NCBI GenBank assembly: GCA_020342155.1
Contig: CP070842.1
Span: forward strand, 1,492,405-1,556,404
Source of the DNA: Dehalococcoidales bacterium
GTDB lineage: Bacteria; Chloroflexota; Dehalococcoidia; Dehalococcoidales; Fen-1064
Direction of reading: 5' to 3'
DNA length: 64,000 bases
In this document: positions 1 through 64,000 of the stretch, in pieces
Numbering within the stretch: position 1 is the stretch's first letter
How the letters are laid out: the number at the start of each line of letters is the position of its first letter
The notes under the pieces: model-generated
The model's input: the letters and a program-made list of their open reading frames with translations, nothing else
The model's database searches: none
Told to the model about the DNA's origin: nothing
Program-made: the position numbers and the translations under genes

Positions 1-102
1 ATTTGAATTTACACCTCAGTTGGGTTGCCGTCAAGCATTCTTGACAAACCCTATTCCTGATGGTATAGTACACGTGTTCTATCACGTAGCGCTGGATAGA
101 AG

Positions 103-1293
103 ATGGAAGTTCAGGACAGGCTGGAAACACTGGTCACCGCCGCCCAGTTCGATGTTTGCAGCTACAGTGGCGTGCACGAGGTTAACCGTGCGTCATCACG
201 CTTCATTTTCCGGGCGACTCTACCCGGTGGCGGCTCCATGAGCCTTTTCAAGGTTCTTCTGACCAATGTCTGTACTAATGACTGTGCTTATTGTGCTAAT
301 CAGATGCGCCGGGATATTCGTCGTATCTCTTTCCTCCCCGAAGAACTGGCTAAAATCTTTATGCAGTTGCACTCGAAAAGAATGGTGCAAGGCCTGTTTC
401 TCAGCTCAGGGGTTGCCGGAAATGCTTCGCGTACTATGGAGTCGATGATAAAAACTGTGGCAATCCTGCGTCACCGCTACCAGTTTCAGGGGTACATTCA
501 CCTTAAGATTTTACCAGGGGCATCGTTCGACTACGTTGAGGAAGGCTGCAGGCTGGCCACCCGGGTCTCAGTTAACATGGAAGCACCGACAATTGAGCAT
601 CTGGCCAGACTTAGTTCGAGGAAAGACCTCTACCAGGGAATCCTCGAGCCGATGCATTGGGTGAAGAAGATAAAGGCGGTTGATGAGAGACTGGTACCCT
701 CGGGGCAGACCACTCAGTTTGTGGTTGGGGCGGCAGGCGAGACCGACCGGGATATCCTGCGTACTTCCTCAGCCCTATATAATGAGCTCGAACTGCGAAG
801 GGTTTATTTCAGTGCCTTCCGGCCCGTGAAAAACTCACCACTGGAGGGGCAAAGACCGACACCACCATTAAGAGAACACCGACTCTACCAGACCGACTGG
901 CTGCTGCGGGTCTATGGCTTTACCCCTGCTGAAGTAGAGCTGGCTTTGGGTAAAACAGGTAACCTCTCCTTAGGCAGGGACCCGAAGCTAACCATCGCAC
1001 AGAGGCAACCCTGGCTTTTCCCGGTAGACGTGAATATCGCCAGCTATGACGAGCTCCTGCGTGTGCCGGGTATCGGCCCCACATCGGCAAAACGAATCAT
1101 TGAAACACGTCGCGACCATAGTATCTACTCGGTGGAGCAACTGAGGAAGATGCGAGTTTCTGTGAGAAAGACGGTCCCCTATATCTGGTTCCAGGGCATG
1201 CTTACTACTGAGAAGGAGACACAGCTGTCCTTCATACCCGAAATCGATGATATAGACGAACCGAAACCTACACTGGCTGCTATTCTTGGTTAA
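103..1293 (+). CDS. radical SAM protein of the putative DNA modification/repair family
   Basis: The 396-residue protein has the radical SAM cluster motif CTNDCAYC near residue 57 (CxxxCxxC), a TIM-barrel-like body, and a C-terminal helix-hairpin-helix VPGIGPTSAKRI near residue 324 that suggests DNA binding. The N-terminal part, with a short conserved lead-in before the S-L-F-K-V-L-L-T-N segment, fits the family often linked to a uracil-DNA-glycosylase-like partner (recalled as TIGR03916). The reaction is unknown. No partner lies next to it; a UDG-fold protein occurs far away at 47396. An in-frame stop sits just upstream at 97-99, so ATG 103 is the first possible start, though its ribosome site is weak. 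Confidence 0.85.
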   Translation: MEVQDRLETLVTAAQFDVCSYSGVHEVNRASSRFIFRATLPGGGSMSLFKVLLTNVCTNDCAYCANQMRRDIRRISFLPEELAKIFMQLHSKRMVQGLFLSSGVAGNASRTMESMIKTVAILRHRYQFQGYIHLKILPGASFDYVEEGCRLATRVSVNMEAPTIEHLARLSSRKDLYQGILEPMHWVKKIKAVDERLVPSGQTTQFVVGAAGETDRDILRTSSALYNELELRRVYFSAFRPVKNSPLEGQRPTPPLREHRLYQTDWLLRVYGFTPAEVELALGKTGNLSLGRDPKLTIAQRQPWLFPVDVNIASYDELLRVPGIGPTSAKRIIETRRDHSIYSVEQLRKMRVSVRKTVPYIWFQGMLTTEKETQLSFIPEIDDIDEPKPTLAAILG

Positions 1294-1383
1294 GATAGCT
1301 AGTTGACTAAGAGATAAAAGCACATCATACAATAGGGTGAGGCTATGTAACAAAGAATACCATTCAATTCAGGATTCAGATTC

Positions 1384-1416
1384 AGGTGGTACTAACAAAT
1401 ACCACCTTGTTATTTT
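1384..1416 (+). terminator. hairpin with T-rich tail after the radical SAM gene
   Basis: A perfect 8-bp inverted repeat (AGGTGGTA / TACCACCT, 8-nt loop, 1384-1407) is followed by the T-rich run TGTTATTTT. It lies about 90 nt after the stop of the radical SAM gene and is best read as its intrinsic terminator. The rest of 1294-1600 holds no gene that I can support. Confidence 0.55.
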
Positions 1417-1518
1417 ATGATAGTATAATAGTGCAAAGTCCGCTAGTAAAAATGTTGGCTAATACTATAGTATTCTTAATTAATTACGAGTTTCTATGAA
1501 GATTCAATGTAATAGTAC

Positions 1519-1547
1519 TTGACGACATAGTCACATGAGAATACGGT
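1519..1547 (+). promoter_or_regulatory. possible promoter of the 2TM-domain gene
   Basis: TTGACG at 1519-1524 and TACGGT at 1542-1547 are separated by 17 nt. The -10 box is poor, so this is a weak call. It would give a 5' untranslated region of about 50 nt before the gene at 1606. Confidence 0.3.
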
Positions 1548-1605
1548 TGCTTTTGTCTTACATAAATAAGGATTTGTCGCAAATACAATTAGAGGAGTGT
1601 CATTT

Positions 1606-1932
1606 ATGACCAAGGATTTATCTGAAGAGGAAATATATGAAGAAGCCAAGAAAAGAGTAAAAGATAAGAAACGCTTCTATAATCACCTTGGAGCCTACTT
1701 AGTAGTGAATGCTGCCCTGGTACTTATTTGGGCTTTATCCGGTGGTCCAACAGATGAGTGGTCGGGTTATGGTACATGGACAGGAAATAAGTGGTTTCTT
1801 TGGCCTCTAGTAATATGGGGATTCTTTGTCCTGATTAACTTTCTACAGGTCTTTGTATTTAAGTCAAGTGTGTGGCGAGAAAAGACAGCTATAGATAAAG
1901 AAGTAGATAAAATAAAGAAAGGACAAGGTTAG
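1606..1932 (+). CDS. 2TM-domain small membrane protein
   Basis: A 108-residue protein: a charged N-terminal helix (EEEIYEEAKKRVKDKKRFYNH), two transmembrane segments separated by a short Gly/Trp/Thr-rich loop, and a lysine-rich tail. This is the layout of the 2TM domain family (PF13239), often found alone or fused to regulators; its role is unknown. A GTG at 1597 could also start it, but AGAGGAG at 1591-1597 is ideally placed for ATG 1606. It stands alone between terminator-like hairpins. Confidence 0.8.
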   Translation: MTKDLSEEEIYEEAKKRVKDKKRFYNHLGAYLVVNAALVLIWALSGGPTDEWSGYGTWTGNKWFLWPLVIWGFFVLINFLQVFVFKSSVWREKTAIDKEVDKIKKGQG

Positions 1933-2071
1933 TACGTTAGTCTGACAAGCACAATACCATTAAATGAAGGGGGGCAATATGGCTCCCTTTCTTTTAATAG
2001 TGACCATAATAATAATTCAGTGTGCATAACATAAATTCAACACGAATAATTAGACTATCAGGAGAGATTAC

Positions 2072-3088
2072 ATGGTGAAGGAGCCCGATTCCTACCCCTT
2101 GTTAATGGAGTTAGTGAAATACTCTCGGTTTCCTTGGTACTGGGTGACAGTTGTGATTGCTGTCGTGATGCTGCTGGTCTTAGTCTTGGTAGCCTACCTG
2201 GATGGTACCTTCGGTGAACTTTCGGAGTTGAGTTTCTGGCGCAATTTCCTGGATGGGCCGGTTTTAACAATATACATCTTGGTGGCATATCATTTCGTGT
2301 GGCGACTGTGGTGGTGCTCTGTGCAAGCTTTACAATCACTATTGCCTATAGACGAAGGTGACTCAAATCGGGTGGAGGTGGATGTTCGGGTACCCAACCG
2401 CCGCTGGGAGTGGGTGGCATTACTTATAGGAGCAGTCTTCTGGCTGTCTCTGTGGCAACCCTGGGGCGAGAGTTGGCGAGCCGACCTAATCTGGTTAAGC
2501 GTGTATGATATGGTCACGCAAATGATGTTATTTGGACTACTAAGCTTGTTAATCTATAGTTCGTTTGCCGGTAACCAGTACCTTAATCGATTGAGTCGCC
2601 AGCACCTGAACCTGGATATATTTGATACTGGGATGCTGACGCCAGTCGCCCGCTCAAGTCTGGGCTTCGCCCTTGCTTTCATTGGCGGTATCAGCCTGAG
2701 TCTGGCATTCCAAACTCAGGAAGACTTATTGATGTGGAATAACATCACTGTATGGGTATTACTAGTTTGCTTTACGGTACTGGTATTTTTTCTATCTATG
2801 TGGAGTACCCACAGTGCCATGGCCAAGACCAAAAGGCGTGAGCTAGACATAGTGCAAAAACATCTGAAAGCAGCCTCTCGTGAAATGATGGAGCAGGCGG
2901 CAGATGGTGGTCTGAAGAGGACGGAAGAACTCTCCTCGACCGTTACCGCGTGGGTGAACTATGAGAGGAGAATCAAAGAAGCCCCAGAGTGGCCTTTCAC
3001 GGCCGGTATTATACGCAGGTTAGCAGCGTCAACACTGGCCCCCTGTGGTTGTCTTTCTGATAAAGGTCTTCTCTCGTCTTGGTGTTAG
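2072..3088 (+). CDS. multi-pass membrane protein of unknown function, C-terminus probably frameshifted
   Basis: A 338-residue protein with about six hydrophobic membrane segments (around residues 23-42, 64-82, 114-132, 145-163, 192-212, 224-242), then a charged helical region. Its start has a good Shine-Dalgarno (AGGAGAG). The last 14 residues (CGCLSDKGLLSSWC) look unlike the rest. Removing one C from the run of five C at about 3049-3053 shifts into a frame reading PVVVFLIKVFSRLGVST, a plausible final membrane helix ending at about 3095. So the current end is probably a one-base insertion or a sequencing error. I do not recognise the family. Confidence 0.7.
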   Translation: MVKEPDSYPLLMELVKYSRFPWYWVTVVIAVVMLLVLVLVAYLDGTFGELSELSFWRNFLDGPVLTIYILVAYHFVWRLWWCSVQALQSLLPIDEGDSNRVEVDVRVPNRRWEWVALLIGAVFWLSLWQPWGESWRADLIWLSVYDMVTQMMLFGLLSLLIYSSFAGNQYLNRLSRQHLNLDIFDTGMLTPVARSSLGFALAFIGGISLSLAFQTQEDLLMWNNITVWVLLVCFTVLVFFLSMWSTHSAMAKTKRRELDIVQKHLKAASREMMEQAADGGLKRTEELSSTVTAWVNYERRIKEAPEWPFTAGIIRRLAASTLAPCGCLSDKGLLSSWC

Positions 3089-3184
3089 CACGTAAATTGA
3101 TTACCACAACTTACTAATACGGCCTTCGCGATTTTTACGTAAGGGGTGGGCGGGATTTGTCACTGAGTGCAGAATTGAGTAAAT

Positions 3185-3240
3185 ACCACTAACTTAATAT
3201 GGGTAATATAGCTTTGGGTGGTACTATTAAGTACCATCTA
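3185..3240 (+). repeat. alternating TACCAC / GTGGTAC / GTACCA inverted repeats
   Basis: Upstream of the glycyl radical enzyme promoter are TACCAC (3185-3190), GTGGTAC (3219-3225) and GTACCA (3232-3237). The middle piece can pair with either flank. The TGGTAC-tattaa-GTACCA hairpin resembles the one at 1384-1407. It may be the terminator of the preceding gene or an operator site; there is no T tail. Confidence 0.4.
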
Positions 3241-3258
3241 ATCCTTAAGTTTTCGCTA

Positions 3259-3287
3259 TTGACAACAGGGTGGGTAACGGCTAATGT
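3259..3287 (+). promoter_or_regulatory. sigma-70-type promoter of the glycyl radical enzyme operon
   Basis: Consensus TTGACA at 3259-3264, 17-nt spacer, and TAATGT at 3282-3287. It predicts a start of transcription near 3294, about 45 nt before the preferred start codon at 3338. Confidence 0.65.
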
Positions 3288-3337
3288 TGGTGGTATAAGG
3301 AACTGACTAGAGAATGACCAGGCCAAAGGAGAGAGTC

Positions 3338-5812
3338 ATGGTTATTGCAGAAAAATCAACTTTGAAGGAAGATCGGATAACCAAAGAGATGAGGAAAGAA
3401 CTTGCCTATCAGAGCAAGAGTGGCCGGGGTGTGGGGAGAATAGAAGCCTCTGAGGGAAAGGTTGAGAGAGTTGTCGAAGAGGGTCGAGTGCCCTACCGCC
3501 CGGAAATAAGGCTTTGCATTGAGCGGGCCCGGTTAATAACCGAAGGGTATAAGCAGGCTGAAGATGACCCTATAATCTTGAGGCGTGCTAGGGCTCTGGC
3601 CCATTTCCTGGACAACAGGACACTGTATATACTCCCCCACCAGAGAATCGTGGGCAATAGCGCCAGCGAGCCATGCTCACTGATTACCTTCCCGGAGAAG
3701 TGGAGCGGCTGGCTGGAAAAGGCTATCGATGATGAATACCAGATGCTCTTGCCTGACGAGAAAGACAGGCAAGAATTACATGAGATTCACAAATACTGGC
3801 GTAACAAGTCTGTCCACGGTAGGGAGCGTCGCCTGCTCCCTGAAGATGTACTGGAATACTGGTTCTACAACAACCAGGGGGTGTTTATGTGGCTTCACGG
3901 TGGCCATGTCGGCACACCGAACTATGAAAGGATATTCAAGACCGGCCTAAAAGGGGTAGTGGAGGAAGCGAAGGCCAAGCTGGAGGAGATATCCTCAGAC
4001 CCGGAACTCTACCTCCATCCCGCAGACTACCTCAAGAAAAAGCGCTTCTATGAAGCGGTGATAATAATCACCGAAGCGGTCATCAACCAGGCGAAGAGGT
4101 TCTCCCAGCTATGCCAGCAGGAGGCAGCGACGGAAAAGGATGAAAAGAGGAAGGCAGAACTGGTAGAGATGGCCGGGATATGTGACTGGGTACCGGAGAA
4201 CCCACCACGCACCCTCCACGAGGCATTACAGTCTTTCTGGTTCATAAACCTGGTTGCCAGAGTGCTTGACCTGCAAACATCCGGAAATGGTGAGAGAATC
4301 GACCAGATATTCTATCCCTTCTACAAGAAGGACAAGGAAGAGGGACGACTTACCTATGAGGAAGCCGAGGAGCTAGTAGAGCACCTGGTACTCATGTTCG
4401 ACGAGGAAGGGGCGCTGATTCCCCCGTCACAGCCAAAGGCCGGTCCCTTGATTACCCGTGTCACCACCATCGGAGGTGTCACCCGTGATGGGGCTGATGC
4501 CACCAACGAAATGACTTACATGTTTATGGACGCCAAGAATGAAATGGGCCTTAATCAACCGGCGCTGGCGGTCAGGCTGCACCCCCAGACCCCCCAGGCA
4601 TTGTACGAGAAAATTGTGGAGTCCGTGCTGAAGCAACCGGGCGTCTATTCCTTCTTTAATGATAGTATGATGATTCCTTTCCTGATGAACCTGGGCATAC
4701 CGCTGGAGGATGCCCGAGATTACACCACTGACGGTTGCATGAGGTGGATTATACCGGGCAAAGCCATGAGTCAGCGGGCTCTCGGTGGCAGGGTTGCCCT
4801 GCCAAAGTGCCTGGAATACGCTCTCTACCAGGGAGTGGACAAATTCAGCGGTAAGCAGGTGGGGCCTCAGACCTCCAACCCGCTAACATGGACCTCTGTC
4901 GAGGATGTGATGCAGGCGTATGAGGAGCAGCTAAGGTTCTTTATGCACAAGCTGTTCACTATATACAATCTGGTGGATGTGCTTGACGGGGAATGGTTGC
5001 CGCAACCCTTCCTTTCTGCCGTGGTAGATGACTGCCTTGAGCAGGGAAAGGATGTCCGGGAATATAAATACTACGCCAACACGATTATTCAGCCGGTAGG
5101 GCAGGTTACCATAGTTAACGCCCTGGCCGCCATGAAAAAGCTGGTATTCGAGGATAAAAAAGTATCAATAGCGGAGCTGATTGACGCTCTCAAGAACGAC
5201 TGGGAAGACAAGGAGGACATGCGTCAAATGTTCCTCAATGAGCCTCCCAAGTGGGGCAACGATGATGACTACGTTGACCTCATCGGGCGGGACTTCTACA
5301 CAAGAACAAATAAGGTAATAAAGAGCTTTAAGAACATCTGGGGTGTTTCCCACAACGAGGATGGAACCGGGGCCTCCACCTACTTTGACTACAGCGGATT
5401 GACCGGTGCTACACCTGATGGCCGAAAAGACCGCGACCTGTTTAATGACGGCACGGTATCGCCGGTCGTTGGTACGGACGTGAAGGGACCGCTGGCAACA
5501 ATGAAATCTGTCAGCAAAATAGACCATGCCGGTACCTTTACTCACCTGTTCAATCAGAAGTTTACCCCCGCAGAGGTGATGAGGAATGATGGGGCTAACT
5601 TTATTGCCCTGCTCAGGACTTTCGTTGACCTCGGCATCCATCACACTCAGTTTAATGTAATAGACCGGGAGACATTACTGGATGCCCAGAAGCACCCAGA
5701 GAAGTACGGTGACCTGGTAGTCAGGGTAGCCGGCCTTGCCGCCTACTTTGTCGACCTGACCAAGCCGGTGCAGGACCAGATTATCGCACGGACGGAACTG
5801 AGTTTCGGTTGA
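3338..5812 (+). CDS. glycyl radical enzyme (pyruvate formate-lyase superfamily), substrate unknown
   Basis: An 824-residue protein of the PFL/glycerol dehydratase superfamily. The catalytic thiyl cysteine is Cys467 in TDGCMRWI, and the glycyl radical site is Gly799 in RVAGLAAYF near the C-terminus. Most eliminating or decarboxylating members have GCVE, with a Glu base after the Cys; here the residues are GCMR, and the adjacent Cys pair of true pyruvate formate-lyase is also missing. The substrate therefore cannot be assigned. No small beta/gamma subunits of the benzylsuccinate-synthase type are nearby. AAGGAG at 3325-3330 supports ATG 3338 over ATG 3314. The activase follows 70 nt downstream, so the pair forms an operon. 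It would act in the anoxic cytoplasm. Confidence 0.9.
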   Translation: MVIAEKSTLKEDRITKEMRKELAYQSKSGRGVGRIEASEGKVERVVEEGRVPYRPEIRLCIERARLITEGYKQAEDDPIILRRARALAHFLDNRTLYILPHQRIVGNSASEPCSLITFPEKWSGWLEKAIDDEYQMLLPDEKDRQELHEIHKYWRNKSVHGRERRLLPEDVLEYWFYNNQGVFMWLHGGHVGTPNYERIFKTGLKGVVEEAKAKLEEISSDPELYLHPADYLKKKRFYEAVIIITEAVINQAKRFSQLCQQEAATEKDEKRKAELVEMAGICDWVPENPPRTLHEALQSFWFINLVARVLDLQTSGNGERIDQIFYPFYKKDKEEGRLTYEEAEELVEHLVLMFDEEGALIPPSQPKAGPLITRVTTIGGVTRDGADATNEMTYMFMDAKNEMGLNQPALAVRLHPQTPQALYEKIVESVLKQPGVYSFFNDSMMIPFLMNLGIPLEDARDYTTDGCMRWIIPGKAMSQRALGGRVALPKCLEYALYQGVDKFSGKQVGPQTSNPLTWTSVEDVMQAYEEQLRFFMHKLFTIYNLVDVLDGEWLPQPFLSAVVDDCLEQGKDVREYKYYANTIIQPVGQVTIVNALAAMKKLVFEDKKVSIAELIDALKNDWEDKEDMRQMFLNEPPKWGNDDDYVDLIGRDFYTRTNKVIKSFKNIWGVSHNEDGTGASTYFDYSGLTGATPDGRKDRDLFNDGTVSPVVGTDVKGPLATMKSVSKIDHAGTFTHLFNQKFTPAEVMRNDGANFIALLRTFVDLGIHHTQFNVIDRETLLDAQKHPEKYGDLVVRVAGLAAYFVDLTKPVQDQIIARTELSFG

Positions 5813-5882
5813 ACAGCATAGTATCCACCCAAAACGAAGCCGCGATACAAGGGTTATCGTACTGTCTCAGCCTGTGAGCGGC

Positions 5883-6791
5883 ATGGAAGAAGAGCACGGC
5901 CTGGTATTCCTTATCCAGAGGTACAGCGTCCAGGACGGCCCGGGCCTCAGGACTACCATATTCATGAAGGGGTGCCCCCTTAGGTGTCAGTGGTGTCAGA
6001 ACCCGGAGTCTCTAAATCCCCACCCCGAACTCATGACTCACGACACGAAGTGTATACTGCTCGGCAAATGCGTCGAAGTCTGTCCGGTCAGGGCGATTAC
6101 TATTGATCGGCGAAAAAGCCGGAAGATTGACCGGGCTAAGTGCGACCTCTGCTTCCAGTGTGTGAATGCCTGCCCCACCAAAGCCCTGAGCAAGGTGGGG
6201 GAATACATGACTGTGGCAGAAGTAATGGCCGAAATCGAGCGGGACGAGCTCTTCTATCACAGGTCGGGTGGGGGGGTAACAATCTCGGGTGGTGAGCCAT
6301 TACTTCAGTGGCAATTTGTCCACAGACTGCTGGAGGCATGCAAGCAGAGACACCTGCACACCGCTCTGGACACCTGTGGATACGCTCAATTACCCGTACT
6401 GAAGAAAGTCCTGGAGAATGTTGACCTCGTTCTCTACGATATCAAGCACATGGCCCCGGAGCTTCATAAGAAAGTAACCGGGAAGAGCAATCGTCGTATT
6501 CTAAACAACTTGCGCTTGATACCTCCCCAGAAAAAGGTATGGCTCAGACTCCCTCTAATCCCCGGATTCAATGATTCCAGAGAGAATATAACGGAACTCA
6601 GCAGATTAGGACAGGAAATCGGGGTGGAAAAGGTGAGTATTCTCCCTTATCACAGGCTGGCAGAGGAGAAATACCGGCAACTGGGTATGCAACGTAAAAT
6701 GTCCCGTATCAAGCCCCCGAGTAAGAGACAACTCCAGAAGATACAGGCGCTGATTGAGAGCTTTGGCCTGCAGGTGACTATCGGTAGCTAG
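5883..6791 (+). CDS. glycyl radical enzyme activating enzyme (radical SAM)
   Basis: About 302 residues. The N-terminal radical SAM motif is CPLRCQWC (Cys31, 35, 38), followed by an inserted ferredoxin-like domain with two 4Fe-4S motifs (CxxxGKCVEVCP and CDLCFQCVNACP) and the conserved GGGVTISGGEP segment. This layout matches the larger activases that generate the glycyl radical on non-PFL enzymes. It abstracts the glycine hydrogen of the protein encoded immediately upstream. A GTG at 5874 is an alternative start; neither start has a strong ribosome site. Confidence 0.92.
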   Translation: MEEEHGLVFLIQRYSVQDGPGLRTTIFMKGCPLRCQWCQNPESLNPHPELMTHDTKCILLGKCVEVCPVRAITIDRRKSRKIDRAKCDLCFQCVNACPTKALSKVGEYMTVAEVMAEIERDELFYHRSGGGVTISGGEPLLQWQFVHRLLEACKQRHLHTALDTCGYAQLPVLKKVLENVDLVLYDIKHMAPELHKKVTGKSNRRILNNLRLIPPQKKVWLRLPLIPGFNDSRENITELSRLGQEIGVEKVSILPYHRLAEEKYRQLGMQRKMSRIKPPSKRQLQKIQALIESFGLQVTIGS

Positions 6792-6809
6792 AGGCATCGA
6801 TATGATAGC

Positions 6810-6832
6810 CTCAGGAGTATATCAGGCCTGAG
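6810..6832. terminator. hairpin between convergent genes
   Basis: CTCAGG (6810-6815) and CCTGAG (6827-6832) form a hairpin 18 nt past the activase stop, in the short gap before the convergent small gene. It has no clear T run, so it may serve both directions weakly. Confidence 0.35.
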
Positions 6833-6835
6833 TGT

Positions 6836-7054
6836 TCATCTGTGGGAGCCACCCAGGCACTTGGCACAGTTGTCATACCCGAGCCTGTGAGCCTCAAATA
6901 ATATATCTGGATCGAAGGTCACTGCATGACCAGCTCTGACAATCTCATCGATTTGACACCCACTCCCTGAGGTGTCCTCCTGGTCCAGGTCATGTACTTC
7001 TTTCGAATTGATGTTGCCGAGGAATTTCTTACCGGGATATTGAGGTCTACGCAT
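6836..7054 (-). CDS. small Ada-like zinc-binding protein
   Basis: A 72-residue protein with FLGNINSKEVHDLD, a Cys at 33, and C-terminal YDNCAKC. The order GNxxSKxxH ... C ... GYxxCxxC (His21, Cys33, Cys63, Cys66) resembles the Ada-type metal-binding fold seen in many small bacterial proteins, so a structural zinc is likely. The start is well supported by AGGGAGGTGG about 5 nt upstream. It lies convergent to the glycyl radical activase. Its function is unknown; binding of DNA ends or redox sensing are guesses only. Confidence 0.7.
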   Translation of the reverse strand: MRRPQYPGKKFLGNINSKEVHDLDQEDTSGSGCQIDEIVRAGHAVTFDPDILFEAHRLGYDNCAKCLGGSHR

Positions 7055-7146
7055 TACGCCACCTCCCTTGGCCGAATCCAGTCAGCCTGTGCAGGGATTA
7101 TGCCATAGAAGAAGTGAAAAGTAAATAACCCGGAAGAACGTTGACT

Positions 7147-7395
7147 ATGCTTGGAGTTTCAACGAAGGGTGAAATGGTGTATACTGCTCGCAAGGCAATG
7201 AGAAGAAAAAGTATAATCCTTAAGTATATTATTGGGCGTTGGAACGAAAGCTTTGTTGGAACTAGCGCTCTTGAGTTGGCCGATGAGTTTAATCTGACCC
7301 ATAGTCGTGTCATAAAACAACTAAAGATTCTTGTAGATCGTGACGTGATTTATCTCCGTAATACTCAACTTTGGCAACCTGTTGAGTTCTATTAG
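7147..7395 (+). CDS. winged helix-turn-helix-like protein ending at an amber codon
   Basis: An 82-residue ORF (a TTG at 7141 is an alternative start) with a helix-turn-helix-like stretch: ALELADEFNLTHSRVIKQLKILVDRDVIYL, in two parts, followed by a beta-wing-like end. No good ribosome site is visible. After the TAG at 7393-7395 the same frame stays open for another 77 codons, so this may be the N-terminal half of an interrupted regulator of about 160 residues. The local DNA is more AT-rich than the flanking housekeeping genes. Confidence 0.5.
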   Translation: MLGVSTKGEMVYTARKAMRRKSIILKYIIGRWNESFVGTSALELADEFNLTHSRVIKQLKILVDRDVIYLRNTQLWQPVEFY

Positions 7396-7398
7396 TCC

Positions 7399-7629
7399 AT
7401 GATGGGAGACGGCAATACACTCCGATATCCTAGGAATTATGAAATGACCGACACCGTTGTTGCCTTTCCTAAGAAACATGTGTTAGCAGAGGTTTTTAAA
7501 GGAGAAGGAAGAGATTATGCCGTTTTTATAAATCGGCTACACAAGGGAGATAGTCGGTTATCTCATTGCTTTTTTTATCAAGATGTCTTGGTGAAATACA
7601 TGCAGCACCCAGACCTTTACATTACTTAA
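7399..7629 (+). other. in-frame continuation after the amber codon
   Basis: Seventy-six further codons in the same frame as the winged-helix ORF, separated from it only by TAG and one serine codon. The peptide is hydrophilic and well mixed (for example HVLAEVFKGEGRDYAVFINR and CFFYQDVLVKYMQHPDLYI), not like random translation. It has no convincing ribosome site of its own, though an ATG-ATG pair starts it. It is either the tail of a disrupted gene or a separate small gene. Confidence 0.4.
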
Positions 7630-8024
7630 AGCCCAGTGCACATCGCTACATTTCGCCGTTAAACATTATACTCCAGGGATGCTCATATTCGCATAAGTCC
7701 ATTCATTATGGTAGTCAGTATAACAACACCAGCGATTCCCATCCCTCCTCTAGGAGGCCAACCCCAGCTATTATTAAAGTCTTGGTACATAACATTCCAT
7801 TACAGGGCCTTTCATCCAGCAGGACAGACCAATAAGAAAGGCCATCATAGTCTACTCCAGAGAGGCGGAAGACGTATTACGTTTATGATAATTGCGTAAG
7901 GTTGCTTCTTCGCGCCCCTGAAAGTTAAAATAGATTAGATTGAGGTTCTCTACGAGGCCTCCTTTCTTAGACGGATATTAAGTGATTTGTAGTCTGCATG
8001 CAGTTGGCCGGTGTGAGGAGAAGA
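7630..8024. other. gap without a supportable gene
   Basis: AT-rich stretch with short open frames on both strands and no convincing starts. On the minus strand the peptide pieces NNSWGWPPRGG and MGIAGVVILTTIMNGLM look like a membrane segment, but stops and frame changes interrupt them. At most this is a decayed gene. Confidence 0.3.
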
Positions 8025-8513
8025 ATGGGGATAGAAAAGACTTTGAAACGAGCTGAGGTGTTTCTTGGATTAAATGATGCTGCCCTGGCTAGGGTAGCTG
8101 CCTTACCATCATGTCGAGGAGAGACTTATCAAACTCGAGAAGTCATATTCAGGATGGGTGAAGAAGCGAAGCATTTATACATACTTAAATCGGGGCGAGT
8201 GGACTTAGTGATGGAGGCCAGACCAACATCTATACAAATAGTAAAAGATGTCCTGGCTGATAGAGTCACGACAGGTGGGTTCTTTGGATGGTCAGCCCTT
8301 GTGGAGCCGCATTCCTACGCCATGTCGGCAGTGTGCAGAGAACCTTCTGTGGTTGTGATAATTAGCGGAACTGAACTTATTGCTTTGCTTAATGAGGACC
8401 ATTACATTGGCTACACAGTGCTCCGCAGTCTCACTCGTATTATTGGAAGGAGATTGAGGGAAATAGAGCACGTTGTAATGAAAGGAGAGGGTTGGCCCTT
8501 CTTAAACAGGTGA
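8025..8513 (+). CDS. cyclic-nucleotide-binding (Crp-type) domain protein without HTH
   Basis: A 162-residue protein with a cNMP-binding beta-barrel: an early helix (FLGLNDAALARVAAL), EVIFRMGEEAKHLYILKSGRVDL, a GGFFGWSALVEP phosphate-cassette-like segment, and a C-terminal helix. The cassette lacks the usual R-S-A arginine, so the ligand is uncertain. There is no DNA-binding helix-turn-helix, so it is probably a sensor or adaptor. GAGGAG at 8014-8019 supports ATG 8025. It is convergent with the MetF operon, which ends with two receiver proteins at 8534; a functional link is only a guess. Confidence 0.75.
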   Translation: MGIEKTLKRAEVFLGLNDAALARVAALPSCRGETYQTREVIFRMGEEAKHLYILKSGRVDLVMEARPTSIQIVKDVLADRVTTGGFFGWSALVEPHSYAMSAVCREPSVVVIISGTELIALLNEDHYIGYTVLRSLTRIIGRRLREIEHVVMKGEGWPFLNR

Positions 8514-8533
8514 AAAAGCCGGCCTTCTTGAGC

Positions 8534-8923
8534 TTAAGTCCCGAGGTATCGCTCTATCCTGGCCAGTAGTTCCTCGGGGCTTACAGGTTTTTCAATATAA
8601 TCCTCAACATCAAGTGTGTACCCACGGCTAACAGGAATAGAAGTCTCACTACGTTTTGATGAGAAAGCTGTTAGCATAAGAACAGGGATTTTGCTGAGCT
8701 CAGGTTCCTTCTTCAACTGCTCGGCGGCAGTGAATCCGTCTTTCGTTGGCATTATTACATCCAGGAGAATCAAGTCGGGGCTTTCCTCTCTCGCCTTACG
8801 TAACCCCTCATCTCCTTCGTGAGCAACAATTACCTCATATGGCTTGCTCTCAAGGATGATCTTGGTCGATTCTATAAAATCAACATCATCATCAACAATG
8901 AGGATTTTGGCTTTCTTTTGCAT
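8534..8923 (-). CDS. single-domain response regulator (receiver only)
   Basis: A 129-residue CheY-like receiver: acidic pair DDD at 10-12, phosphoacceptor in LLDVIMP near residue 55, Thr in LMLTAF, and Lys in EDYIEKP near residue 112. The loop before that Lys is lengthened (SSKRSETSIPVSRGYTLDV), a feature shared with the neighbouring regulator. No output domain follows, so signalling must pass to a partner protein. It is the last gene of the operon that starts at 14796. Confidence 0.88.
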   Translation of the reverse strand: MQKKAKILIVDDDVDFIESTKIILESKPYEVIVAHEGDEGLRKAREESPDLILLDVIMPTKDGFTAAEQLKKEPELSKIPVLMLTAFSSKRSETSIPVSRGYTLDVEDYIEKPVSPEELLARIERYLGT

Positions 8924-8962
8924 TTCTAGACCCCTCTTTCGTTCGTTAAAGGATTTGCCCAG

Positions 8963-9370
8963 TTAGGTCTGGTTCTTTGCCTTTCTTTTCAGCAGCTTAT
9001 CTACACGTTCTAGTAGTACTTCAGGGGGCACCGGCTTTTCCACATAATCATCTACACCGAGTTCCAGGCCGGTCTCCAATTCATAGCGGCGTCGGCTAGC
9101 CTCTTCCCTTACTGAGGTCAGAATTAAGACGGGTATGTTACTGTATTTTGACCACCTGGGGTCTTGGAGCTCTTTAAGGACGGCAAATCCGTCCATCTTG
9201 GGCATCAATAGGTCGAGTACCATCAGGTCGGGCATTTCTGCCTTCAGGTTGGCTAAACCCTCAACTCCATCGTGAGCGGAGACTACTTGGTAACCTCTGG
9301 ATTCGAGAATCATGGACAGCGCATCCAGGATATCGGGATCGTCATCAACTACCAATATCTTCTGTGGCAT
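8963..9370 (-). CDS. single-domain response regulator (receiver only)
   Basis: A 135-residue receiver with VVDDDPD at the N-terminus, phosphoacceptor Asp in VLDLLMPKMDG, and conserved Lys in DDYVEKP. It has an extended loop (REEASRRRYELETGLELGV) before the DDYVEKP motif like its neighbour, suggesting both belong to one receiver subtype. GGGAGGAAGAT directly upstream supports ATG 9370 rather than the ATG at 9388. It follows metF by 18 nt and is part of the same operon. There is no DNA-binding output. Confidence 0.88.
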   Translation of the reverse strand: MPQKILVVDDDPDILDALSMILESRGYQVVSAHDGVEGLANLKAEMPDLMVLDLLMPKMDGFAVLKELQDPRWSKYSNIPVLILTSVREEASRRRYELETGLELGVDDYVEKPVPPEVLLERVDKLLKRKAKNQT

Positions 9371-9388
9371 ATCTTCCTCCCGAAGCAA

Positions 9389-10306
9389 TTATAATACAGG
9401 TCTGGGTAATAATCCAGCCGCCTCAACTATTTCTGGGACAATGTCTTCCCAACCTACTGCCATGATATGTATTCCGTGGACTCCAGGAATCTCCTTAAGC
9501 TGTTCAATAATCTCCAGAGGTATTCTCACTCCTTCCACTTTAGCATCCTCCGCCTCTTCCATCCTCTTGATTATCTCATCAGGAACACTAACTCCCGCAA
9601 CATAGTCACGCATATAGCGGGCCATACCCACAGACCTGATCGGTATTACCCCAGCTAGGATATGCACCTGTTCATCCAGGCCCCTATCTCTCACCATCTC
9701 CATCCATTTCCTGAACTTGGCTATGTCGTAGATTGCCTGTGTTTGAATGAAATCAGCTCCAGCCTTTACCTTTTTAGCCAGTCTCGTCACACGGAACTCA
9801 AATGGGTCTGCGAAGGGATTGGCAGCAGCGCCGATATATATTGACACCTCTCCAGAGACGTCTTCACCGCAGATGAATTTCTTCTCATCTCGCATGTTTT
9901 TCAAAGTTTGAATCAGTTGAATGGAATCGATATCAAAGACATTCTTGGCAGAAGGGTGATTCCCAAATTGCTGGTGGTCACCGGAAAGGCAGAGGATGTT
10001 GCCGATACCCAAGGCTACTGCACCCAGGACATCGCTTTGAATGGCTATCCTGTTTCTATCACGGGCCACCATCTGCATCACTGGGTCAACATCCTGTTGC
10101 TTCAAGAGTACACAACCAGCCAGGCTGGACATGCGCACAATAGCCGTCTGGTTATCGGTTACATTAACGGCATCACAGCAGGGACGTAGCAATTCTGCTT
10201 TCCTCAGGATAACCCTGGCACTAGTTCCCTTGGGCGGACCTGCCTCAGCAGTCACGGCGAACCTTCCGCTTTCTAATACCTTCTCCAGGTTTGTACCTGC
10301 TTTCAT
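9389..10306 (-). CDS. metF: methylenetetrahydrofolate reductase catalytic subunit
   Basis: A 305-residue TIM-barrel flavoprotein of the MTHFR family. Glu21 in TAEAGPPKG and Asp110 in LSGDH correspond to the catalytic Glu and flavin-contacting Asp of E. coli MetF. It reduces methylene-THF to methyl-THF for the Wood-Ljungdahl methyl branch or methionine synthesis. It starts 2 nt after the sensor-kinase stop and is in one operon with metV and a NuoE/NuoF/HoxU-like diaphorase, which suggests that electrons come from NADH through an iron-sulfur chain and not by direct NADH binding. Confidence 0.93.
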   Translation of the reverse strand: MKAGTNLEKVLESGRFAVTAEAGPPKGTSARVILRKAELLRPCCDAVNVTDNQTAIVRMSSLAGCVLLKQQDVDPVMQMVARDRNRIAIQSDVLGAVALGIGNILCLSGDHQQFGNHPSAKNVFDIDSIQLIQTLKNMRDEKKFICGEDVSGEVSIYIGAAANPFADPFEFRVTRLAKKVKAGADFIQTQAIYDIAKFRKWMEMVRDRGLDEQVHILAGVIPIRSVGMARYMRDYVAGVSVPDEIIKRMEEAEDAKVEGVRIPLEIIEQLKEIPGVHGIHIMAVGWEDIVPEIVEAAGLLPRPVL

Positions 10307-10308
10307 TA

Positions 10309-11757
10309 TTACTTACCCCGTCTAACGTTTTTACCCTTTGGTAGGGTGAAGGTAAATCTGGTCCCCTGATTGGTATCCAGGCATGGGCTTTCACACCAGA
10401 TCTTACCTCCATGAGCCTCTACTATCCTCTTGGTGATAGACAGCCCTAATCCGGTACCCCTTGCTTCGACATTACTGGCCCTGAAGAAGTCGTCAAAGAT
10501 CTGAGGAAGGTCCTCAGGAGGGATACCTATTCCCGTGTCTGTGATTTCGACCTGAACGTGTTTGTCCTTTTCCTCAACACGGAGGGTTACTATACCCTCA
10601 GATGTGTAGCTTATAGCATTGTCCACTAGGTTTGTGATAACTTGCTGGAGCCGGGGGCCTGAGCCACGTATCTTGGGTAGTGCCTCAGGTAACTCTACAT
10701 CGAGCTTTATCCCTTTTTCTTTAGCTAAGTCACGCTGTTCCGGGAGACAATTTCTAAATACCTGGCGTAAGGAAATCTCTTTTATCTCGGGAAGAATCTG
10801 CCCGGTTTCTATACGGGGGATATCCAGAAGGTCACTAATAAGATTCAGAAGCTCTTTAATTCTGCGAGTACTTCTGTCCAGCATGTGTCGTTGCTTGTCA
10901 TTAATTTCACCGGCATATCCATCCAGCATAACCCACAAGAAACCTTGAATAGCCGTAAGAGGAGCTTTGAGGTCATGAGCAGCAATACTTAAGAATTGGA
11001 GAAAACGGCTCTTTTCTTCTTCTAGCTTGTTCACTTCTCTGGAAGCTTGTTCCAACTCTCCTATCTTCTCTTCGATAAGTTGTTCCCTTATCTGCACGAC
11101 TTGCCGTTGCCTTTTCCTCAGTTCTCCAGAAATGGCAGTGGCCATGTAGGCACTTCCATAAAGGACAGCAGTTAAGGCGACGAGTACAGCCAGGATGTAG
11201 CTTCCCTCCTTATAAAGGCCAGGTTCGGCAAAGCCTGCAAGATTAACGTGAGGTATGGCCCCTGTATATTCCAGACTGACCAGTACCGCGACCATTATCA
11301 ACGCTGCCGTAGCTGCCACATAAACAACCCTGTAATGAAGAGCTATGCTTGCTAAAATAATGTGGAATACATAAAAAAATACGAAGGGGTTCTCTATTCC
11401 ACCCGTAAAGTGGAGAATGACGGTGAGCGTTAGCAGGTCAAGGAAGATATGAATATTACCATAACGCCTGGCTTTATGGATGACCAAGCCTGGCCCTTCT
11501 CTTTTCAGGCTTCGAAGCTGATAGAAAAACACCAGATTGTATATGGCCACAAAGGGACAGATGATATACACAGGGCGGGTGGGAAAGTCAATATTGAACA
11601 CCTGTGACGCCACTAGGGTAGCAACGACAACCCCGATAATAGCCAGCCACCTCAGGGTGACAAACACACTGAGCCGCATCGTTAGTGCTGCTTCCTCAGG
11701 AGTGTGTTCGGCCTCGAGCTCTTCGATACGTGGCTTGTTACTCACTTGACTCCTCAA
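10309..11757 (-). CDS. RegB/PrrB-like membrane sensor histidine kinase
   Basis: A 482-residue kinase with about six transmembrane segments (residues 35-200), a coiled coil, a dimerisation/H-box AAHDLKAPLTAI (His261), and an HATPase domain with DNAIS, DTGIGIPP and GTGLGLS boxes. Loop residues 119-125 read GGIENPF, exactly the GGxxNPF heptapeptide that binds quinone in RegB/PrrB. The redox Cys of RegB is not apparent near the H-box. Its start overlaps the end of metV by 20 nt, so it is translationally embedded in the methylene-THF reductase operon. The likely partners are the two receivers downstream. Confidence 0.9.
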   Translation of the reverse strand: MRSQVSNKPRIEELEAEHTPEEAALTMRLSVFVTLRWLAIIGVVVATLVASQVFNIDFPTRPVYIICPFVAIYNLVFFYQLRSLKREGPGLVIHKARRYGNIHIFLDLLTLTVILHFTGGIENPFVFFYVFHIILASIALHYRVVYVAATAALIMVAVLVSLEYTGAIPHVNLAGFAEPGLYKEGSYILAVLVALTAVLYGSAYMATAISGELRKRQRQVVQIREQLIEEKIGELEQASREVNKLEEEKSRFLQFLSIAAHDLKAPLTAIQGFLWVMLDGYAGEINDKQRHMLDRSTRRIKELLNLISDLLDIPRIETGQILPEIKEISLRQVFRNCLPEQRDLAKEKGIKLDVELPEALPKIRGSGPRLQQVITNLVDNAISYTSEGIVTLRVEEKDKHVQVEITDTGIGIPPEDLPQIFDDFFRASNVEARGTGLGLSITKRIVEAHGGKIWCESPCLDTNQGTRFTFTLPKGKNVRRGK

Positions 11758-12400
11758 TGTTTATCTTGCGAGGCCCGCCCGAATGACTAGTACTCCAGTC
11801 TTTAACAGGTTCGATTTCTTCAAGTTTGTCTAGCTGACCCACAGCTGCAAGACGGTCGATTATCAACTGCCAGGCGCAAGGAGTATTCGGGTCAACCTCA
11901 CATTTACCTTCTTCTGAGCCTCCACAGGGTCCATTTAGCAGGCTTTTAGCACATCTGACCAGTGGACAAATACCTGCTGTTTGCGCCAGGACACAATCGC
12001 CACACTGCATGCAGACCTCTATGAAGTAGCCCGGCCTCTCTTCCTTGCCTACGAACAGAGTATTTAGGGCAGGATAGGCTGGCTTATCAGCGTAGAAGTT
12101 TACCGTTTGGACACCGAAGGCACAAGACATAACAACGATGGCGTCAGCCGCCTCAATTGTCGTGGAATTCTCTATCAATGCTTCCCTGGTGAGTTGATCA
12201 CAGGTAGTGGGGATTACCATCCATCCGGTCACTTTCTTACCGGCTTCCTCAAGCTTGTCCTTTATCTCCAGAACCTCAGATTTGCCGCCAGTGTGTAGCG
12301 TAGTAGCGCAGCTACCACAGCCAATAATGTAAACACTCTTAATCTTGCCAAGTGAACTCAAAATTGATTCAAAGGGTTTTTGCTCTGTGATTGTTATCAT
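11738..12400 (-). CDS. metV: MetV: Fe-S/zinc partner of methylene-THF reductase
   Basis: A 220-residue protein of the MTHFR C-terminal family (PF12225 type). It has eight clustered cysteines: C130xxC133xxC136, C145, C150, C159, C167 and C175, enough for 4Fe-4S sites, plus a GCGSCA motif at 27-32. In acetogens MetV binds MetF and links it to an electron-transfer module. Here it lies 1 nt after nuoF, which supports a complex with the NADH-oxidising subunits. Start ATG 12400. Confidence 0.88.
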   Translation of the reverse strand: MITITEQKPFESILSSLGKIKSVYIIGCGSCATTLHTGGKSEVLEIKDKLEEAGKKVTGWMVIPTTCDQLTREALIENSTTIEAADAIVVMSCAFGVQTVNFYADKPAYPALNTLFVGKEERPGYFIEVCMQCGDCVLAQTAGICPLVRCAKSLLNGPCGGSEEGKCEVDPNTPCAWQLIIDRLAAVGQLDKLEEIEPVKDWSTSHSGGPRKINIEESSE

Positions 12401-12401
12401 G

Positions 12402-13610
12402 CTATTGCACCGCCATCTTTTCTGCTATACGGTTTTCATAGTCATCCCTAAAATGCTGTAAGCTGTCCATTACTGGGATTGGGGCTGCCTGTCCCAATCC
12501 ACACAGCGAGGAAAGCATCATTGCTTGGGATAGTTGCTCCAAAACCACGATATCTCGGCTCTCACCCTCTCCTCTAGAAAACTTACTCAGTATTCCAACG
12601 AGAGCTTCGGTTCCTTCCCGACAAGGTGCACATTTACCACAGGATTCTTCGGCAAGAAACTCCAGTGTTCTGTAGACAATATCTATAGTGTCCCTACTCT
12701 CATCAAATATGGTAATGGCTCCAGCACCAAGAACGGTTTCAAAGGAGAGTGGGGTGTCGAGCATACTATACGGTATGATTCTGCCTGTGGCGCCACCTAC
12801 CTGAACTATCTTGACCCTTTGTGCCATAGCCAAGTCCTCGACCAGTTCCCTCAGCGAGCTGCCCAGCATCAATTCATAGACACCAGGCCTTTCTACATCG
12901 CCACTCACAGAGAAGACTTTGGTGCCTTTGCTCCGCTCGGTTCCCATCTGGTCAAACCACGCGGCTCCATTCAAAATTATCTGTGGTATATTCATCAGCG
13001 TTTCTACATTATTGATGATAGTTGGTTTCCCCCACAACCCCTTGGTTGGCGGAAAAGGAGGTCGGTACCTGACCTCCCCACGCTTACCCTCGATGGAATC
13101 CATTAGTGCTGACTCCTCACCACAGATGTAGGCGCCGGCACCTTCACGAATATCAATATCAAACTGTTCTAGGAATCCCCTCTTTCTGACCTGCTCAATG
13201 GCCTTCATCAATGAATCGAGCAGGTAGTGGTACTCGGCACGTAGATAGATGTAACCACTCTCCGCTCCAATGGCGTGACCAGCAATAGCCATACCTTCGA
13301 TCAGAGTGAAAGGGTCTCTCTCCAGGATGTATCTATCCTTGAAAGTTCCCACCTCACCCTCGTCGGCATTGCAGATAACATATTTCCCATCGCCCTCAGA
13401 GTTTTTGGCCAGTTCCCACTTCAAACCACAGGGAAATCCAGCCCCTCCCCGTCCCCGCAAACCTGAGGCCTTTATTTCTTCTATTACCTGTTCTGGTGAC
13501 ATGCCACGTACTTTGCTCAGGGCTTCAAAACCACCCCCGGCCAAGTAGGTACTTATGCGATTGGGTTTGATGGCGTTACAATTTCTCAGGACAATCCGCT
13601 TTTCGGGCAC
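12402..13610 (-). CDS. nuoF: NuoF-like NADH-binding diaphorase subunit
   Basis: A 402-residue protein with FMN/NADH motif GRGGAGFP (53-60), glycine-rich GAYICGEESAL (158-168), and the C-terminal 4Fe-4S motif C324xxC327xxC330 ... C370. It oxidises NADH through FMN. It lacks the extra N-terminal thioredoxin-like and C-terminal ferredoxin extensions of HydB/NfnB-like bifurcating subunits, so simple diaphorase is the conservative call. The GTG start is well placed after AGGGAGG. It sits between nuoE and metV. No complex I membrane genes are nearby. Confidence 0.92.
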   Translation of the reverse strand: MPEKRIVLRNCNAIKPNRISTYLAGGGFEALSKVRGMSPEQVIEEIKASGLRGRGGAGFPCGLKWELAKNSEGDGKYVICNADEGEVGTFKDRYILERDPFTLIEGMAIAGHAIGAESGYIYLRAEYHYLLDSLMKAIEQVRKRGFLEQFDIDIREGAGAYICGEESALMDSIEGKRGEVRYRPPFPPTKGLWGKPTIINNVETLMNIPQIILNGAAWFDQMGTERSKGTKVFSVSGDVERPGVYELMLGSSLRELVEDLAMAQRVKIVQVGGATGRIIPYSMLDTPLSFETVLGAGAITIFDESRDTIDIVYRTLEFLAEESCGKCAPCREGTEALVGILSKFSRGEGESRDIVVLEQLSQAMMLSSLCGLGQAAPIPVMDSLQHFRDDYENRIAEKMAVQ

Positions 13611-13643
13611 TCGTTAGCCTCCCTGCATGACATAGGTAGAACC

Positions 13644-14090
13644 TTACTTACACGCTTTCAAAATCGCCATGATTTTCTTGGAGGTAAGGTCACCATAAAC
13701 TTCGTTATTAATCATCATTGCTGGTGCCTTATCGCAGGCGCCAATGCAGTTCGTCAGCTGAAAGGTAAATTTGCCGTCGGGAGTTGTCTCACCCGGTTGG
13801 ATCCCAATCTCCCGTCCCACGCTCTCAATTATCAACTCGGAGTTTTTAAGAAAGCAGGGTAGACTTTTACAGATCCTGATGACGTTCCTACCCTGCGGCT
13901 TTGTGGAAAGGAAAGCGTAAAAGGTGGCGGCGCCATATACCTCACTTATTGAGACGCCCACTGATTTGGCCAGCTCACTCATAATTTCTTGAGATAGACA
14001 ACCAAACTTGCTTTGGGCCTCCTCCAGCAGTACTAGCAGGTTATTTTGGTCTTTGCTCTGGGTAGAAATTCGCCCAGATATCCTACTCAT
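13644..14090 (-). CDS. nuoE: NuoE-like 2Fe-2S thioredoxin-fold subunit
   Basis: A 148-residue protein with an N-terminal helical domain (QSKFGCLSQEIMSELAKSVG) and thioredoxin-like 2Fe-2S domain with cysteines 74, 79, 115 and 119 (CKSLPC and NCIGAC). This matches NuoE/HoxE/HydC. It accepts electrons at or near the FMN of the NuoF subunit encoded next. It follows the HoxU-like gene by 28 nt. Confidence 0.92.
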   Translation of the reverse strand: MSRISGRISTQSKDQNNLLVLLEEAQSKFGCLSQEIMSELAKSVGVSISEVYGAATFYAFLSTKPQGRNVIRICKSLPCFLKNSELIIESVGREIGIQPGETTPDGKFTFQLTNCIGACDKAPAMMINNEVYGDLTSKKIMAILKACK

Positions 14091-14118
14091 CTATCCGGCT
14101 CCATTGGCAAAAAGATAA

Positions 14119-14796
14119 TCAATCGCATATGATTAACGGTCTTCCTTTCTTCTCATCGGTAACTTTACTCGGTCTGCTCAAGGCACCGGTTGGGCAGAAG
14201 GATATACAGACATCGCAATCACGGCAAACGTCAGTGTCTATCGGTTGGTCAAAATCTACTACTATCTTAGACTCGAAGCCTCGGTAAGCAACGGCAAACA
14301 CATTCTGTTTGGCTATCTCTCTACATGCTCTAACGCATCTTCGACACAGGATACACTTTGAGAGGTCGCGGATAACATAAGGACTCACATCCTCTACAGG
14401 GTAATAGAGCCTTCTTGTTGGAACCTGAGGGAGCCCCATATCCAAGTCGGCAGCAATGCTACGCAACTCACACATATTAGCTTTGCTGCACATAAAGCAG
14501 GTACCACAATGGCTGGCCAGTAGAAGTTCTATTATTACCTTACGAGTTGCCAAAACTTTTGGAGAGTGGGTATGGACAACCATCCCTTCGGCAATTGGTG
14601 TGTGGCACGAGCCCACCAGAGTTCTTGAACCTTCAACTTCAACTACGCAAATACGGCAAGCGCCAATAGGAGGAAGCTCCGATTTGTAGCACAGGGTAGG
14701 AATGTTTATTCCATTCGCCTGAGCGACTTCAAAGATAGTCATGTCTTCGCGCCCAGTTAGTTGAAGACCATTGATCGTTATAGCGATATTTTTCAT
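14119..14796 (-). CDS. HoxU / NuoG N-terminal-like ferredoxin subunit
   Basis: A 225-residue iron-sulfur protein: 2Fe-2S domain (Cys36, 47, 50, 64), a His-Cys3 4Fe-4S site (His96, Cys100, 103, 109), and two 4Fe-4S ferredoxin motifs (Cys148/151/154/158 and Cys191/194/197/201). This is the wiring module of NuoG, HoxU or the HydA N-terminus without a hydrogenase H-cluster or molybdopterin domain. It is the first intact gene of the MetVF operon and probably carries electrons from NuoEF to MetV/MetF. It ends soon after the last cluster, as in HoxU. Confidence 0.9.
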   Translation of the reverse strand: MKNIAITINGLQLTGREDMTIFEVAQANGINIPTLCYKSELPPIGACRICVVEVEGSRTLVGSCHTPIAEGMVVHTHSPKVLATRKVIIELLLASHCGTCFMCSKANMCELRSIAADLDMGLPQVPTRRLYYPVEDVSPYVIRDLSKCILCRRCVRACREIAKQNVFAVAYRGFESKIVVDFDQPIDTDVCRDCDVCISFCPTGALSRPSKVTDEKKGRPLIICD

Positions 14797-14818
14797 TCTG
14801 CCTACAACATAACACTCA

Positions 14819-15025
14819 TTAAAATTTAGTGATTCTACTGGGGTTAAAATGTCCGTCTAGCTCATCAGCTAGACGTCCCGTGGTACAAACTCCGTAGCCA
14901 AAGCAACGTTGGATATGCTCGCTGCCAGGTTACTCAGCGACAGCATATTTAAACTTTGGGTCAAGTATTTCAGTCTTGATCACCGCTAATTCCTGCACAC
15001 CTCCATCATGTATTAGCTCCGTCAC
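14819..15025 (-). pseudogene. decayed HdrC-like 4Fe-4S protein (N-terminal part)
   Basis: The leader of the MetVF operon reads in one frame: ...VIKTEILDPKFKYAVAE, stop (14930-14932), PGSEHIQRCFGYGVCTTGRLADELDG..., then stops at 14819. This strongly resembles the start of heterodisulfide reductase subunit C-like proteins (D-P-x-F-K ... PGGE ... CFxCGxCTxxC), but two cluster cysteines have become Tyr and Arg and a TAA breaks the frame. The rest of the gene is missing. It indicates that an Hdr-type electron carrier once preceded the HoxU-like gene. GTG 15025 or 14998 could have been its start. Confidence 0.6.
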
Positions 15026-15069
15026 TTGGGAAAATGCATATGAGTGCCCGTAATGCTAGTAAAAAAGCT

Positions 15070-15098
15070 ATTATAGTTTGCCTGTTGAATAGTGTCAA
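15070..15098 (-). promoter_or_regulatory. consensus sigma-70-type promoter of the MetVF/diaphorase operon
   Basis: On the minus strand TTGACA (15093-15098) and TATAAT (15070-15075) are exactly 17 nt apart, a perfect match. Transcription would begin near 15063 and cross the dead HdrC fragment, giving a leader of about 265 nt before the first intact gene at 14796. Confidence 0.75.
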
Positions 15099-15199
15099 CA
15101 TTGCCACACAAAGAAGATAAATTCAGTGCGAGGTCAGCATTTATAATCTGGATATAAAATAATGCTGAAAAAGAGAAGCAATATGAACAATCCTTCAGA

Positions 15200-15640
15200 A
15201 TGTCTAAAAAGGAACCATTCCCACCACAATCCTGCGCTTCCTAGAACACTCTTCAAGGTGAGCGCCGTCGCTGTTTGTTGCCTTTGCCCCAGATGGTCAC
15301 AGTGAAGTATCCCAGTCAATGTCAGTGGCTTCGATGTTGGATAGTTCACTTAACCGCATGCCATTATCAGCAAACATGCTCATAATGCATTGATCTCGAA
15401 TGTTATCAGCGACTCTAATAAGATAGCCTACTTGCTCAAGAGTAAGACTGGGCAGTATTCTCTGGCGAATTGTAGGAGCGTCTACTCTAATAATGGGATT
15501 ATGCTTTGTGTAACCTTCGCGAAAAGCCCAGTTACAGAATGCCCTCAACGCTCGGCAGTAGGCATGTTTAGCATTGCCACGCTGCAAGTCTGCAAGAAAT
15601 TGGCTGATACTATTTTGCGTAAGTTCATATGATTCTACGA
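15200..15640 (-). pseudogene. tyrosine recombinase/integrase remnant
   Basis: A minus-strand frame from about 15640 to 15297 encodes the core-binding domain (NSISQFLADLQ, KHAYCRALRAFCNWAFREGY) and the start of the catalytic domain, with the first catalytic Arg in DNGMRLSELSNI. The frame then ends, but the next frame continues TVTIWGKGNKQRRRSP, the expected following strand, so a frameshift has occurred. Further traces fade by about 15200, and the His/Tyr catalytic part is absent. It lies about 160 nt beyond the 3' end of tRNA-Lys, as expected for an element once inserted at that tRNA. Confidence 0.75.
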
Positions 15641-15712
15641 ATGGTCAAAGGCAAAACTCATAGAAATCGATAGTTCTCTCACTGATTCACTGCCGTTGGG
15701 ACTTCAAGAACT

Positions 15713-15745
15713 TTGTTAACAAAATGGGTAGGCCATTGTTAACAA
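15713..15745. repeat. long inverted repeat near the integrase remnant
   Basis: TTGTTAAC (15713-15720) and GTTAACAA (15738-15745) with inner ATGG/CCAT pairing form a 33-nt near-palindrome between the integrase remnant and tRNA-Lys. It could be an old recombinase arm site or part of an attachment region. I see no second copy of the tRNA 3' end. Confidence 0.45.
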
Positions 15746-15796
15746 GTTGTGCTAATCATTGTGGCAAATCTGTGGAGTTTTGAATTCGTTTTCTTG

Positions 15797-15869
15797 TGAG
15801 CCGCCCAGGACTCGAACCTGGAACCGGCTGATTAAGAGTCAGCTGCTCTGCCAGTTGAGCTAGCGGCCC
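15797..15869 (-). tRNA. tRNA-Lys (anticodon CTT)
   Basis: A 73-nt cloverleaf: acceptor GGGCCGC / GCGGCTC, D-arm with AGCTCAACTGGCAGAGC, anticodon stem GCTGA / TCAGC with loop CTCTTAA (anticodon CTT), T-arm with GGTTCGAGTCC, and discriminator A. CCA is not encoded. The downstream flank carries the integrase remnant. Confidence 0.95.
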
Positions 15870-15934
15870 GAATACTGCTTAAGTTTAGCAAAGCCAGGGG
15901 TACCCCTGCAACCATATATACCGGGCTGGCGCTA

Positions 15935-17171
15935 TTATCTTTCCAGAATAGCGCAGATGCCCATCCCCCCACCGCCACAGATACCTATCAGGCCGTACTT
16001 GGCGTCCCTTCTTTGCATTTCGTAGACCAGTGTGGTCATGATTCTGGCTCCGGTTGCACCCAGGGGGTGGCCGAGGGCAACGCAAGAACCGTTGACATTT
16101 ATCCGGTCGTGGTCATTCTCGGTTAGCCCAAGCTCCTTAAAGTTAGCCAGGGCTTGGGCGGCAAATGCCTCGTGTATTTCGATAAGGTCAATCTGGTCGA
16201 TAGTGAGATTGGCCTTCTTCAGGGCCTTTTCTACGGCGGCGGTGACTGATTTCCAGGCGTAACGCGGGTCGGCACCGGCCATGGCGAATGTTTTCAGGTG
16301 GGCCATCGGCTTCAGTTATAATTCTTCGGCCTTTTTCCAGCATTATCGTGCATACCGAGGCGCCGTCGTTTTCGCCGGATGAGTTGCCTGCTGTACAGAC
16401 GCCATCCATAACCGGTCTTAATCTGGCGAGGGCTTCCAGACTGGTGTCAGAACGGGGACGCTCGTCATCGGTTACCACTATCGGCTCCCCCCGGCGTTGC
16501 GGCACCGAGACCGAGATGATTTCATCATTGAATTTGCCGGATGACATGGCTGCGCAGGCCCTCTGGTTGCTGGCCAGCGCCCATTTGTCCACTTCTTCTC
16601 TGGTAATACCGTGTTCCTTGGCGGCGGTCTCTGCCCAGGCCATCATGCTCGGCAGGACGCCGAATCTCTATTCGGGCTGAGACATTACCCTGGCCCGCAG
16701 TATCCTGTCGTAGAGGGGAATGTTCCATGTGGAAAGACTGCCATGCCCCCGGGGCATATCACCAGTACCACCCAGAGACCACCTGATATCACCCTTCAGA
16801 TAAAACTCGGCGGTGCTCATGCTTTCCACACCCCCGGCCACGATAACGTCGACATTGCCGGTTTGCGGCATCGAAGTACCCAGACAGGTTGTGTCAAGGC
16901 CGCTGGGGCAACGACGGTCGCCGGTTAACCCGACTACCTCAACGGGCCAGCCTGCGGCAAACAATGACATGCGGGTGATATTTACATATTCACCGCTCCG
17001 GTAGTTTTGACCCATTATGACCATATCAACTGCGTCGGGCTGCAAATTAGCCCTTTTCACGGCTTCATTGAGCACCAGGGCGGCCAGTTCATAGGCTGGT
17101 ATAGTACTTAAAGAACCGCCGAAGTTGTCAATGGGTGTACGTACTGCGCTGGTGATAGCTACCCTATTTAT
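15935..17171 (-). pseudogene. inactivated thiolase (acetyl-CoA C-acetyltransferase family)
   Basis: Nearly full-length thiolase sequence with three lesions. The expected start is ATA (17169-17171) behind a good ribosome site AAAGGAAGGG. An in-frame TAG follows ...RVMSQPE near 16668. A frameshift near 16310 separates ...RRIIT from LKPMAHLKTFAMAG. Recognisable motifs are DRRCPSGLD (nucleophile region), [26 protein letters not shown] and ICGGGGMGICA (second Cys). The remaining sequence is well conserved, so inactivation looks recent, or the errors are partly from assembly. Confidence 0.88.
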
Positions 17172-17290
17172 ATACCCTTCCTTTTTAGTGTTATATTACT
17201 TTTTATGGCTTGTAATAGCGGACCCGTTGCATGGCAAGCCAGGATACCAATAGTGATATAAGGTAGTGCTCACCATTAAATCGTTGATTG

Positions 17291-18199
17291 TCATCCACTT
17301 TCTTTTCGCCACCACCGATTTTTAAGTAATGGCCTGAACCCGCATCTGTAATAGAATTGTTGACTGGAACCCACATAGGCAATTTTCGCTCCCATTTCAC
17401 CGCAGCGTCTAATTCCCTCTAGTAATACGGCTTTTCCCAGCCCCATCAAACGATAATCAGGATCCGTAGCCATTGGCTCTACAATTGCATAATCGGTGTT
17501 CGGATCAAACCACATGCCGCAGTAAGACACGAAGTCACCATCCGGAGACTTAACTGCAATAGATATATCCTTGTTGAAACTCGGGCCCGATTGGGATTTT
17601 ATTCTGCCCGGGATTTCTTCTGCAGGAGGTTCCCCGGGGTGATTGAAACCCCGCCACAATACCCGATTGTATTTGTCCAGATCATTTTCCTCCGAAAGGC
17701 TTATCAGCGAGAATCCTTCCGGCAATAATATTTGTGGGAATTTATCGGGAATTTCATATACAGCGGTATCTTCGAATTCGTCGGTTTCACTGAAACCCAT
17801 ATCTCTGGCAATTTTTCTGAATTCTGTATCTTTATCATAAATATTGATGCTTATTGAACAGTTCCCCTGCTGATCTGTTACTGATAAATTTTCCTGAGCA
17901 TATTCGATAATATCTTTTTTCAAGCGACTATATTCTTTATCGAGTGAAAACCAGGCATTACCCAATTCAGTTTCATAATTGGCCAAAGCGACGATTGTTC
18001 CGTCATCTTCCCATAAGCCTATCCTATCCAAATTAGTTTCATCTAGATATGGTAAAGAAAACATCCATTCCCATCTGTTCCATTGCCAGTTACCATATCT
18101 ATGCTCCGACTCATAGATCCTTTTTAGGAATTCACGTACTTTGAAAAAGTCTTTGGTAAATCCTGGCTGACTGGTATAGGAACGAAGTGTAATAGTCAC
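17291..18199 (-). CDS. GNAT-family N-acetyltransferase (two-domain)
   Basis: A 302-residue protein with a weak N-terminal GNAT-like half (about 1-140) and a C-terminal GNAT domain with IVEPMATDPDYRLMGLGKAVLLEGIRR in two parts (the acetyl-CoA loop is RLMGLG) and a final YYRCGFRP. The substrate is unknown. The coding DNA is more AT-rich than the neighbours, which may mean recent acquisition. It lies between the dead thiolase and a nitroreductase, all on the minus strand but probably transcribed alone. Confidence 0.85.
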   Translation of the reverse strand: MTITLRSYTSQPGFTKDFFKVREFLKRIYESEHRYGNWQWNRWEWMFSLPYLDETNLDRIGLWEDDGTIVALANYETELGNAWFSLDKEYSRLKKDIIEYAQENLSVTDQQGNCSISINIYDKDTEFRKIARDMGFSETDEFEDTAVYEIPDKFPQILLPEGFSLISLSEENDLDKYNRVLWRGFNHPGEPPAEEIPGRIKSQSGPSFNKDISIAVKSPDGDFVSYCGMWFDPNTDYAIVEPMATDPDYRLMGLGKAVLLEGIRRCGEMGAKIAYVGSSQQFYYRCGFRPLLKNRWWRKESG

Positions 18200-18252
18200 A
18201 GTAATTACTCCAGGTTATACGAACCAGAAGATACCTGCGCAAATACGGGTAT

Positions 18253-18846
18253 TTATTCTGGTATCTGGCCTTCTTTGAGGACTATCTCCTCCAGCCGAAC
18301 GCGGGGCCTTGGTGGGGGGTCTTCATCTGCATAGCCTATCAACAGTAGCGTCAGCACCACGATATGCCTTGGCCAGCCCAGAGTTTTGGCGGTCTGCCCG
18401 AACCGTATCCTCTGGACCCAGCAGCTACCGAGGCCGAGAGCAGTTGCCATGAGCGCCATATGTTCGATGGCGATGGCCGTATACATGTGTGCATCTGGCA
18501 GGAACTTGCTGATTTCCTCCCATTCGGCGCTGTCGGCACCGAAGTAGTCTGAGTTGGGTGGGGCGAGCTTGTGCCCCTTGACAAATGTAAGCAGCTCGGA
18601 GCCGCAGACGATGATTACCGGGGCCTGAGCTACCTGTGGGGGGTCGCCGATAACAGCTTCCTCGAGGAGGCGCTTCTTCAATTCTCCCTCTCTAATGACC
18701 TGAAAACGCCACGGTTGCCGGTTGGTGCCCGATGGCGCCAGGCGGCCAGCTTCCAGAATCTGATCAATCAGTTCGTCGGGTACAGGGTCGGGTTTGAACT
18801 TCCTGATGCTCCGTCTCTTCTCAATAGCTTCGGCTACTGTTAGCAT
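18253..18846 (-). CDS. nitroreductase-family FMN oxidoreductase
   Basis: A 197-residue protein with the RRSIRKFKPDPVPDE FMN-phosphate motif at the N-terminus, APSGTNRQPWRF near 37-48, and GLGSCWVQ near 138. This is the usual compact nitroreductase fold, a dimer binding FMN. The substrate cannot be inferred. The start is secure: AAGGAGGTAACATCTC precedes the ATG. Confidence 0.92.
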   Translation of the reverse strand: MLTVAEAIEKRRSIRKFKPDPVPDELIDQILEAGRLAPSGTNRQPWRFQVIREGELKKRLLEEAVIGDPPQVAQAPVIIVCGSELLTFVKGHKLAPPNSDYFGADSAEWEEISKFLPDAHMYTAIAIEHMALMATALGLGSCWVQRIRFGQTAKTLGWPRHIVVLTLLLIGYADEDPPPRPRVRLEEIVLKEGQIPE

Positions 18847-18941
18847 GAGATGTTACCTCCTTGTGTCTCTGGATTTTATGCTAGCATAACGCCGATGATG
18901 TGACAAATATGAGGCGTAATGATGAATTTGTATGGAGTGAG

Positions 18942-19616
18942 TTAGACGGTGGCGATATCACCACTCTCTTCGGTGATGCGGGCGGCAATCTTGGCTAAAT
19001 CCCAGCAGTACTCGTAGAGATGCAGGCCCTTGCTCATGGCTACCAGTTCACCGTCGGTGACTCCTATTTCACTGGCCATGTATTCCTTGAGGAGCTGAAT
19101 AGCGGCCATGTTGGAGGGAAATCCGGCCCAGAGATCCCATGAGCGAAAGTAAACGACAAAGGAGAGTCTACCATCACGGATTCTGGTATCAATCGCCCTG
19201 AGGCACGGCGGGTCAGAGAGGTCGATAGACTCTTCATTACCGACTGACATGAAGGCCTGGTTGGTGTTGTGGCCGTCTTCCTTATACATCCGGATGACTT
19301 TCTGGATTTGCTTCTCCAGGTACTGACCGTAGGTATACTGCTCTCCCTCGGCTTTGTGGGCGGTCATCAGATAGGGCAGGTAGCTCTCGATGTAGTCCAT
19401 GGTAGTCGGCGGCGGTACGCCCTGCGGTACATCCGGGATGAGCGGCCTGGTCCCCGGATAGCCTATCTGTATTACCACCAAGTCAAGCTCCTTGCGGTGC
19501 TGGCCAGTGTAGCTACCGCGGTCAATCTTGTACTCACGACCCTGAATGAGGGTCTTGTTCAGGCAGAGGAACCATGCTTCGGAGAGGTCTCTGGCCTCGA
19601 TTACCGTGATTTCCAT
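18942..19616 (-). CDS. thymidylate synthase-like protein, methanogen type
   Basis: A 224-residue protein related to the ThyA superfamily in its short archaeal form. The nucleophile is Cys138 in DPPCLRAID. The phosphate/dUMP-binding motif is FRSWDLWAGFPSNMAAIQ (157-174) with the conserved Arg, Ser, Asp and Asn positions. It may methylate dUMP using a folate or methanopterin-type cofactor, but a hydroxymethylase role is also possible because the sequence is far from classical ThyA. It heads a trio with two uncharacterised genes on the same strand, 15 nt after the second. Confidence 0.78.
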   Translation of the reverse strand: MEITVIEARDLSEAWFLCLNKTLIQGREYKIDRGSYTGQHRKELDLVVIQIGYPGTRPLIPDVPQGVPPPTTMDYIESYLPYLMTAHKAEGEQYTYGQYLEKQIQKVIRMYKEDGHNTNQAFMSVGNEESIDLSDPPCLRAIDTRIRDGRLSFVVYFRSWDLWAGFPSNMAAIQLLKEYMASEIGVTDGELVAMSKGLHLYEYCWDLAKIAARITEESGDIATV

Positions 19617-19631
19617 TTCACCAATTTCTGC

Positions 19632-20339
19632 TTATCGGCGCTTTCGGAAGATGTTGAGGAACCTGTCTTCGTATTCATCGAACAAGCCCCAGCGGTCAAG
19701 CTCCTCTTTTAGTGTTTCTGGGGCTGTCTCCCCTCGGGAGACCTGCCGGAAAAGCTCTTCAATCCTCATTCTGGCGTCGGCGGGGACACCACGGGAGTCT
19801 ACATCCAGGAGACCCCGCGCCCCCATCTGCCCAATATTGTCGCTCAGCGACCTTCGGGTCATTTCAAAGATAAACCTTATCAGTGCCACGTCCCAGAGCT
19901 CGTCGAGGCCTTTGATGATAGCGGCCAGTGGGTCGCTGCGCTGGTCAATTTCGGTGTTTATCTTATCTACCACCGACTGCCAGTGGCCGGAGACAATGTT
20001 GAGTTCCTTGGGCTCATTTTTATATGCATAGAGCAGTCCCGGAGCATTCGGACCATACTCATGTATCAGAGATTCGAAATATCTTCTGGCATCAGTGCTG
20101 AATCCCTCCAGTCCGGTGAGATAGTAGGGAGTGACTATTTTGGGTCGCTCAGCCAGCACTCGGCCTTCCCTGACCACGGTCTCGGTATCGGTATCAACCA
20201 GCTCTGTATAGGCTGGTTCCGTGACCAGGTAGTAGTAGATATTAGTTGTCCCGAAGGTGTAGAGGTTCTGGCGTGGCGCGCGTAATATCTCGGTATAATC
20301 AACCGCTTTTCGGATTCTTTCGTCGTTAGTGTCCACCAT
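19632..20339 (-). CDS. conserved-looking protein of unknown function
   Basis: A 235-residue soluble protein with mixed alpha/beta character, no membrane segment and no recognised motif. Segments such as NLYTFGTTNIYYYLVTEPAY and REGRVLAERPKIVTPYYL suggest a beta-rich N-terminal half; the C-terminal half is helical and charged. It is transcribed just before the thymidylate-synthase-like gene (15-nt gap), so they are probably co-expressed. No function is proposed. Confidence 0.75.
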   Translation of the reverse strand: MVDTNDERIRKAVDYTEILRAPRQNLYTFGTTNIYYYLVTEPAYTELVDTDTETVVREGRVLAERPKIVTPYYLTGLEGFSTDARRYFESLIHEYGPNAPGLLYAYKNEPKELNIVSGHWQSVVDKINTEIDQRSDPLAAIIKGLDELWDVALIRFIFEMTRRSLSDNIGQMGARGLLDVDSRGVPADARMRIEELFRQVSRGETAPETLKEELDRWGLFDEYEDRFLNIFRKRR

Positions 20340-20368
20340 CCTCCTCCTGCTTCCCCTCGCTATGCCGT

Positions 20369-20959
20369 TCAGCCGATGCTAAGTATTTCCCGCCGGTACT
20401 CGTTGAGATGCTCCAGATAGGGTGCATCCAGTTGGAGCTGGAGTTTTCGCCACTCCTCCTGGAATTGCGGCTGTCGCTCGACATCGACCCTCATTCGGGC
20501 ATTGGAGCCGAGCTGATGCTGGAGGGCTTGTTGTACTCTGGCTTCAAATTGTCCTCTCAGTTGTTCGTAGGCCTGACGGCGCTGCTGCTCACCCTGCTCT
20601 GCGTAATGGCTAAAAATCTGCCTTATTCGACTGTGGGCATTCTCCACGCTCGCTTTATCGTTTTTGAGGAGCTTCAGACCGTCCATTGCCTTTTTATTGG
20701 TCCTTCGGATGGCCTCATTCCTGGGCAATTCGACATTTCTCACCAGCACTTCAGAGGCGCCAGCGACGATGTATTTCCTTTCTTCGTCCTGGTACTTGCT
20801 CAGCACGGCTACTAGGTTACAATCTTCCTTAAGATACCTGGCACCTAGCTCTTTCCCCTTTGGCTCGAGCTTCCATTGGAGGCGCTCTTCCTCGGTAGCC
20901 TCCCCTATCTTCTCTAGCTTCTCCATAGCTATCTCGCGAGCGCTCTTGATATCGCCCAT
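20369..20959 (-). CDS. helical protein of unknown function
   Basis: About 196 residues from ATG 20959, which follows GGGGGTG; an upstream start at 21001 is possible. Very rich in Glu, Arg, Gln and Lys, with predicted long helices (GEQQRRQAYEQLRGQFEARVQQ) and no membrane segment. It is upstream of the two genes ending at 18942 on the same strand with short gaps, suggesting a three-gene unit. Function unknown. Confidence 0.75.
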   Translation of the reverse strand: MGDIKSAREIAMEKLEKIGEATEEERLQWKLEPKGKELGARYLKEDCNLVAVLSKYQDEERKYIVAGASEVLVRNVELPRNEAIRRTNKKAMDGLKLLKNDKASVENAHSRIRQIFSHYAEQGEQQRRQAYEQLRGQFEARVQQALQHQLGSNARMRVDVERQPQFQEEWRKLQLQLDAPYLEHLNEYRREILSIG

Positions 20960-21052
20960 AACACACCCCCGGGGATTTATTGTATGAGTAATCTCTACCA
21001 AGATTATACAGGATTAAGGGTAGGGCATAAAACCTTTGGTTAATGGGTTGGT

Positions 21053-21805
21053 CTATTCTATAATAGGCGGTTCAATCTCGATAGGCTGGTTGAAATCAAA
21101 AAACCTAAGATTGGTAGTCATAGTTATACGTTTTTCTCTCTCCGTATCTTCGCCCGTATCATCTGTGTATGTCATATCTTGATGAACTTCTATTTGTCGT
21201 AACAAGAAGTCTCCTTTACCAATCCAGAAATCAACATTCTGCTCCCACTGACGCTGCTGCTCAATATACCTCACCATCTCCTCGTAGAATGGCTGTGTGG
21301 GGTCAAGATTAGTAATTTGCTCCTCTACCTGAGCTTCCATATCGACACTTCCTCTGTAGTGAAAGCAACTCACGCCGTCGATTTTCTCGTCCCGTAGTTC
21401 AACCACTCCCACGAGCGTGTCTAGCGTCTCGACCGTACCGGCGAGCAGTCTAATGAGACCAGTAGCCCAAGCCATTGCTGTCCCTGATTGACCTACTTCC
21501 CAGCTGTTACTACCGAAGCCTCGGTGGTATATAGTCTCTCCAATTATGATACCCTCTTGGGTATCGTCATCACTGGTGGCTATTACATTCAGTCTGTCCG
21601 GTGAGACGAACTCGCCCTGAATACTGCCGTAGCTTGTTTCCCCTTCCTGTGTCATCGTGCCCATTATCTCGAAGCGGTACGTCTGAACTTCATTGACGGC
21701 ATTAATAGCTTTAGCAATTACTTCTTCAGGGCTCGGTCGGGATCCACCACAACCAGCAAGAAGTGTGAGTAAGAGAAGGACCAGCAACATAATATTCTTT
21801 AGCAT
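21053..21805 (-). CDS. predicted lipoprotein, LppX/LolA-like fold
   Basis: A 250-residue protein with a lipoprotein signal peptide ending in LLAGC (Cys19). After it come EEVIAKAINAVNEVQTYRFE, a pattern typical of LppX/LprG/LolA-like periplasmic or surface lipoproteins that carry lipids, then alternating beta strands. It would be anchored on the outside of the cell membrane. It has its own divergent promoter and is separate from the following trio. Confidence 0.82.
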   Translation of the reverse strand: MLKNIMLLVLLLLTLLAGCGGSRPSPEEVIAKAINAVNEVQTYRFEIMGTMTQEGETSYGSIQGEFVSPDRLNVIATSDDDTQEGIIIGETIYHRGFGSNSWEVGQSGTAMAWATGLIRLLAGTVETLDTLVGVVELRDEKIDGVSCFHYRGSVDMEAQVEEQITNLDPTQPFYEEMVRYIEQQRQWEQNVDFWIGKGDFLLRQIEVHQDMTYTDDTGEDTEREKRITMTTNLRFFDFNQPIEIEPPIIE

Positions 21806-21836
21806 GAGTAAGTACCTTATACGTATGTGTTCCCAG

Positions 21837-21866
21837 ATTATGCCACTTGCATATCATGCCTGTCAA
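21837..21866 (-). promoter_or_regulatory. promoter of the lipoprotein gene
   Basis: Minus strand TTGACA (21861-21866), 18-nt spacer, CATAAT (21837-21842), about 30 nt before the lipoprotein ATG. It is back-to-back with the archease promoter. Confidence 0.55.
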
Positions 21867-21904
21867 TATCTTCTTTATAGCTTGTTTATGTTTGATGTGT
21901 CAGG

Positions 21905-21913
21905 TGATATAAT
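21905..21913 (+). promoter_or_regulatory. extended -10 promoter of archease-rtcB
   Basis: TGATATAAT at 21905-21913 is an extended -10 box (TGn plus TATAAT). No strong -35 is needed. Transcription would start near 21920, just before the GAGGTGGGGG ribosome site. Confidence 0.55.
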
Positions 21914-21936
21914 TTGCCCTGAGGTGGGGGCTGTTG

Positions 21937-22353
21937 ATGGCCAAGGACTTTGAGCTTATCGAGCATACTGCCGATGTTGGCATCATGGCCTACGGGGCTG
22001 ATGTGAGGGAAGCCTTTGCTAATGCAGCCCGGGGTATGTTCAGCCTGATAGTGGAGCTTGGGAGTATTGGAGAGGTTGAACATCGGTATATCGAAGTTAC
22101 TGCTTCTGATGAGGAGAGCCTCCTGGCAGCGTGGCTAAATGAGCTAATCTGCCTGTTTGATGCTGAGAATATGTTATTTTCCCGGTTTGAGATTACGGAA
22201 TTCGGTGATACTTTCCTCAGGGCTAAAGCGTACGGAGAACCAGTGGACAGTTCGCGACACCAGCTGAAGGTCGGAATTAAAGCAGCAACCTATCACATGC
22301 TCGAGGTTGACCGGAGTGACGGTGGCAGGGTACAGGTCCTTTTTGATATCTGA
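21937..22353 (+). CDS. archease, RtcB cofactor protein
   Basis: A 138-residue protein with the archease signature FELIEHTADVGI at the N-terminus, AAWLNELI..F near the middle, and KAATYHMLEVDR near the C-terminus. The acidic residues in HTADVG and VLFDI form the metal site. Archease speeds guanylylation and turnover of the RNA ligase RtcB, whose gene begins 15 nt downstream. GAGGTGGGGG supports ATG 21937. Confidence 0.93.
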   Translation: MAKDFELIEHTADVGIMAYGADVREAFANAARGMFSLIVELGSIGEVEHRYIEVTASDEESLLAAWLNELICLFDAENMLFSRFEITEFGDTFLRAKAYGEPVDSSRHQLKVGIKAATYHMLEVDRSDGGRVQVLFDI

Positions 22354-22368
22354 GAGGGGGTGGTGAAG

Positions 22369-23829
22369 ATGTCAGCACCGTGGAAGCAGGTTCTGAACAG
22401 GGTTAACGACTACTGCTGGGAAATCCCCACCAGCTACACAGAAGGTATGCGGGTGCCCGGTCGTATCTATGCCAGTGAGGCGATGCTGGAACATATCTGG
22501 CAGGAGAAAGTCTTCCAGCAGGTGGCCAATGTTGCCTTCCTGCCGGGTATAGTACCTTATTCCCTGGCGATGCCGGATGTCCACTGGGGATACGGGTTCC
22601 CGATTGGTGGGGTGGCTGCCACCAGAGTAAGCGATGGGGTGGTGTCGCCGGGGGGCGTAGGTTTCGACATTAATTGCGGTGTCCGGCTCCTGAGGACAAA
22701 TCTCACTGTAGAGGAGGTCGGTCCCCGAATTGAAAAACTAATCACTGAGCTTTACAACAATGTTCCTTCTGGACTGGGTTCCAAGGGCAAGCTGCGAGTT
22801 AGTGATAAAGATCTGAATGAGGTGATGGTCAAAGGCAGTGTCTGGGCGGCGGAACACGGCTATGGCGATGCCGCAGATGTTGAGGTCACCGAGGATGCTG
22901 GTTGTATCAGAGGAGCCGACCCGGAGAAGGTGAGCGCTAAGGCAAAGCAACGCGGAATACCCCAGCTCGGGACGCTGGGTTCGGGTAACCACTTTTTAGA
23001 GGTCGAGCGTGTTAGCGAAATCTTCGACCCTGACGCTGCCCGGGCGATGGGTATTAATGAAATCGGACAGGTACTCGTCCTCATCCACTGTGGCTCCCGT
23101 GGATTTGGGCATCAGGTCTGTACTGACTATGTTGCTCTACTGGGGAGGGTTGTGCAGAAGTACGGCATCAATATCCCGGACAGGCAATTAGCCTGTGCGC
23201 CGATTCAGTCGCCGGAAGGAAAGTCATATCTGGAGGCGATGGCCTGTGCTGCCAATTATGCCTGGACCAACCGGCAGTGTATCCTCCACTGGGTAAGAGA
23301 GTCACTGGTCAGTGTTTTCGACAAGAGTCGGCGGGAGATGGGCCTGGAGCAGGTCTACGACGTCGCCCACAATATTGCCAAGATAGAGAAGCACATTGTT
23401 GGTGATAATGGACTCGACGTCTGCGTGCACCGCAAGGGAGCGACCAGGGCCTTTCCGGCAGGGCATCCGGACACCCCCGAGGCCTACCGAAAAGTGGGCC
23501 AACCGGTGCTCATACCCGGGGATATGGGGCGTGGTTCTTATATTGCACTGGGCACAGAGGAGGCCATGCAGGTGACCTTTGGCTCGACCTGTCACGGTGC
23601 CGGCCGAATGCAGAGTCGGTCTGCGGCCAAACGCAATCAGCGTGGTGCCGATGTCGCCCGGGCACTGGCCGATAAAGGGATAACGGTCAAGGCGGGTAGT
23701 ATGGCGGGGCTGGCAGAGGAGGCCTCGGAAGCCTACAAGGATGTGGATGAGGTGGTTGACATAACCCATCAGGCAGGGATTTCCCGAAGGATAGTCCGGG
23801 CGGTCCCTATGGGTGTAGTTAAAGGATAG
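22369..23829 (+). CDS. rtcB: RNA-splicing/repair ligase RtcB
   Basis: About 486 residues. Metal and GTP-binding motifs are all visible: MPDVHWGYGFPIGG, GGVGFDINCGVR, GTLGSGNHFLEV, IHCGSRGFGHQ, and GSTCHGAGRM with the His that becomes guanylylated. It joins 2',3'-cyclic phosphate or 3'-phosphate RNA ends to 5'-OH ends. Pairing with archease is the usual arrangement. ATG 22369 is preferred; GTG codons at 22360 and 22363 are alternatives. Confidence 0.96.
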   Translation: MSAPWKQVLNRVNDYCWEIPTSYTEGMRVPGRIYASEAMLEHIWQEKVFQQVANVAFLPGIVPYSLAMPDVHWGYGFPIGGVAATRVSDGVVSPGGVGFDINCGVRLLRTNLTVEEVGPRIEKLITELYNNVPSGLGSKGKLRVSDKDLNEVMVKGSVWAAEHGYGDAADVEVTEDAGCIRGADPEKVSAKAKQRGIPQLGTLGSGNHFLEVERVSEIFDPDAARAMGINEIGQVLVLIHCGSRGFGHQVCTDYVALLGRVVQKYGINIPDRQLACAPIQSPEGKSYLEAMACAANYAWTNRQCILHWVRESLVSVFDKSRREMGLEQVYDVAHNIAKIEKHIVGDNGLDVCVHRKGATRAFPAGHPDTPEAYRKVGQPVLIPGDMGRGSYIALGTEEAMQVTFGSTCHGAGRMQSRSAAKRNQRGADVARALADKGITVKAGSMAGLAEEASEAYKDVDEVVDITHQAGISRRIVRAVPMGVVKG

Positions 23830-23851
23830 CAGGTTCCGGCTTTTTGTTGTG

Positions 23852-23882
23852 TTGACAAACCAGTACTACTACGCAATACTGG
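23852..23882 (+). promoter_or_regulatory. promoter with inverted repeat over the -10 box
   Basis: TTGACA (23852-23857), 17-nt spacer, AATACT (23875-23880). The inverted repeat CCAGTA (23860-23865) / TACTGG (23877-23882) spans spacer and -10, an operator-like position for the next gene. A short direct repeat CTGGTGAGA follows it. Confidence 0.5.
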
Positions 23883-23909
23883 TGAGAACTGGTGAGAGGT
23901 GTTTTTATT

Positions 23910-24680
23910 ATGGCTAACTGTCCTAACTGTGGTAGGTCAACGGTACGGACCCAGGACTGGGCCTGTCAGTGGTGCGGGTATCCGCTGGTATCCGGGTTCT
24001 TTAAGCAGGTGTCAATGACTTATCAGGAGGCGAAAGCCGAACGTCTAAGCAGCTGGGTGGCGGCGGAGACAGCAGTGGAGTTGGAGTCTCCGGTAGCCGA
24101 GGCAGTTGCAGAGCCTGAAGCCGGGCCAGTAGGCGAACCGGAGACAGAAGCGCCAACAGAAGATGAGCCGGTGGCGGAGGCTGTTGAGGAAGTAGGAGAG
24201 ACCAGTAAGCCGGTAGCCGAGGCTGAGGCTGTTGAGGAAGTAGAAGAGACCAGTGAGCCGGTAGCCGAGGCAGAGGTTGCCGAGGAAGTAGAAGAGGCCA
24301 TTGTGGCAGAGGCTGCCGAAGAAGCAGTCGAGCCCAGTAAGCCGGAAATAGTTCCGATAACTATTGAGGAGTTAAATAGAATCTGTAAGGCAGACAGCGA
24401 GGCGGCTGAAGCCAGATTCGCTGATACTATACTTCAGGTAATCGGGGTAGTGGCCAGGATTCCTCCTATGGAATCCGTTGAAAATCCGTGTCTCATTCTG
24501 ACTAACGCCGAAAAATCGGTGGCAAGGAATTTGCTCTGTGTGTTTGATAAACAACATGAGGAGGCAATCAACCGGCTATCGGTGGGGCAGATGGTGACGG
24601 TGCAGGGTAAGTATGACGGCTGCGTGATAAATATTCTGTTGAATGATTGTGTCCTCGTTGATCAGACACTGAGCCAGTGA
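23910..24680 (+). CDS. zinc-ribbon protein with acidic repeat linker and OB-fold domain
   Basis: About 256 residues. The N-terminal zinc ribbon is CPNCG ... CQWCG. Residues about 55-150 form a Glu/Ala/Val-rich linker of imperfect repeats (VAEAVEEVGETSKP, VAEAEAVEEVEETSEP), then a C-terminal OB-fold domain resembling the tRNA_anti-like family (ADTILQVIGVV ... VTVQGKY). It could bind nucleic acid or another protein; the function is unknown. ATG 23910 follows GAGAGGTG. Confidence 0.75.
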   Translation: MANCPNCGRSTVRTQDWACQWCGYPLVSGFFKQVSMTYQEAKAERLSSWVAAETAVELESPVAEAVAEPEAGPVGEPETEAPTEDEPVAEAVEEVGETSKPVAEAEAVEEVEETSEPVAEAEVAEEVEEAIVAEAAEEAVEPSKPEIVPITIEELNRICKADSEAAEARFADTILQVIGVVARIPPMESVENPCLILTNAEKSVARNLLCVFDKQHEEAINRLSVGQMVTVQGKYDGCVINILLNDCVLVDQTLSQ

Positions 24681-24775
24681 AGAAGTGACGGGTGAAGACT
24701 ACACTACCCGGTAACTTACAAGGGCATATTACCTGAGGATATTTCTGGCAGGCCAATCAGCTTATCATCGGAGTG

Positions 24776-26371
24776 TTACTTGTAAGTCTCGTGTTTCAGC
24801 AGCCAGTACTCTAGGCTGTCGGTCAAGGCCAGCCAGCTTGCCTCGATGATGTCGGTGGAGCTACCGACGGTACGCCAGTCGTCGACACCATCACTGGACT
24901 CAATCAGCACACGCACCTGGGACTCGGTGCCGGTGCTTTCCTCAAGGATGCGGACCTTATAGTCCACCAGCTTAACGGCTGCCAGGCTGGGATAGAACAC
25001 CAGCAACGCTTTACGGAGGGCCTCGTCAAGGGCGTTGACCGGCCCGTTGCCCTCGGCGACAGTATGCATTATTTCGTTACCAACCCTGACTTTAACCATC
25101 GCCTCGTCCAGCATCTCTTCACGTCCCTTATTTGTAGGCGAGCGTCGCCGGTTCTCGACAACCACCATGAAGTCGACCAGTTCAAATGGTGGCTGATAGT
25201 CTGGCCTGGCACGATGTACTAGCAGGTCAAAGGAGGCCTCTGCATTTTCGTACTGGAAGCCGCGGCTCTCCATCAGCTTTATCTGGTCGAACAGCTCTTT
25301 GACCTCTTTTTTCTCGGTGGGTATATCAAGACCGCGTTCCTGGGCCTTTTGGATGATGCTTCGTCTGCCTGCCTGTTCCGAGACGACAATCCGCCGCTTG
25401 TTGCCGACCTTAGTCGGGTCAATGTGGTGGTAGGCATCCGCCCACTTGGCGACCCCGTCAGCGTGATAGCCGGCCTTGTGGCTGAAAGCGCTGGTGCCGA
25501 CGAAAGGAAGGAAGGCGTCTGGAATCAGGTTAGCCGCCTCACTGACATAGTGGGAGATCTCCGACAATTTGCCAAGCTGTTCATCACTGATGCAGTCAAT
25601 CCCCATCTTCAGTTTCAGGACGGGGATAATGGAGCAGAGATTGGCGTTACCGCAGCGTTCACCATAGCCGTTGATGGTGCCCTGGATATGGGTGGCCCCG
25701 TTTTCTACGGCTGCCAGAGTGCTGGCCACGGCCAGACCGCTGTCGTTGTGGGCGTGGATACCAAGTGTAACCCGCGTAACTTTTTTAGCTGCTTTAACAG
25801 CGGTGATTATTTCGCCGGGGAGCGCTCCACCGTTGGTATCACACAGTACCAAGCAATTTGCCCCGGCTTCGGCAGCCACTTGAAGCGTCTTCAGGCTGTA
25901 TTCGGGGTTGCTCTTATACCCGTCGAAGTAGTGCTCAGCATCGAAGAAGACTTTCATACCGCTGGCTCTCAGGTAGCGGACGGAGTCGTCAATCATATTC
26001 AGGTTTTCCTCGAGGGTTGTCCCTAGCACACGTTTAACGTGCAAATCAGAGCTTTTCGCAACGATGGTGGCTATCCCGAACCCGGCGTCGACAAGCATAG
26101 CCAGGTTGTCATCTTCCTCGGCCTTGATATCGGCACGCCGGGTACTGCCGAATACGGTGATTTGCGTATTGCTAAATCTCAGGTTGCGCATCTTTTCGAA
26201 GAATTCGGCGTCCTTCGGGTTAGAACCGGGCCAACCGCCTTCGATGTAGTGAATGCCAAGCTCGTCAAGCTTTTCGGCAATATTTAGTTTATCAACCACC
26301 GAAAAGGAGATGCCCTCTTTCTGGGCACCATCTCTAAGTGTAGTATCGTAGAGTTCTACTTTTGGCACCAC
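24776..26371 (-). CDS. cimA: (R)-citramalate synthase
   Basis: A 531-residue protein with DTTLRDGAQKEG at the N-terminus, the HAHND metal motif, GTINGYGERCGNA, and a C-terminal regulatory domain with the substrate loop AGYHADGVAKW. It condenses acetyl-CoA and pyruvate to citramalate, the first step of threonine-independent isoleucine synthesis; the presence of leuBCD next to it supports this. No threonine deaminase is in the cluster. A GTG start at 26371 follows AGGAGG, 11 nt after leuB ends. It is the last gene of the branched-chain cluster. Confidence 0.94.
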   Translation of the reverse strand: MVPKVELYDTTLRDGAQKEGISFSVVDKLNIAEKLDELGIHYIEGGWPGSNPKDAEFFEKMRNLRFSNTQITVFGSTRRADIKAEEDDNLAMLVDAGFGIATIVAKSSDLHVKRVLGTTLEENLNMIDDSVRYLRASGMKVFFDAEHYFDGYKSNPEYSLKTLQVAAEAGANCLVLCDTNGGALPGEIITAVKAAKKVTRVTLGIHAHNDSGLAVASTLAAVENGATHIQGTINGYGERCGNANLCSIIPVLKLKMGIDCISDEQLGKLSEISHYVSEAANLIPDAFLPFVGTSAFSHKAGYHADGVAKWADAYHHIDPTKVGNKRRIVVSEQAGRRSIIQKAQERGLDIPTEKKEVKELFDQIKLMESRGFQYENAEASFDLLVHRARPDYQPPFELVDFMVVVENRRRSPTNKGREEMLDEAMVKVRVGNEIMHTVAEGNGPVNALDEALRKALLVFYPSLAAVKLVDYKVRILEESTGTESQVRVLIESSDGVDDWRTVGSSTDIIEASWLALTDSLEYWLLKHETYK

Positions 26372-26382
26372 TTCATTACCTC

Positions 26383-27474
26383 CTATACCCTGGCGGCTAT
26401 CAGGTCACCCATCTGTTGCGTTCCAACCTTTGCCTGTCCCTCGGCCACGATATCATAGGTACGGTATCCTTCCTCAAGCACCCGGTCGACCGCTTTCTCG
26501 ACGGCCTGGGCCTCTTCCGGCAGGCCGAGGGAGTAACGCAGCATCATAGCGGCACTGAGGATAAGGGCGCAGGGATTGGCCATGTCCTGCCCTGCGCGAC
26601 GAGGGGCACTGCCATGAATAGGCTCGTACATACCGGGTATCTTTACTCCGTCCTGTGGTACCCCGGCCAGACTGGCCGACGGCAACATCCCCATCGAGCC
26701 GGCCAGCATCGAGGCTTCATCAGTAAGAATATCACCGAAGGTGTTTTCGGTGACAAGTACGTCAAGATAAGTGGGGTTCTGGATGAGACGCATAGAGCAG
26801 GAGTCGACCAGCATATGCTCTAGTTCGACATCCGGGTACTCCTCTGATACTTCGATAGCTACCTGCCGCCAGAGGCGTGACGATTCGAGGACGTTGGCCT
26901 TGTCCACCGAAATAAGATGCTTGCGACGGGTTCTGGCCAGCTCAAAACCGACCTTTACAATACGCTCTATCTCCTGCTCAGAGTAGACCATGGAGTCGAC
27001 CGCCCGCCGGCCCCGCGATGTCCGCCACCGCTTCTTGGGTCTGCCGAAGTAGAGACCGCCGGTAAGCTCGCGGATGAAGATAAAGTCCACACCTCTGATT
27101 ACGTCCGGCTTGAGGTTGGTAGAATCGATTAGCATCGGGAAGACCTTGACCGGCCGCAGGTTGGCAAACAGCCCCATTCCTTTACGCAGCGCCAGCAGGC
27201 CGTCTTCGGGGCGAACGGAGGCCTGGGGGTCGTCCCACTTGGGGCCACCGACGGCACCGAGTAGAACAGCGTCAGATTTCTTGCACAGCTTGAGGCAGTC
27301 TCTGGTCAGCGCCTCACCGGTCTCGTCAATGGCGACACCACCAATCAGGTCGTATTTCAGATTAAAGCTGTGGCCGCATTTCTCACCGACCGACTTCAGT
27401 ACCTTGATACCTTCATTAGTGACCTCCGGGCCGATGCCGTCGCCCGGCAGGACTGCCAGATTGAATGATGTCAT
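26383..27474 (-). CDS. leuB: 3-isopropylmalate dehydrogenase
   Basis: A 363-residue protein of the isocitrate/isopropylmalate dehydrogenase family: GDGIGPEV at the N-terminus, [23 protein letters not shown], the metal-binding [16 protein letters not shown] and NAD loop [13 protein letters not shown]. It oxidatively decarboxylates 3-isopropylmalate in leucine synthesis and, in the citramalate route, 3-methylmalate. Its ATG overlaps the leuD stop (TAATGA), indicating translational coupling. Confidence 0.96.
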
Positions 27475-27974
27475 TAAGTCCTCCTGCTTGCCAGTCTCTT
27501 TTTCGTATGCTCAATCAGCCCGTCAGCGGCGATTAGTTCTCCCATGAAAGCCGGGTAGGGCTTGGCGGTGAACTCCGTACCCCGGGTCAGGTTCCTTATT
27601 TTGCCATTAGCCAGGTCCACTTCCACCTCGTCACCGGCCTCCGTGCCGGCTACCGCCTCTTCGCTTTCCAGCAGTGGCAGGCCGATATTGATGGAGTTGC
27701 GGAAGAAGATACGGGCAAAACTGCTGGCAATAACACAGGATATACCGGATGCCTTGATTGCCAGTGGGGCGTGTTCGCGGGATGAGCCACAGCCGAAGTT
27801 GGTGGTCGCCACTATTATATCACTTGGTTGCACCCTGTTGAGAAACTCTGTGTCAATGTCCTCCATGCAGTGTTCTGCCAGCTCCGCTGGCTCAGATACG
27901 TTCAGGTACCGCGCCGGGATAATGGCATCGGTATCAACATTGGCCCCGTATTTAAAGACTTTTCCTTTTAGCAT
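27474..27974 (-). CDS. leuD: 3-isopropylmalate dehydratase small subunit
   Basis: A 166-residue swivelling-domain subunit: [17 protein letters not shown] at the N-terminus, [11 protein letters not shown] near residue 60, and [16 protein letters not shown]. The short length fits the archaeal/anaerobe-type small subunit that pairs with a LeuC of about 420 residues. It isomerises 2- to 3-isopropylmalate and citramalate to 3-methylmalate. A clear AAGGAG site precedes the ATG. It is separated from leuC by four unrelated genes. Confidence 0.95.
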
Positions 27975-28067
27975 GTGGTGTCTCCTTGTTTTCAGTACTG
28001 ATTATATCATGAACCTTCACTCAGATTATTCTGCGTTCATTCATCCAATAACAGGCCAATCACTACA

Positions 28068-28754
28068 CTATTCCTGGGGGAAGGGCGTCTCCTGGTCGAG
28101 GCTTGTTTCTTTCCAGAATTGCAGCCCGAGTACCTTCAATAAACGGGCCTTTGCATATATCTGGGGATTGAATCTGGCATGTGCTCTTTGAGAAGCAATA
28201 TTATCTATGGCCACCGCATTCCGTGATGCGGTACGTCCCATTTCTTTGAGGTATTGTATTCTCTTGAAATACCCGTATACCATCAACCCCTGTCGCCCGT
28301 ATTTCGGTAGTGTACGAGTACTCCCGGTGCAAGCCTCTCCATTTGAAAAGTCGACATGATAAGGAGTGTCATCAATCGTTTTTTTGGCCTCTGCAGTCAT
28401 AGCCACCCATCCTATGTGGGCTAGCTCATTGTCCACCAGAATACAGAATGCGACTGCCCCCTTTTTAAGGCTCTTCTCAAACTCTGGAGAGAGCTGGCGG
28501 ATATCAATACCTCTGGCGGCCAGTTCAGCAGCCTGGCTGTTTGAAGATACTATTTCCATAGAAAAGTTATCAATTCTGGGTAAAAAGTCTGTTTCTGCCC
28601 TCTCCTCAAGTGAATGTTTATAAAGGTATAACTTATCATAACGAATAAAACGCCGACTGAAAAAGGAGACAACCCTTCTTAGAGTGGTGACTAATCCCTC
28701 CTCCCGTAGAACAGTTCGGGCCCTTGTGTATAAAGCTCTTATTGTATTTATCAT
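28068..28754 (-). CDS. GNAT-like acetyltransferase
   Basis: From ATG 28754 about 228 residues. It begins with a basic amphipathic helix (MINTIRALYTRARTVLREEG), then a GNAT-like domain: AFCILVDNELAHIGWVAM, TLPKYGRQGLMVYGYF, and NAVAIDNIASQRAHARFN. An upstream extension to 28955 is open but looks non-coding in character. The substrate is unknown. It is a passenger inside the branched-chain cluster, between the FmdE gene and leuD. Confidence 0.7.
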   Translation of the reverse strand: MINTIRALYTRARTVLREEGLVTTLRRVVSFFSRRFIRYDKLYLYKHSLEERAETDFLPRIDNFSMEIVSSNSQAAELAARGIDIRQLSPEFEKSLKKGAVAFCILVDNELAHIGWVAMTAEAKKTIDDTPYHVDFSNGEACTGSTRTLPKYGRQGLMVYGYFKRIQYLKEMGRTASRNAVAIDNIASQRAHARFNPQIYAKARLLKVLGLQFWKETSLDQETPFPQE

Positions 28755-28967
28755 CGTTATCACCCGCAGGAATCCGGTTACTACAGGGTCATTCCAGCAC
28801 CACAATGGCCTGGACACTGATATCTCCGGATAGCTTTTCCTTTGACTGGTAGTGGAATGCTCTTTATCAGGATTTTCATTCTGTTCATCTGTGTCCCTGT
28901 TAACCGGTGTACCAACCCGCTTATAAAGTCTTAGCAGGTGGTTGGGTGTATCCAACTCTCAGTGTAC

Positions 28968-29489
28968 TCACTTTTTCTCCGCACAGGGGATACATACCGT
29001 GTTGCCGTTGACCTCTCTCGTGCGGGTTGCCATCACGCTCTCTCCGCAGGACTCGCAGGCTACCGACCTCATGATTCTAGCTGGTTCAGGCTCATCAATA
29101 CGTACTTCTTGCAGTGATACGACATTCTCTTCGGGTGTAGATAGGAGCCAGTCGATAAACTGGTCCCGGTTCTTACCGGCGTTTTCGGGGATATTTTGGG
29201 GACCGAAAAGGACACGTACGCCTTTTTTAGATTGGCGGTTGTACAGTGTATAGGCCTGTTTCCCGTAGTCTTTGAAAATAAGGTTGCCCTTTCCGAACGT
29301 GCAGCCGGAAAGATATTGTAAGGCATCCACCCCGCAGGCGTCATTCTCGACAATGGCCACCATTTCCTCATCGGCTGCTCTGGAGCCCGACAGGTAGTCC
29401 AGCCCGGCCCTGGCCATGCGGTAGCCGATGGCCAGCCCGGGGCAGCTATGACCATGAAAGGCAATTATATCTTTATATCCTTTATCCAT
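28968..29489 (-). CDS. FmdE-family metal/redox protein with C-terminal zinc ribbon
   Basis: A 173-residue protein with the FmdE signature FHGHSCPGLAIGYRMA (His12, His14, Cys16), the second motif VENDACGVDALQYLSGCTFGKGN in two parts, and a C-terminal zinc ribbon (Cys145, 148, 166, 169). The family was named for a protein co-transcribed with molybdenum formylmethanofuran dehydrogenase; its biochemical role is still unclear. No Fmd/Fwd subunits are nearby. It follows the Cys-rich membrane gene by 15 nt, suggesting they work together. Confidence 0.88.
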   Translation of the reverse strand: MDKGYKDIIAFHGHSCPGLAIGYRMARAGLDYLSGSRAADEEMVAIVENDACGVDALQYLSGCTFGKGNLIFKDYGKQAYTLYNRQSKKGVRVLFGPQNIPENAGKNRDQFIDWLLSTPEENVVSLQEVRIDEPEPARIMRSVACESCGESVMATRTREVNGNTVCIPCAEKK

Positions 29490-29504
29490 TTCAGTCCTCC
29501 CTAT

Positions 29505-30035
29505 TTACTCCCCCTTGGCGGTGGTCCCCGGGCACATCAGTCTCATCTTGCAGCCGACGCAGCTTTTCTGGCGGCTGATGAAGCCGCTGTAGACGGACAT
29601 CAGCAGCAGGAGCATCAGTACCACTATTTTAGCGACAGTAACTGCCTGGATCAGGGCGATGATGACCAGTACCAGCGGTATCAGGCTCAACAGTCCGTAG
29701 GTGATGGGGGCCAGCTTCACGCCGATACCTGTCGCAAAACATTCGAGGCTACCCTGCTTAAAGAACACAGCTGAGAGCTTGCCCCAGCCCGTACCGCACC
29801 ACTTGCCGTAATAATAGCAGTCGATACAGACCAGTCTCCGCAATACCACCCAGACCATTACCACCGCCACCGGCAGATAAATCCAGGCGGCCAGCGGGAC
29901 CAGGAACCAGCAGGAAATCGTCCCGAGAGCGACCCAGGTAATCATGGCAAGGTTGGCCAGTACCACCGTTCTCTTCGGGTAGTTCTCTATCCCCTGCTCA
30001 TAGATGCATATTTCTACGATTTTAGTTTCGGACAA
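29505..30035 (-). CDS. cysteine-containing four-helix membrane protein
   Basis: A 176-residue protein with about four transmembrane segments (residues 25-45, 45-66, 106-126, 130-150). Cytosolic or interface cysteines form CIDCYYYGKWCGTGWG near 70-85 and CVGCKMRLMCPG near the C-terminus, which could bind a metal or cluster. I do not know the function. It is next to FmdE and the MGMT-like gene on the same strand with very small gaps. Confidence 0.72.
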   Translation of the reverse strand: MSETKIVEICIYEQGIENYPKRTVVLANLAMITWVALGTISCWFLVPLAAWIYLPVAVVMVWVVLRRLVCIDCYYYGKWCGTGWGKLSAVFFKQGSLECFATGIGVKLAPITYGLLSLIPLVLVIIALIQAVTVAKIVVLMLLLLMSVYSGFISRQKSCVGCKMRLMCPGTTAKGE

Positions 30036-30041
30036 TTGCTG

Positions 30042-30515
30042 CTATACCTCCACCAGGGCTTTCTCATAGTCCGCAACGCGCGGTGTCTTCCGGCGCCGGT
30101 CGATGGTGTGCCCCTCCTCCTCTAGTCGGGTGGCCTGAGCTTCGACCCCGCCGGGGAATTTTTCATTTAGCTCCCCTTTGGACTTTAAGGTGCGCCAGTA
30201 GGGGTTGATGTCAATAATACCTTCGGCAGCCATCTCTTCAGCCGCACGGGCCGAAATACCGGCAAAGATGCCGGTGGTTATTGGTCAGCCGAAGCTCGCA
30301 TTATGCCTCATGGCCAGTACTTCCCGTATCTGATTGATGGTAATCAGCCTGCCTCTGGGGACCATCCGCATAATCCCGTCCACCTCTCTCGGCGCCGGGA
30401 TAACACAGGTGCCCTCGCCCCATAGTTTGCTCATCTTCTCGTTGACTTCCACGACCTTGGGCATGTCTCTATCGTCGTTGAGCTTTTCCTGCCAGGTCTT
30501 TTTTGCTTTTGCCAT
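30042..30515 (-). CDS. MGMT-family (alkyltransferase-like) protein with in-frame UGA, selenoprotein candidate
   Basis: The frame from ATG 30515 (GTG 30524 also possible) runs 76 codons to a TGA at 30285-30287 and then stays open for 80 codons to the stop at 30042. Both parts are needed for one complete protein: WGEGTCVIPAPREVD, GRLITINQIREVL, then ASFG-UGA-PITTGIFAGISARAAEE, NPYWRTLKSKGELNEKFPGG. In homologs as I recall them the UGA position is Cys (G-C-P-x-T-T-G-I-F). A hairpin GCCG-GUAUUU-CGGC starts 22 nt after the UGA, with G first in the loop, as in bacterial SECIS elements. The alkyl-acceptor PCHR of true MGMT is here PYWR, so methyl transfer by that residue is unlikely. A nonsense mutation is the alternative. 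Confidence 0.6.
30250..30275 (-). promoter_or_regulatory. candidate SECIS-like hairpin
   Basis: Downstream of the in-frame UGA two overlapping hairpins are possible: ACCGGC-AUCUUU-GCCGGU (30258-30275) and GCCG-GUAUUU-CGGC (30250-30263). The second places a G at the first loop position about 26 nt after the UGA, within the range for bacterial SECIS. The stem is short and the two folds compete, so support is moderate. Confidence 0.35.
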
Positions 30516-30566
30516 TTCAATCACCCCTTTATTACCTATTACTGCGAGATGATTCAGTTTATTATT

Positions 30567-31823
30567 CTAGGATATTGTCTCCCTGGGGCTGGTGATGTAG
30601 CCGGTTATGGCGCTGGCGGCGGCCACCGCCGGATTTGCCAGGTAGACCTCCGACTTGGGGTGGCCCATCCGGCCGACGAAGTTGCGGTTGGTCGTCGAGA
30701 CACAGCGCTCGCCCTCGGCGAGTATGCCCATGTAGCCGCCGAGGCACGGGCCGCAGGTCGGGGTGCTGACCACCGCCCCGGCCCGGATGAAGGTCTCGAC
30801 CAGACCTTCCTTCATAGCGTCAAGGTAGACCTGCTGTGTGCCCGGGATGATAATGCAACGCACATCGAAGTGTACCTTTTTGCCTTCTATAACCCGGGCG
30901 GCAAGCTGGAGGTCACTGAGGCGTCCGTTGGTGCAGCTGCCGATTACCGCCTGGTCTATCTTGATATTACCAAGCTCACTGACGGGACGGGCATTGGATG
31001 GGAGGTGGGGTAGTGAGACCTGCGGTTCCAGTAAGGACACATCGTACTCGATAACCTGCGCATACTCGGCATCGGCATCCGGCTCGTAGACGGTGTAAGG
31101 TCGTCTGGCGCGGGGCTTTACATAATCAAGTGTCTTTTCGTCCACATGGAATATCCCGGCCTTGCCCCCGGCCTCGATAGCCATATTGGACATGGTGAAC
31201 CGGCCGTCCATGGAGAGTGCATCAATTGCCTCACCGGTGAACTCCATAGCAGCGTAGAGGGCACCGTCGACGCCAATCTGCCCGATTGTATACAGGATGA
31301 GGTCTTTACCCCCGACCCACTCTGGCAGGGTGCCGTGATAGACAAATCTGATGGTGGGTGGCACCTTCATCCAGATGTCACCGGTGGCCATGGCGGCGGC
31401 GATATCGGTAGAGCCCATACCGGTGGCAAAAGCACCGAGAGCACCATAGGTACAGGTGTGTGAGTCAGCCCCGATAATAACATCGCCGGGTACAACTAGC
31501 CCCTGCTCCGGCAACAGCACATGCTCGATGCCCATCTGCCCGACGTCATAGTGCGGTATCCCCTGCCCGCGGCAGAAGTCGCGCATCATCTTGGCTTGCT
31601 CCGCCGAGGTAATGTCCTTGTTGGGCACGAAGTGGTCGGCCACCATGACAATCTTTTGGGAGTCAAAGACCCTGTCTATCCCGATGCGGCGGAACTCCTT
31701 GATAGTGATGGGGGCAGTGATGTCGTTGGCCAGGATGACATCCGCCCGGACATTGATAAACTCACCCGGACTCACCTTTTCCTTGTCGGTATGAGCGGCC
31801 AGTATCTTTTCAGCTAATGTCAA
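30567..31823 (-). CDS. leuC: 3-isopropylmalate dehydratase large subunit
   Basis: A 418-residue aconitase-family subunit. 4Fe-4S ligands are in IGSCTNGR and TCGPCLGG; substrate motif [21 protein letters not shown] in two parts. The short form without the swivel domain pairs with LeuD. A TTG start follows AAAGGAAA. It sits downstream of leuA by about 125 nt. The gap at 31824-31948 contains only a weak CGGGTT/AACCCG repeat. Confidence 0.95.
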
Positions 31824-31948
31824 CGTAGTTTCCTTTCCTTAAGATTGTCCATAAGACTCACCGGGTTGGGTCACCGTTGAAGCAGGAGAGGCAGAATATG
31901 ATAGTACAACGGCAACCCGACAGATATCTTAATCCCTGATAGAGAGGA

Positions 31949-33469
31949 CTACGCGGTCGCTTTCTTATCAGATAGCAACCGATTAAGGGCATTGATGTAG
32001 GCTTTGGCGCTGGCGACGATAATATCGGTATCGGCACCCCGGCCAGTGTAGGTTATGCCCCCACTCTCCACCCTAATCAGCACCTCACCGATAGCATCAA
32101 TGCCCTCGGTGATTGACTTTATCGAAAACTCGGTGAGTGTGCACGGTACGGCCACTATCTTGTCAATTGCCTCGCAGACTGCGTCCACCGGACCGGTACC
32201 AATGGCGGCCTCGGCCTTGACCTCGCCATCGGGAGCTACCAGCTTGACCGAAGCGGTGGGTATCCCCCTGTCGCCGCAGGTCACCTGGAGTCGGTCGAGG
32301 TGATAGACCTCAGAGACGGTACGCTGTTCCTCGGCAACTATCGACTCGATATCCTTATCGGTGACGTTCCTCTTCTTATCAGCCAACTCTTTAAAGGAGG
32401 CAAAGGCACGGTTGAAGTCTTCCTCATTGAGACTATAGCCCAATTCTGCCAGGTGCTCCCTGAAGGCATGCCGCCCGCTGGTCTTACCCAGCACCAGGCT
32501 GCTTGAGGGGACGCCTACCGATTGCGGGTCCATTATTTCAAAGGTTGTCCGCATCTTGATAACGCCGTCAACATGGAGACCCGACGAGTGACGGAAGGCA
32601 TTGGCACCGACAACAGCCTTGTTGGGTTGGACCGGGGTACCGGTCAACTCACTAACCAGCCGACTGGTCCTGTATATCTGGGTCGTGTTGATACCGGTGG
32701 AGAGGTCGTAGAAGTCCTGGCGGGTCTTGATGGCCATAACAATCTCCTCGAGTGAGGCATTGCCCGCTCTCTCGCCGATACCGTTAATGGTGCCCTCCAC
32801 CTGTCTGGCTCCCCGCTTGATGGCTTCCAGGCTGTTGGCTACGGCCAGACCCAGGTCGTCGTGGCAGTGCACACTGACGATTGCCTTGTCGATATTTGGT
32901 ACGTTTTTAAAAATGTTATCGATGAGGCCGCCAAATTCATCGGGCATGGCGTAGCCCACGGTATCAGGGATGTTTACCGTGGTAGCCCCGGCGTTAATCA
33001 CTGCCTCCAAAATCTGGTAGATATATGCCGGGTCGCTACGGCTGGCGTCCATCGCGGAGAACTCCACGTTATCAACATATTTCCTTGCCCTGGCTACTGT
33101 ATCGCAGGACATCTTCAGGATTTCCTCGCGATTCTTCCTCAGTTGATGAAACAGGTGAATATCTGAAGTCGAGAGAACGATGTGAATGCACGGATGTGCC
33201 GCCCCCTTGACCGCCTCCCAGCTCTGGTCCACCGCTTCGAGATTAGCGTGGGTCAGCACGCAGATTACAGGGATGCGCACTTCTTCCGCGATGAGACGTA
33301 CCGCCTCGAAGTCACCAGGTGATGTTACCGGAAAGCCGGCCTCGATAACATCCACACCGAGCTTTTCCAGCTGCCTGGCTATCTCCAGTTTCTCCGCGAT
33401 GTTCAGCGACCCACCGGCCGCTTGCTCGCCATCCCGGAGAGTTGAATCAAAGACAATTACCTTTTCCAT
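31949..33469 (-). CDS. leuA: 2-isopropylmalate synthase
   Basis: A 506-residue protein: catalytic domain with DSTLRDGEQAAGG, HCHDDLGLAVANS, GTINGIGERAGNA, then the substrate loop SSGLHVDGV and a C-terminal LeuA dimer/allosteric domain (ITYTGRGADTDIIVASAKAYINAL in two parts), so leucine feedback is expected. It condenses acetyl-CoA with 2-oxoisovalerate. The start is fixed by AGGAGG. The 230-nt gap upstream towards ilvC contains a copy of the dispersed repeat. Confidence 0.95.
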   Translation of the reverse strand: MEKVIVFDSTLRDGEQAAGGSLNIAEKLEIARQLEKLGVDVIEAGFPVTSPGDFEAVRLIAEEVRIPVICVLTHANLEAVDQSWEAVKGAAHPCIHIVLSTSDIHLFHQLRKNREEILKMSCDTVARARKYVDNVEFSAMDASRSDPAYIYQILEAVINAGATTVNIPDTVGYAMPDEFGGLIDNIFKNVPNIDKAIVSVHCHDDLGLAVANSLEAIKRGARQVEGTINGIGERAGNASLEEIVMAIKTRQDFYDLSTGINTTQIYRTSRLVSELTGTPVQPNKAVVGANAFRHSSGLHVDGVIKMRTTFEIMDPQSVGVPSSSLVLGKTSGRHAFREHLAELGYSLNEEDFNRAFASFKELADKKRNVTDKDIESIVAEEQRTVSEVYHLDRLQVTCGDRGIPTASVKLVAPDGEVKAEAAIGTGPVDAVCEAIDKIVAVPCTLTEFSIKSITEGIDAIGEVLIRVESGGITYTGRGADTDIIVASAKAYINALNRLLSDKKATA

Positions 33470-33558
33470 GACATCCTCCTGAGAGAAGTAACAACATGAA
33501 GGGTATTCCTTATAATAGAGTAGTCGTTCTTCTCTATGACTGTATTAAAATAACCAGC

Positions 33559-33600
33559 CATTATCCCCTCCCCGTTGAAGGAGAGGGGCCAGTAAGGATG
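33559..33600. repeat. dispersed palindromic repeat, partial copy
   Basis: CCCCTCCCCGTTGAAGGAGAGGGG followed by a degenerate tail, in the leuA-ilvC gap. It matches the palindromic half of the repeats at 44436 and 45062. Confidence 0.5.
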
Positions 33601-33700
33601 AGTTTATTCCTGCCGGAGAATCCGGCTGTGGAATATATCCTCGGATATTTATTTCCTCTTTTATACTCGATACGAACCAATTTCTACCCGTTCCCGTTAA

Positions 33701-34696
33701 CTAATCTTGCTTGAGCCAGGGCATCATCTGGCGTAATGCCTCACCGACCTGCTCAATGGGATGTTCAGCCTCGATACGTCTCAGGGCGTTGAAGACAGGG
33801 CGCCCAGCCTGGTTCTCCAGTATCCACTCTTTGGCAAAGGTACCGTCCTGAATCTCAGCCAGAATCTCGGCCATCTCCTGCTTGACCATATCGTCGATAA
33901 TACGTGGCCCGCTGACGTAATCGCCATACTCGGCAGTATTGCTCACAGAATACCGCATATAGCTCAGGCCACCCTGGTAGATGAGGTCAATGATAAGCTT
34001 AAGTTCGTGCAGGATTTCGAAGTAGGCTATCTCCGGTTGATAACCAGCCTCAATCAATGTCTCGAAGCCGGCCTTTATCAGTCCGGTGATACCTCCGCAG
34101 AGCACGGTCTGCTCACCAAAGAGGTCGGTCTCGGTTTCCTCGGCGAAGGTGGTCTCAATAACACCAGCCCGGCTGCAGCCGATGCCCTTGGCATAGGCCA
34201 GGGCGATGTCTCTGGCGTCACCGGTGGCGTCCTGATGCACGGCCACTATCGCTGGAGGCCCCACCTCTTCTGTGTAGAGCCGTCTCAGCATGTGGCCGGG
34301 GCACTTGGGCGCTATCATGATGACATTGACATCCGCGGGTGGCACAACCTGTCCGTAGTGGATACTGAATCCATGCGAGAACAGCAGGGTATTGCCAGAG
34401 ACCAGCCCTGGTAAAATAGACTCAGAGTATATTTTACCGTGCAATTCATCCTCGGCCAGCGTCGTGATGATATCGGCTTCCTTGGCTAATTCGGTGGCGT
34501 TCGTTACCTTAAAGCCGGCTTCCTTGGCGTTCTTCCAACCCGGGCTACCCTCAAGTTCAGCGACTATCACCTGGCAACCGCTGTCCCTCAGGTTCTGGGC
34601 CTGGGCGTGCCCCTGACTGCCATAGCCAATGATGCCAATCACTTTTCCGTCGAGCAGCTTCAAGTCGCAATCGTTATCGTAATAAATTTTTGCCAT
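33701..34696 (-). CDS. ilvC: ketol-acid reductoisomerase, class I
   Basis: A 331-residue protein: Rossmann domain with GYGSQG (24-29), the [11 protein letters not shown] loop, and a single knotted C-terminal domain with [11 protein letters not shown] and CGGITGLI metal and catalytic residues. It converts 2-acetolactate and 2-aceto-2-hydroxybutyrate to the dihydroxy acids. The cofactor loop reads AELEGSPGW where NADPH enzymes usually have a GLREGSKSW-like loop; the 2'-phosphate-binding Arg and Ser are replaced (Leu48, Gly53) and a Glu47 appears, suggesting NADH use. Confidence 0.95.
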
Positions 34697-34719
34697 TTCC
34701 TTGTTCCTCGCTTCACCTG

Positions 34720-35664
34720 TTACGAATCGGCCTGACCCGTCTTTGTCAGTAGTATCGGGTTGGAGACCGCCTGTAGGACGCTCTCAGTGACACTGCCGAA
34801 TACGAGGCGGCTCAGTCCAGAGCGCCCGTGTGTTGCCATGACAATGATGCTGAAAGGATTCTTGGTGGCATAGTCTATAATTTCATCGGCAGCTTTACCC
34901 ACGAGCACCGCTGCCTGTGTCTTGATGCTATTATCCTCAAACTGCTTGGCTATTTTAACCAGGTACTCGGTGGCAGACTGTTTACTAAGGGTCATTTCTT
35001 GTTCCATAAACTCTCCCCAGTTGAGGGGTACGCCGGAAAGCTCCGGAGAATAATAGGTTGGTGCTATCGGGGGGTCGCAGGCCCTGATAAAGTTCACGGT
35101 CACCGGTTCCATAGCACGTTGCTTGGCTAGCGCCTCGGCATGCGGTAGTGCTGATTCTGCCATTTCCGAACCGTCGAGTGGGACCAGTATTGCCCTTGTC
35201 GGCCACTTGTCATACGGGACAGCGTCTTCAACACCGGCACGGATAAACAACACCGGTACCCTCGAAGCCCGCAGTACCTTGTCAGCAACACTACCCATAC
35301 GCCAACGCCGAATTCCGGAACGCCCATGGCTGGCCATCAGAATCAGGTCAACCTCGTTTTCTTCGGCAAAGCGGAGAATCTCTTCGGCATAATGGCCATC
35401 GGCCAGTTCCCCCCGGACCTCTACCTGTCTTTCTTCTGCTGGAATGCCCAGTTTTTCTTGCACGTCCTCGACCTGGCTTATTATTGTTTCGGCGGCACGC
35501 TCGATGTAAGCGCGGTGGACAGGTACGAATTCACGTCCCATACCGCCGTACACCTGTAGCAGAACGATGTCCAGGTTGAGCCTGGCGGCAAGCTCCTTGG
35601 CAAAGGGGAATACTACTTCAGCAAGTTCTGAACCATCAAGTAGAACCAGCATTTTTCGGTACAT
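34720..35664 (-). CDS. tandem universal stress protein
   Basis: A 314-residue protein with two UspA domains (about 1-143 and 156-310). Each ends with the ATP-binding pattern: [23 protein letters not shown] and [22 protein letters not shown], so both probably bind ATP. It is a passenger between ilvN and ilvC on the same strand. It has its own leader of about 120 nt containing the palindrome GGCGAATTCGCC just upstream of the ribosome site GGAGGTG. Confidence 0.93.
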
Positions 35665-35683
35665 TTTGCACCTCCGATGGCGA

Positions 35684-35695
35684 ATTCGCCTTTAC
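35684..35695. promoter_or_regulatory. perfect 12-bp palindrome in the stress-protein leader
   Basis: GGCGAATTCGCC lies about 20-31 nt upstream of the universal stress protein ATG and ends a few bases before its ribosome site. It could be an operator or an RNA hairpin; the evidence is only its symmetry. Confidence 0.3.
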
Positions 35696-35782
35696 CTTAC
35701 AGTATGTACAATTTGAAATCAATGCGTGTGTTAGTAAATATTGTCAGCACTCCAGGTTTGCCATGGTTTTTTAGGAAGTGCT

Positions 35783-36319
35783 TTATTTCAGGCCTCGCCT
35801 TGCCGGTGTTGCCTTTTCTCCTCCGAGTAGGCTAGAGCTTCCCCTGGTCATGGCGATACGGCCCGTTCGGGACATCTCCTTGATACCGAACCCGTGGAGT
35901 AGGCTCAACAGGGATTCAACCTTCTCTTCATCTCCTGTAACCTCGACAGTTACCGAATCGGCTGCCACATCGACAATATCTGCCCGGAATATGTCCACAA
36001 TCTGTATGATTTCACTTCGGGTGGTTGAATTGGCTTTCACCTTGATGAGTGCCAGCTCCCGGGCAATCATATCGTCACTGGTGATATCGGATACCTTCAT
36101 GGTGACCACCAGTTTGTCCAGTTGCTTCCTGAGCTGTTCAATCATGGCGTTTGTACCGTCGACGACGATGGTCATGCGTGAAAGGCGCGGTGTCTCGGTA
36201 TGCCCGACGGCAATACTCTCAATATTGAATCCGCGTCGGCGACACAGGCTCGCCATCCGGTTGAGTACCCCGGGCCTGTCCTCGACAAGGGCAACTAGCG
36301 TGTGCTTGTTTCCAGTCAT
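35783..36319 (-). CDS. ilvN: acetolactate synthase small (regulatory) subunit
   Basis: A 178-residue protein with an N-terminal ACT domain (HTLVALVEDRPGVLNRMASLCRRRGFNIESI in two parts) and the C-terminal ALS_ss_C domain. It binds valine or other end products and controls the large subunit. Its ATG overlaps the ilvB stop codon (ATGA), so the two subunits are translationally coupled. Confidence 0.95.
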   Translation of the reverse strand: MTGNKHTLVALVEDRPGVLNRMASLCRRRGFNIESIAVGHTETPRLSRMTIVVDGTNAMIEQLRKQLDKLVVTMKVSDITSDDMIARELALIKVKANSTTRSEIIQIVDIFRADIVDVAADSVTVEVTGDEEKVESLLSLLHGFGIKEMSRTGRIAMTRGSSSLLGGEKATPARRGLK

Positions 36320-38013
36320 GGTGTTGCTACCCCCTTCTCTATCTCTTCGCCTTCCAGTAACTCTATGAGGCTACCACCGAGCTTAACCATCGGATAAACA
36401 TTCTCTTCCGGCTCGATGCGAAAATCGATTAAGAATGGCCCCGGTTCTTTCATAGCCTGCTCAATAGCTGGGACCACATCCTCTTTACGTTTTGCCATTG
36501 CGCCCGGAATGCCATAGGCTTCGGCCACCTTGACGAAGTCGGGGCCGCTCAGCGGCGTTGCCACATAGCGCTTCCCGAAGAACATCTCCTGCCACTGCCT
36601 CACCATTCCCAGAAAACCATTGTTAAAGATGGCTATCTTGATGGGCAACCGTTCCTGCTGAATGGTAGCCAGTTCCTGAATCGTCATCTGGAAGCTGCCG
36701 TCACCGTCCAGACACCAGACAGTGGCTTTGGGACGGCCCATTTGTGCGCCTATAGAGGCGGGTAACCCGTAGCCCATCGTGCCGAGACCACCGGATGTGA
36801 TAAAGGAGTTGGGGTGGTCATAGTGATAGTGCTGCGCCGCCCACATCTGGTGTTGTCCTACACCGGTCACAATGGTGGCTTTTCCCTTGGTCACCTCGTA
36901 AATCAGTTTAACGACGTATTGCGGCAGTACTGACTCGCTGTCGCGGATGTCGAGCCCCGGATGCTCCCGGCGCCAGTCATCCAACCGTGCTATCCAGTCA
37001 ACGTGCTGGTTTGATTCCACTACTTTGTTCAGCTGGGTGAGTACGTTCTTAACGTCACCGACAATCGGTACGTCTACCTTAACATTCTTACCAATCTCTG
37101 CCGGGTCGATGTCGATATGGACGACGCGGGCATGTGGATTGAAGGCGCTAATCTTGGCAGTAGCCCGGTCGTCGAACCGCATACCGATAGCGATTATCGT
37201 ATCAGCAGCATCAGTGGCCAGGTTGGCGTAGGCCATACCATGCATTCCCAGCATGTCGTAGTTGAGGATGTGGCTTTCCGGGATGGCGCTGATACCGAGC
37301 AGGGTTGTTATTATCGGTATCTGCGCTTTTTCTGCCAGTTCTTTCAGTTCAGCGTACGCCCCTGAGACGATGATACCCCTGCCAGCCAGGATGACTGGCT
37401 CCTTAGCCTCATTTATCAGTTTGGCTGCCCTCTTTATCTGTGCCGGGTGCCCCTTGAGTGTTGGCTTGTAGCTGGGCAGGTCGAATTCCTTTGGATAGTG
37501 GTACTCCACCTGCTCCATGAAAACATCACCGGGCACGTCAATCAGCACCGGTCCCGGTCTTCCTGTACGTGCCAGGTAGAATGCCTCTCTGACAATGCGT
37601 GGCAGGGAAGCAGTCTCCAGCACCAGGTAGTTATGCTTGGTAATCGGCAGGGTAATGCCGGTAATGTCGACCTCCTGGAAGGCATCCTTACCAATATCAG
37701 GTCGGTTCACCTGGCCGGTTATGGCTACCATTGGTACAGAATCGAGAAAAGCATCGGCGATACCGGTCACCAGATTGGTAGCCCCCGGTCCGGAGGTAGC
37801 GATGCAAACACCTACCTTGCCAGTAGCGCGGGCATAGCCTTCCGCGGCATGCGCAGCTCCCTGCTCATGCCGTGTCAAGACGTGGTGAATCTGGGGATAT
37901 TGAGGCATGGTATCGAAGAGGGGGATAACTTTCCCGCCCTGGATGCCGAAGGTAACCTCGACCCCTTCCTTCACTAATCCATCCAGCATCATCTGGGCGC
38001 CAGTCATCTTCAT
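36316..38013 (-). CDS. ilvB: acetolactate synthase large subunit
   Basis: A 565-residue thiamine-diphosphate enzyme: catalytic Glu in TRHEQGAAHAAEGYAR, FAD-binding central domain, and the ThDP/Mg motif GDGSFQMTIQELAT ... NNGFLGMVRQWQ. It forms 2-acetolactate from pyruvate and 2-aceto-2-hydroxybutyrate from pyruvate plus 2-oxobutyrate. AGGAGATATAAC precedes the ATG. It lies 13 nt after ilvD. Confidence 0.96.
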   Translation of the reverse strand: MKMTGAQMMLDGLVKEGVEVTFGIQGGKVIPLFDTMPQYPQIHHVLTRHEQGAAHAAEGYARATGKVGVCIATSGPGATNLVTGIADAFLDSVPMVAITGQVNRPDIGKDAFQEVDITGITLPITKHNYLVLETASLPRIVREAFYLARTGRPGPVLIDVPGDVFMEQVEYHYPKEFDLPSYKPTLKGHPAQIKRAAKLINEAKEPVILAGRGIIVSGAYAELKELAEKAQIPIITTLLGISAIPESHILNYDMLGMHGMAYANLATDAADTIIAIGMRFDDRATAKISAFNPHARVVHIDIDPAEIGKNVKVDVPIVGDVKNVLTQLNKVVESNQHVDWIARLDDWRREHPGLDIRDSESVLPQYVVKLIYEVTKGKATIVTGVGQHQMWAAQHYHYDHPNSFITSGGLGTMGYGLPASIGAQMGRPKATVWCLDGDGSFQMTIQELATIQQERLPIKIAIFNNGFLGMVRQWQEMFFGKRYVATPLSGPDFVKVAEAYGIPGAMAKRKEDVVPAIEQAMKEPGPFLIDFRIEPEENVYPMVKLGGSLIELLEGEEIEKGVATP

Positions 38014-38026
38014 GTTATATCTCCTT

Positions 38027-39688
38027 CTAGCTAAACACAGCTCCGGTACTGGCCGAAGTCACCTTTTCTATGTAACGGCTCAAATAGCCCGTTTTTACTC
38101 TCGGTTCGAATTTGCCAAGACTGGTTAGGCGCTTGGAAATTTCCTCATCCCCAAGCTCCACCTCCAGTTGGTAGTTCGGGATATCTATCTTGATGATATC
38201 CCCATCCTGCAGGGCGGCGATCGGGCCACGGCTGGCGGCTTCCGGGGAGACATGACCGATGGCAGCGCCGCGGGAGCCTCCAGAGAAGCGCCCGTCAGTG
38301 ATGAGGGCTACGTCCTTGTCCATACCCATGCCGCTCAGCAGTGCGGTGGGTGTCAGCATCTCCCTCATACCGGGTCCGCCTTTGGGACCTTCATTACGGA
38401 TAATGACTATTTCCCCTGCCTTTATCTCATTATTCATGATGGCGGTGGTTGCTTCTTCCTCGGAGTCGAACACCCTGGCCGGTCCTTGGTGGACCATCAT
38501 CTCCGGGGCGACCGCTGCTTTCTTAACAATAGCGCCGTCGGGGGCCAGGTTACCGAAGAGGATGGCAATGCCCCCAGTGGCTGAGTAGGCGGTATCTCTG
38601 GATCGGATGACGTCTCTATCGAGCGCCTGGCTGTTTTTAATGTTTTCGCCGGTCGTTTTTCCGGTCACTGTCGGCAGGTTCAGGTTAATGAGGTCGGAGA
38701 CCTCTTTCATAACCGCGGGGATACCTCCTGCCCGGTCCAGGTCCTCGATACGGTGTTCGCCGGCGGGACTGAGCAGGCAGATGTGCGGGGTGTTCTGACA
38801 GAGCTCGTTCACCCTGGTCAGGGGAAAGGCAAACCCTCCCTCATGGGCGATGGCCATCAGGTGCAGTACCGAGTTGGTACTGCCACCCAGGGCCATATCA
38901 ACCGTCAGAGCATTATCTATCGCGGCCTCAGTGACAATATCCCTTGGGCGGGTATCGCTGGCCAGAAGTTGCATAACCTGTTCGCCGGCCTTCTTTGCCA
39001 GTGCTATTCGTCTTGAGTCAACGGCTGGGATGGTGCCGTTACCGGGTAGGCCCATTCCCAGTACTTCGGTGAGGCAGTTCATCGTGTTGGCGGTAAACAT
39101 CCCAGCGCAGCTTCCACAACCGGGGCAGGCAATTTTTTCCAGCTGGGCTAATTCCTCTTCGCTCATATCCCCTGCGGTGACCTTGCCCACTGCCTCGAAT
39201 AGAGATATAACATCAAATTTACGGCCGCCATCACCGGCGATATAGCCTGCCAACATTGGCCCGCCACTGATGAAGATTGACGGTACGTTAAGCCGCATGG
39301 CCGTCATGAGCATGCCGGGTACCACCTTATCACAGTTGGGAATGAAGACGAGGGCGTCGAAGGCATGGGCTTCGGCGACCGTCTCTGCAGAGTCGGCAAT
39401 CAGTTCCCGGCTGGGCAGGCTGTACTTCATCCCGGCGTGGCCCATGGCAATGCCATCGCAGACAGCGATGGTGTTGACCTCGAAGGGAACGCCCCCACCC
39501 CTTGACACTCCCTGCTTTACCGCATCGGCGATGCTCCTCAGGTGAATGTGGCCAGGCACAACTTCACTGAAGCTGTTGATGATGCCCACGAAAGGCTTGT
39601 CAAGGTCGCTTCGGTTGACACCGACCGCGTGCAATAACGCCCGATGTGCTGCCCTTTCGATACCCTTCTTGACTGCATCGCTCTTCAT
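38027..39688 (-). CDS. ilvD: dihydroxy-acid dehydratase
   Basis: A 553-residue Fe-S dehydratase with [40 protein letters not shown] and GRFSGGSRG motifs. It dehydrates the dihydroxy acids in valine and isoleucine synthesis. It is the first structural gene of the minus-strand branched-chain cluster and lies 33 nt after an intrinsic terminator preceded by a Val/Leu/Ile-rich leader peptide, so its transcription is probably set by attenuation. Confidence 0.96.
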
Positions 39689-39720
39689 GATTTACTGCCT
39701 GCCTTTGCCGCATTTTGATT

Positions 39721-39748
39721 AAAAAAAAGGCCGTCCCGTGGGACGGCC
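39721..39748 (-). terminator. attenuator terminator before ilvD
   Basis: On the minus strand GGCCGTCCC-ac-GGGACGGCC (39729-39748) is followed by eight T (39721-39728). It is a strong intrinsic terminator lying between the leader peptide and ilvD, not after a structural gene, so it must be conditional. Confidence 0.85.
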
Positions 39749-39769
39749 CCCTGTGTAGGACGAACCCAC

Positions 39770-39823
39770 TCACCGGAAATAATTAGTAACGATAAGTACT
39801 AGTGTAACATACTGCGTGCTCAT
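39770..39823 (-). CDS. branched-chain leader peptide of the ilvD attenuator
   Basis: A 17-codon ORF MSTQYVTLVLIVTNYFR with six Val/Leu/Ile codons, five of them in a row (L-V-L-I-V, codons 8-12). It lies between a consensus promoter and the ilvD terminator, the classical arrangement for ribosome-mediated attenuation of a branched-chain operon. Scarce Val-, Leu- or Ile-tRNA would stall the ribosome on these codons and prevent the terminator from folding. The stop TGA lies inside the block CCGGTGAGTGGGTTCGT shared with the leuS leader. There is no Shine-Dalgarno; the ATG is where transcription should begin. Confidence 0.8.
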   Translation of the reverse strand: MSTQYVTLVLIVTNYFR

Positions 39824-39829
39824 GATATG

Positions 39830-39858
39830 AAAATAACACATTCTCTGTTTATTGTCAA
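39830..39858 (-). promoter_or_regulatory. ilvD attenuator promoter
   Basis: Minus strand TTGACA (39853-39858), 17-nt spacer, TATTTT (39830-39835). Only 6 nt separate the -10 box from the leader-peptide ATG, so the transcript probably starts at or beside that ATG. Confidence 0.75.
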
Positions 39859-40004
39859 CTGTTTCTATTGGTGAAGCTATAAATTACTATTTCTAATTGA
39901 GTATTGACAACTTATTCTCTACAAGTGCCAATTCATACGGCACTCCCACTGTTCGCTAACCGGAAATGATACCTGTGGCGGCTAGGGTATGTCAGCAACA
40001 GTGA

Positions 40005-40080
40005 GGCGACGTAGCCAAGTGGTCAAGGCTGGGGGAGTGTATTACCCCAATCGGTGGTTCGAATCCGCCCGTCGCCGCCA
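40005..40080 (+). tRNA. tRNA-like gene resembling tRNA-Cys, abnormal anticodon arm
   Basis: Acceptor GGCGACG / CGTCGCC, D-arm GCCAAGTGGTCAAGGC, T-arm GGTGG TTCGAAT CCGCC, discriminator G and encoded CCA are all intact. The body resembles bacterial tRNA-Cys. The anticodon arm GGGGGAGTGTATTACCCC is 18 nt instead of 17: the stem closes only four G-C pairs, leaving an 8- to 10-nt loop, and no standard anticodon with U33 and a purine at 37 can be read (GTA is the nearest). The Cys discriminator U is also absent. It is either a decayed tRNA or a noncanonical one. Confidence 0.6.
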
Positions 40081-40120
40081 AATTTACTTAAGACCTCTCG
40101 AGCGAAATCCCTGCCCCTGT

Positions 40121-40558
40121 TCAGGAACATTCCATTTCCGTCATTTTATCGATGCGTCGCTGGTGTCGGCCGCCCTCAAATCCGGTAGTGAGGAAGGTAT
40201 TGACTATCTCCGGTGCTGATTCCATTCCCTCCTCTTCGGAGAGGCAGAGGATATTGGCATTGTTGTGCTGTCGTGCTCGGCAGGCCCCGAAGGCATTGTG
40301 ACACAGGGCGGCCCTGATGCCCCGTACCTTGTTGGCGGCCATGCTCATGCCGATACCAGTGCCGCATATCAGGATGCCATATTCATACTGACCACCGGCG
40401 ACCGCTTCCCCCACCTCCCTGGCAATATCAGGGTAGTCGACTGACTCGTCACTGTTAGTGCCAAAGTCCTCGTAATCATGTTTCGCTTCAGAGAGCAATT
40501 TTATCACCGCTTGTTTTAGATTTCGTCCCCGGTGGTCACATCCAACGGCAATACGCAC
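40121..40558 (-). CDS. rpiB: ribose-5-phosphate isomerase B
   Basis: A 145-residue protein with the RpiB/LacAB fold: AVGCDHRGRNLK at the N-terminus, ILICGTGIGMSMAANK with the catalytic Cys, and RARQHNNANILCLSE. It interconverts ribose 5-phosphate and ribulose 5-phosphate. A GTG start follows GGAGATTAAACA. It is 23 nt downstream of tsaC, so the two are co-transcribed. Confidence 0.96.
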   Translation of the reverse strand: MRIAVGCDHRGRNLKQAVIKLLSEAKHDYEDFGTNSDESVDYPDIAREVGEAVAGGQYEYGILICGTGIGMSMAANKVRGIRAALCHNAFGACRARQHNNANILCLSEEEGMESAPEIVNTFLTTGFEGGRHQRRIDKMTEMECS

Positions 40559-40581
40559 TGTTTAATCTCCTTCAAAATACT

Positions 40582-41250
40582 CTACTGACAAGCCTTTTCT
40601 ATCTCTTCTCTCGGTACGGCGCCTTCCCGCGTTACCACCGGCACTTCTCCGGTAACGTCTACGATGGTTGATGCTGTTCCGGGGCAGGGCTGGCCGTCAT
40701 TGATAATCAGGTCTACTTCATCACCAAGCTGGTCGTACACCTCAATAGCGGTCAGCGGACTGGTCTTTCCGCTAGTATTGGCGCTGGTACCCACCAACGG
40801 CACCCCGATACCCTCAATCAGGGCGAGGGGGATGGGGTGGGCCGGTATCCTGACCGCCACAGTCGTCCCTCCCGCGGTGATGATGTCAGGAACGGAAGGG
40901 GAAGTTGTGAGGACGATGGTCAGTGCACCCGGCAGGAATTGACTGATTAGCTTTCGGGCAACGATGGGTACTGTTTCGGCGAGGTCTTCAATCTGTGAGA
41001 CGTTTGCCATCAGCAGGGGCAGGGCCATATCAAGGGGTCGTTGCTTTACCCGGTAGATGCGTTCCACCGCTTGGTGCATATTCGTGCTGGCACCGAGGCC
41101 GTAGACAGTGTCGGTGGGATAAGCCACTATTCCCCCTTGCCGGAGGATAGCGATGCCCTTTTCTACCTGTGTTCGTAGGTCGGAGGACAACTCTTTCGAC
41201 ACTTGTTTGATATCCAGGAGAGGTTTTTTCGCCTGACGGAAGTATAGCAC
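40582..41250 (-). CDS. tsaC: threonylcarbamoyl-AMP synthase (Sua5/YrdC)
   Basis: A 222-residue Sua5-YciO-YrdC protein: GGIVAYPTDTVYGLGAS, KQRPLDMALPLL, FLPGALTIVL, VGTSANTSGKTSP. It makes threonylcarbamoyl-AMP for the t6A modification of ANN-decoding tRNAs. It lacks the C-terminal Sua5 domain, so the short TsaC form applies. The start is uncertain; a GTG at 41199 is another option. Confidence 0.93.
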   Translation of the reverse strand: MLYFRQAKKPLLDIKQVSKELSSDLRTQVEKGIAILRQGGIVAYPTDTVYGLGASTNMHQAVERIYRVKQRPLDMALPLLMANVSQIEDLAETVPIVARKLISQFLPGALTIVLTTSPSVPDIITAGGTTVAVRIPAHPIPLALIEGIGVPLVGTSANTSGKTSPLTAIEVYDQLGDEVDLIINDGQPCPGTASTIVDVTGEVPVVTREGAVPREEIEKACQ

Positions 41251-41337
41251 AGTAGTGTCAGTGAGTAGAAGGGTTGAACTCCGTATTCTGCAAGTGTAGC
41301 ATAAGGGGATATCAGATAGCTGATGAAAGGAAGCAGG

Positions 41338-42027
41338 ATGGATAAGGTAGTTTCGAGTCCAGAAGAAGCCGTCGCGGATATTGTTAATGGTAGCACTATC
41401 ATGTTCGGCGGTTTCGGCGTGGCCGGTATCCCTTTTACGCTTATCAAAGCACTCTATGAAAAGGGCACAAAAGGCATCACGGCGATAACGAACAGTCCCG
41501 GGGGGCGGCTGGAGGACTTCGATTTATCTGTCCTTTTCCGGAAGCGTCAGATAAGTGAGGTAATAGCTTCATACCCCGTCTATTCGGGCAAGGTAAATGC
41601 TTTCGAGGAGCTTTACCTGAAGGGGGAGGTTGGACTTGAGCTTGTCCCGCAGGGGACATTCGCCGAGAGAATTCGAGCTGGCGGGGCCGGTATCCCGGGT
41701 TTCTATACGCCAACCGGTGTCGGCACGGTTGCCGAGGAAGGTAAGGAAAAGAGGACCTTTGGTGGTAAAGAGCATCTGCTGGAACTGGCACTCAGGGCCG
41801 ACTTTGCCCTGGTCAAGGCCCACAAGGCTGATAGAATGGGGAACCTTACTTACCGTATGACGGCGCGTAACTTTAATCCTCTGATGGCGACGGCGGCGGA
41901 CATCACCATCGCTGAGGTCGATGAGATTGTGGAGGTAGGTGAGTTGGACCCAGAGTCGGTAGTCACGCCGGGTATCTATGTCAACCGCATTATTAAGGGA
42001 GAAAAGTATGACGTCGGGTTTGAGTAG
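41338..42027 (+). CDS. 3-oxoacid CoA-transferase, subunit A
   Basis: About 229 residues of CoA-transferase family I, alpha type: MFGGFGVAGIPFTLIKAL (glycine-rich CoA loop), GGRLEDFDLSVLFRKRQI, LVPQGTFAERIRAGGAGIPGFYT in two parts. With subunit B it moves CoA between succinate or acetate and a 3-oxoacid or similar acid. ATG 41338 behind AAAGGAAGCAGG is preferred over 41323. It overlaps subunit B by 20 nt. The dead thiolase at 15.9 kb could have been a pathway partner, which is a guess. Confidence 0.92.
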   Translation: MDKVVSSPEEAVADIVNGSTIMFGGFGVAGIPFTLIKALYEKGTKGITAITNSPGGRLEDFDLSVLFRKRQISEVIASYPVYSGKVNAFEELYLKGEVGLELVPQGTFAERIRAGGAGIPGFYTPTGVGTVAEEGKEKRTFGGKEHLLELALRADFALVKAHKADRMGNLTYRMTARNFNPLMATAADITIAEVDEIVEVGELDPESVVTPGIYVNRIIKGEKYDVGFE

Positions 42028-42670
42028 AGAGCTAATTGCCCTGAGGGCAGCCAGGGAGCTTAGAAGCGGGCAGTACGTAAACCTTGGTATTGGCCTGCCC
42101 ACACTGGTTTCAAACTTCATACCTGAAGAGATGGGAGTGGTGCTTCACAGCGAGAATGGTGCTCTGGGGTTTGGGCGTATCGCGGACGAAGGAGAGATGG
42201 ACATCGACCTCGTCAACGCCAGTTCGCAGCCACTGACCTTAAAGCCCGGTGCGGCCTTTTTCGATAGTGCCCTGGCTTTTGGCATGATCAGGGGAGGGCA
42301 TGTCAATGTATCGGTGCTCGGTGCATACCAGGTCTCGGAAAAGGGTGACCTGGCTAACTGGATGGTTACCGATAGAAGAGTAGGTAGCATAGGTGGGAGT
42401 ATGGACCTGGTGAGTGGGGCCGGGAGTGTCATCGTTGTCATGGAGCATACTACCCGCTCCGGGGAGTACAGGATTGTCAGTGAGTGCACCTATCCACTAA
42501 CCGGGCGTAGAGTGGTAAATACTATTATCACCAGCCTGGCGGTTATAGACATTACACCGAAAGGACTCTTGCTTCGGGAGGTAGCCCCCTCGGTTACCGT
42601 TGAAGATGTTCAGGCTGCCACCGGGCCCAGACTCCTGCTTGCCGAAGACCTTCGAGAGATGGAGTTGTGA
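42008..42670 (+). CDS. 3-oxoacid CoA-transferase, subunit B
   Basis: A 220-residue CoA-transferase beta subunit: GQYVNLGIGLPTLVSNF, the catalytic Glu in HSENGALGFG, and GGSMDLVSGAGSVIVVMEHT in two parts. It carries the glutamyl-CoA intermediate. ATG 42008 is supported by GGGAG upstream; it starts inside the end of subunit A, a sign of translational coupling. Confidence 0.93.
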   Translation: MTSGLSRELIALRAARELRSGQYVNLGIGLPTLVSNFIPEEMGVVLHSENGALGFGRIADEGEMDIDLVNASSQPLTLKPGAAFFDSALAFGMIRGGHVNVSVLGAYQVSEKGDLANWMVTDRRVGSIGGSMDLVSGAGSVIVVMEHTTRSGEYRIVSECTYPLTGRRVVNTIITSLAVIDITPKGLLLREVAPSVTVEDVQAATGPRLLLAEDLREMEL

Positions 42671-42705
42671 TTGCCTTATCTGCGAAAAAAGTATCGCAAT
42701 TATCT

Positions 42706-42734
42706 TTGACAAGGATGTACCGCAATGGTAATCT
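42706..42734 (+). promoter_or_regulatory. guaA promoter
   Basis: TTGACA (42706-42711), 17-nt spacer, TAATCT (42729-42734). The predicted start is near 42741, only about 12 nt before the guaA ATG at 42753, just enough to include AGGGGGGG. Confidence 0.65.
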
Positions 42735-42752
42735 TTGGTAAGCAGGGGGGGA

Positions 42753-44429
42753 ATGAAAAAAGGTAAGTCAGAGCGGACGGTCAAGGGCAATCGTCGCGTA
42801 GCTACGACCGGCGATATTGAGGTCTCCACCTATCTGGAAATTGCCGAGACGGGTGGTGAGGCAGCTGCGGTTGGCGAGCCCATTGGCGGTGAACGTGAGA
42901 CAATCGTTGTCGTTGACTTCGGTTCGCAGTACAGCCTGCTCATTGCCCGACGGATACGTGAGAATCAGGTCTATTGTGACGTAGTTCCGTATGATGCCCC
43001 CTGGGAGCAGATTACGGCTCTAAATCCTAAAGGGTTTATCCTCTCCGGTGGACCGGCCAGTGTCTATGACGAAGGGGCTCCGATGGCCCAGCCTTACATC
43101 TACGAGAGCGGCCTGCCAATTCTGGGAATTTGTTACGGGATGGGGGTCCTGGCCAGGCAGCTTGGTGGACAGGTAGCACCGGGAGTCAAGCGTGAGTATG
43201 GTCAGGCGCTGCTTCACCTGAGTGACATTGATTCACCCCTCTTCGCCGGGATTGACACCTCCACACAGGTGTGGATGAGCCATGGCGACCGGATAGAGGC
43301 GATGCCGCCCGGCTTTGACTCTCTGGCCTACACAGAGAACTCGCCGATTGCCGTGATGGGTAACGATAGCAACGTCTTTGGTCTCCAGTTCCATCCCGAA
43401 GTAGTCCACACTCCGGAGGGAAAGAAGCTCCTGAAGAACTTTGCCTACCGGATATGCGGCTGCAAGGGAAACTGGACGATGGGCAACTTCATTAACGAGA
43501 GCATAGAGCGGATAAGACAGCAGGTAGGTGATGGTAAGGTCATTAATGCTCTCTCCGGAGGGGTCGATTCGGCAGTGGTGGCCTCGCTGATTCACCGGGC
43601 GGTCGGTGACCAGCTCACGTGTATCTTTGTCAATAACGGGCTACTTCGCCGCGAGGAGGTGGAGCGGACCTTCAATGTCTTTCGACTCAACCTGGGTATG
43701 CAAATTAATTACGTTGATGCTACCGACCGGTTCCTGAAACGTCTCGAAGGGGTAACCGACCCCGAACGCAAGCGTATTGAGATTGGCGAGGAATTTATCG
43801 CGGTTTTCGAAGAGGAAGCCAGGAAACTGGGCAAGGTCGATTTCCTCGCCCAGGGGACACTCTACCCCGACGTTATCGAGAGTGCCTCTTCGGGGAGTAA
43901 CGCCGCCGCCAAGATAAAGACCCACCACAACGTCGGCGGGCTACCGGCAAGGATGGTGCTCAAATTAATCGAGCCGTTACGCTATCTTTTTAAGGATGAG
44001 GTCCGGCAGCTCGGGCTGGAGCTGGGGCTTCCTGAGGAAATGGTCTGGCGGCAGCCTTTCCCTGGACCAGGGCTGGCGATTCGAGTCATCGGGGAGGTAA
44101 CCAGAGAGAAGCTGGAGATACTGCGTTCATGCGATTTCATCGTGATGAACGAAATTAAGAAAGCCAAGCTCTACCGGCCACTGTGGCAGACCTTCGCCGT
44201 ACTCACCGATGTTAGGTCGGTGGGAGTCATGGGTGACTACCGCACCTATGGATATCTGGCCGGTATCCGGGCAGTAACCAGCGAGGACGCTATGACCGCT
44301 GACTGGGCCAGGATGCCCTACGATGTCCTCGCCAGGATTTCCAACAGGATTGTCAACGAAGTACCCGAGGTAAACCGGGTAGTCTACGATATCACCTCCA
44401 AACCCCCATCTACGATTGAGTGGGAGTAG
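42753..44429 (+). CDS. guaA: GMP synthase (glutamine-hydrolysing)
   Basis: About 558 residues: class I glutamine amidotransferase domain ([17 protein letters not shown], catalytic GICYGMG, FHPE), ATP-pyrophosphatase domain with SGGVDS, and C-terminal dimer domain ending in KPPSTIEWE. It converts XMP to GMP. An extension of about 50 residues precedes the amidotransferase domain, and the usual YGMQ is YGMG; both are unusual details. AGGGGGGGA supports ATG 42753. Confidence 0.95.
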
Positions 44430-44435
44430 GGGGTA

Positions 44436-44516
44436 GTTTGAAGGGGCGGAGAGCCCCTTTATTACTCATTCCTCCCCCTCTCCTTGAAAGGAGAGGGGTA
44501 TACAGGGGGTGAGGAT
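44436..44516 (+). repeat. dispersed repeat, long copy (also guaA terminator)
   Basis: An 81-nt unit: hairpin AAGGGGC-ggaga-GCCCCTT with a T-rich tail, then the palindrome CCCCTCTCCTT/AAGGAGAGGGG and the tail ATACAGGGGGTGAGGATG. A second copy is at 45062-45140. The first hairpin probably terminates guaA. The last ATG is the start codon of the following gene. Confidence 0.7.
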
Positions 44517-45030
44517 GGTCGGGAAAAAAACCACTGACAACAAGGTGTGGAAAATGCTGCCTGATAGTGATTATCCAAAGGAGGTAGTGTCCGTAGAGAG
44601 ACCAACAGAACAGTCGGCTGCTAAGCAGGTTGTCACCGTGGTGGCTAACCAGTCGGAGGAAAAGGCGGTGCTAACGGCCATGTCCTTCATGGCTGCGTTC
44701 AATGCTGCCGACCCTGAGGTCGCCCGAGAATGTCTGAATTATCCTCACGCTCGGGTAGGGGCAGACGGCACCCTGGTAATCAACGAGACTGCCAGTGACC
44801 AGATGCCGGGCGATTTCTTTAATATATTCCGGCAACGCACCGGTTGGAACCATAGCTGCTGGGACTTGAGGGAAGTGATTCAGAGCAGTGAGATCAAGGT
44901 ACACCTGAAGGTCACCTTTTCACGCTATCGAACAGACGGCAGCCTGATTGGTACGTACCCCTCCATATGGGTAATGACGGAGCAGGATGGACACTGGGGC
45001 ATAAAGATGCGCTCTAGCTTTGCCGCCTGA
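44515..45030 (+). CDS. NTF2-like (SnoaL-type) small protein
   Basis: About 171 residues. Residues 50-170 have the length and pattern of an NTF2-like cone fold: AVLTAMSFMAAFNAADPEVARECLNYPHARVG, later WVMTEQDGHWGIKMRSSF. The first 45 residues are polar and probably disordered. The function is unknown. Its start codon lies within a dispersed repeat, so the repeat supplies the ribosome site GGGGGTGAGG. Confidence 0.65.
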   Translation: MVGKKTTDNKVWKMLPDSDYPKEVVSVERPTEQSAAKQVVTVVANQSEEKAVLTAMSFMAAFNAADPEVARECLNYPHARVGADGTLVINETASDQMPGDFFNIFRQRTGWNHSCWDLREVIQSSEIKVHLKVTFSRYRTDGSLIGTYPSIWVMTEQDGHWGIKMRSSFAA

Positions 45031-45061
45031 GTAATACTATCTGCGCGAAGGGGAAAGGGAA

Positions 45062-45140
45062 GCTTGAAGGGACGAAGCCCCTTCATCAATCATCCTCCCC
45101 CTCTCCTTTCAAGGAGAGGGGGATACAGGGGGAGAGGATG
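45062..45140 (+). repeat. dispersed repeat, second long copy
   Basis: A 79-nt unit: GAAGGG-acgaag-CCCCTTC hairpin, CCCCCTCTCCTTTCAAGGAGAGGGGG palindrome (in two halves) and ATACAGGGGGAGAGGATG tail, nearly the same as 44436-44516. It separates the NTF2-like gene from purD and may terminate the former. Confidence 0.7.
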
Positions 45141-45169
45141 TCCGGAGAAAAACCACCGGGAGGTAGGAC

Positions 45170-46438
45170 TTGAAGATACTAGTCGTTGGTGGGGGTGCCC
45201 GTGAGCACACCCTGATCTGGAAGCTGGCGCAGAGTCCCCGTACCACGCAACTCTTCGCTGCTCCGGGTAATGCCGGTACCGCCCGGATTGCCAAAAACCT
45301 TGATATCAAAGATACCGACGTTAATTCGCTAGGAGAGGCTGTAAAGAGTGAGAGTATCGAACTGGTGGTCGTTGGCCCGGAAGCACCACTGGCAGTCGGC
45401 GTGGTCGACCACTTTCAGGCTCTCGGTGTTCCCGTTTTCGGGCCGACCAGACAGGCTACTGAGATTGAGTCGAGCAAGGTCTTCTCCAAGGAATTGATGC
45501 AAAAACATGGTATCCCCTGTGCGGAAAGTGTTGCCTTCTCTGACTATGCCGAAGCAAAACGCTACGTCGAGCAGCAGACACCGCCGATAGTGATTAAAGC
45601 CGATGGCCTGGCTTCAGGGAAGGGGGTGGTTGTCGCCGATTCCGTCACTCAGGCAGTGGAGACACTTTCCCAGTTCATGGAAGAGAAAAGCCTGGGGGCG
45701 TCCGGAGACAGAGTGATAATTGAAGAGCACCTGTCTGGTCGGGAGACGAGTGCCTTTGTCTTTACCGATGGTCAGACCGTACTACCGCTGGCCTACGCCT
45801 GCGACTACAAGCGGGTCTTTGACAGTGACCAGGGGCCGAATACCGGCGGCATGGGCAGCTACAGCCCCCCGCCGTTCCTCACCCCGGAACTGGCGAAGAC
45901 AGTACAGGAGACCATCATGAGACCGGCAGTAGCGGCCATGACTGAAGAGGGCAGACCTTACCGGGGAGTCCTCTACGGCGGCCTGATGATTACTTCTGAA
46001 GGCCTGAAGGTAATTGAGTTCAACGCCCGTATGGGCGACCCGGAAGCGCAGGTTGTGTTACCCCTGCTCAAGACCGATCTGGTAGAAATTATACTGGCAG
46101 TAATCAATGGCAACCTTGAACAGGTCAAGATAGAACTTTATGAAGATGCCTGTGTCGGCGTGGCGATGGCCCCCGGTGGATACCCCGGCAGTTACCAGAC
46201 CGGTTATCCCATCACCGGTCTTGATGAGCTCGATGAAGGTGTGGTGGTGTTCCATGCCGGAACGAAGCTTGCCGTTGACGGGCAGGTGTTAACCAGCGGT
46301 GGTCGGACCCTGACGGTGGTGGCTAAAGGCAAGACTACAGCCCAGGCCAGGAAGAAGGTCTATGATAATATCTCGCGGATTCACTTCAAGGACTGCCACT
46401 ATCGTAAGGATATCGCCCTCATAAGAGGGGGATCTTAG
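45170..46438 (+). CDS. purD: phosphoribosylamine-glycine ligase
   Basis: A 422-residue ATP-grasp enzyme: VGGGAREHTLIWKLAQS, FGPTRQATEIESSK, VIKADGLASGKGVVVAD, YACDYKRVFDSDQGPNTGGMG in two parts, and FNARMGDPEAQVV. It makes glycinamide ribonucleotide in purine synthesis. A TTG start follows GGGAGGTAGG. It stands in a plus-strand group of purine genes (guaA, purD, purE, purB) with unrelated genes between them. Confidence 0.95.
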   Translation: MKILVVGGGAREHTLIWKLAQSPRTTQLFAAPGNAGTARIAKNLDIKDTDVNSLGEAVKSESIELVVVGPEAPLAVGVVDHFQALGVPVFGPTRQATEIESSKVFSKELMQKHGIPCAESVAFSDYAEAKRYVEQQTPPIVIKADGLASGKGVVVADSVTQAVETLSQFMEEKSLGASGDRVIIEEHLSGRETSAFVFTDGQTVLPLAYACDYKRVFDSDQGPNTGGMGSYSPPPFLTPELAKTVQETIMRPAVAAMTEEGRPYRGVLYGGLMITSEGLKVIEFNARMGDPEAQVVLPLLKTDLVEIILAVINGNLEQVKIELYEDACVGVAMAPGGYPGSYQTGYPITGLDELDEGVVVFHAGTKLAVDGQVLTSGGRTLTVVAKGKTTAQARKKVYDNISRIHFKDCHYRKDIALIRGGS

Positions 46439-46523
46439 AAAACCGATTCTATTCTTCTGTGGTTGCCTCATCCCTTGATTCCCCTCTCCCTTTAAGCAAC
46501 GGTGTCTGTAGATTATCTAGTAA

Positions 46524-47264
46524 CTATCCTGATGCCTTACGACATAACACATAAATACACTCATCGGAGAGCTCCATCTTTTCTATGGTAAATCCACACT
46601 CTTCAAGTAGATTACACAACGTCTTCTTGCTTGTGTGTACGTGGTAATGCCAGCCTGACCAATCGATACGTTTCACTGATGAGTAGTACAAAAACTCTCC
46701 CCAGAGTAGCGGTTTCCGCCTAATGAATTTCCAGTAGCAAAAGAGCTTGCAATCTGTCCAGAGCCGCTTCAACGAGGTGATAATACTAGGATTCTGCCAG
46801 GTTTCGACACTCATATAAAGGATGCCGGTGCCTTTCAGCACGTTGTTCAAAGAAGTTAGTAATGTCCTGCGTTTATCGGGAGGTACATATTCGAAAGCTT
46901 CCGAGAACCAGATACCGTCAAAGGTGTTTGGACGAAAGGGAAGCTGAAAGATAGAGCCATGCGTAAAAATAACGTTATCTATTACCAGGCATTTCTTCTT
47001 TGCCTTTACCAGACTGTTACGGGTAAGGTCAAGACCTACCACCTCCGCCACTCTCTCAGCAAGTCTTAGGGTGTGTCTACCGTCTCCGCAGGCTAAATCC
47101 AAGATGACAGCGTTTGTTTCAGTTTTGTCGACAATTTGATGGAGATACTCTTCCTCGACCTGATTTCTGAATTCACCACCTGCCGCTGGTCCTTCCCACT
47201 TGGCTTCATACGGTAAACGGATATTCTCCATCATTTTGGATAGAAAACGTTCTCTTTTAGCCAC
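46524..47264 (-). CDS. class I SAM-dependent methyltransferase
   Basis: A 246-residue protein with SAM motif I ILDLACGDGRHT, VVGLDLT (motif II), and FDGIWFSEAFEYVPPDKR before a Met11-type domain. The substrate is unknown. The GTG start at 47264 is uncertain; ATG 47231 or 47234 is possible. It is the only minus-strand gene in the purine region and is more AT-rich, perhaps acquired. Confidence 0.82.
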   Translation of the reverse strand: MAKRERFLSKMMENIRLPYEAKWEGPAAGGEFRNQVEEEYLHQIVDKTETNAVILDLACGDGRHTLRLAERVAEVVGLDLTRNSLVKAKKKCLVIDNVIFTHGSIFQLPFRPNTFDGIWFSEAFEYVPPDKRRTLLTSLNNVLKGTGILYMSVETWQNPSIITSLKRLWTDCKLFCYWKFIRRKPLLWGEFLYYSSVKRIDWSGWHYHVHTSKKTLCNLLEECGFTIEKMELSDECIYVLCRKASG

Positions 47265-47350
47265 CTCTTTCTTTCCATCTCCAACCGTGTATAATAGTAT
47301 TTCACTAGACGGTATCGTAGTTGCAGTAGAAAATCAAGTATTCCGTAATA

Positions 47351-47385
47351 GGCCCCTTTGAAGGAAATAAGGATACAGGGGGTGA
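47351..47385 (+). repeat. dispersed repeat, partial copy
   Basis: CCCCTTTGAAGGAAATAAGGATACAGGGGGTGA in pieces, the tail half of the dispersed repeat, immediately upstream of the UDG-like gene at 47396, for which it gives the ribosome site. Confidence 0.5.
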
Positions 47386-47395
47386 TATAGAACAA

Positions 47396-48007
47396 ATGCA
47401 GATAAGCCATCATATCAGCTGCGAGGAGTTTCCCTGTATTGACGTAAAGCACGAGTGCTACATCGTCCCGGATGTAGACCTGAATCCCAATGAAATATCC
47501 ATTGTGATGATTTCGGAAGCGGCGCCGGAGAATCCCGACGACTATTACTATGCGGGCAAGGACTCTCTATTTCAGCAGACCACAATCCAGGCATTCAATG
47601 ATGCCGGGGCTGATGCCTCATCAATACAGGACATTCTCGATATGGGGGTCTATCTCACCACGGCGGTGAAGTGTGGCAAGACGGGATACGGGATAAAGTC
47701 GGGCACCATCGAAGAATGCTCTAAAATCCTTGAAAAAGAGCTGGCCCTGCTTCCTAATGTAAAGGTCTTCATGCTTATGGGTGATGTGGCCATCAAGGCG
47801 GTCAACTATATTGCCAGGAGGGCGGGTGAAGGCAGGGTGATTCCTGCTGGCTCCACCTACAAGATACGCGGTCAGGAGTATTACTTCCGGGGGAGGTGGG
47901 CTTTTCCGTCCTATCTGCAGGCTGGTCCCAGCTTCTTTATCGAGAAGAGCAAGCGGAGGATGATTGCCGAGGATATTCGAGAAGCGCTGGAATTGGCTTG
48001 TGATTAG
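47396..48007 (+). CDS. uracil-DNA glycosylase-superfamily protein
   Basis: A 203-residue protein with the UDG-fold pattern: ISIVMISEAAPENPDDYYY (the water-activating loop region, GEAPG-like), YLTTAVKCGKTG, VFMLMGDVAIKAVN, and PSYLQAGPSFFIEKSKRRMIAEDI. It matches a divergent group often annotated as uracil-DNA glycosylase family protein. The 4Fe-4S cysteines of family 4 are not complete. Activity is not certain. Confidence 0.65.
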   Translation: MQISHHISCEEFPCIDVKHECYIVPDVDLNPNEISIVMISEAAPENPDDYYYAGKDSLFQQTTIQAFNDAGADASSIQDILDMGVYLTTAVKCGKTGYGIKSGTIEECSKILEKELALLPNVKVFMLMGDVAIKAVNYIARRAGEGRVIPAGSTYKIRGQEYYFRGRWAFPSYLQAGPSFFIEKSKRRMIAEDIREALELACD

Positions 48008-48038
48008 TCGAAAGCTGAAAAGCTGACAGGAGTTTGAC

Positions 48039-49025
48039 ATGATGGAGTGGAAGATCAAACATATCTTTAACTTTGAAAAGGACAGACTTTGGGGAAGCGG
48101 TTATGCTTTTTTCGGCTTTCATGGTAAAAAGGGTGACCAATATTTGCTGCAGTGGGATGAGCACTGGCTTGGTCGTCTGAATCAGGACAACCAGTTCACC
48201 TGGACGGCTGGCTCTGTTAATAAAGGATTGAGTGATAACCATATCGATATCGGTGTGAGTCATCCACATTATATCAGTGAAGCGCCCGATGGTTCATTGG
48301 TTCTTGCCAGCAATGGTAATAACAAGATATTCAAGATTTACCCTGATAGAAAGTCTGCTAAACTATTTATGGATACAGGAGAGCTTGGATTTGTGGATGT
48401 CGGCAATTGCTTGTATGACCGGAATAACACTCTCTGGATCCATGAAATCAGGGGATGTAAAGTATGGCAATTCGATATATATGGTGAGCCCATTCGGACT
48501 CTAGGTGATGGCACACCCGGTTTTCAGAAAGAGCCGGTGTCGTTTAATGAGGTCAGGTTTAACTGGATATACGACCTGCGTCTGGGGCCGGATGGGAATA
48601 TGTATGTAATGGATAGTAAAAACTTCGCCGTGAGGATGATTGATATAGCGAATAAAGTTGTTACTACGGTGGTTGGTACCGGCGAATCTGGCTATACTGG
48701 TGATGGTGGAGATGCCTTGCAGGCGACGTTGGGAAGTAATAGAGACGTCTATTTTGACGGGCCTCTTTCTTTATCTTTAGATGAGGATGGAAACATATTT
48801 ATCGGTGATACGCAAAATCACGCCATGAGAATGGTGGATAGATCAACCAATATCATAACCACGATTGCGGGCAAGAGAGACATTCAACCCCATACCAGAA
48901 ATAACCCCCGAGAAACAGACCCGCTACGACTTAACCTACCTTGGATTGCTAGTCTGGACTATTATAATAACTGTTTGTTTATCCCTGAAGATGATGGCGA
49001 TTTAATCGTGTTGGAGAAGGTGTGA
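48039..49025 (+). CDS. NHL-repeat beta-propeller protein
   Basis: A 328-residue protein with repeated strands typical of NHL/SMP-30-like propellers: APDGSLVLASNGNNKIFKIY, YDLRLGPDGNMYVMDSKNFAVRMID in two parts, LSLSLDEDGNIFIGDTQNHAMRMVD in two parts. There is no signal peptide, so it appears cytoplasmic. The function is unknown; it may be a ligand-binding or lactonase-like protein. It lies 31 nt after the UDG-like gene. Confidence 0.82.
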   Translation: MMEWKIKHIFNFEKDRLWGSGYAFFGFHGKKGDQYLLQWDEHWLGRLNQDNQFTWTAGSVNKGLSDNHIDIGVSHPHYISEAPDGSLVLASNGNNKIFKIYPDRKSAKLFMDTGELGFVDVGNCLYDRNNTLWIHEIRGCKVWQFDIYGEPIRTLGDGTPGFQKEPVSFNEVRFNWIYDLRLGPDGNMYVMDSKNFAVRMIDIANKVVTTVVGTGESGYTGDGGDALQATLGSNRDVYFDGPLSLSLDEDGNIFIGDTQNHAMRMVDRSTNIITTIAGKRDIQPHTRNNPRETDPLRLNLPWIASLDYYNNCLFIPEDDGDLIVLEKV

Positions 49026-49096
49026 ACCAGGCAAGCGGAGAATAATGCATCCTTTTTTAGTAGATTTAATTCCTCATTGATAAACACTAAATCGGT

Positions 49097-49134
49097 TACC
49101 CCCTGTACTTGATAGGAGGGGTATATATAGGGTA
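49097..49134 (+). repeat. dispersed repeat, degenerate copy
   Basis: ACCCCCTGTACTTGATAGGAGGGGTATATATAGGG in the gap before purE keeps the palindrome ends and a trace of the ATACAGGG tail. Confidence 0.4.
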
Positions 49135-49144
49135 AAGTGGTGCT

Positions 49145-49609
49145 ATGCCGCTAGTAGGTGTAGTAATGGGCTCCAAGTCCGACGCTGAGACAATGCAGCC
49201 GGCGCAGGATGTTCTCACGGAACTGGGTATCGACTATGAGGTGTCCGTAATCTCTGCCCATCGTACCCCCGAAAAGGCGAGAGAATACGGGCTTTCAGCA
49301 CGAGATAGTGGGCTTGAAGTCATCATTGCCGCCGCCGGCAGGGCCGCCCATCTGCCGGGGGTGCTTGCTAGCTGGACCACCCTGCCTGTCATCGGCGTAC
49401 CGCTGGCAAGTGGCGAGTTGAGTGGCATTGATGCCCTATACTCCATTGTCCAGATGCCTGCGGGAATACCGGTGGCCTGCATGGCTTTGGGAAGTGCCGG
49501 GGCCAGGAATGCTGCCTACCTGGCGGCCGAGATACTGGGACTCAAACATGAAAACATACGGGTAGCTTACGATAAATACCGCAGCGAGCTCAGGGAGGGT
49601 GGCAAATGA
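49145..49609 (+). CDS. purE: N5-carboxyaminoimidazole ribonucleotide mutase
   Basis: A 154-residue PurE: VGVVMGSKSDAETM, SAHRTPEKAREY with the catalytic His, AAAGRAAHLPGVLA, and SGIDALYSIVQMPAGIPVA. It makes CAIR in purine synthesis. No purK is in the window, so whether it works on N5-CAIR or directly on AIR and CO2 is open. It overlaps purB by 4 nt (ATGA). Confidence 0.94.
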   Translation: MPLVGVVMGSKSDAETMQPAQDVLTELGIDYEVSVISAHRTPEKAREYGLSARDSGLEVIIAAAGRAAHLPGVLASWTTLPVIGVPLASGELSGIDALYSIVQMPAGIPVACMALGSAGARNAAYLAAEILGLKHENIRVAYDKYRSELREGGK

Positions 49610-50961
49610 TTGAGCGCTATTCCCGTCACGCGATGGAGCGGGTATGGTCGGACGAGAATAAATTTGACCGTTGGCTGGATGTTGAAATTGCTGCCTGTGA
49701 GGCCTGGGCCGAGTTAGGTGTCATCCCAAGAAAGGTCATCCCAAAGATTAAAATGGCCCGAGTGGACCTCAAGCGGATGGAGGAGATTCTCCAGGAGACT
49801 CATCATGATATGACAGCGTTCCTCGGGGCTGTATCTGAGAGCCTCGACAGTGAGTCACGCTTTATCCACCTCGGGATGACCTCCTCGGATGTGATGGATA
49901 CTGCCCTCAGCCTGCAACTTGTTGAGGCGGCGGAGTTAATTGATGAGGATATCAAGAAATTAATAGCTGTCCTGGTGGAGAAGGCACTCGAGTATAAATA
50001 TACACCGATGGCTGGTCGTACTCATGGTGTCCATGCCGAACCGATTTCCTTCGGACTGAAGCTGGCGTTGTGGGTTGAGGAGATGAACCGGGGCCGCCGC
50101 CGGTTCCATGAGGGCTGGCGTGAAATCTCCGTCGGCAAGATTTCCGGGGTGGTCGGCACCTACGCCACACTGTCCCCTGAGCTTGAAGAGAAGGTCTGTG
50201 CCCGACTGAAATTAGCCCCGGCACCGGTATCTAACCAGGTCCTGCAGCGGGACCGACATGCTCAATTCCTCACCTCCCTGGCGATAGTTGCCAGTTCGCT
50301 GGAGAAGTTCGCTACCGAAATCAGAGGATTACAGCGTACCGAGGTGCGTGAGGTGGAGGAGCCTTTCAGTGCTGGCCAGACCGGTTCCTCAGCAATGCCG
50401 CACAAGCGTAATCCCGAACTGTGTGAGCGAATCTGTGGACTGGCGCGGCTAGTGCGAGGTTATGCTCTGACTGCCATGGAGAATGTGGCTCTCTGGCATG
50501 AGCGGGACATCAGCCATTCCTCCGCCGAACGCATCATTCTGCCTGATGCCTGTCTGGTAATTGACTATATACTAGACATTTTCACTACTATCATGGATGG
50601 ACTACTGGTGTATCCAGACCGTATGAAAAAGAACATGGATATCACCAAAGGACTGCTCTTTTCGCAACGGGTCTTGCTGGCGTTAATTGACAAGGGAATG
50701 GATCGTCAGCAGGCTTATCGACTGGTACAGCGGAATGCTATGAAAGCGTGGAGGGGGAATAGGAGATTCCTCAATCTGCTGATAGCTGACCCTGAAGTTG
50801 TCGCTGTTCTGCCCGCCGCTGAGCTGGAGCCGTTGTTTGACTACCAGTATTATTTACGCTACGTGGATGATATTTTCGGGCGGTTGGGTATCACCGAAGC
50901 CCAGTGGAAGGACAAGACCGGAAAGACGGAGCCCGGTACACTAGCCCCTCGTGCTATTTAA
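49606..50961 (+). CDS. purB: adenylosuccinate lyase
   Basis: A 451-residue fumarase/aspartase-superfamily enzyme: MTSSDVMDTALSLQL, GRTHGVHAEPISFG with the catalytic His, and the signature loop GSSAMPHKRNPELCERI. It cleaves SAICAR and adenylosuccinate. It is translationally coupled to purE. Confidence 0.96.
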   Translation: MIERYSRHAMERVWSDENKFDRWLDVEIAACEAWAELGVIPRKVIPKIKMARVDLKRMEEILQETHHDMTAFLGAVSESLDSESRFIHLGMTSSDVMDTALSLQLVEAAELIDEDIKKLIAVLVEKALEYKYTPMAGRTHGVHAEPISFGLKLALWVEEMNRGRRRFHEGWREISVGKISGVVGTYATLSPELEEKVCARLKLAPAPVSNQVLQRDRHAQFLTSLAIVASSLEKFATEIRGLQRTEVREVEEPFSAGQTGSSAMPHKRNPELCERICGLARLVRGYALTAMENVALWHERDISHSSAERIILPDACLVIDYILDIFTTIMDGLLVYPDRMKKNMDITKGLLFSQRVLLALIDKGMDRQQAYRLVQRNAMKAWRGNRRFLNLLIADPEVVAVLPAAELEPLFDYQYYLRYVDDIFGRLGITEAQWKDKTGKTEPGTLAPRAI

Positions 50962-51016
50962 TTCAAGTAAGGTGCGGCGATATTCCGTCTGAAGTCTTGA
51001 TGCTGGTGGCGGGTGT

Positions 51017-51715
51017 ATGGTAGCTCGTGAGATAATCCCCGGTGTCTATCAACTTACAAGCGGGGGTACCAACCTGTTTGTTATTGCCGAGGAGGAATTG
51101 ACACTGATTGATACCGGGCTTCCGGGCAGTTCGACGGGAATAGCGGCCTTTGTACGCCGAATCGGCCGTTCGGTTGACGAAATCAGTTCTATCATCATCA
51201 CCCATAATCATATCGACCATATTGGCGCGGTTCCCGAACTATGCAGGTTTAATGATATAGAGATTATCGCACACAAGGCTGACTTGGCTGGTTTCGATAC
51301 TGCTCCTTCCTATCCACATGGTGTACGTAGGCTGCTGAAAATCCCTTTTTTACACCGGGTAAGGCGGCGTTTTGTGCTTGGAGCGGACGAAGTCGATATT
51401 CAGCTGGAGGGTGGCGAGGCACTTAGGCTATTGGGCGGTCTCAGAGTGGTTCCTACTCCGGGACATACGCCAGGCAGTATTTGCCTCTATGCTCCCGGGC
51501 AAAAACTGATGTTTGTTGGTGATGCCCTGCAAAGACGCCGCAAAAAGCTCCGGTTACCGGCAAAAATGGTGAGTACTGATCTGGTAGCAGCAGTAGACTC
51601 AGTGAAGAAGATGGCCGAACTGGACCTCGACATTATTTGCTTCGGGCATGGAAAACCGTTATTCGGGGATGCTCATAGCAGACTGCTGGCGCTTGTCGAG
51701 CGTAGCGGGGGTTGA
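51017..51715 (+). CDS. MBL-fold metallohydrolase
   Basis: A 232-residue metallo-beta-lactamase-fold protein with the metal motif THNHIDHIG, the second His in PTPGHTPGSIC, Asp in FVGDAL, and His in CFGHGKPL, so all ligands for two metals are present. The substrate is unknown; glyoxalase II-like or other thioester or phosphodiester hydrolysis is possible. Confidence 0.88.
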   Translation: MVAREIIPGVYQLTSGGTNLFVIAEEELTLIDTGLPGSSTGIAAFVRRIGRSVDEISSIIITHNHIDHIGAVPELCRFNDIEIIAHKADLAGFDTAPSYPHGVRRLLKIPFLHRVRRRFVLGADEVDIQLEGGEALRLLGGLRVVPTPGHTPGSICLYAPGQKLMFVGDALQRRRKKLRLPAKMVSTDLVAAVDSVKKMAELDLDIICFGHGKPLFGDAHSRLLALVERSGG

Positions 51716-51740
51716 CACCTGTAAGGGCATTGATTATCAT
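51712..51740 (+). promoter_or_regulatory. promoter of rsmD-coaD
   Basis: TTGACA (51712-51717), overlapping the stop codon of the MBL gene, 17-nt spacer, TATCAT (51735-51740). The predicted start is about 10 nt before the rsmD GTG. Confidence 0.65.
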
Positions 51741-51757
51741 CAGCGAGGTAGTTTGGA

Positions 51758-52312
51758 GTGCGGGTAATTACTGGCACGGCTAAAGGGCACCTCCTCAAAG
51801 TTCCAAAAGGCGTCTACGTTCGCCCGGCAACAGACCTGGTTCGGGGAGCGATTTTTTCGATTCTGGAGAGTAATGCCACAAGCTGGGCTCGGGTACTTGA
51901 CCTTTATGCCGGTAGTGGTGCTATCGGGATTGAGGCGCTGAGTCGTGGTGCCGGCTGGGTTGATTTTGTTGACCGTGAAAGACGCTGTTGTGGTATAATC
52001 AAAGAGAACCTGGAAAAGACAAAGCTCGATGCTAATGCTCACATCTATTGCTGTAGCGTTGCCAGAGCCCTTGCCTTCCTTGACAAGGAGTATAGTATCA
52101 TACTGATGGATCCTCCCTACGTTGATTCGTCGATAGGTAATGTGGTTGAGCAGTTAGCAAGCTCTAAACTGGTGGGGTCAGATACGGTTGTGGTGGTAAC
52201 ACACTCTCCCAGACTAGCTCTCAATTCAAGCTATGGTGTACTAAGCATGCTTAAAGAACACCGCCATGGTGATAGTTGTATCTCAATCTATCGAAAGGGG
52301 AACAAAACGTGA
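51758..52312 (+). CDS. rsmD: 16S rRNA (guanine966-N2)-methyltransferase
   Basis: A 184-residue RsmD: VITGTAKGHLLKVPKG, RPATDLVRGAIFSIL, SAM motif LDLYAGSGAIGIEALSRGA, catalytic DPPY. It methylates G966 of 16S rRNA. The start is GTG. Pairing with coaD directly downstream is very common in bacteria. Confidence 0.94.
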   Translation: MRVITGTAKGHLLKVPKGVYVRPATDLVRGAIFSILESNATSWARVLDLYAGSGAIGIEALSRGAGWVDFVDRERRCCGIIKENLEKTKLDANAHIYCCSVARALAFLDKEYSIILMDPPYVDSSIGNVVEQLASSKLVGSDTVVVVTHSPRLALNSSYGVLSMLKEHRHGDSCISIYRKGNKT

Positions 52313-52791
52313 CAATTGCAGTTTACCCCGGTAGTTTCGACCCGATAACGAACGGACATATCGACATTGCTACCAGGGCTGCCCAACTATTTGATAAGCT
52401 GATTATTGGGATTTATGATATGCCTGATAAGCGTATCCTCTTCTCTGTGGAGGAGAGAGTTAACTTGGTAAGAAGGGCGGTGACACAGATTCCCAATATT
52501 GAGGTGACCTCATTCAGCACTCTGACTGTGGATTTTGCTAAAGAGGTAGGAGCCAAAGTCCTTGTGCGTGGTCTGAGAATGGTTACCGACTTCGAGCGGG
52601 AATTCGAGATGTCGCTGATGAATAAGAAGCTGTACCCTGAACTGGAGCTGGTCTGCCTGATGACCGGTCTTCAATACCAGTTCCTCAGTTCCAGCCTGCT
52701 CAAGGAGGTAGCCGGCCTGGGTGGTGATATCCGTAACCTGGTCCCAGAATTTGTAGCTTCGGCCTTGAAAGAGAAACTCGGTAACGAGTAA
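52309..52791 (+). CDS. coaD: phosphopantetheine adenylyltransferase
   Basis: A 160-residue CoaD: AVYPGSFDPITNGHIDIATRA, with the TNGH nucleotidyl-transfer motif; LVRGLRMVTDFEREFEMSLMNKKL in two parts, and SSSLLKEVAGLGGDI. It makes dephospho-CoA. A GTG start at 52309 overlaps the rsmD stop (GTGA) and follows AAAGGGG. Confidence 0.95.
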   Translation: MTIAVYPGSFDPITNGHIDIATRAAQLFDKLIIGIYDMPDKRILFSVEERVNLVRRAVTQIPNIEVTSFSTLTVDFAKEVGAKVLVRGLRMVTDFEREFEMSLMNKKLYPELELVCLMTGLQYQFLSSSLLKEVAGLGGDIRNLVPEFVASALKEKLGNE

Positions 52792-52841
52792 TAAAGCTTT
52801 AAAAAGAGGGGAATTCCCTGAGTAAGAAGGAGGCATGCTGA

Positions 52842-53048
52842 ATGGCGTACAAGATTACGGACGAGTGCATTAGCTGCGGGGCTTGTGAACCAGAGTGTCC
52901 CAACGAGGCAATCAGCGAGGGCGAGACCATCTATGTCATTGACTCCGAGAAGTGCACTGAGTGCGTTGGTTTCCATGATAGTTCCAAGTGTGCTGAGATT
53001 TGTCCGGTAGACTGCTGCGTCCCTGACCCGGACCATCCGAGAGACTAA
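52842..53048 (+). CDS. 2[4Fe-4S] ferredoxin, Allochromatium type
   Basis: A 68-residue ferredoxin. The first cluster motif is [12 protein letters not shown]; the second is [22 protein letters not shown], with the 6- to 8-residue insertion between the second and third Cys and an extra Cys near the C-terminus, as in the Alvin/YfhL type, which has a very low-potential cluster. AAGGAGGC precedes the ATG. Confidence 0.95.
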
Positions 53049-53183
53049 TAACGCTCGGTATAAGACGTGGAAGGCACTCTATCTGGGTGACACTCCGTTT
53101 ACTTCATGTTAACCACGGGTAGGAAGATTTATGTGATAAATGGCCAGCGGGGCTTTGTCCGACAACCCTGTTCGGTTGTGTTT

Positions 53184-53984
53184 CTAGCTACCCAGTTGTT
53201 TGGCTCTCTCGTAAGCGGCCCTTACTGCCCGAGTAAGAAGTTCAGAAAATTCCCCTTGCTCAAACTCTCTTAAGGCCTCAGCGGTAGTACCACCGGGTGA
53301 AGTGACCATTCTTCGTAGTTCGGCGGGTTCTATGCCCGATTCCTCAATCAGATGACCCGAACCGAGTACTGTTGTCAGTACCAGTTCCTGGGCCATATCA
53401 TGGGAAAGACCCAACTGTACGGCGGCATTGACCAGTGCCTCAACGAAGAGGAAGAGATAGGCTGGCCCACTACCGCTGATGGCGGTGGCCATGTCTATCT
53501 GGTCTTCACTGCTGACAGCAATCTCATGCCCCATGACACTGAGAATAGAGCCCGCCCATTCATTTTGCTGCTCGCTGACCTCCTCAGTGGCTGTCCAGAC
53601 TGTCATCCCCTGGCCAATCTGGGCGGGTGTGTTTGGCATTGCCCTAACAACTGCCCGGTGTCCTAATCCCTGACAGATGGTATCGAGCCTGACTCCGGCG
53701 ATGATTGATAGTACCAGTTGCTCCGGCCCGAGCAATCCATTCAGCTCAGCCATTACCTCCGCTAGGTTCTGTGGTTTAATGGCGAGGACGATCACATCAG
53801 CACCGGCTACTGTCTTCCGATTATCATCGATTACGGCTATACCATACTTACTGGTAAGGTATTGACGACGTTCCGGGCTACTGTCACTAGCGATAACGGA
53901 CTGGATGGTCGCAAGGTGCTTTCCCAGGACCGCCGAAAGCATCGCCTCGCCCATGTTACCACCACCTATGAAGGCTATCTTCAT
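53184..53984 (-). CDS. proC: pyrroline-5-carboxylate reductase
   Basis: A 266-residue protein: Rossmann motif IAFIGGGNMGEAML, VILAIKPQNLAEV-like segment, AISGSGPAYLFLFVEAL and the C-terminal MVTSPGGTTAEAL. It performs the last step of proline synthesis. Its start region is partly duplicated at 55331-55412. Confidence 0.95.
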   Translation of the reverse strand: MKIAFIGGGNMGEAMLSAVLGKHLATIQSVIASDSSPERRQYLTSKYGIAVIDDNRKTVAGADVIVLAIKPQNLAEVMAELNGLLGPEQLVLSIIAGVRLDTICQGLGHRAVVRAMPNTPAQIGQGMTVWTATEEVSEQQNEWAGSILSVMGHEIAVSSEDQIDMATAISGSGPAYLFLFVEALVNAAVQLGLSHDMAQELVLTTVLGSGHLIEESGIEPAELRRMVTSPGGTTAEALREFEQGEFSELLTRAVRAAYERAKQLGS

Positions 53985-54003
53985 GATTTCTGTCAGCCTC
54001 TAT

Positions 54004-55197
54004 CTACTTTTGGCCCGCAGGCTTGACGTAGACCTGGTCAAGAACACGCGACTGATAATCCGGCATTTTCGTTACTGACTCAGGTGGTTCAACTATCTTC
54101 ATGCCTCTAGCTTCTGCCGGGCAGGTCTCCACACAGCAGCCGCAACCCATGCAGATTTCCTCACTTGTGTAAGACTTTTTTTCAGCACTGCCGGGGTAAT
54201 GTCTCATCTGTACCGCGCCGAACTGGCATCGCTCACTCGCACAGAGTCCGCATCCGGTACATTTGTCCAAGTCAACCGTAGCCCGGTAACGACTCTTGGC
54301 ATAATGCTCCCATACAGGGTACTTACTACCAATCACCATGGGTATCCTCAGTACAACGCAGCAATCTGCATGGCAGTTGCAGATGATTCCGGAAACATCT
54401 CCGGGAGTCTCTCCTCGTGAACATACAGTTATTAGCGAATAATCTTTTGTTACCCGGTCGTAGACATCAAGTGCTTGATCGAGAGTAATTGACCTGGCGG
54501 CTCTTCGCCGGATGTTGTACTCGGCTGCTTTGCCGAGAGTCAGGCAGACCTCTTCGGGTGATTTACATTCTCTATCGGGATACCGCTGACGGCAAGCGCA
54601 ATTGATTAGCCCAAAGGTATTATTAGCTTTCAATATCTCCCGGATATCTTCGCTCGGCAACTTCCCCTCGACATTTTCAATTGACCTCCACCTTGGGATA
54701 ACCCGGGCGAGCGGTGGTAAACCGGCAGAGACTCTTTCTTCTGTTTCTTTCTCACGCTGTTCCAGTAATTCGTAGTCCATCATCATGCCAAGCGCGGCAT
54801 ACCATTCTTCCCCAAGCTCGTCCCGGTAGTGGGTATTATGCTGGATATCCATCCAGCCAACGAAGGTACGGGGAGGCCTTGGTCCCCTTCTGGTAGGATA
54901 GATGTAGCCTTTCTCAAACAAACTTAGCATACCCTTGTCGATAATATCTCTTTTAATGCCGAGTCTTTCGGAAAATGCTTCAGAAACATTAAGGTCTCCA
55001 AGCGAAGGCTCCCAGTTAGGGTCGGGTAATTCCAGCACCACTCTGGCCTGGTCAACTGTCATGTATCTGGCCAACAACCATGGAAGATACCTGGAATCGC
55101 GATATTCCTCACCGAAACGGCTGGCAACTTCTCGGTATACGGGGTCAATATCCGCAGTCAGAAGAGTGTTGGTTTTGTCCCACAGTGCTTTGTCCAT
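54004..55197 (-). CDS. large 4Fe-4S protein of unknown function
   Basis: About 397 residues from ATG 55197 (AAAGGGG upstream; ATG 55239 is an alternative). An N-terminal winged-helix-like segment reads EAFSERLGIKRDIIDKGMLSLFEKGYIYPTRRG in two parts. A middle cysteine region has LINCACRQRYPDREC and GIICNCHADCCVVL, and the C-terminal ferredoxin domain has CTGCGLCASERCQFGAV and CMGCGCCVETCP. Similar proteins are common in anaerobes. They may pass electrons or sense redox state; the function is not known. Confidence 0.78.
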   Translation of the reverse strand: MDKALWDKTNTLLTADIDPVYREVASRFGEEYRDSRYLPWLLARYMTVDQARVVLELPDPNWEPSLGDLNVSEAFSERLGIKRDIIDKGMLSLFEKGYIYPTRRGPRPPRTFVGWMDIQHNTHYRDELGEEWYAALGMMMDYELLEQREKETEERVSAGLPPLARVIPRWRSIENVEGKLPSEDIREILKANNTFGLINCACRQRYPDRECKSPEEVCLTLGKAAEYNIRRRAARSITLDQALDVYDRVTKDYSLITVCSRGETPGDVSGIICNCHADCCVVLRIPMVIGSKYPVWEHYAKSRYRATVDLDKCTGCGLCASERCQFGAVQMRHYPGSAEKKSYTSEEICMGCGCCVETCPAEARGMKIVEPPESVTKMPDYQSRVLDQVYVKPAGQK

Positions 55198-55330
55198 TGT
55201 GCCCCTTTCAGAATTGTTTCGATTGATGGCGATATCCAAGACCTTACTGTGCCTTTACTGAGCGTGTTGGCTATTCAGTAGCTCCGGAGACCTATGAGAC
55301 TGGTCTAACGGGATACTGAGTAATTATATG

Positions 55331-55393
55331 CTAGCACAACATGGCTGATATCACCACGCCTATCTCGCTGACACTGATAAAGGCTATCTTCAT
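55331..55393 (-). pseudogene. duplicated fragment of the proC start
   Basis: The sequence around 55380-55412 matches the proC start region at 53968-53999 almost base for base, including the upstream GAGG-TGACAGAAAT and ATGAAGATAGCCTT. It then reads MKIAFISVSEIGVVISAMLC and stops. This is a broken duplicate of the proC 5' end, not a working gene. Confidence 0.55.
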
Positions 55394-55405
55394 TATTTCT
55401 GTCAA

Positions 55406-55435
55406 CCTCGCCCTTCTCCTTCGAAGGAGGGTGCT
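55406..55435. repeat. dispersed repeat, degenerate copy
   Basis: CGCCCTTCTCCTTCGAAGGAGGGTGC in the gap between the methyltransferase and the 4Fe-4S gene, keeping the central palindrome of the repeat family. Confidence 0.4.
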
Positions 55436-55470
55436 TCGCCTCTTTAAGCTACCCCTAAACAATAACAGTG

Positions 55471-56145
55471 TCAACAGGCAGAGAATACCGCAGCGTTTGC
55501 GCCCTCGTAGATCACTTCTACTTTTAAGAAACCGGCCTCCAGCAGGACCTCTCTCTGTCTGGCAATCGAGAACGGGATATCTATATGATACCCTATATCG
55601 GGTGTAATAGTACCGGTATTAAGTAACTGCTGATACTCTGCTAGGTGTTGCCCTTCCTCTTCAGGTGGCAGGTAATAGTCACCCTCGAGGTACATTCCCC
55701 CCGCACGAAGTGCCTTTCGTACTCTTTGGTAAAGGTTGAGCTTCAGCGGATATGTGAAATGGTGCATCGCAAGCACCGACACTACGTACTCGTAGTTCTC
55801 TTCCCCAAAAGGTATGTCGAGAAACGAGCCCTGAATCACCTCCAGTTGTTTCAGTGCATCGGCGTATTTACGCCTTAGCTCTTCAAGCATCCCGCCCGAT
55901 ATGTCGATGCAGGTTATGCGGGCATTCGACGCTCTGTCTAGTATCATCTCCAGCTCGATACCCGTGCCACATCCGAGGTCGAGGATTCTCAGCTCCCGGC
56001 TGGTCTCTTCGATAGCCCCAGCAACATTCATATGTCTGTATCCAAAGTTAGCGATGTTCTCTTTCTGATGGTCGTCATAGGTACTGGCTTTATCATCGAA
56101 GAACGCGCCTATCTCAACGGGTGTATTATTCTCAGAGTTTTCCAT
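55471..56145 (-). CDS. class I SAM-dependent methyltransferase
   Basis: A 224-residue protein: RILDLGCGTGIELEMIL (SAM motif I), ITCIDISGGML (motif II), and YVVSVLAMHHFTYPLK. The substrate is unknown. It follows a GNAT gene by 17 nt on the same strand. Confidence 0.85.
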   Translation of the reverse strand: MENSENNTPVEIGAFFDDKASTYDDHQKENIANFGYRHMNVAGAIEETSRELRILDLGCGTGIELEMILDRASNARITCIDISGGMLEELRRKYADALKQLEVIQGSFLDIPFGEENYEYVVSVLAMHHFTYPLKLNLYQRVRKALRAGGMYLEGDYYLPPEEEGQHLAEYQQLLNTGTITPDIGYHIDIPFSIARQREVLLEAGFLKVEVIYEGANAAVFSAC

Positions 56146-56162
56146 ATTGATATGTCCTAATG

Positions 56163-56669
56163 TTAATAGCTAAGTTCGTTATCGAAGATTCTTATCCCTG
56201 GTTTCCACTTCCTGTCGTATGATGAAGATAGGTCCTGGAGAAGATCAACAGCTCCCACCGTGTTGAAACCAAGTCTAACGTATAGTGAAATGGCCCTCTC
56301 GTTGCGGGCGACTGGTCGGATGTATAGAAAACGAACCTTTTTCTTTTTAGCCTCCCCAACGACGTGTTCAACGAGCCTGGTGCCGATACCTTTATCACGA
56401 TAAGGTTGGGATACTACCACAGGTTCCACTTCTCCTTCTTCAGAATGGCAGAGTAACCCGCCAAAGGCCACCACCTGTCCTCCAAGCTCAGCCACCCAGG
56501 TACCCTGTCGTCGGGGATTTTCAAGATACTCATCAAAGCCATAGCCGGGGTCGTCACCACCGATGGAGGGGTCCTCATAGATGTCCCGGTGGTGATGTGT
56601 CAGTTCTACCCAAAGGGAACGGCAGACTTCGTAGTCCGATTTTTGATAGTTACGAATAACAACTTTCAT
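56163..56669 (-). CDS. GNAT-family N-acetyltransferase
   Basis: A 168-residue single-domain GNAT: IRNYQKSDYEVCRSLW, VVAFGGLLCHSEEGEVEPVVVSQPYRDKGIGTRLVEHV in two parts with the acetyl-CoA loop RDKGIGT, and a final ARNERAISLYVRLGF. The substrate is unknown. It is followed by the methyltransferase gene. Confidence 0.88.
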   Translation of the reverse strand: MKVVIRNYQKSDYEVCRSLWVELTHHHRDIYEDPSIGGDDPGYGFDEYLENPRRQGTWVAELGGQVVAFGGLLCHSEEGEVEPVVVSQPYRDKGIGTRLVEHVVGEAKKKKVRFLYIRPVARNERAISLYVRLGFNTVGAVDLLQDLSSSYDRKWKPGIRIFDNELSY

Positions 56670-56702
56670 TCGTTTAATACCTTTTTAAATAATGTAACCT
56701 CT

Positions 56703-56730
56703 CACTCCTGTATCCCCCTCGGCAATAACC
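56703..56730. repeat. dispersed repeat fragment, inverted
   Basis: CTCACTCCTGTATCCCCCTCGG is the reverse complement of the tail of the dispersed repeat, in the gap between leuS and the acetyltransferase gene. Confidence 0.4.
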
Positions 56731-56744
56731 CATTGCGAAATTGT

Positions 56745-59549
56745 CTATTCCACCACGAAGTTTAATATTTTCCCAGGTACATATATGATGTCTTTAATTT
56801 TCTTTCCTTCAAGATATTCAGCTATACGAGTTGATCGTTCCCTAGCGAATTGCGGTAATTCTGCTTTGGTAATTGTTGAAGCGAGTACTGCCGGTATCGT
56901 GATCTTGTCGCGCATCTTGCCGCTGATCTGAATAGGTAGCGTGACCTCTTCTTCTTTAGCCAGCTCCTCATCCCACTGCGGCCAGTCCTGGCTATGAATG
57001 CTGTAGTAATGTCCGGTCTGCTCCCAGAGTTCTTCGGCGACATGAGGAGTTGATGGTGCCAGGAGTAGCATCAATTTTTCAATGGCCTCGTTCCAGTCGG
57101 CCTGGCTGACACTGCTAGACTCCCTGATTTTAGTGAGGTAGTTGGTGAACTCCATCAAGGCAGCAATCATTGTGTTAAAGCGCAGCCTCTCGATATCACC
57201 GGTTACCTTGCGGATGGTCTGATGGGTAGTTCTTTGCAGCTCGGTACGAACTCCGTCGCTCTCTACTCTGGGAGTATATTCCTCTATTACCAGGTTCCAC
57301 ACCCGGTTCAACCAACGCCTGACCCCGCTGATGCCACTGTCGTCCCACTCACCTCCTTGCTCCCAGGGACCGAGGAACATGAAGTAGACACGTACAGTAT
57401 CTACACCCAGGTCAATAACATACTCATCGGGAGTAATCACATTACCTCGCGACTTACTCATTTTTCGCTGCTCGGCGATGATATGTCCCTGGTTATACAG
57501 GCGGTTACATGGTTCGTCAAAATGGACTATGCCCATATCCCTCAGTGCCTTGATGAAGAATCGGACGTACAGCAGGTGCATCACGGCATGCTCAGCGCCG
57601 CCGGTATACAGGTCTACGGGCATCCAGTACTTCATCTTTTCCGGGTCAAAGGCGGCTTTCTCATAGTGCGGACTACAGTACCGTAGGAAATACCAGGAAG
57701 AGCACATAAAGGTGTCCATGGTGTCCGTCTCTCGTTTGGCCGGACCGGAGCATTGCGGGCACGTGGTATTGACGAACTGCTCGTTGTAGGCCAGCGGTGA
57801 CTCTCCGGTGGGCCTGAACTCGGCGTCCTCTGGCAGCAGCACGGGCAGGTCTTCCTCAGGGACAGGCACAATGCCGCATTTGTCGCAATAGACCATCGGT
57901 ATTGGTGCGCCCCAGTAGCGCTGTCGCGAAATCAGCCAGTCGCGCAGGCGATAGCTGACGGTAGCATGGCCGAACCCTTGCTGTTCCATCCATTCGGTTA
58001 CTGTGTTGATAGTCTGGTCACCGGGTGTTCCCGTGAGCGGGCCGGAGTGAATCATGGTCCCGTACTCAGTGTGGAACAACATATCGTGATAAAACTCCAG
58101 ACCCCACAGCATCTCCATTACGGTACGTCTGTTCCGAACGTTTGGCTCTAGCTCCTTGCATTTTGCTAGTATCAACCGGTCGGCATCAATGGAATCAAAA
58201 GGTAACACGGTCACACCCTCTTCGCTGGCGAAGATAAAGAGCCAGCGTGAGCCTACTATCTCAACCCAGCTTCCAGGTAAAAGACTCGACTTGACCATCT
58301 CTATATAACGATCAATCTGGTCATCACCATGAAGCGTAACGTAGAGTCCGCCATTGCTTGTTTCAATAAAGGTGATGTTGGCAGCCTCCAAAGACTGCTT
58401 GAGGCCTGGACGCATTGTCCCCGCCATGGCGAAGCTCTTGGCGATGCCATCAGTGCGGTCAATCACGTGAATGACGGGCAGGCCATATTTCAGGGCGAAG
58501 GCGAAGTCACGCTCATCATGGGCGGGTACAGCCATCACGGCGCCGGTGCCGTATCTCAGGAGGACGTAGTCGGCAATCCAGATGGGGACCTTCTCACCAT
58601 TGAGCCGGTTGATGACGTATGAGCCGAGAAATACCCCGTCCTTCTCTTTTTCAGTGGAGAGGCGCTCAATCTCGGTCTGCCGTCGTGACCGCTCGACATA
58701 GGCCTCAACTTCGGCTTTTCTCTCCGGTACAGTCAATTTGGGTACCAGCGGGTGTTCTGGGGCGAGCACCATAAAGGTCACGCCAGAGGTGGTGTCTGGG
58801 CGGGTAGTAAAGACACGGATTTCCTTCTCGTCGACAACGGGATGATCAAGGGCAAACGAAATCTCGGTACCGGTGCTCCGGCCAATCCAGTTCCGCTGCA
58901 TTATCTTTATTCGCTCCGGCCAGTCAATGCCAACGTGCTCTTTGAGTTCATCAGCGTATTTTGTGATGCGGAAGAACCACTGCTCTAAGTCACGGTGGAT
59001 AACCGCCGTGTCACAACGTTCGCACAGACCGTCAATTACCTGTTCGTTGGCAAGCACTGTCTGGCAACTGGGGCACCAGTTGACCGGGGCCTTGGCGCGG
59101 TAGGCCAGGTCGTGCTCGTATAGTTTGACGAAGAACCACTGTGTCCACTTGTAATAGTCAGGCTGGCAGGTGATGACCTCTCGGTCCCAGTCGTAGACTG
59201 CCCCCATGCTTTTGAGCTGCCGGCGCATATTTTCGATGTTCTGCATTGTCCAGGTGTAAGGGTGAATACCCTGCCTGATGGCAGCATTTTCGGCATTGAG
59301 GCCAAAGGCGTCAAAGCCCATGGGGTGGAGGACATTGTAGCCCTGCATCCGCTTGAACCTGGCCTGGACATCGGAGGGGGCCATAACGTACCAGTGCCCG
59401 ATGTGGAGGTCTCCCGAAGTGTAGGGAAACATGGTAAGGGCATAGTATTTTGGTCTGGGACTGTCCTCGCTGACCCGGTACAACCCGGTCTCGGCCCATT
59501 TCTCCTGCCATTTTTTCTCGATTTCGTTTGGTATGTACTTCGCTGCCAT
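56745..59549 (-). CDS. leuS: leucyl-tRNA synthetase with a large insertion
   Basis: A 934-residue class I synthetase: HIGH motif at 49-52, zinc ligands CPSC (159-162) and CERC, editing domain with TTRPDTTSGVTFMVLAPEHP and GTGAVMAVPAHDERD, and KMSKSRGN in the C-terminal half. Between VIDRTDG (about 368) and FHTEYGTMIHSG (about 492) are about 120 residues usually absent at this place in the editing region. AGGAAGGG precedes the ATG. Expression is probably controlled by the leader peptide and terminator 36-134 nt upstream. Confidence 0.95.
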   Translation of the reverse strand: MAAKYIPNEIEKKWQEKWAETGLYRVSEDSPRPKYYALTMFPYTSGDLHIGHWYVMAPSDVQARFKRMQGYNVLHPMGFDAFGLNAENAAIRQGIHPYTWTMQNIENMRRQLKSMGAVYDWDREVITCQPDYYKWTQWFFVKLYEHDLAYRAKAPVNWCPSCQTVLANEQVIDGLCERCDTAVIHRDLEQWFFRITKYADELKEHVGIDWPERIKIMQRNWIGRSTGTEISFALDHPVVDEKEIRVFTTRPDTTSGVTFMVLAPEHPLVPKLTVPERKAEVEAYVERSRRQTEIERLSTEKEKDGVFLGSYVINRLNGEKVPIWIADYVLLRYGTGAVMAVPAHDERDFAFALKYGLPVIHVIDRTDGIAKSFAMAGTMRPGLKQSLEAANITFIETSNGGLYVTLHGDDQIDRYIEMVKSSLLPGSWVEIVGSRWLFIFASEEGVTVLPFDSIDADRLILAKCKELEPNVRNRRTVMEMLWGLEFYHDMLFHTEYGTMIHSGPLTGTPGDQTINTVTEWMEQQGFGHATVSYRLRDWLISRQRYWGAPIPMVYCDKCGIVPVPEEDLPVLLPEDAEFRPTGESPLAYNEQFVNTTCPQCSGPAKRETDTMDTFMCSSWYFLRYCSPHYEKAAFDPEKMKYWMPVDLYTGGAEHAVMHLLYVRFFIKALRDMGIVHFDEPCNRLYNQGHIIAEQRKMSKSRGNVITPDEYVIDLGVDTVRVYFMFLGPWEQGGEWDDSGISGVRRWLNRVWNLVIEEYTPRVESDGVRTELQRTTHQTIRKVTGDIERLRFNTMIAALMEFTNYLTKIRESSSVSQADWNEAIEKLMLLLAPSTPHVAEELWEQTGHYYSIHSQDWPQWDEELAKEEEVTLPIQISGKMRDKITIPAVLASTITKAELPQFARERSTRIAEYLEGKKIKDIIYVPGKILNFVVE

Positions 59550-59584
59550 TTTCCCTTCCTGATTTTGTCCTGGTTTTTAATAAT

Positions 59585-59608
59585 AAAAAAACCGTCCCAG
59601 TGGGACGG
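59585..59608 (-). terminator. attenuator terminator before leuS
   Basis: Minus strand CCGTCCC-act-GGGACGG (59592-59608) followed by seven T (59585-59591), between the Leu-rich leader peptide and leuS. The stem is almost the same as that of the ilvD attenuator. Confidence 0.85.
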
Positions 59609-59635
59609 CCAAGCGGTAACGAACCTGCCCACCGG

Positions 59636-59683
59636 TTATGGACTATGAATGCTAAGTGCGAGTATGAGATATCGTCTTTTCAT
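59636..59683 (-). CDS. leucine-rich leader peptide of the leuS attenuator
   Basis: A 15-codon ORF MKRRYLILALSIHSP with three Leu codons in five (L-I-L-A-L, codons 6-10; CTC, CTC, CTT) plus two Ile. Low charged tRNA-Leu would stall the ribosome here and allow readthrough into the synthetase gene. The TAA stop directly abuts the block CCGGTGGGCAGGTTCGT, related to the one in the ilvD leader. There is no Shine-Dalgarno; the ATG is 7 nt after the -10 box. Confidence 0.78.
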   Translation of the reverse strand: MKRRYLILALSIHSP

Positions 59684-59690
59684 GATAGGT

Positions 59691-59719
59691 AAGATAGCAC
59701 AGATTATGTCTATTGTCAA
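59691..59719 (-). promoter_or_regulatory. leuS attenuator promoter
   Basis: Minus strand TTGACA (59714-59719), 17-nt spacer, TATCTT (59691-59696). Transcription should begin at the leader-peptide ATG or within one base of it. Confidence 0.75.
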
Positions 59720-59758
59720 TAATATCCCAGATTGTGGGACTTGTGGCCTGCAATTTGC

Positions 59759-59777
59759 GTGACCAGTGCCAGGTCAC
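59759..59777. promoter_or_regulatory. inverted repeat upstream of the leuS promoter
   Basis: GTGACC-agtgcca-GGTCAC, perfect 6-bp arms, about 40 bp upstream of the leuS -35 box and downstream of the PEBP gene. It could be a regulator site; there is no other support. Confidence 0.3.
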
Positions 59778-59850
59778 TGCGATGGTATATTATACAAAAG
59801 CTGTTGACGATGTTGCTGCTGGACTATTAGGAGGCCGCTGTCAGTAAGTG

Positions 59851-60501
59851 TCAGGACTGGTATAGGCCAGTAAGAGTCACCGAGTCGAGAATATGCCCTT
59901 GCATGGCATTAATTACCTGTTGTTTGGAGGCACCGGCTGGTAGGTCTAGGGTGGTATCCAGAGAGTAGAGGGTGAACTGATACCGGTGACTCTGTCCGAA
60001 TGGGGGGCACGGTCCGCCATAGCTAATTTCGCCGAAATCGTTGATGCCATGTCGTGCACCGTTGTCAAGTTCTTGTTCGGTAGGGACAGCCTCTGGTAGC
60101 TGGCGGGCATCGGCTGGCAGGTTGAACAGGACCCAGTGTGTAAACACACCGCCGGGGGCATCGGGGTCATCCATAATAAGGACGAAAGACTGAGTACCCG
60201 CTGGAACATTATCCCAGGTGAGTTGGGGCGATATATCCTCGCCGTCACAGGAATACCTGATGGGGATATTCTCCCCCTCCGAAAAGGCAGTACTTAACAG
60301 CGTCAGCTCTTCCTCTTCTTCCTCCTCCTCTTCTTCTTCTTCCTCCTCCTCCTCTTCTTCTTCCTCCTCCTCTTCTTCTTCTTCTTCTTCTTCCTCCTCT
60401 TCTTCCCCCGTTCCTGGTTCGACGCTCGTACCGCCGCAGGAGAGAGCAACAAGGCTCAAGCTCACTGTGATAGATATGAATAATAATAAGATTCTCTTCA
60501 T
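59851..60501 (-). CDS. PEBP-family (YbhB/YbcL) lipoprotein with poly-glutamate tract
   Basis: A 216-residue protein from ATG 60501. A lipoprotein signal ending in LVALSC is followed by a short linker, 33 consecutive Glu, and a phosphatidylethanolamine-binding-like domain: SPQLTWDNVPAGTQSFVLIMDDPDAP in two parts, THWVLFNLPAD, GPCPPFGQSHRYQFTLYSLD. The domain would be held outside the cell on an acidic tether. The promoter and ATG spacing suggests a leaderless mRNA. An upstream ATG at 60747 is in frame, but the signal peptide fixes the start here. Confidence 0.88.
   Translation of the reverse strand: MKRILLLFISITVSLSLVALSCGGTSVEPGTGEEEEEEEEEEEEEEEEEEEEEEEEEEEEEEEEELTLLSTAFSEGENIPIRYSCDGEDISPQLTWDNVPAGTQSFVLIMDDPDAPGGVFTHWVLFNLPADARQLPEAVPTEQELDNGARHGINDFGEISYGGPCPPFGQSHRYQFTLYSLDTTLDLPAGASKQQVINAMQGHILDSVTLTGLYQS
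60307..60405 (-). repeat. GAA/GAG trinucleotide tract coding 33 Glu
   Basis: On the minus strand 33 successive GAG or GAA codons follow the lipoprotein signal. Mixed codon use, not a pure repeat, suggests selection for the acidic tract along with slippage. Confidence 0.9.
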
Positions 60502-60508
60502 TGGCGGT

Positions 60509-60537
60509 ATTGTACGCGTAACTTTTCGGGTTGTCAA
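60509..60537 (-). promoter_or_regulatory. promoter of the PEBP lipoprotein gene, leaderless geometry
   Basis: Minus strand TTGACA (60532-60537), 17-nt spacer, TACAAT (60509-60514), then exactly 7 nt to the ATG at 60501. No Shine-Dalgarno is present. Confidence 0.75.
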
Positions 60538-60603
60538 GCAGCAGGTGGTTGAAGCCAGACCCCTCATTTGTGGTATCATACTACATCGCACTGGCAGGGT
60601 ATT

Positions 60604-61527
60604 ATGATGGCAGTTGCTCCCGATGTTACCCGGTTGATAGACGAAATCCGGGATGACCGAACACATGGTGCTGGTGAGCTGGCCCGGCAGGCAGTGAGTG
60701 TTTTCAAAGCCGCTGCTGAGTACAGTCAGGCTGATGATACGCCCCAATTTCTTAATGAGCTGAGTGAGGTCGGGCAGGCGTTGATATTAACCCGACCGTC
60801 GATGGCTCCGATACGTAATACCGTCAGTCGTCTGCTCTCGGTGATTTCGGAAAGAACGACAGCGAGGGATGTCGGGTCACTCCGTCAGTTCACCATTTCA
60901 CGGGTTGATGAGATAATCAGTGAGTCGTTACGGGCGATAGCGCAGATTATACTGCATGCTCGGGAAGTGATGACTGACGGTGACAGGATAATGACTCATA
61001 GCTATAGCTCTACTGTGGTTGCCCTACTGAAAGAAGTTTCTTCCAGGTGCAGCAGTATTGAGATGATTGTTACCAGGTCGGGAACCGGCCGCACCGGAGA
61101 GAAAATGGTCTGGGAGTTGAGTGATTGCGGATTGCCAATTACATTCGTTGATGACACTGCTTTGGGGCTTTATGTACCGATGGTGAGTAAAATCTTGCTG
61201 GGGGCTGATATGGTATGTACCGACGGGGTGGTGAATGGGGTGGGGAGCTATCAGCTGGTGGTGATGGCTGCATGGCACAAAGTGCCTGTCTATATAGTGG
61301 CCGATACCACAAAGTTTGAAACAAATCTGGGCCGTGAGGGAGTAGACATTGAGGATAGGGATGGGGCGGAACTGGTTGACCCGATAAGCCTGCCGCAGAC
61401 GGTCAGTATCAGGAATCCCCATTTTGACATAACCCCGCTGGAATTAATAAATGGGGTAGTGACTGAGCGGGGAATAATGGCGCCCGCTGATGTTATTGCC
61501 TGTCTTAACGTCCAGTCGGCAATTTGA
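60604..61527 (+). CDS. eIF2B-alpha/ribose-bisphosphate isomerase-like protein
   Basis: About 307 residues of the IF-2B family. The C-terminal Rossmann-like half has SYSSTVVALLKE, IVTRSGTGRTGEKM, VDDTALGLYVPMVSKILLGADMVCTDGVVNGVGSY in two parts, and YIVADTTKFE. Family members include eIF2B subunits, MtnA and archaeal ribose-1,5-bisphosphate isomerase. The bacterial role is probably a sugar-phosphate isomerase; the substrate is not assigned. The start may be ATG 60604 or 60607; GGCAGGG precedes both. Confidence 0.85.
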   Translation: MMAVAPDVTRLIDEIRDDRTHGAGELARQAVSVFKAAAEYSQADDTPQFLNELSEVGQALILTRPSMAPIRNTVSRLLSVISERTTARDVGSLRQFTISRVDEIISESLRAIAQIILHAREVMTDGDRIMTHSYSSTVVALLKEVSSRCSSIEMIVTRSGTGRTGEKMVWELSDCGLPITFVDDTALGLYVPMVSKILLGADMVCTDGVVNGVGSYQLVVMAAWHKVPVYIVADTTKFETNLGREGVDIEDRDGAELVDPISLPQTVSIRNPHFDITPLELINGVVTERGIMAPADVIACLNVQSAI

Positions 61528-61604
61528 CGTTGTTACCCCATCGCGCTAGAATCATAACACAGGTTATGCCATATCGGGTGGATTGCCTGAGCGGTGGGTG
61601 AAGG

Positions 61605-62837
61605 ATGAAGGACGAACAGAAGACCAAGAAACAGCTCGTAGCGGAGCTGGTAGAATTACGCCAGCGTGTTGCTGAGCTGGAAAAGGTCGAGAATCGGCAT
61701 GTGCAGGAAGGTGAGTTACTGCGCATCTTCAGTACTACGCCAATCGGCCTGTTTATCGTCCAGGATGGTAAATTCCAGTTCGTCAACGACATCTTTCGAA
61801 ATATTACAGGTGGCCAGCCGGACGAGTTAATCGGGACCGATTCGAGGAATCTGGTCTTACCTGAAGACCGCGAAATGGTCCGGGACAATGCGGTAAAGAT
61901 GCTCAAGGGAGAGCGTAATGAACCATATAAATATCGCATAGTCGTGTCCAGCGGGCAGGTACGCTGGATGCTGGAGGGAATTGCTTCTGTTAACTACCGC
62001 GGAAAGCGGGCTGCTCTTGGCCACGCTATGGATATCACCGAGCTTGAGCAGGCTAAAGAGAAGCTTGAGGAGGCCTACGAACAGGAGAGGCAGTTGCGTG
62101 AGCAACTACAGTCCGAGGTACAATTGCGGATTGAGTTTACCCGGGCACTTGTACATGAACTTAAAACGCCGCTGACACCGGTACTATCTTCCAGCGAGTT
62201 ACTCTATAGCGAGCTCCGCGAAGAGCCCTGGATGAGTATTGCTGAGAACATTCATCGCGGTGCCTCCAACCTGAGTAACCGGATAGATGAGCTCCTTGAT
62301 TTAGCCAAGGTTGAGATTGGTACATTAAAACTCAACTGTGAGGCACTGGATGTCCTGCCGCTGCTGCAGAGGGTAGGTAGCGATATGGCTGTAGTGGCAA
62401 AAGCTGCCGGGCAATCGTTAGTACTGGAGCTGCCGGCTTCTCTTCCTCGAGTATGGGCTGATGAGGAACGCTTGCGACAGGTGGTGCTTAATCTATTGAT
62501 TAACGCCTCTAAATTCACCCAGGAGGGCGGGCAGATTAAACTCAGGGCTAAAGGTCAGGACGGTTCTCTTGTGGTGGAAGTCAAAGATAACGGTCCCGGT
62601 ATTCCCGAAGAGGACCAGGGGAGGCTCTTTTTACCCTACCACCGACAGCTAAGCGATCGTGAGCACCTCAGTGGCTTAGGACTGGGACTAGCACTGTGTA
62701 AAAACATAGTTGAGCTTCATGGTGGTGATATCTGGGTGGATAGTGAAGCGGGCAAAGGTTCAACCTTCGGCTTCTCAATACCTCTGGCTACCGTCAGACG
62801 AAAGCGAGGTGGTGCCAGACAGGAGGCGGTCACATGA
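61605..62837 (+). CDS. PAS-domain sensor histidine kinase
   Basis: A 410-residue soluble kinase: N-terminal coiled coil (KKQLVAELVELRQRVAELEK), one PAS domain (about 35-145), second coiled coil, H-box VHELKTPLTP (His184), and HATPase with NASKF, DNGPGIPEED, GLGLGLALCK. No membrane segments, so a cytoplasmic signal is sensed. It overlaps the response regulator by 4 nt (ATGA). Confidence 0.92.
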   Translation: MKDEQKTKKQLVAELVELRQRVAELEKVENRHVQEGELLRIFSTTPIGLFIVQDGKFQFVNDIFRNITGGQPDELIGTDSRNLVLPEDREMVRDNAVKMLKGERNEPYKYRIVVSSGQVRWMLEGIASVNYRGKRAALGHAMDITELEQAKEKLEEAYEQERQLREQLQSEVQLRIEFTRALVHELKTPLTPVLSSSELLYSELREEPWMSIAENIHRGASNLSNRIDELLDLAKVEIGTLKLNCEALDVLPLLQRVGSDMAVVAKAAGQSLVLELPASLPRVWADEERLRQVVLNLLINASKFTQEGGQIKLRAKGQDGSLVVEVKDNGPGIPEEDQGRLFLPYHRQLSDREHLSGLGLGLALCKNIVELHGGDIWVDSEAGKGSTFGFSIPLATVRRKRGGARQEAVT

Positions 62838-63514
62838 AGGTTCTCCTTATCGAAGACGACCGGGAAATCATCGACGCTATCTCACTTGCCTTCAAAATAC
62901 GCTGGCCGGAGGCAAAGTTGGTCTCTACCCGGCTTGGCCAGAAGGGGGTAGAGATGGTTGAGAGTGAGTCGCCGGACATCGTTATTCTTGATCTGGGGCT
63001 ACCTGATATCAGTGGATTCGAGGTATTGCAGCAAATCCGCCTTTTTTCGCAGGTGCCTACCATTATTCTGACGGTCAGGGCTGATGAAGCCGACATCGTT
63101 AAGGGGTTGGAGTGGGGTGCGGATGACTATATAACCAAGCCCTTCCGGCAACTCGAATTCCTGGCACGAGTCAGAGCCCTGATTCGCCGGCAGGAGACGG
63201 CGGAATCGGAGACGCTGGTCTATGGGCCGCTGAGGCTTGATGCCACCACGGCTCAACTAAACTACAATGGAAAAGATATCTCGCTCACTGCCACTGAAAA
63301 CCACATAATGGGACACCTGATGCGTAATGGTGGTCGTGCAGTAACACATTCAAGCCTGGCTGAGGCAGTCTGGGGAGATGACTACCCCGGAGCGGCTGAC
63401 AGTCTGAAGGTCCACATTCGCCGCCTGCGTGAGAAAGTTGAGGAGGACCCCAGTCACCCGCGCCTCATCCTTACCAGAACCGGTGTCGGCTATCTACTGG
63501 CAAAACCGGATTAG
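62834..63514 (+). CDS. OmpR-family response regulator
   Basis: A 226-residue protein: receiver (LIEDDREI, phospho-Asp in ILDLGLPD, Lys in DDYITKPF) and C-terminal winged helix (LTATENHIMGHLMRNGGRAVTHSSLAEAVWG in two parts, SLKVHIRRLREKVEEDP). It pairs with the upstream PAS kinase. It is expected to bind tandem direct repeats; such repeats lie 87 nt downstream. Confidence 0.93.
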   Translation: MKVLLIEDDREIIDAISLAFKIRWPEAKLVSTRLGQKGVEMVESESPDIVILDLGLPDISGFEVLQQIRLFSQVPTIILTVRADEADIVKGLEWGADDYITKPFRQLEFLARVRALIRRQETAESETLVYGPLRLDATTAQLNYNGKDISLTATENHIMGHLMRNGGRAVTHSSLAEAVWGDDYPGAADSLKVHIRRLREKVEEDPSHPRLILTRTGVGYLLAKPD

Positions 63515-63600
63515 ACCGGGGTCGAGGTTTACCGATGCCTCATCCCGGGATACCTCGGTTCTCCACCGGAATTCTTATCCTCCATTGACCACATCCAAAT

Positions 63601-63686
63601 TGTAACCTATTTGTAACCCCCTCGTGACCTTTCATTTACCTGCTGCGATATTTCTTTATCCCCTCTTAACCTCTCTGGGCTACAAT
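63601..63686 (+). promoter_or_regulatory. 11-bp direct repeats and promoter upstream of a small gene
   Basis: Four 11-nt units TGTAACCTATT, TGTAACCCCCT, CGTGACCTTTC, ATTTACCTGCT run head-to-tail at 63601-63644, with weaker units near 63656 and 63666. TACAAT at 63681-63686 is a good -10 box with no -35 consensus, as expected of an activator-dependent, OmpR/PhoB-type promoter. Confidence 0.55.
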
Positions 63687-63722
63687 CATAATAGCGGTAG
63701 AGGTATGAAAGGAGGCGGAGAA

Positions 63723-63848
63723 ATGAAGCGATTTGTTGAATCCATCCAGGTATTCGGCCAGGTCTTGGGTGTGGTCCTGGGCAGTAACTTCACTAGACCA
63801 CGTGATAGGGCCCTGGAACAGTATCGGTACCTTTGTTTCGAGTTATAA
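63723..63848 (+). CDS. 41-residue small protein
   Basis: A short ORF MKRFVESIQVFGQVLGVVLG followed by SNFTRPRDRALEQYRYLCFEL. A very strong ribosome site (AAAGGAGG) and a putative regulated promoter support expression. The N-terminal 22 residues could form an amphipathic or membrane helix. The function is unknown; it may be a target of the adjacent two-component system. A hairpin ATCCGG/CCGGAT follows its stop. Confidence 0.6.
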   Translation: MKRFVESIQVFGQVLGVVLGSNFTRPRDRALEQYRYLCFEL

Positions 63849-63915
63849 TCCGGTGGTGTTTAACCTCCGGATCCAATTCCTAAAATAGAAGTGAAACAAG
63901 ATTAAGAGGTGCTGA

Positions 63916-64000
63916 AGAACTTGGTCAAATTAATAACCTCAGAAGACCGGGCACCAGATTTGCAGTTGGGTAGTAGTCTTCCAACCACAGAGAAAGTGCC
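63916..64000 (+). other. possible start of a further gene cut by the window end
   Basis: From a TTG at about 63921 an open frame reads VKLITSEDRAPDLQLGSSLP and continues to the window edge. AGAGGTG lies about 10 nt upstream. It is too short to identify and the coordinates are approximate. Confidence 0.3.

Follow-up and report, generated by a model that had tools for sequence, protein, structure and literature searches.

A probable ribosome-mediated attenuator before ilvD in Dehalococcoidales, and its relatives before leuS and valS

In the enterobacterial ilvGMEDA, ilvBN and leuABCD operons, stalling of a ribosome at the branched-chain codons of a leader peptide causes an antiterminator to be picked over a terminator. 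The leader described here, which precedes ilvD in a Dehalococcoidales bacterium, is like these systems in that a stall at branched-chain codons would select the antiterminator. The enterobacterial leaders are longer, start at a Shine-Dalgarno sequence and include a 1:2 pause hairpin.

The leader of ilvBNC in Corynebacterium glutamicum (the ilvB-II motif) encodes a 15-codon Leu/Val/Ile peptide (PMC11857589, PMC10272879). Compared by features, the C. glutamicum and Dehalococcoidales leaders are alike in their Leu/Val/Ile peptide and in an antiterminator (predicted in the latter) and terminator that share a segment; the C. glutamicum transcript starts one base from the AUG, and a start near the AUG is probable here too. 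However, the C. glutamicum leader belongs to Actinobacteria, stands before ilvB and not before ilvD, forms a hairpin that serves as anti-antiterminator and occurs as one copy per genome. The ilvB1 uORF of Mycobacterium tuberculosis (PMC13236596) is similar in having LVVI codons, an intrinsic terminator and a terminating ribosome that masks the antiterminator. It too is actinobacterial; it does not belong to a set of leaders adapted to tRNA synthetase genes, and is not known to be leaderless. In Streptomyces, which is of a different phylum, attenuation by a leader peptide has been predicted for two tRNA synthetase genes, leuS and trpS (PMC1262725), and no paralogous set before ilv, leuS and valS genes was reported there.

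The ilvD leader element is found at 39721-39858 on the minus strand of the window (the whole 64,000-nucleotide stretch that was analyzed), where a consensus promoter, an ORF and a strong terminator follow one another; the leader is roughly 100 nucleotides long. The promoter (39830..39858, minus strand) is of the sigma-70 type, TTGACA-17 nt-TATTTT with an extended -10 element (TG), and matches the consensus at 10 of 12 positions; both TTGACA and the TG-extended -10 element are kept in homologous leaders. The ORF (39770..39823, minus strand), whose translation is MSTQYVTLVLIVTNYFR, starts with the ATG at 39823 and comprises 17 codons before a TGA stop at 39772-39770. Its control codons are CTA GTA CTT ATC GTT (L-V-L-I-V). 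The putative 5' strand of the antiterminator, GUGGG (39765..39769, minus strand), lies directly 3' of the stop. The intrinsic terminator (39721..39749, minus strand) consists of GGGCCGUCC-CACG-GGACGGCCU and a run of eight T residues ending at 39721, and it outranks every other candidate terminator in the 9 kb scanned. Folding of the leader gives z = -1.85. An earlier sequence-only reading had already described this promoter, the 17-codon ORF with L-V-L-I-V, the GC-rich terminator with its eight T and an ilv-leu-cimA cluster downstream, and had guessed the phylum Chloroflexota, all of which stand, the order being Dehalococcoidales. Its statement that all parts lie within 140 nucleotides upstream of ilvD needs correction, because the promoter starts 170 nucleotides before the ilvD start (39688).

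The first gene of the controlled cluster is ilvD itself (38027..39688, minus strand; NCBIfam TIGR00110). The rest of the cluster, ilvB through cimA (24776..38013, minus strand), was assigned by NCBIfam and Pfam, and comprises ilvB, ilvN, a universal stress protein gene, ilvC, leuA and leuC, followed on the same strand by a gene of no known family, an FmdE-like gene, another gene of no known family, leuD, leuB and cimA. From this order, ilvD through cimA is assumed to form one transcription unit. The universal stress protein gene, between ilvN and ilvC, is at 34720-35664. Between leuC and leuD, the three genes occupy 28068-30035; the FmdE-like one carries a zinc finger, and the other two have no family match.

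Homologous leaders occur before ilvD in most close relatives, as found in a DNA search of 61 genomes. The same search unexpectedly revealed a paralogous leader within the window (59578..59719, minus strand), upstream of leuS, which encodes leucyl-tRNA synthetase (56745..59549, minus strand; NCBIfam TIGR00396). This second leader has a promoter, a peptide (MKRRYLILALSIHSP, 59683-59636, minus strand), a GGUGGG element (59633-59628, minus strand) and a terminator with a U-run. Eighteen leaders were used to build a covariance model, which detects 58 leaders in 38 of 156 Dehalococcoidales genomes, with E-values down to 1e-21 (4.3e-17 for the leuS leader of the window), and the first ORF downstream is ilvD in 37 cases, leuS in 15 and valS in six; samples of these gene assignments were confirmed by NCBIfam. 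The homology and the covariance-model hits confirm that the leader is more than a chance arrangement. No leader of the family was found outside Dehalococcoidales in a class sample of 393 genomes and a phylum sample of 400. Within the genome studied here, the ilvD and leuS copies are the only ones detected, and its valS has no such leader.

The peptides differ according to the gene that follows. Those before ilvD contain L-V-L-I-V or a close variant. Those before leuS contain mostly Leu, with Val replaced by Ala or Thr and Ile by Ser or Thr, as in LILALS, LSLALT and LTLTLS. Before valS, runs of Val are found (MNTTVVVVTK, MTINPVVVVM, MKRTVVVVTI, MSTKLVVVVTY). Branched-chain codons are present in every leader of the family, and the Leu/Val/Ile shares of these residues are 0.37/0.36/0.27 in ilvD leaders, 0.71/0.06/0.22 in leuS leaders and 0.19/0.71/0.10 in valS leaders. 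The same trend holds within single genomes: the Leu share is higher in the leuS than in the ilvD leader in 12 of 13 genomes with such a pair, and the Val share is higher in the valS leader in all 11 comparisons. Such matching of peptide codons to genes is the strongest evidence that the family acts by ribosome-mediated attenuation, as judged from sequence comparison.

Codon usage within the ilvD leaders points the same way. Among 19 distinct 17-codon ilvD leaders, codon 8 always specifies Leu, by using six different Leu codons, and the second position is invariant in codons 8, 10, 11 and 12, which are four of the five control codons; the control run is thus under coding constraint. Taken together with the gene-specific peptides, this pattern makes little sense if the control run is not sensed through its translation. 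Codon 10 is CTT in 18 of the 19 leaders and codon 12 is GTT in 17, although in sampled genes of the window CTT makes up 11% of Leu codons and GTT 18% of Val codons. Perhaps these nearly fixed codons are chosen as slow or sensitive ones.

Downstream of the stop codon, the sequence that pairs best with the 5' arm of the terminator is GUGGG, with CCCAC as its partner, or an equivalent pair. In the window, CCCAC (39738..39742, minus strand) lies in the terminator, in its 5' arm and its loop, and is the predicted partner of GUGGG, with a swap test in support. The pairing is kept in substituted versions (GUGGGG:CCCCAC, GUGGAC:GUCCAC, CUGGAG:CUCCAG and UGUGGGAC:GUCCCACA). When the two halves are exchanged among leaders, the swapped halves pair as well as the cognate ones in 151 of 20000 cases for all 55 leaders, and in 19 of 20000 for a dereplicated set of 30 leaders below 80% identity, with kinship among leaders partly retained in both tests. 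As a positive control, the terminator arms were swapped in the same way, and none of 20000 swaps reaches the cognate pairing. An antiterminator that excludes the terminator by engaging its 5' arm is therefore predicted, with covariation in support.

The sequence-only reading had instead suggested, as a possible antiterminator, a pairing of UCGUCC, which follows the peptide stop, to GGGACGG in the terminator 3' arm. UCGUCC can form six pairs with GGACGG in the window leader, and many leaders have a CGUCUC-like stretch. However, this stretch is accounted for by an inner helix that it forms with a GGGG upstream of the terminator, swapped halves pair as well as cognate ones in 19758 of 20000 cases (18346 of 20000 in another count), and the helix would cross GUGGG:CCCAC, which does covary. 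We thus regard it as very unlikely that the same attenuator uses the UCGUCC pairing.

The GUGGG:CCCAC antiterminator also emerges from folding. For RNA that ends at the terminator loop, the antiterminator is the predicted fold in 50 of 55 leaders, and these early folds include an inner helix of the CUCC:GGGG type. The inner part of the hairpin predicted for the window leader occupies 39746..39761 on the minus strand, with GUCCU (39761-39757) paired to GGGGC (39750-39746). The early hairpin is modestly more stable than shuffled sequences (mean z about -1). Once the leader RNA is complete, almost every fold favors the terminator over the antiterminator in stability, which implies that the antiterminator has to form before the terminator can, as a kinetic choice. 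Two other helices were considered. A local GUGGG:CCUAC hairpin, a candidate 1:2 pause or anti-antiterminator hairpin, appears in the minimum free energy fold and shows no covariation (6998 of 20000 swaps). An outer helix flanking the antiterminator, AAGCCG:CGGCUU, is possible in many leaders and likewise lacks covariation (10656 of 20000).

The distances between these elements agree with this scheme as well. In 53 of 55 leaders, GUGGG begins 15-23 nucleotides past the final branched-chain control codon, even though it may lie anywhere from 2 to 17 nucleotides past the first base of the stop codon. The ribosome footprint is taken to extend about 13 nucleotides on each side of its codon, a figure used for M. 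tuberculosis (PMC13236596). These values fit a ribosome that, when stalled, would leave GUGGG free and, when terminating, would mask it at least partly in almost all leaders.

We infer that transcription starts at or a few bases from the leader AUG, and that the ribosome loads onto a leaderless ORF. A shortage of charged Leu-, Val- or Ile-tRNA would stall the ribosome within L-V-L-I-V and leave GUGGG free to pair with CCCAC of the terminator 5' arm, aided by the CUCC:GGGG-type inner helix. This antiterminator would block the terminator, and transcription would continue into ilvD and the genes that follow. With charged tRNAs available, the ribosome would reach the UGA abutting GUGGG and cover this element, so that the terminator could fold and end transcription. 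Paralogous switches, with codons changed to Leu or Val, would control leuS and valS in Dehalococcoidales. The parts, their conservation, the codon specificity, the covariation and the spacing are all read from sequence comparison, and what we infer from them is where transcription starts, that the ORF is translated, that ribosomes stall on it and that the switch responds to amino acids. That the window leader is a ribosome-mediated transcription attenuator is highly probable; the sequence-only reading had proposed as much, with a Leu/Val/Ile peptide, and the reading is well supported by the comparative evidence of codon constraint, gene-specific codons in paralogues, a covarying antiterminator and spacing.

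Because sister families lack a branched-chain peptide and yet have a promoter and a terminator upstream of ilvD, it might be supposed that the terminator merely sets a constant level of expression or that a protein controls the leader, the ORF having no sensing role. Such an arrangement would leave the Leu codons before leuS, the Val codons before valS and the covarying antiterminator unexplained, and has little chance of being correct. These sister families are the only relatives found to have a terminator and no peptide, a case that the sequence-only reading had flagged as weighing against attenuation, and their leader is a different one.

Translation of the leader ORF probably begins without a leader in most members of the family, since the ATG lies six to ten nucleotides past the -10 box, where the first transcribed base is expected, in about nine tenths of leaders (six nucleotides in the window ilvD leader). 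A precedent is the ilvBNC start site of C. glutamicum, one base from the AUG (PMC11857589). Some leaderless genes have been reported in Chloroflexi (PMC3160421). This mode of starting is not universal, because in four of six valS leaders the ATG is 19-21 nucleotides past the -10 box; these four may rely on a weak ribosome binding site instead. Throughout the genome studied here, a promoter is spaced 5-10 nucleotides from an ATG at 42 sites and 20-25 nucleotides at 29 sites, versus six or seven sites in reversed-pattern controls, counts that hint that leaderless genes are common. The first 30 of the 42 promoter-at-ATG sites include no obvious other leaderless attenuator.

A T-box, or another riboswitch that binds tRNA or a metabolite, could in principle sense the signal, with the short ORF being incidental. 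T-boxes do precede ilvD in four other Chloroflexota contigs, and one precedes ileS in the same genome (G000:C1:1439200-1440300), where it scores 113.5 bits, above the cut-off. Yet the ilvD leader is only about 100 nucleotides long, it has no match to the T-box model (RF00230) and no Rfam family reaches threshold in it, and the constraint is on codons and tracks the downstream gene. This explanation, named as the alternative in the sequence-only reading, is thus excluded for a T-box at the ilvD leader, and in its wider form is the least probable of those considered. The Rfam matches that do occur in the leader are all weak and at chance level, and the Leu_leader model (RF00512) scores 17.6 bits against the window, below its cut-off of 50. 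With a T-box before ileS and peptide leaders before ilvD and leuS, this genome combines two types of amino acid sensor at its branched-chain genes.

The proposed mechanism is classical leader-peptide attenuation, and the parts that appear new are the phylum, the valS target and the retuned paralogues. No such leader in Chloroflexota or before valS was found in the literature searched, a body that leaves out Lopatovskaya et al. 2010 (cited in PMC4833913). On balance, we favor a history in which a single leaderless attenuator gave rise to copies within Dehalococcoidales that a few codon changes adapted to Leu/Val/Ile before ilvD, Leu before leuS and Val before valS. This would be the first such attenuator described in Chloroflexota and the first for valS, in place of the T-boxes of other Chloroflexota. 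Ribosome-mediated attenuation would thereby extend to a mostly uncultured phylum, and one phylum would contain a swap of sensor type, T-box versus peptide attenuator, for the same gene. The paralogues also constitute a natural experiment, in which homologous switches in one genome have control codons that changed with the downstream gene. Their alignment separates the positions of specificity (V to A/T, I to S/T) from the switch itself (GUGGG:CCCAC at fixed spacing).

The sister families, represented by eight ilvD loci, have a promoter and a CCGUCC-type terminator before the gene. Between these two elements their leaders differ from the one described here, and have no run of branched-chain codons. 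Several share a GGGTTGAAGCTAGGATTTTAG-like sequence. Before ilvD in a member of the Dehalococcoidaceae, the terminator comes almost directly after the promoter, with about 10-20 nucleotides before the hairpin.
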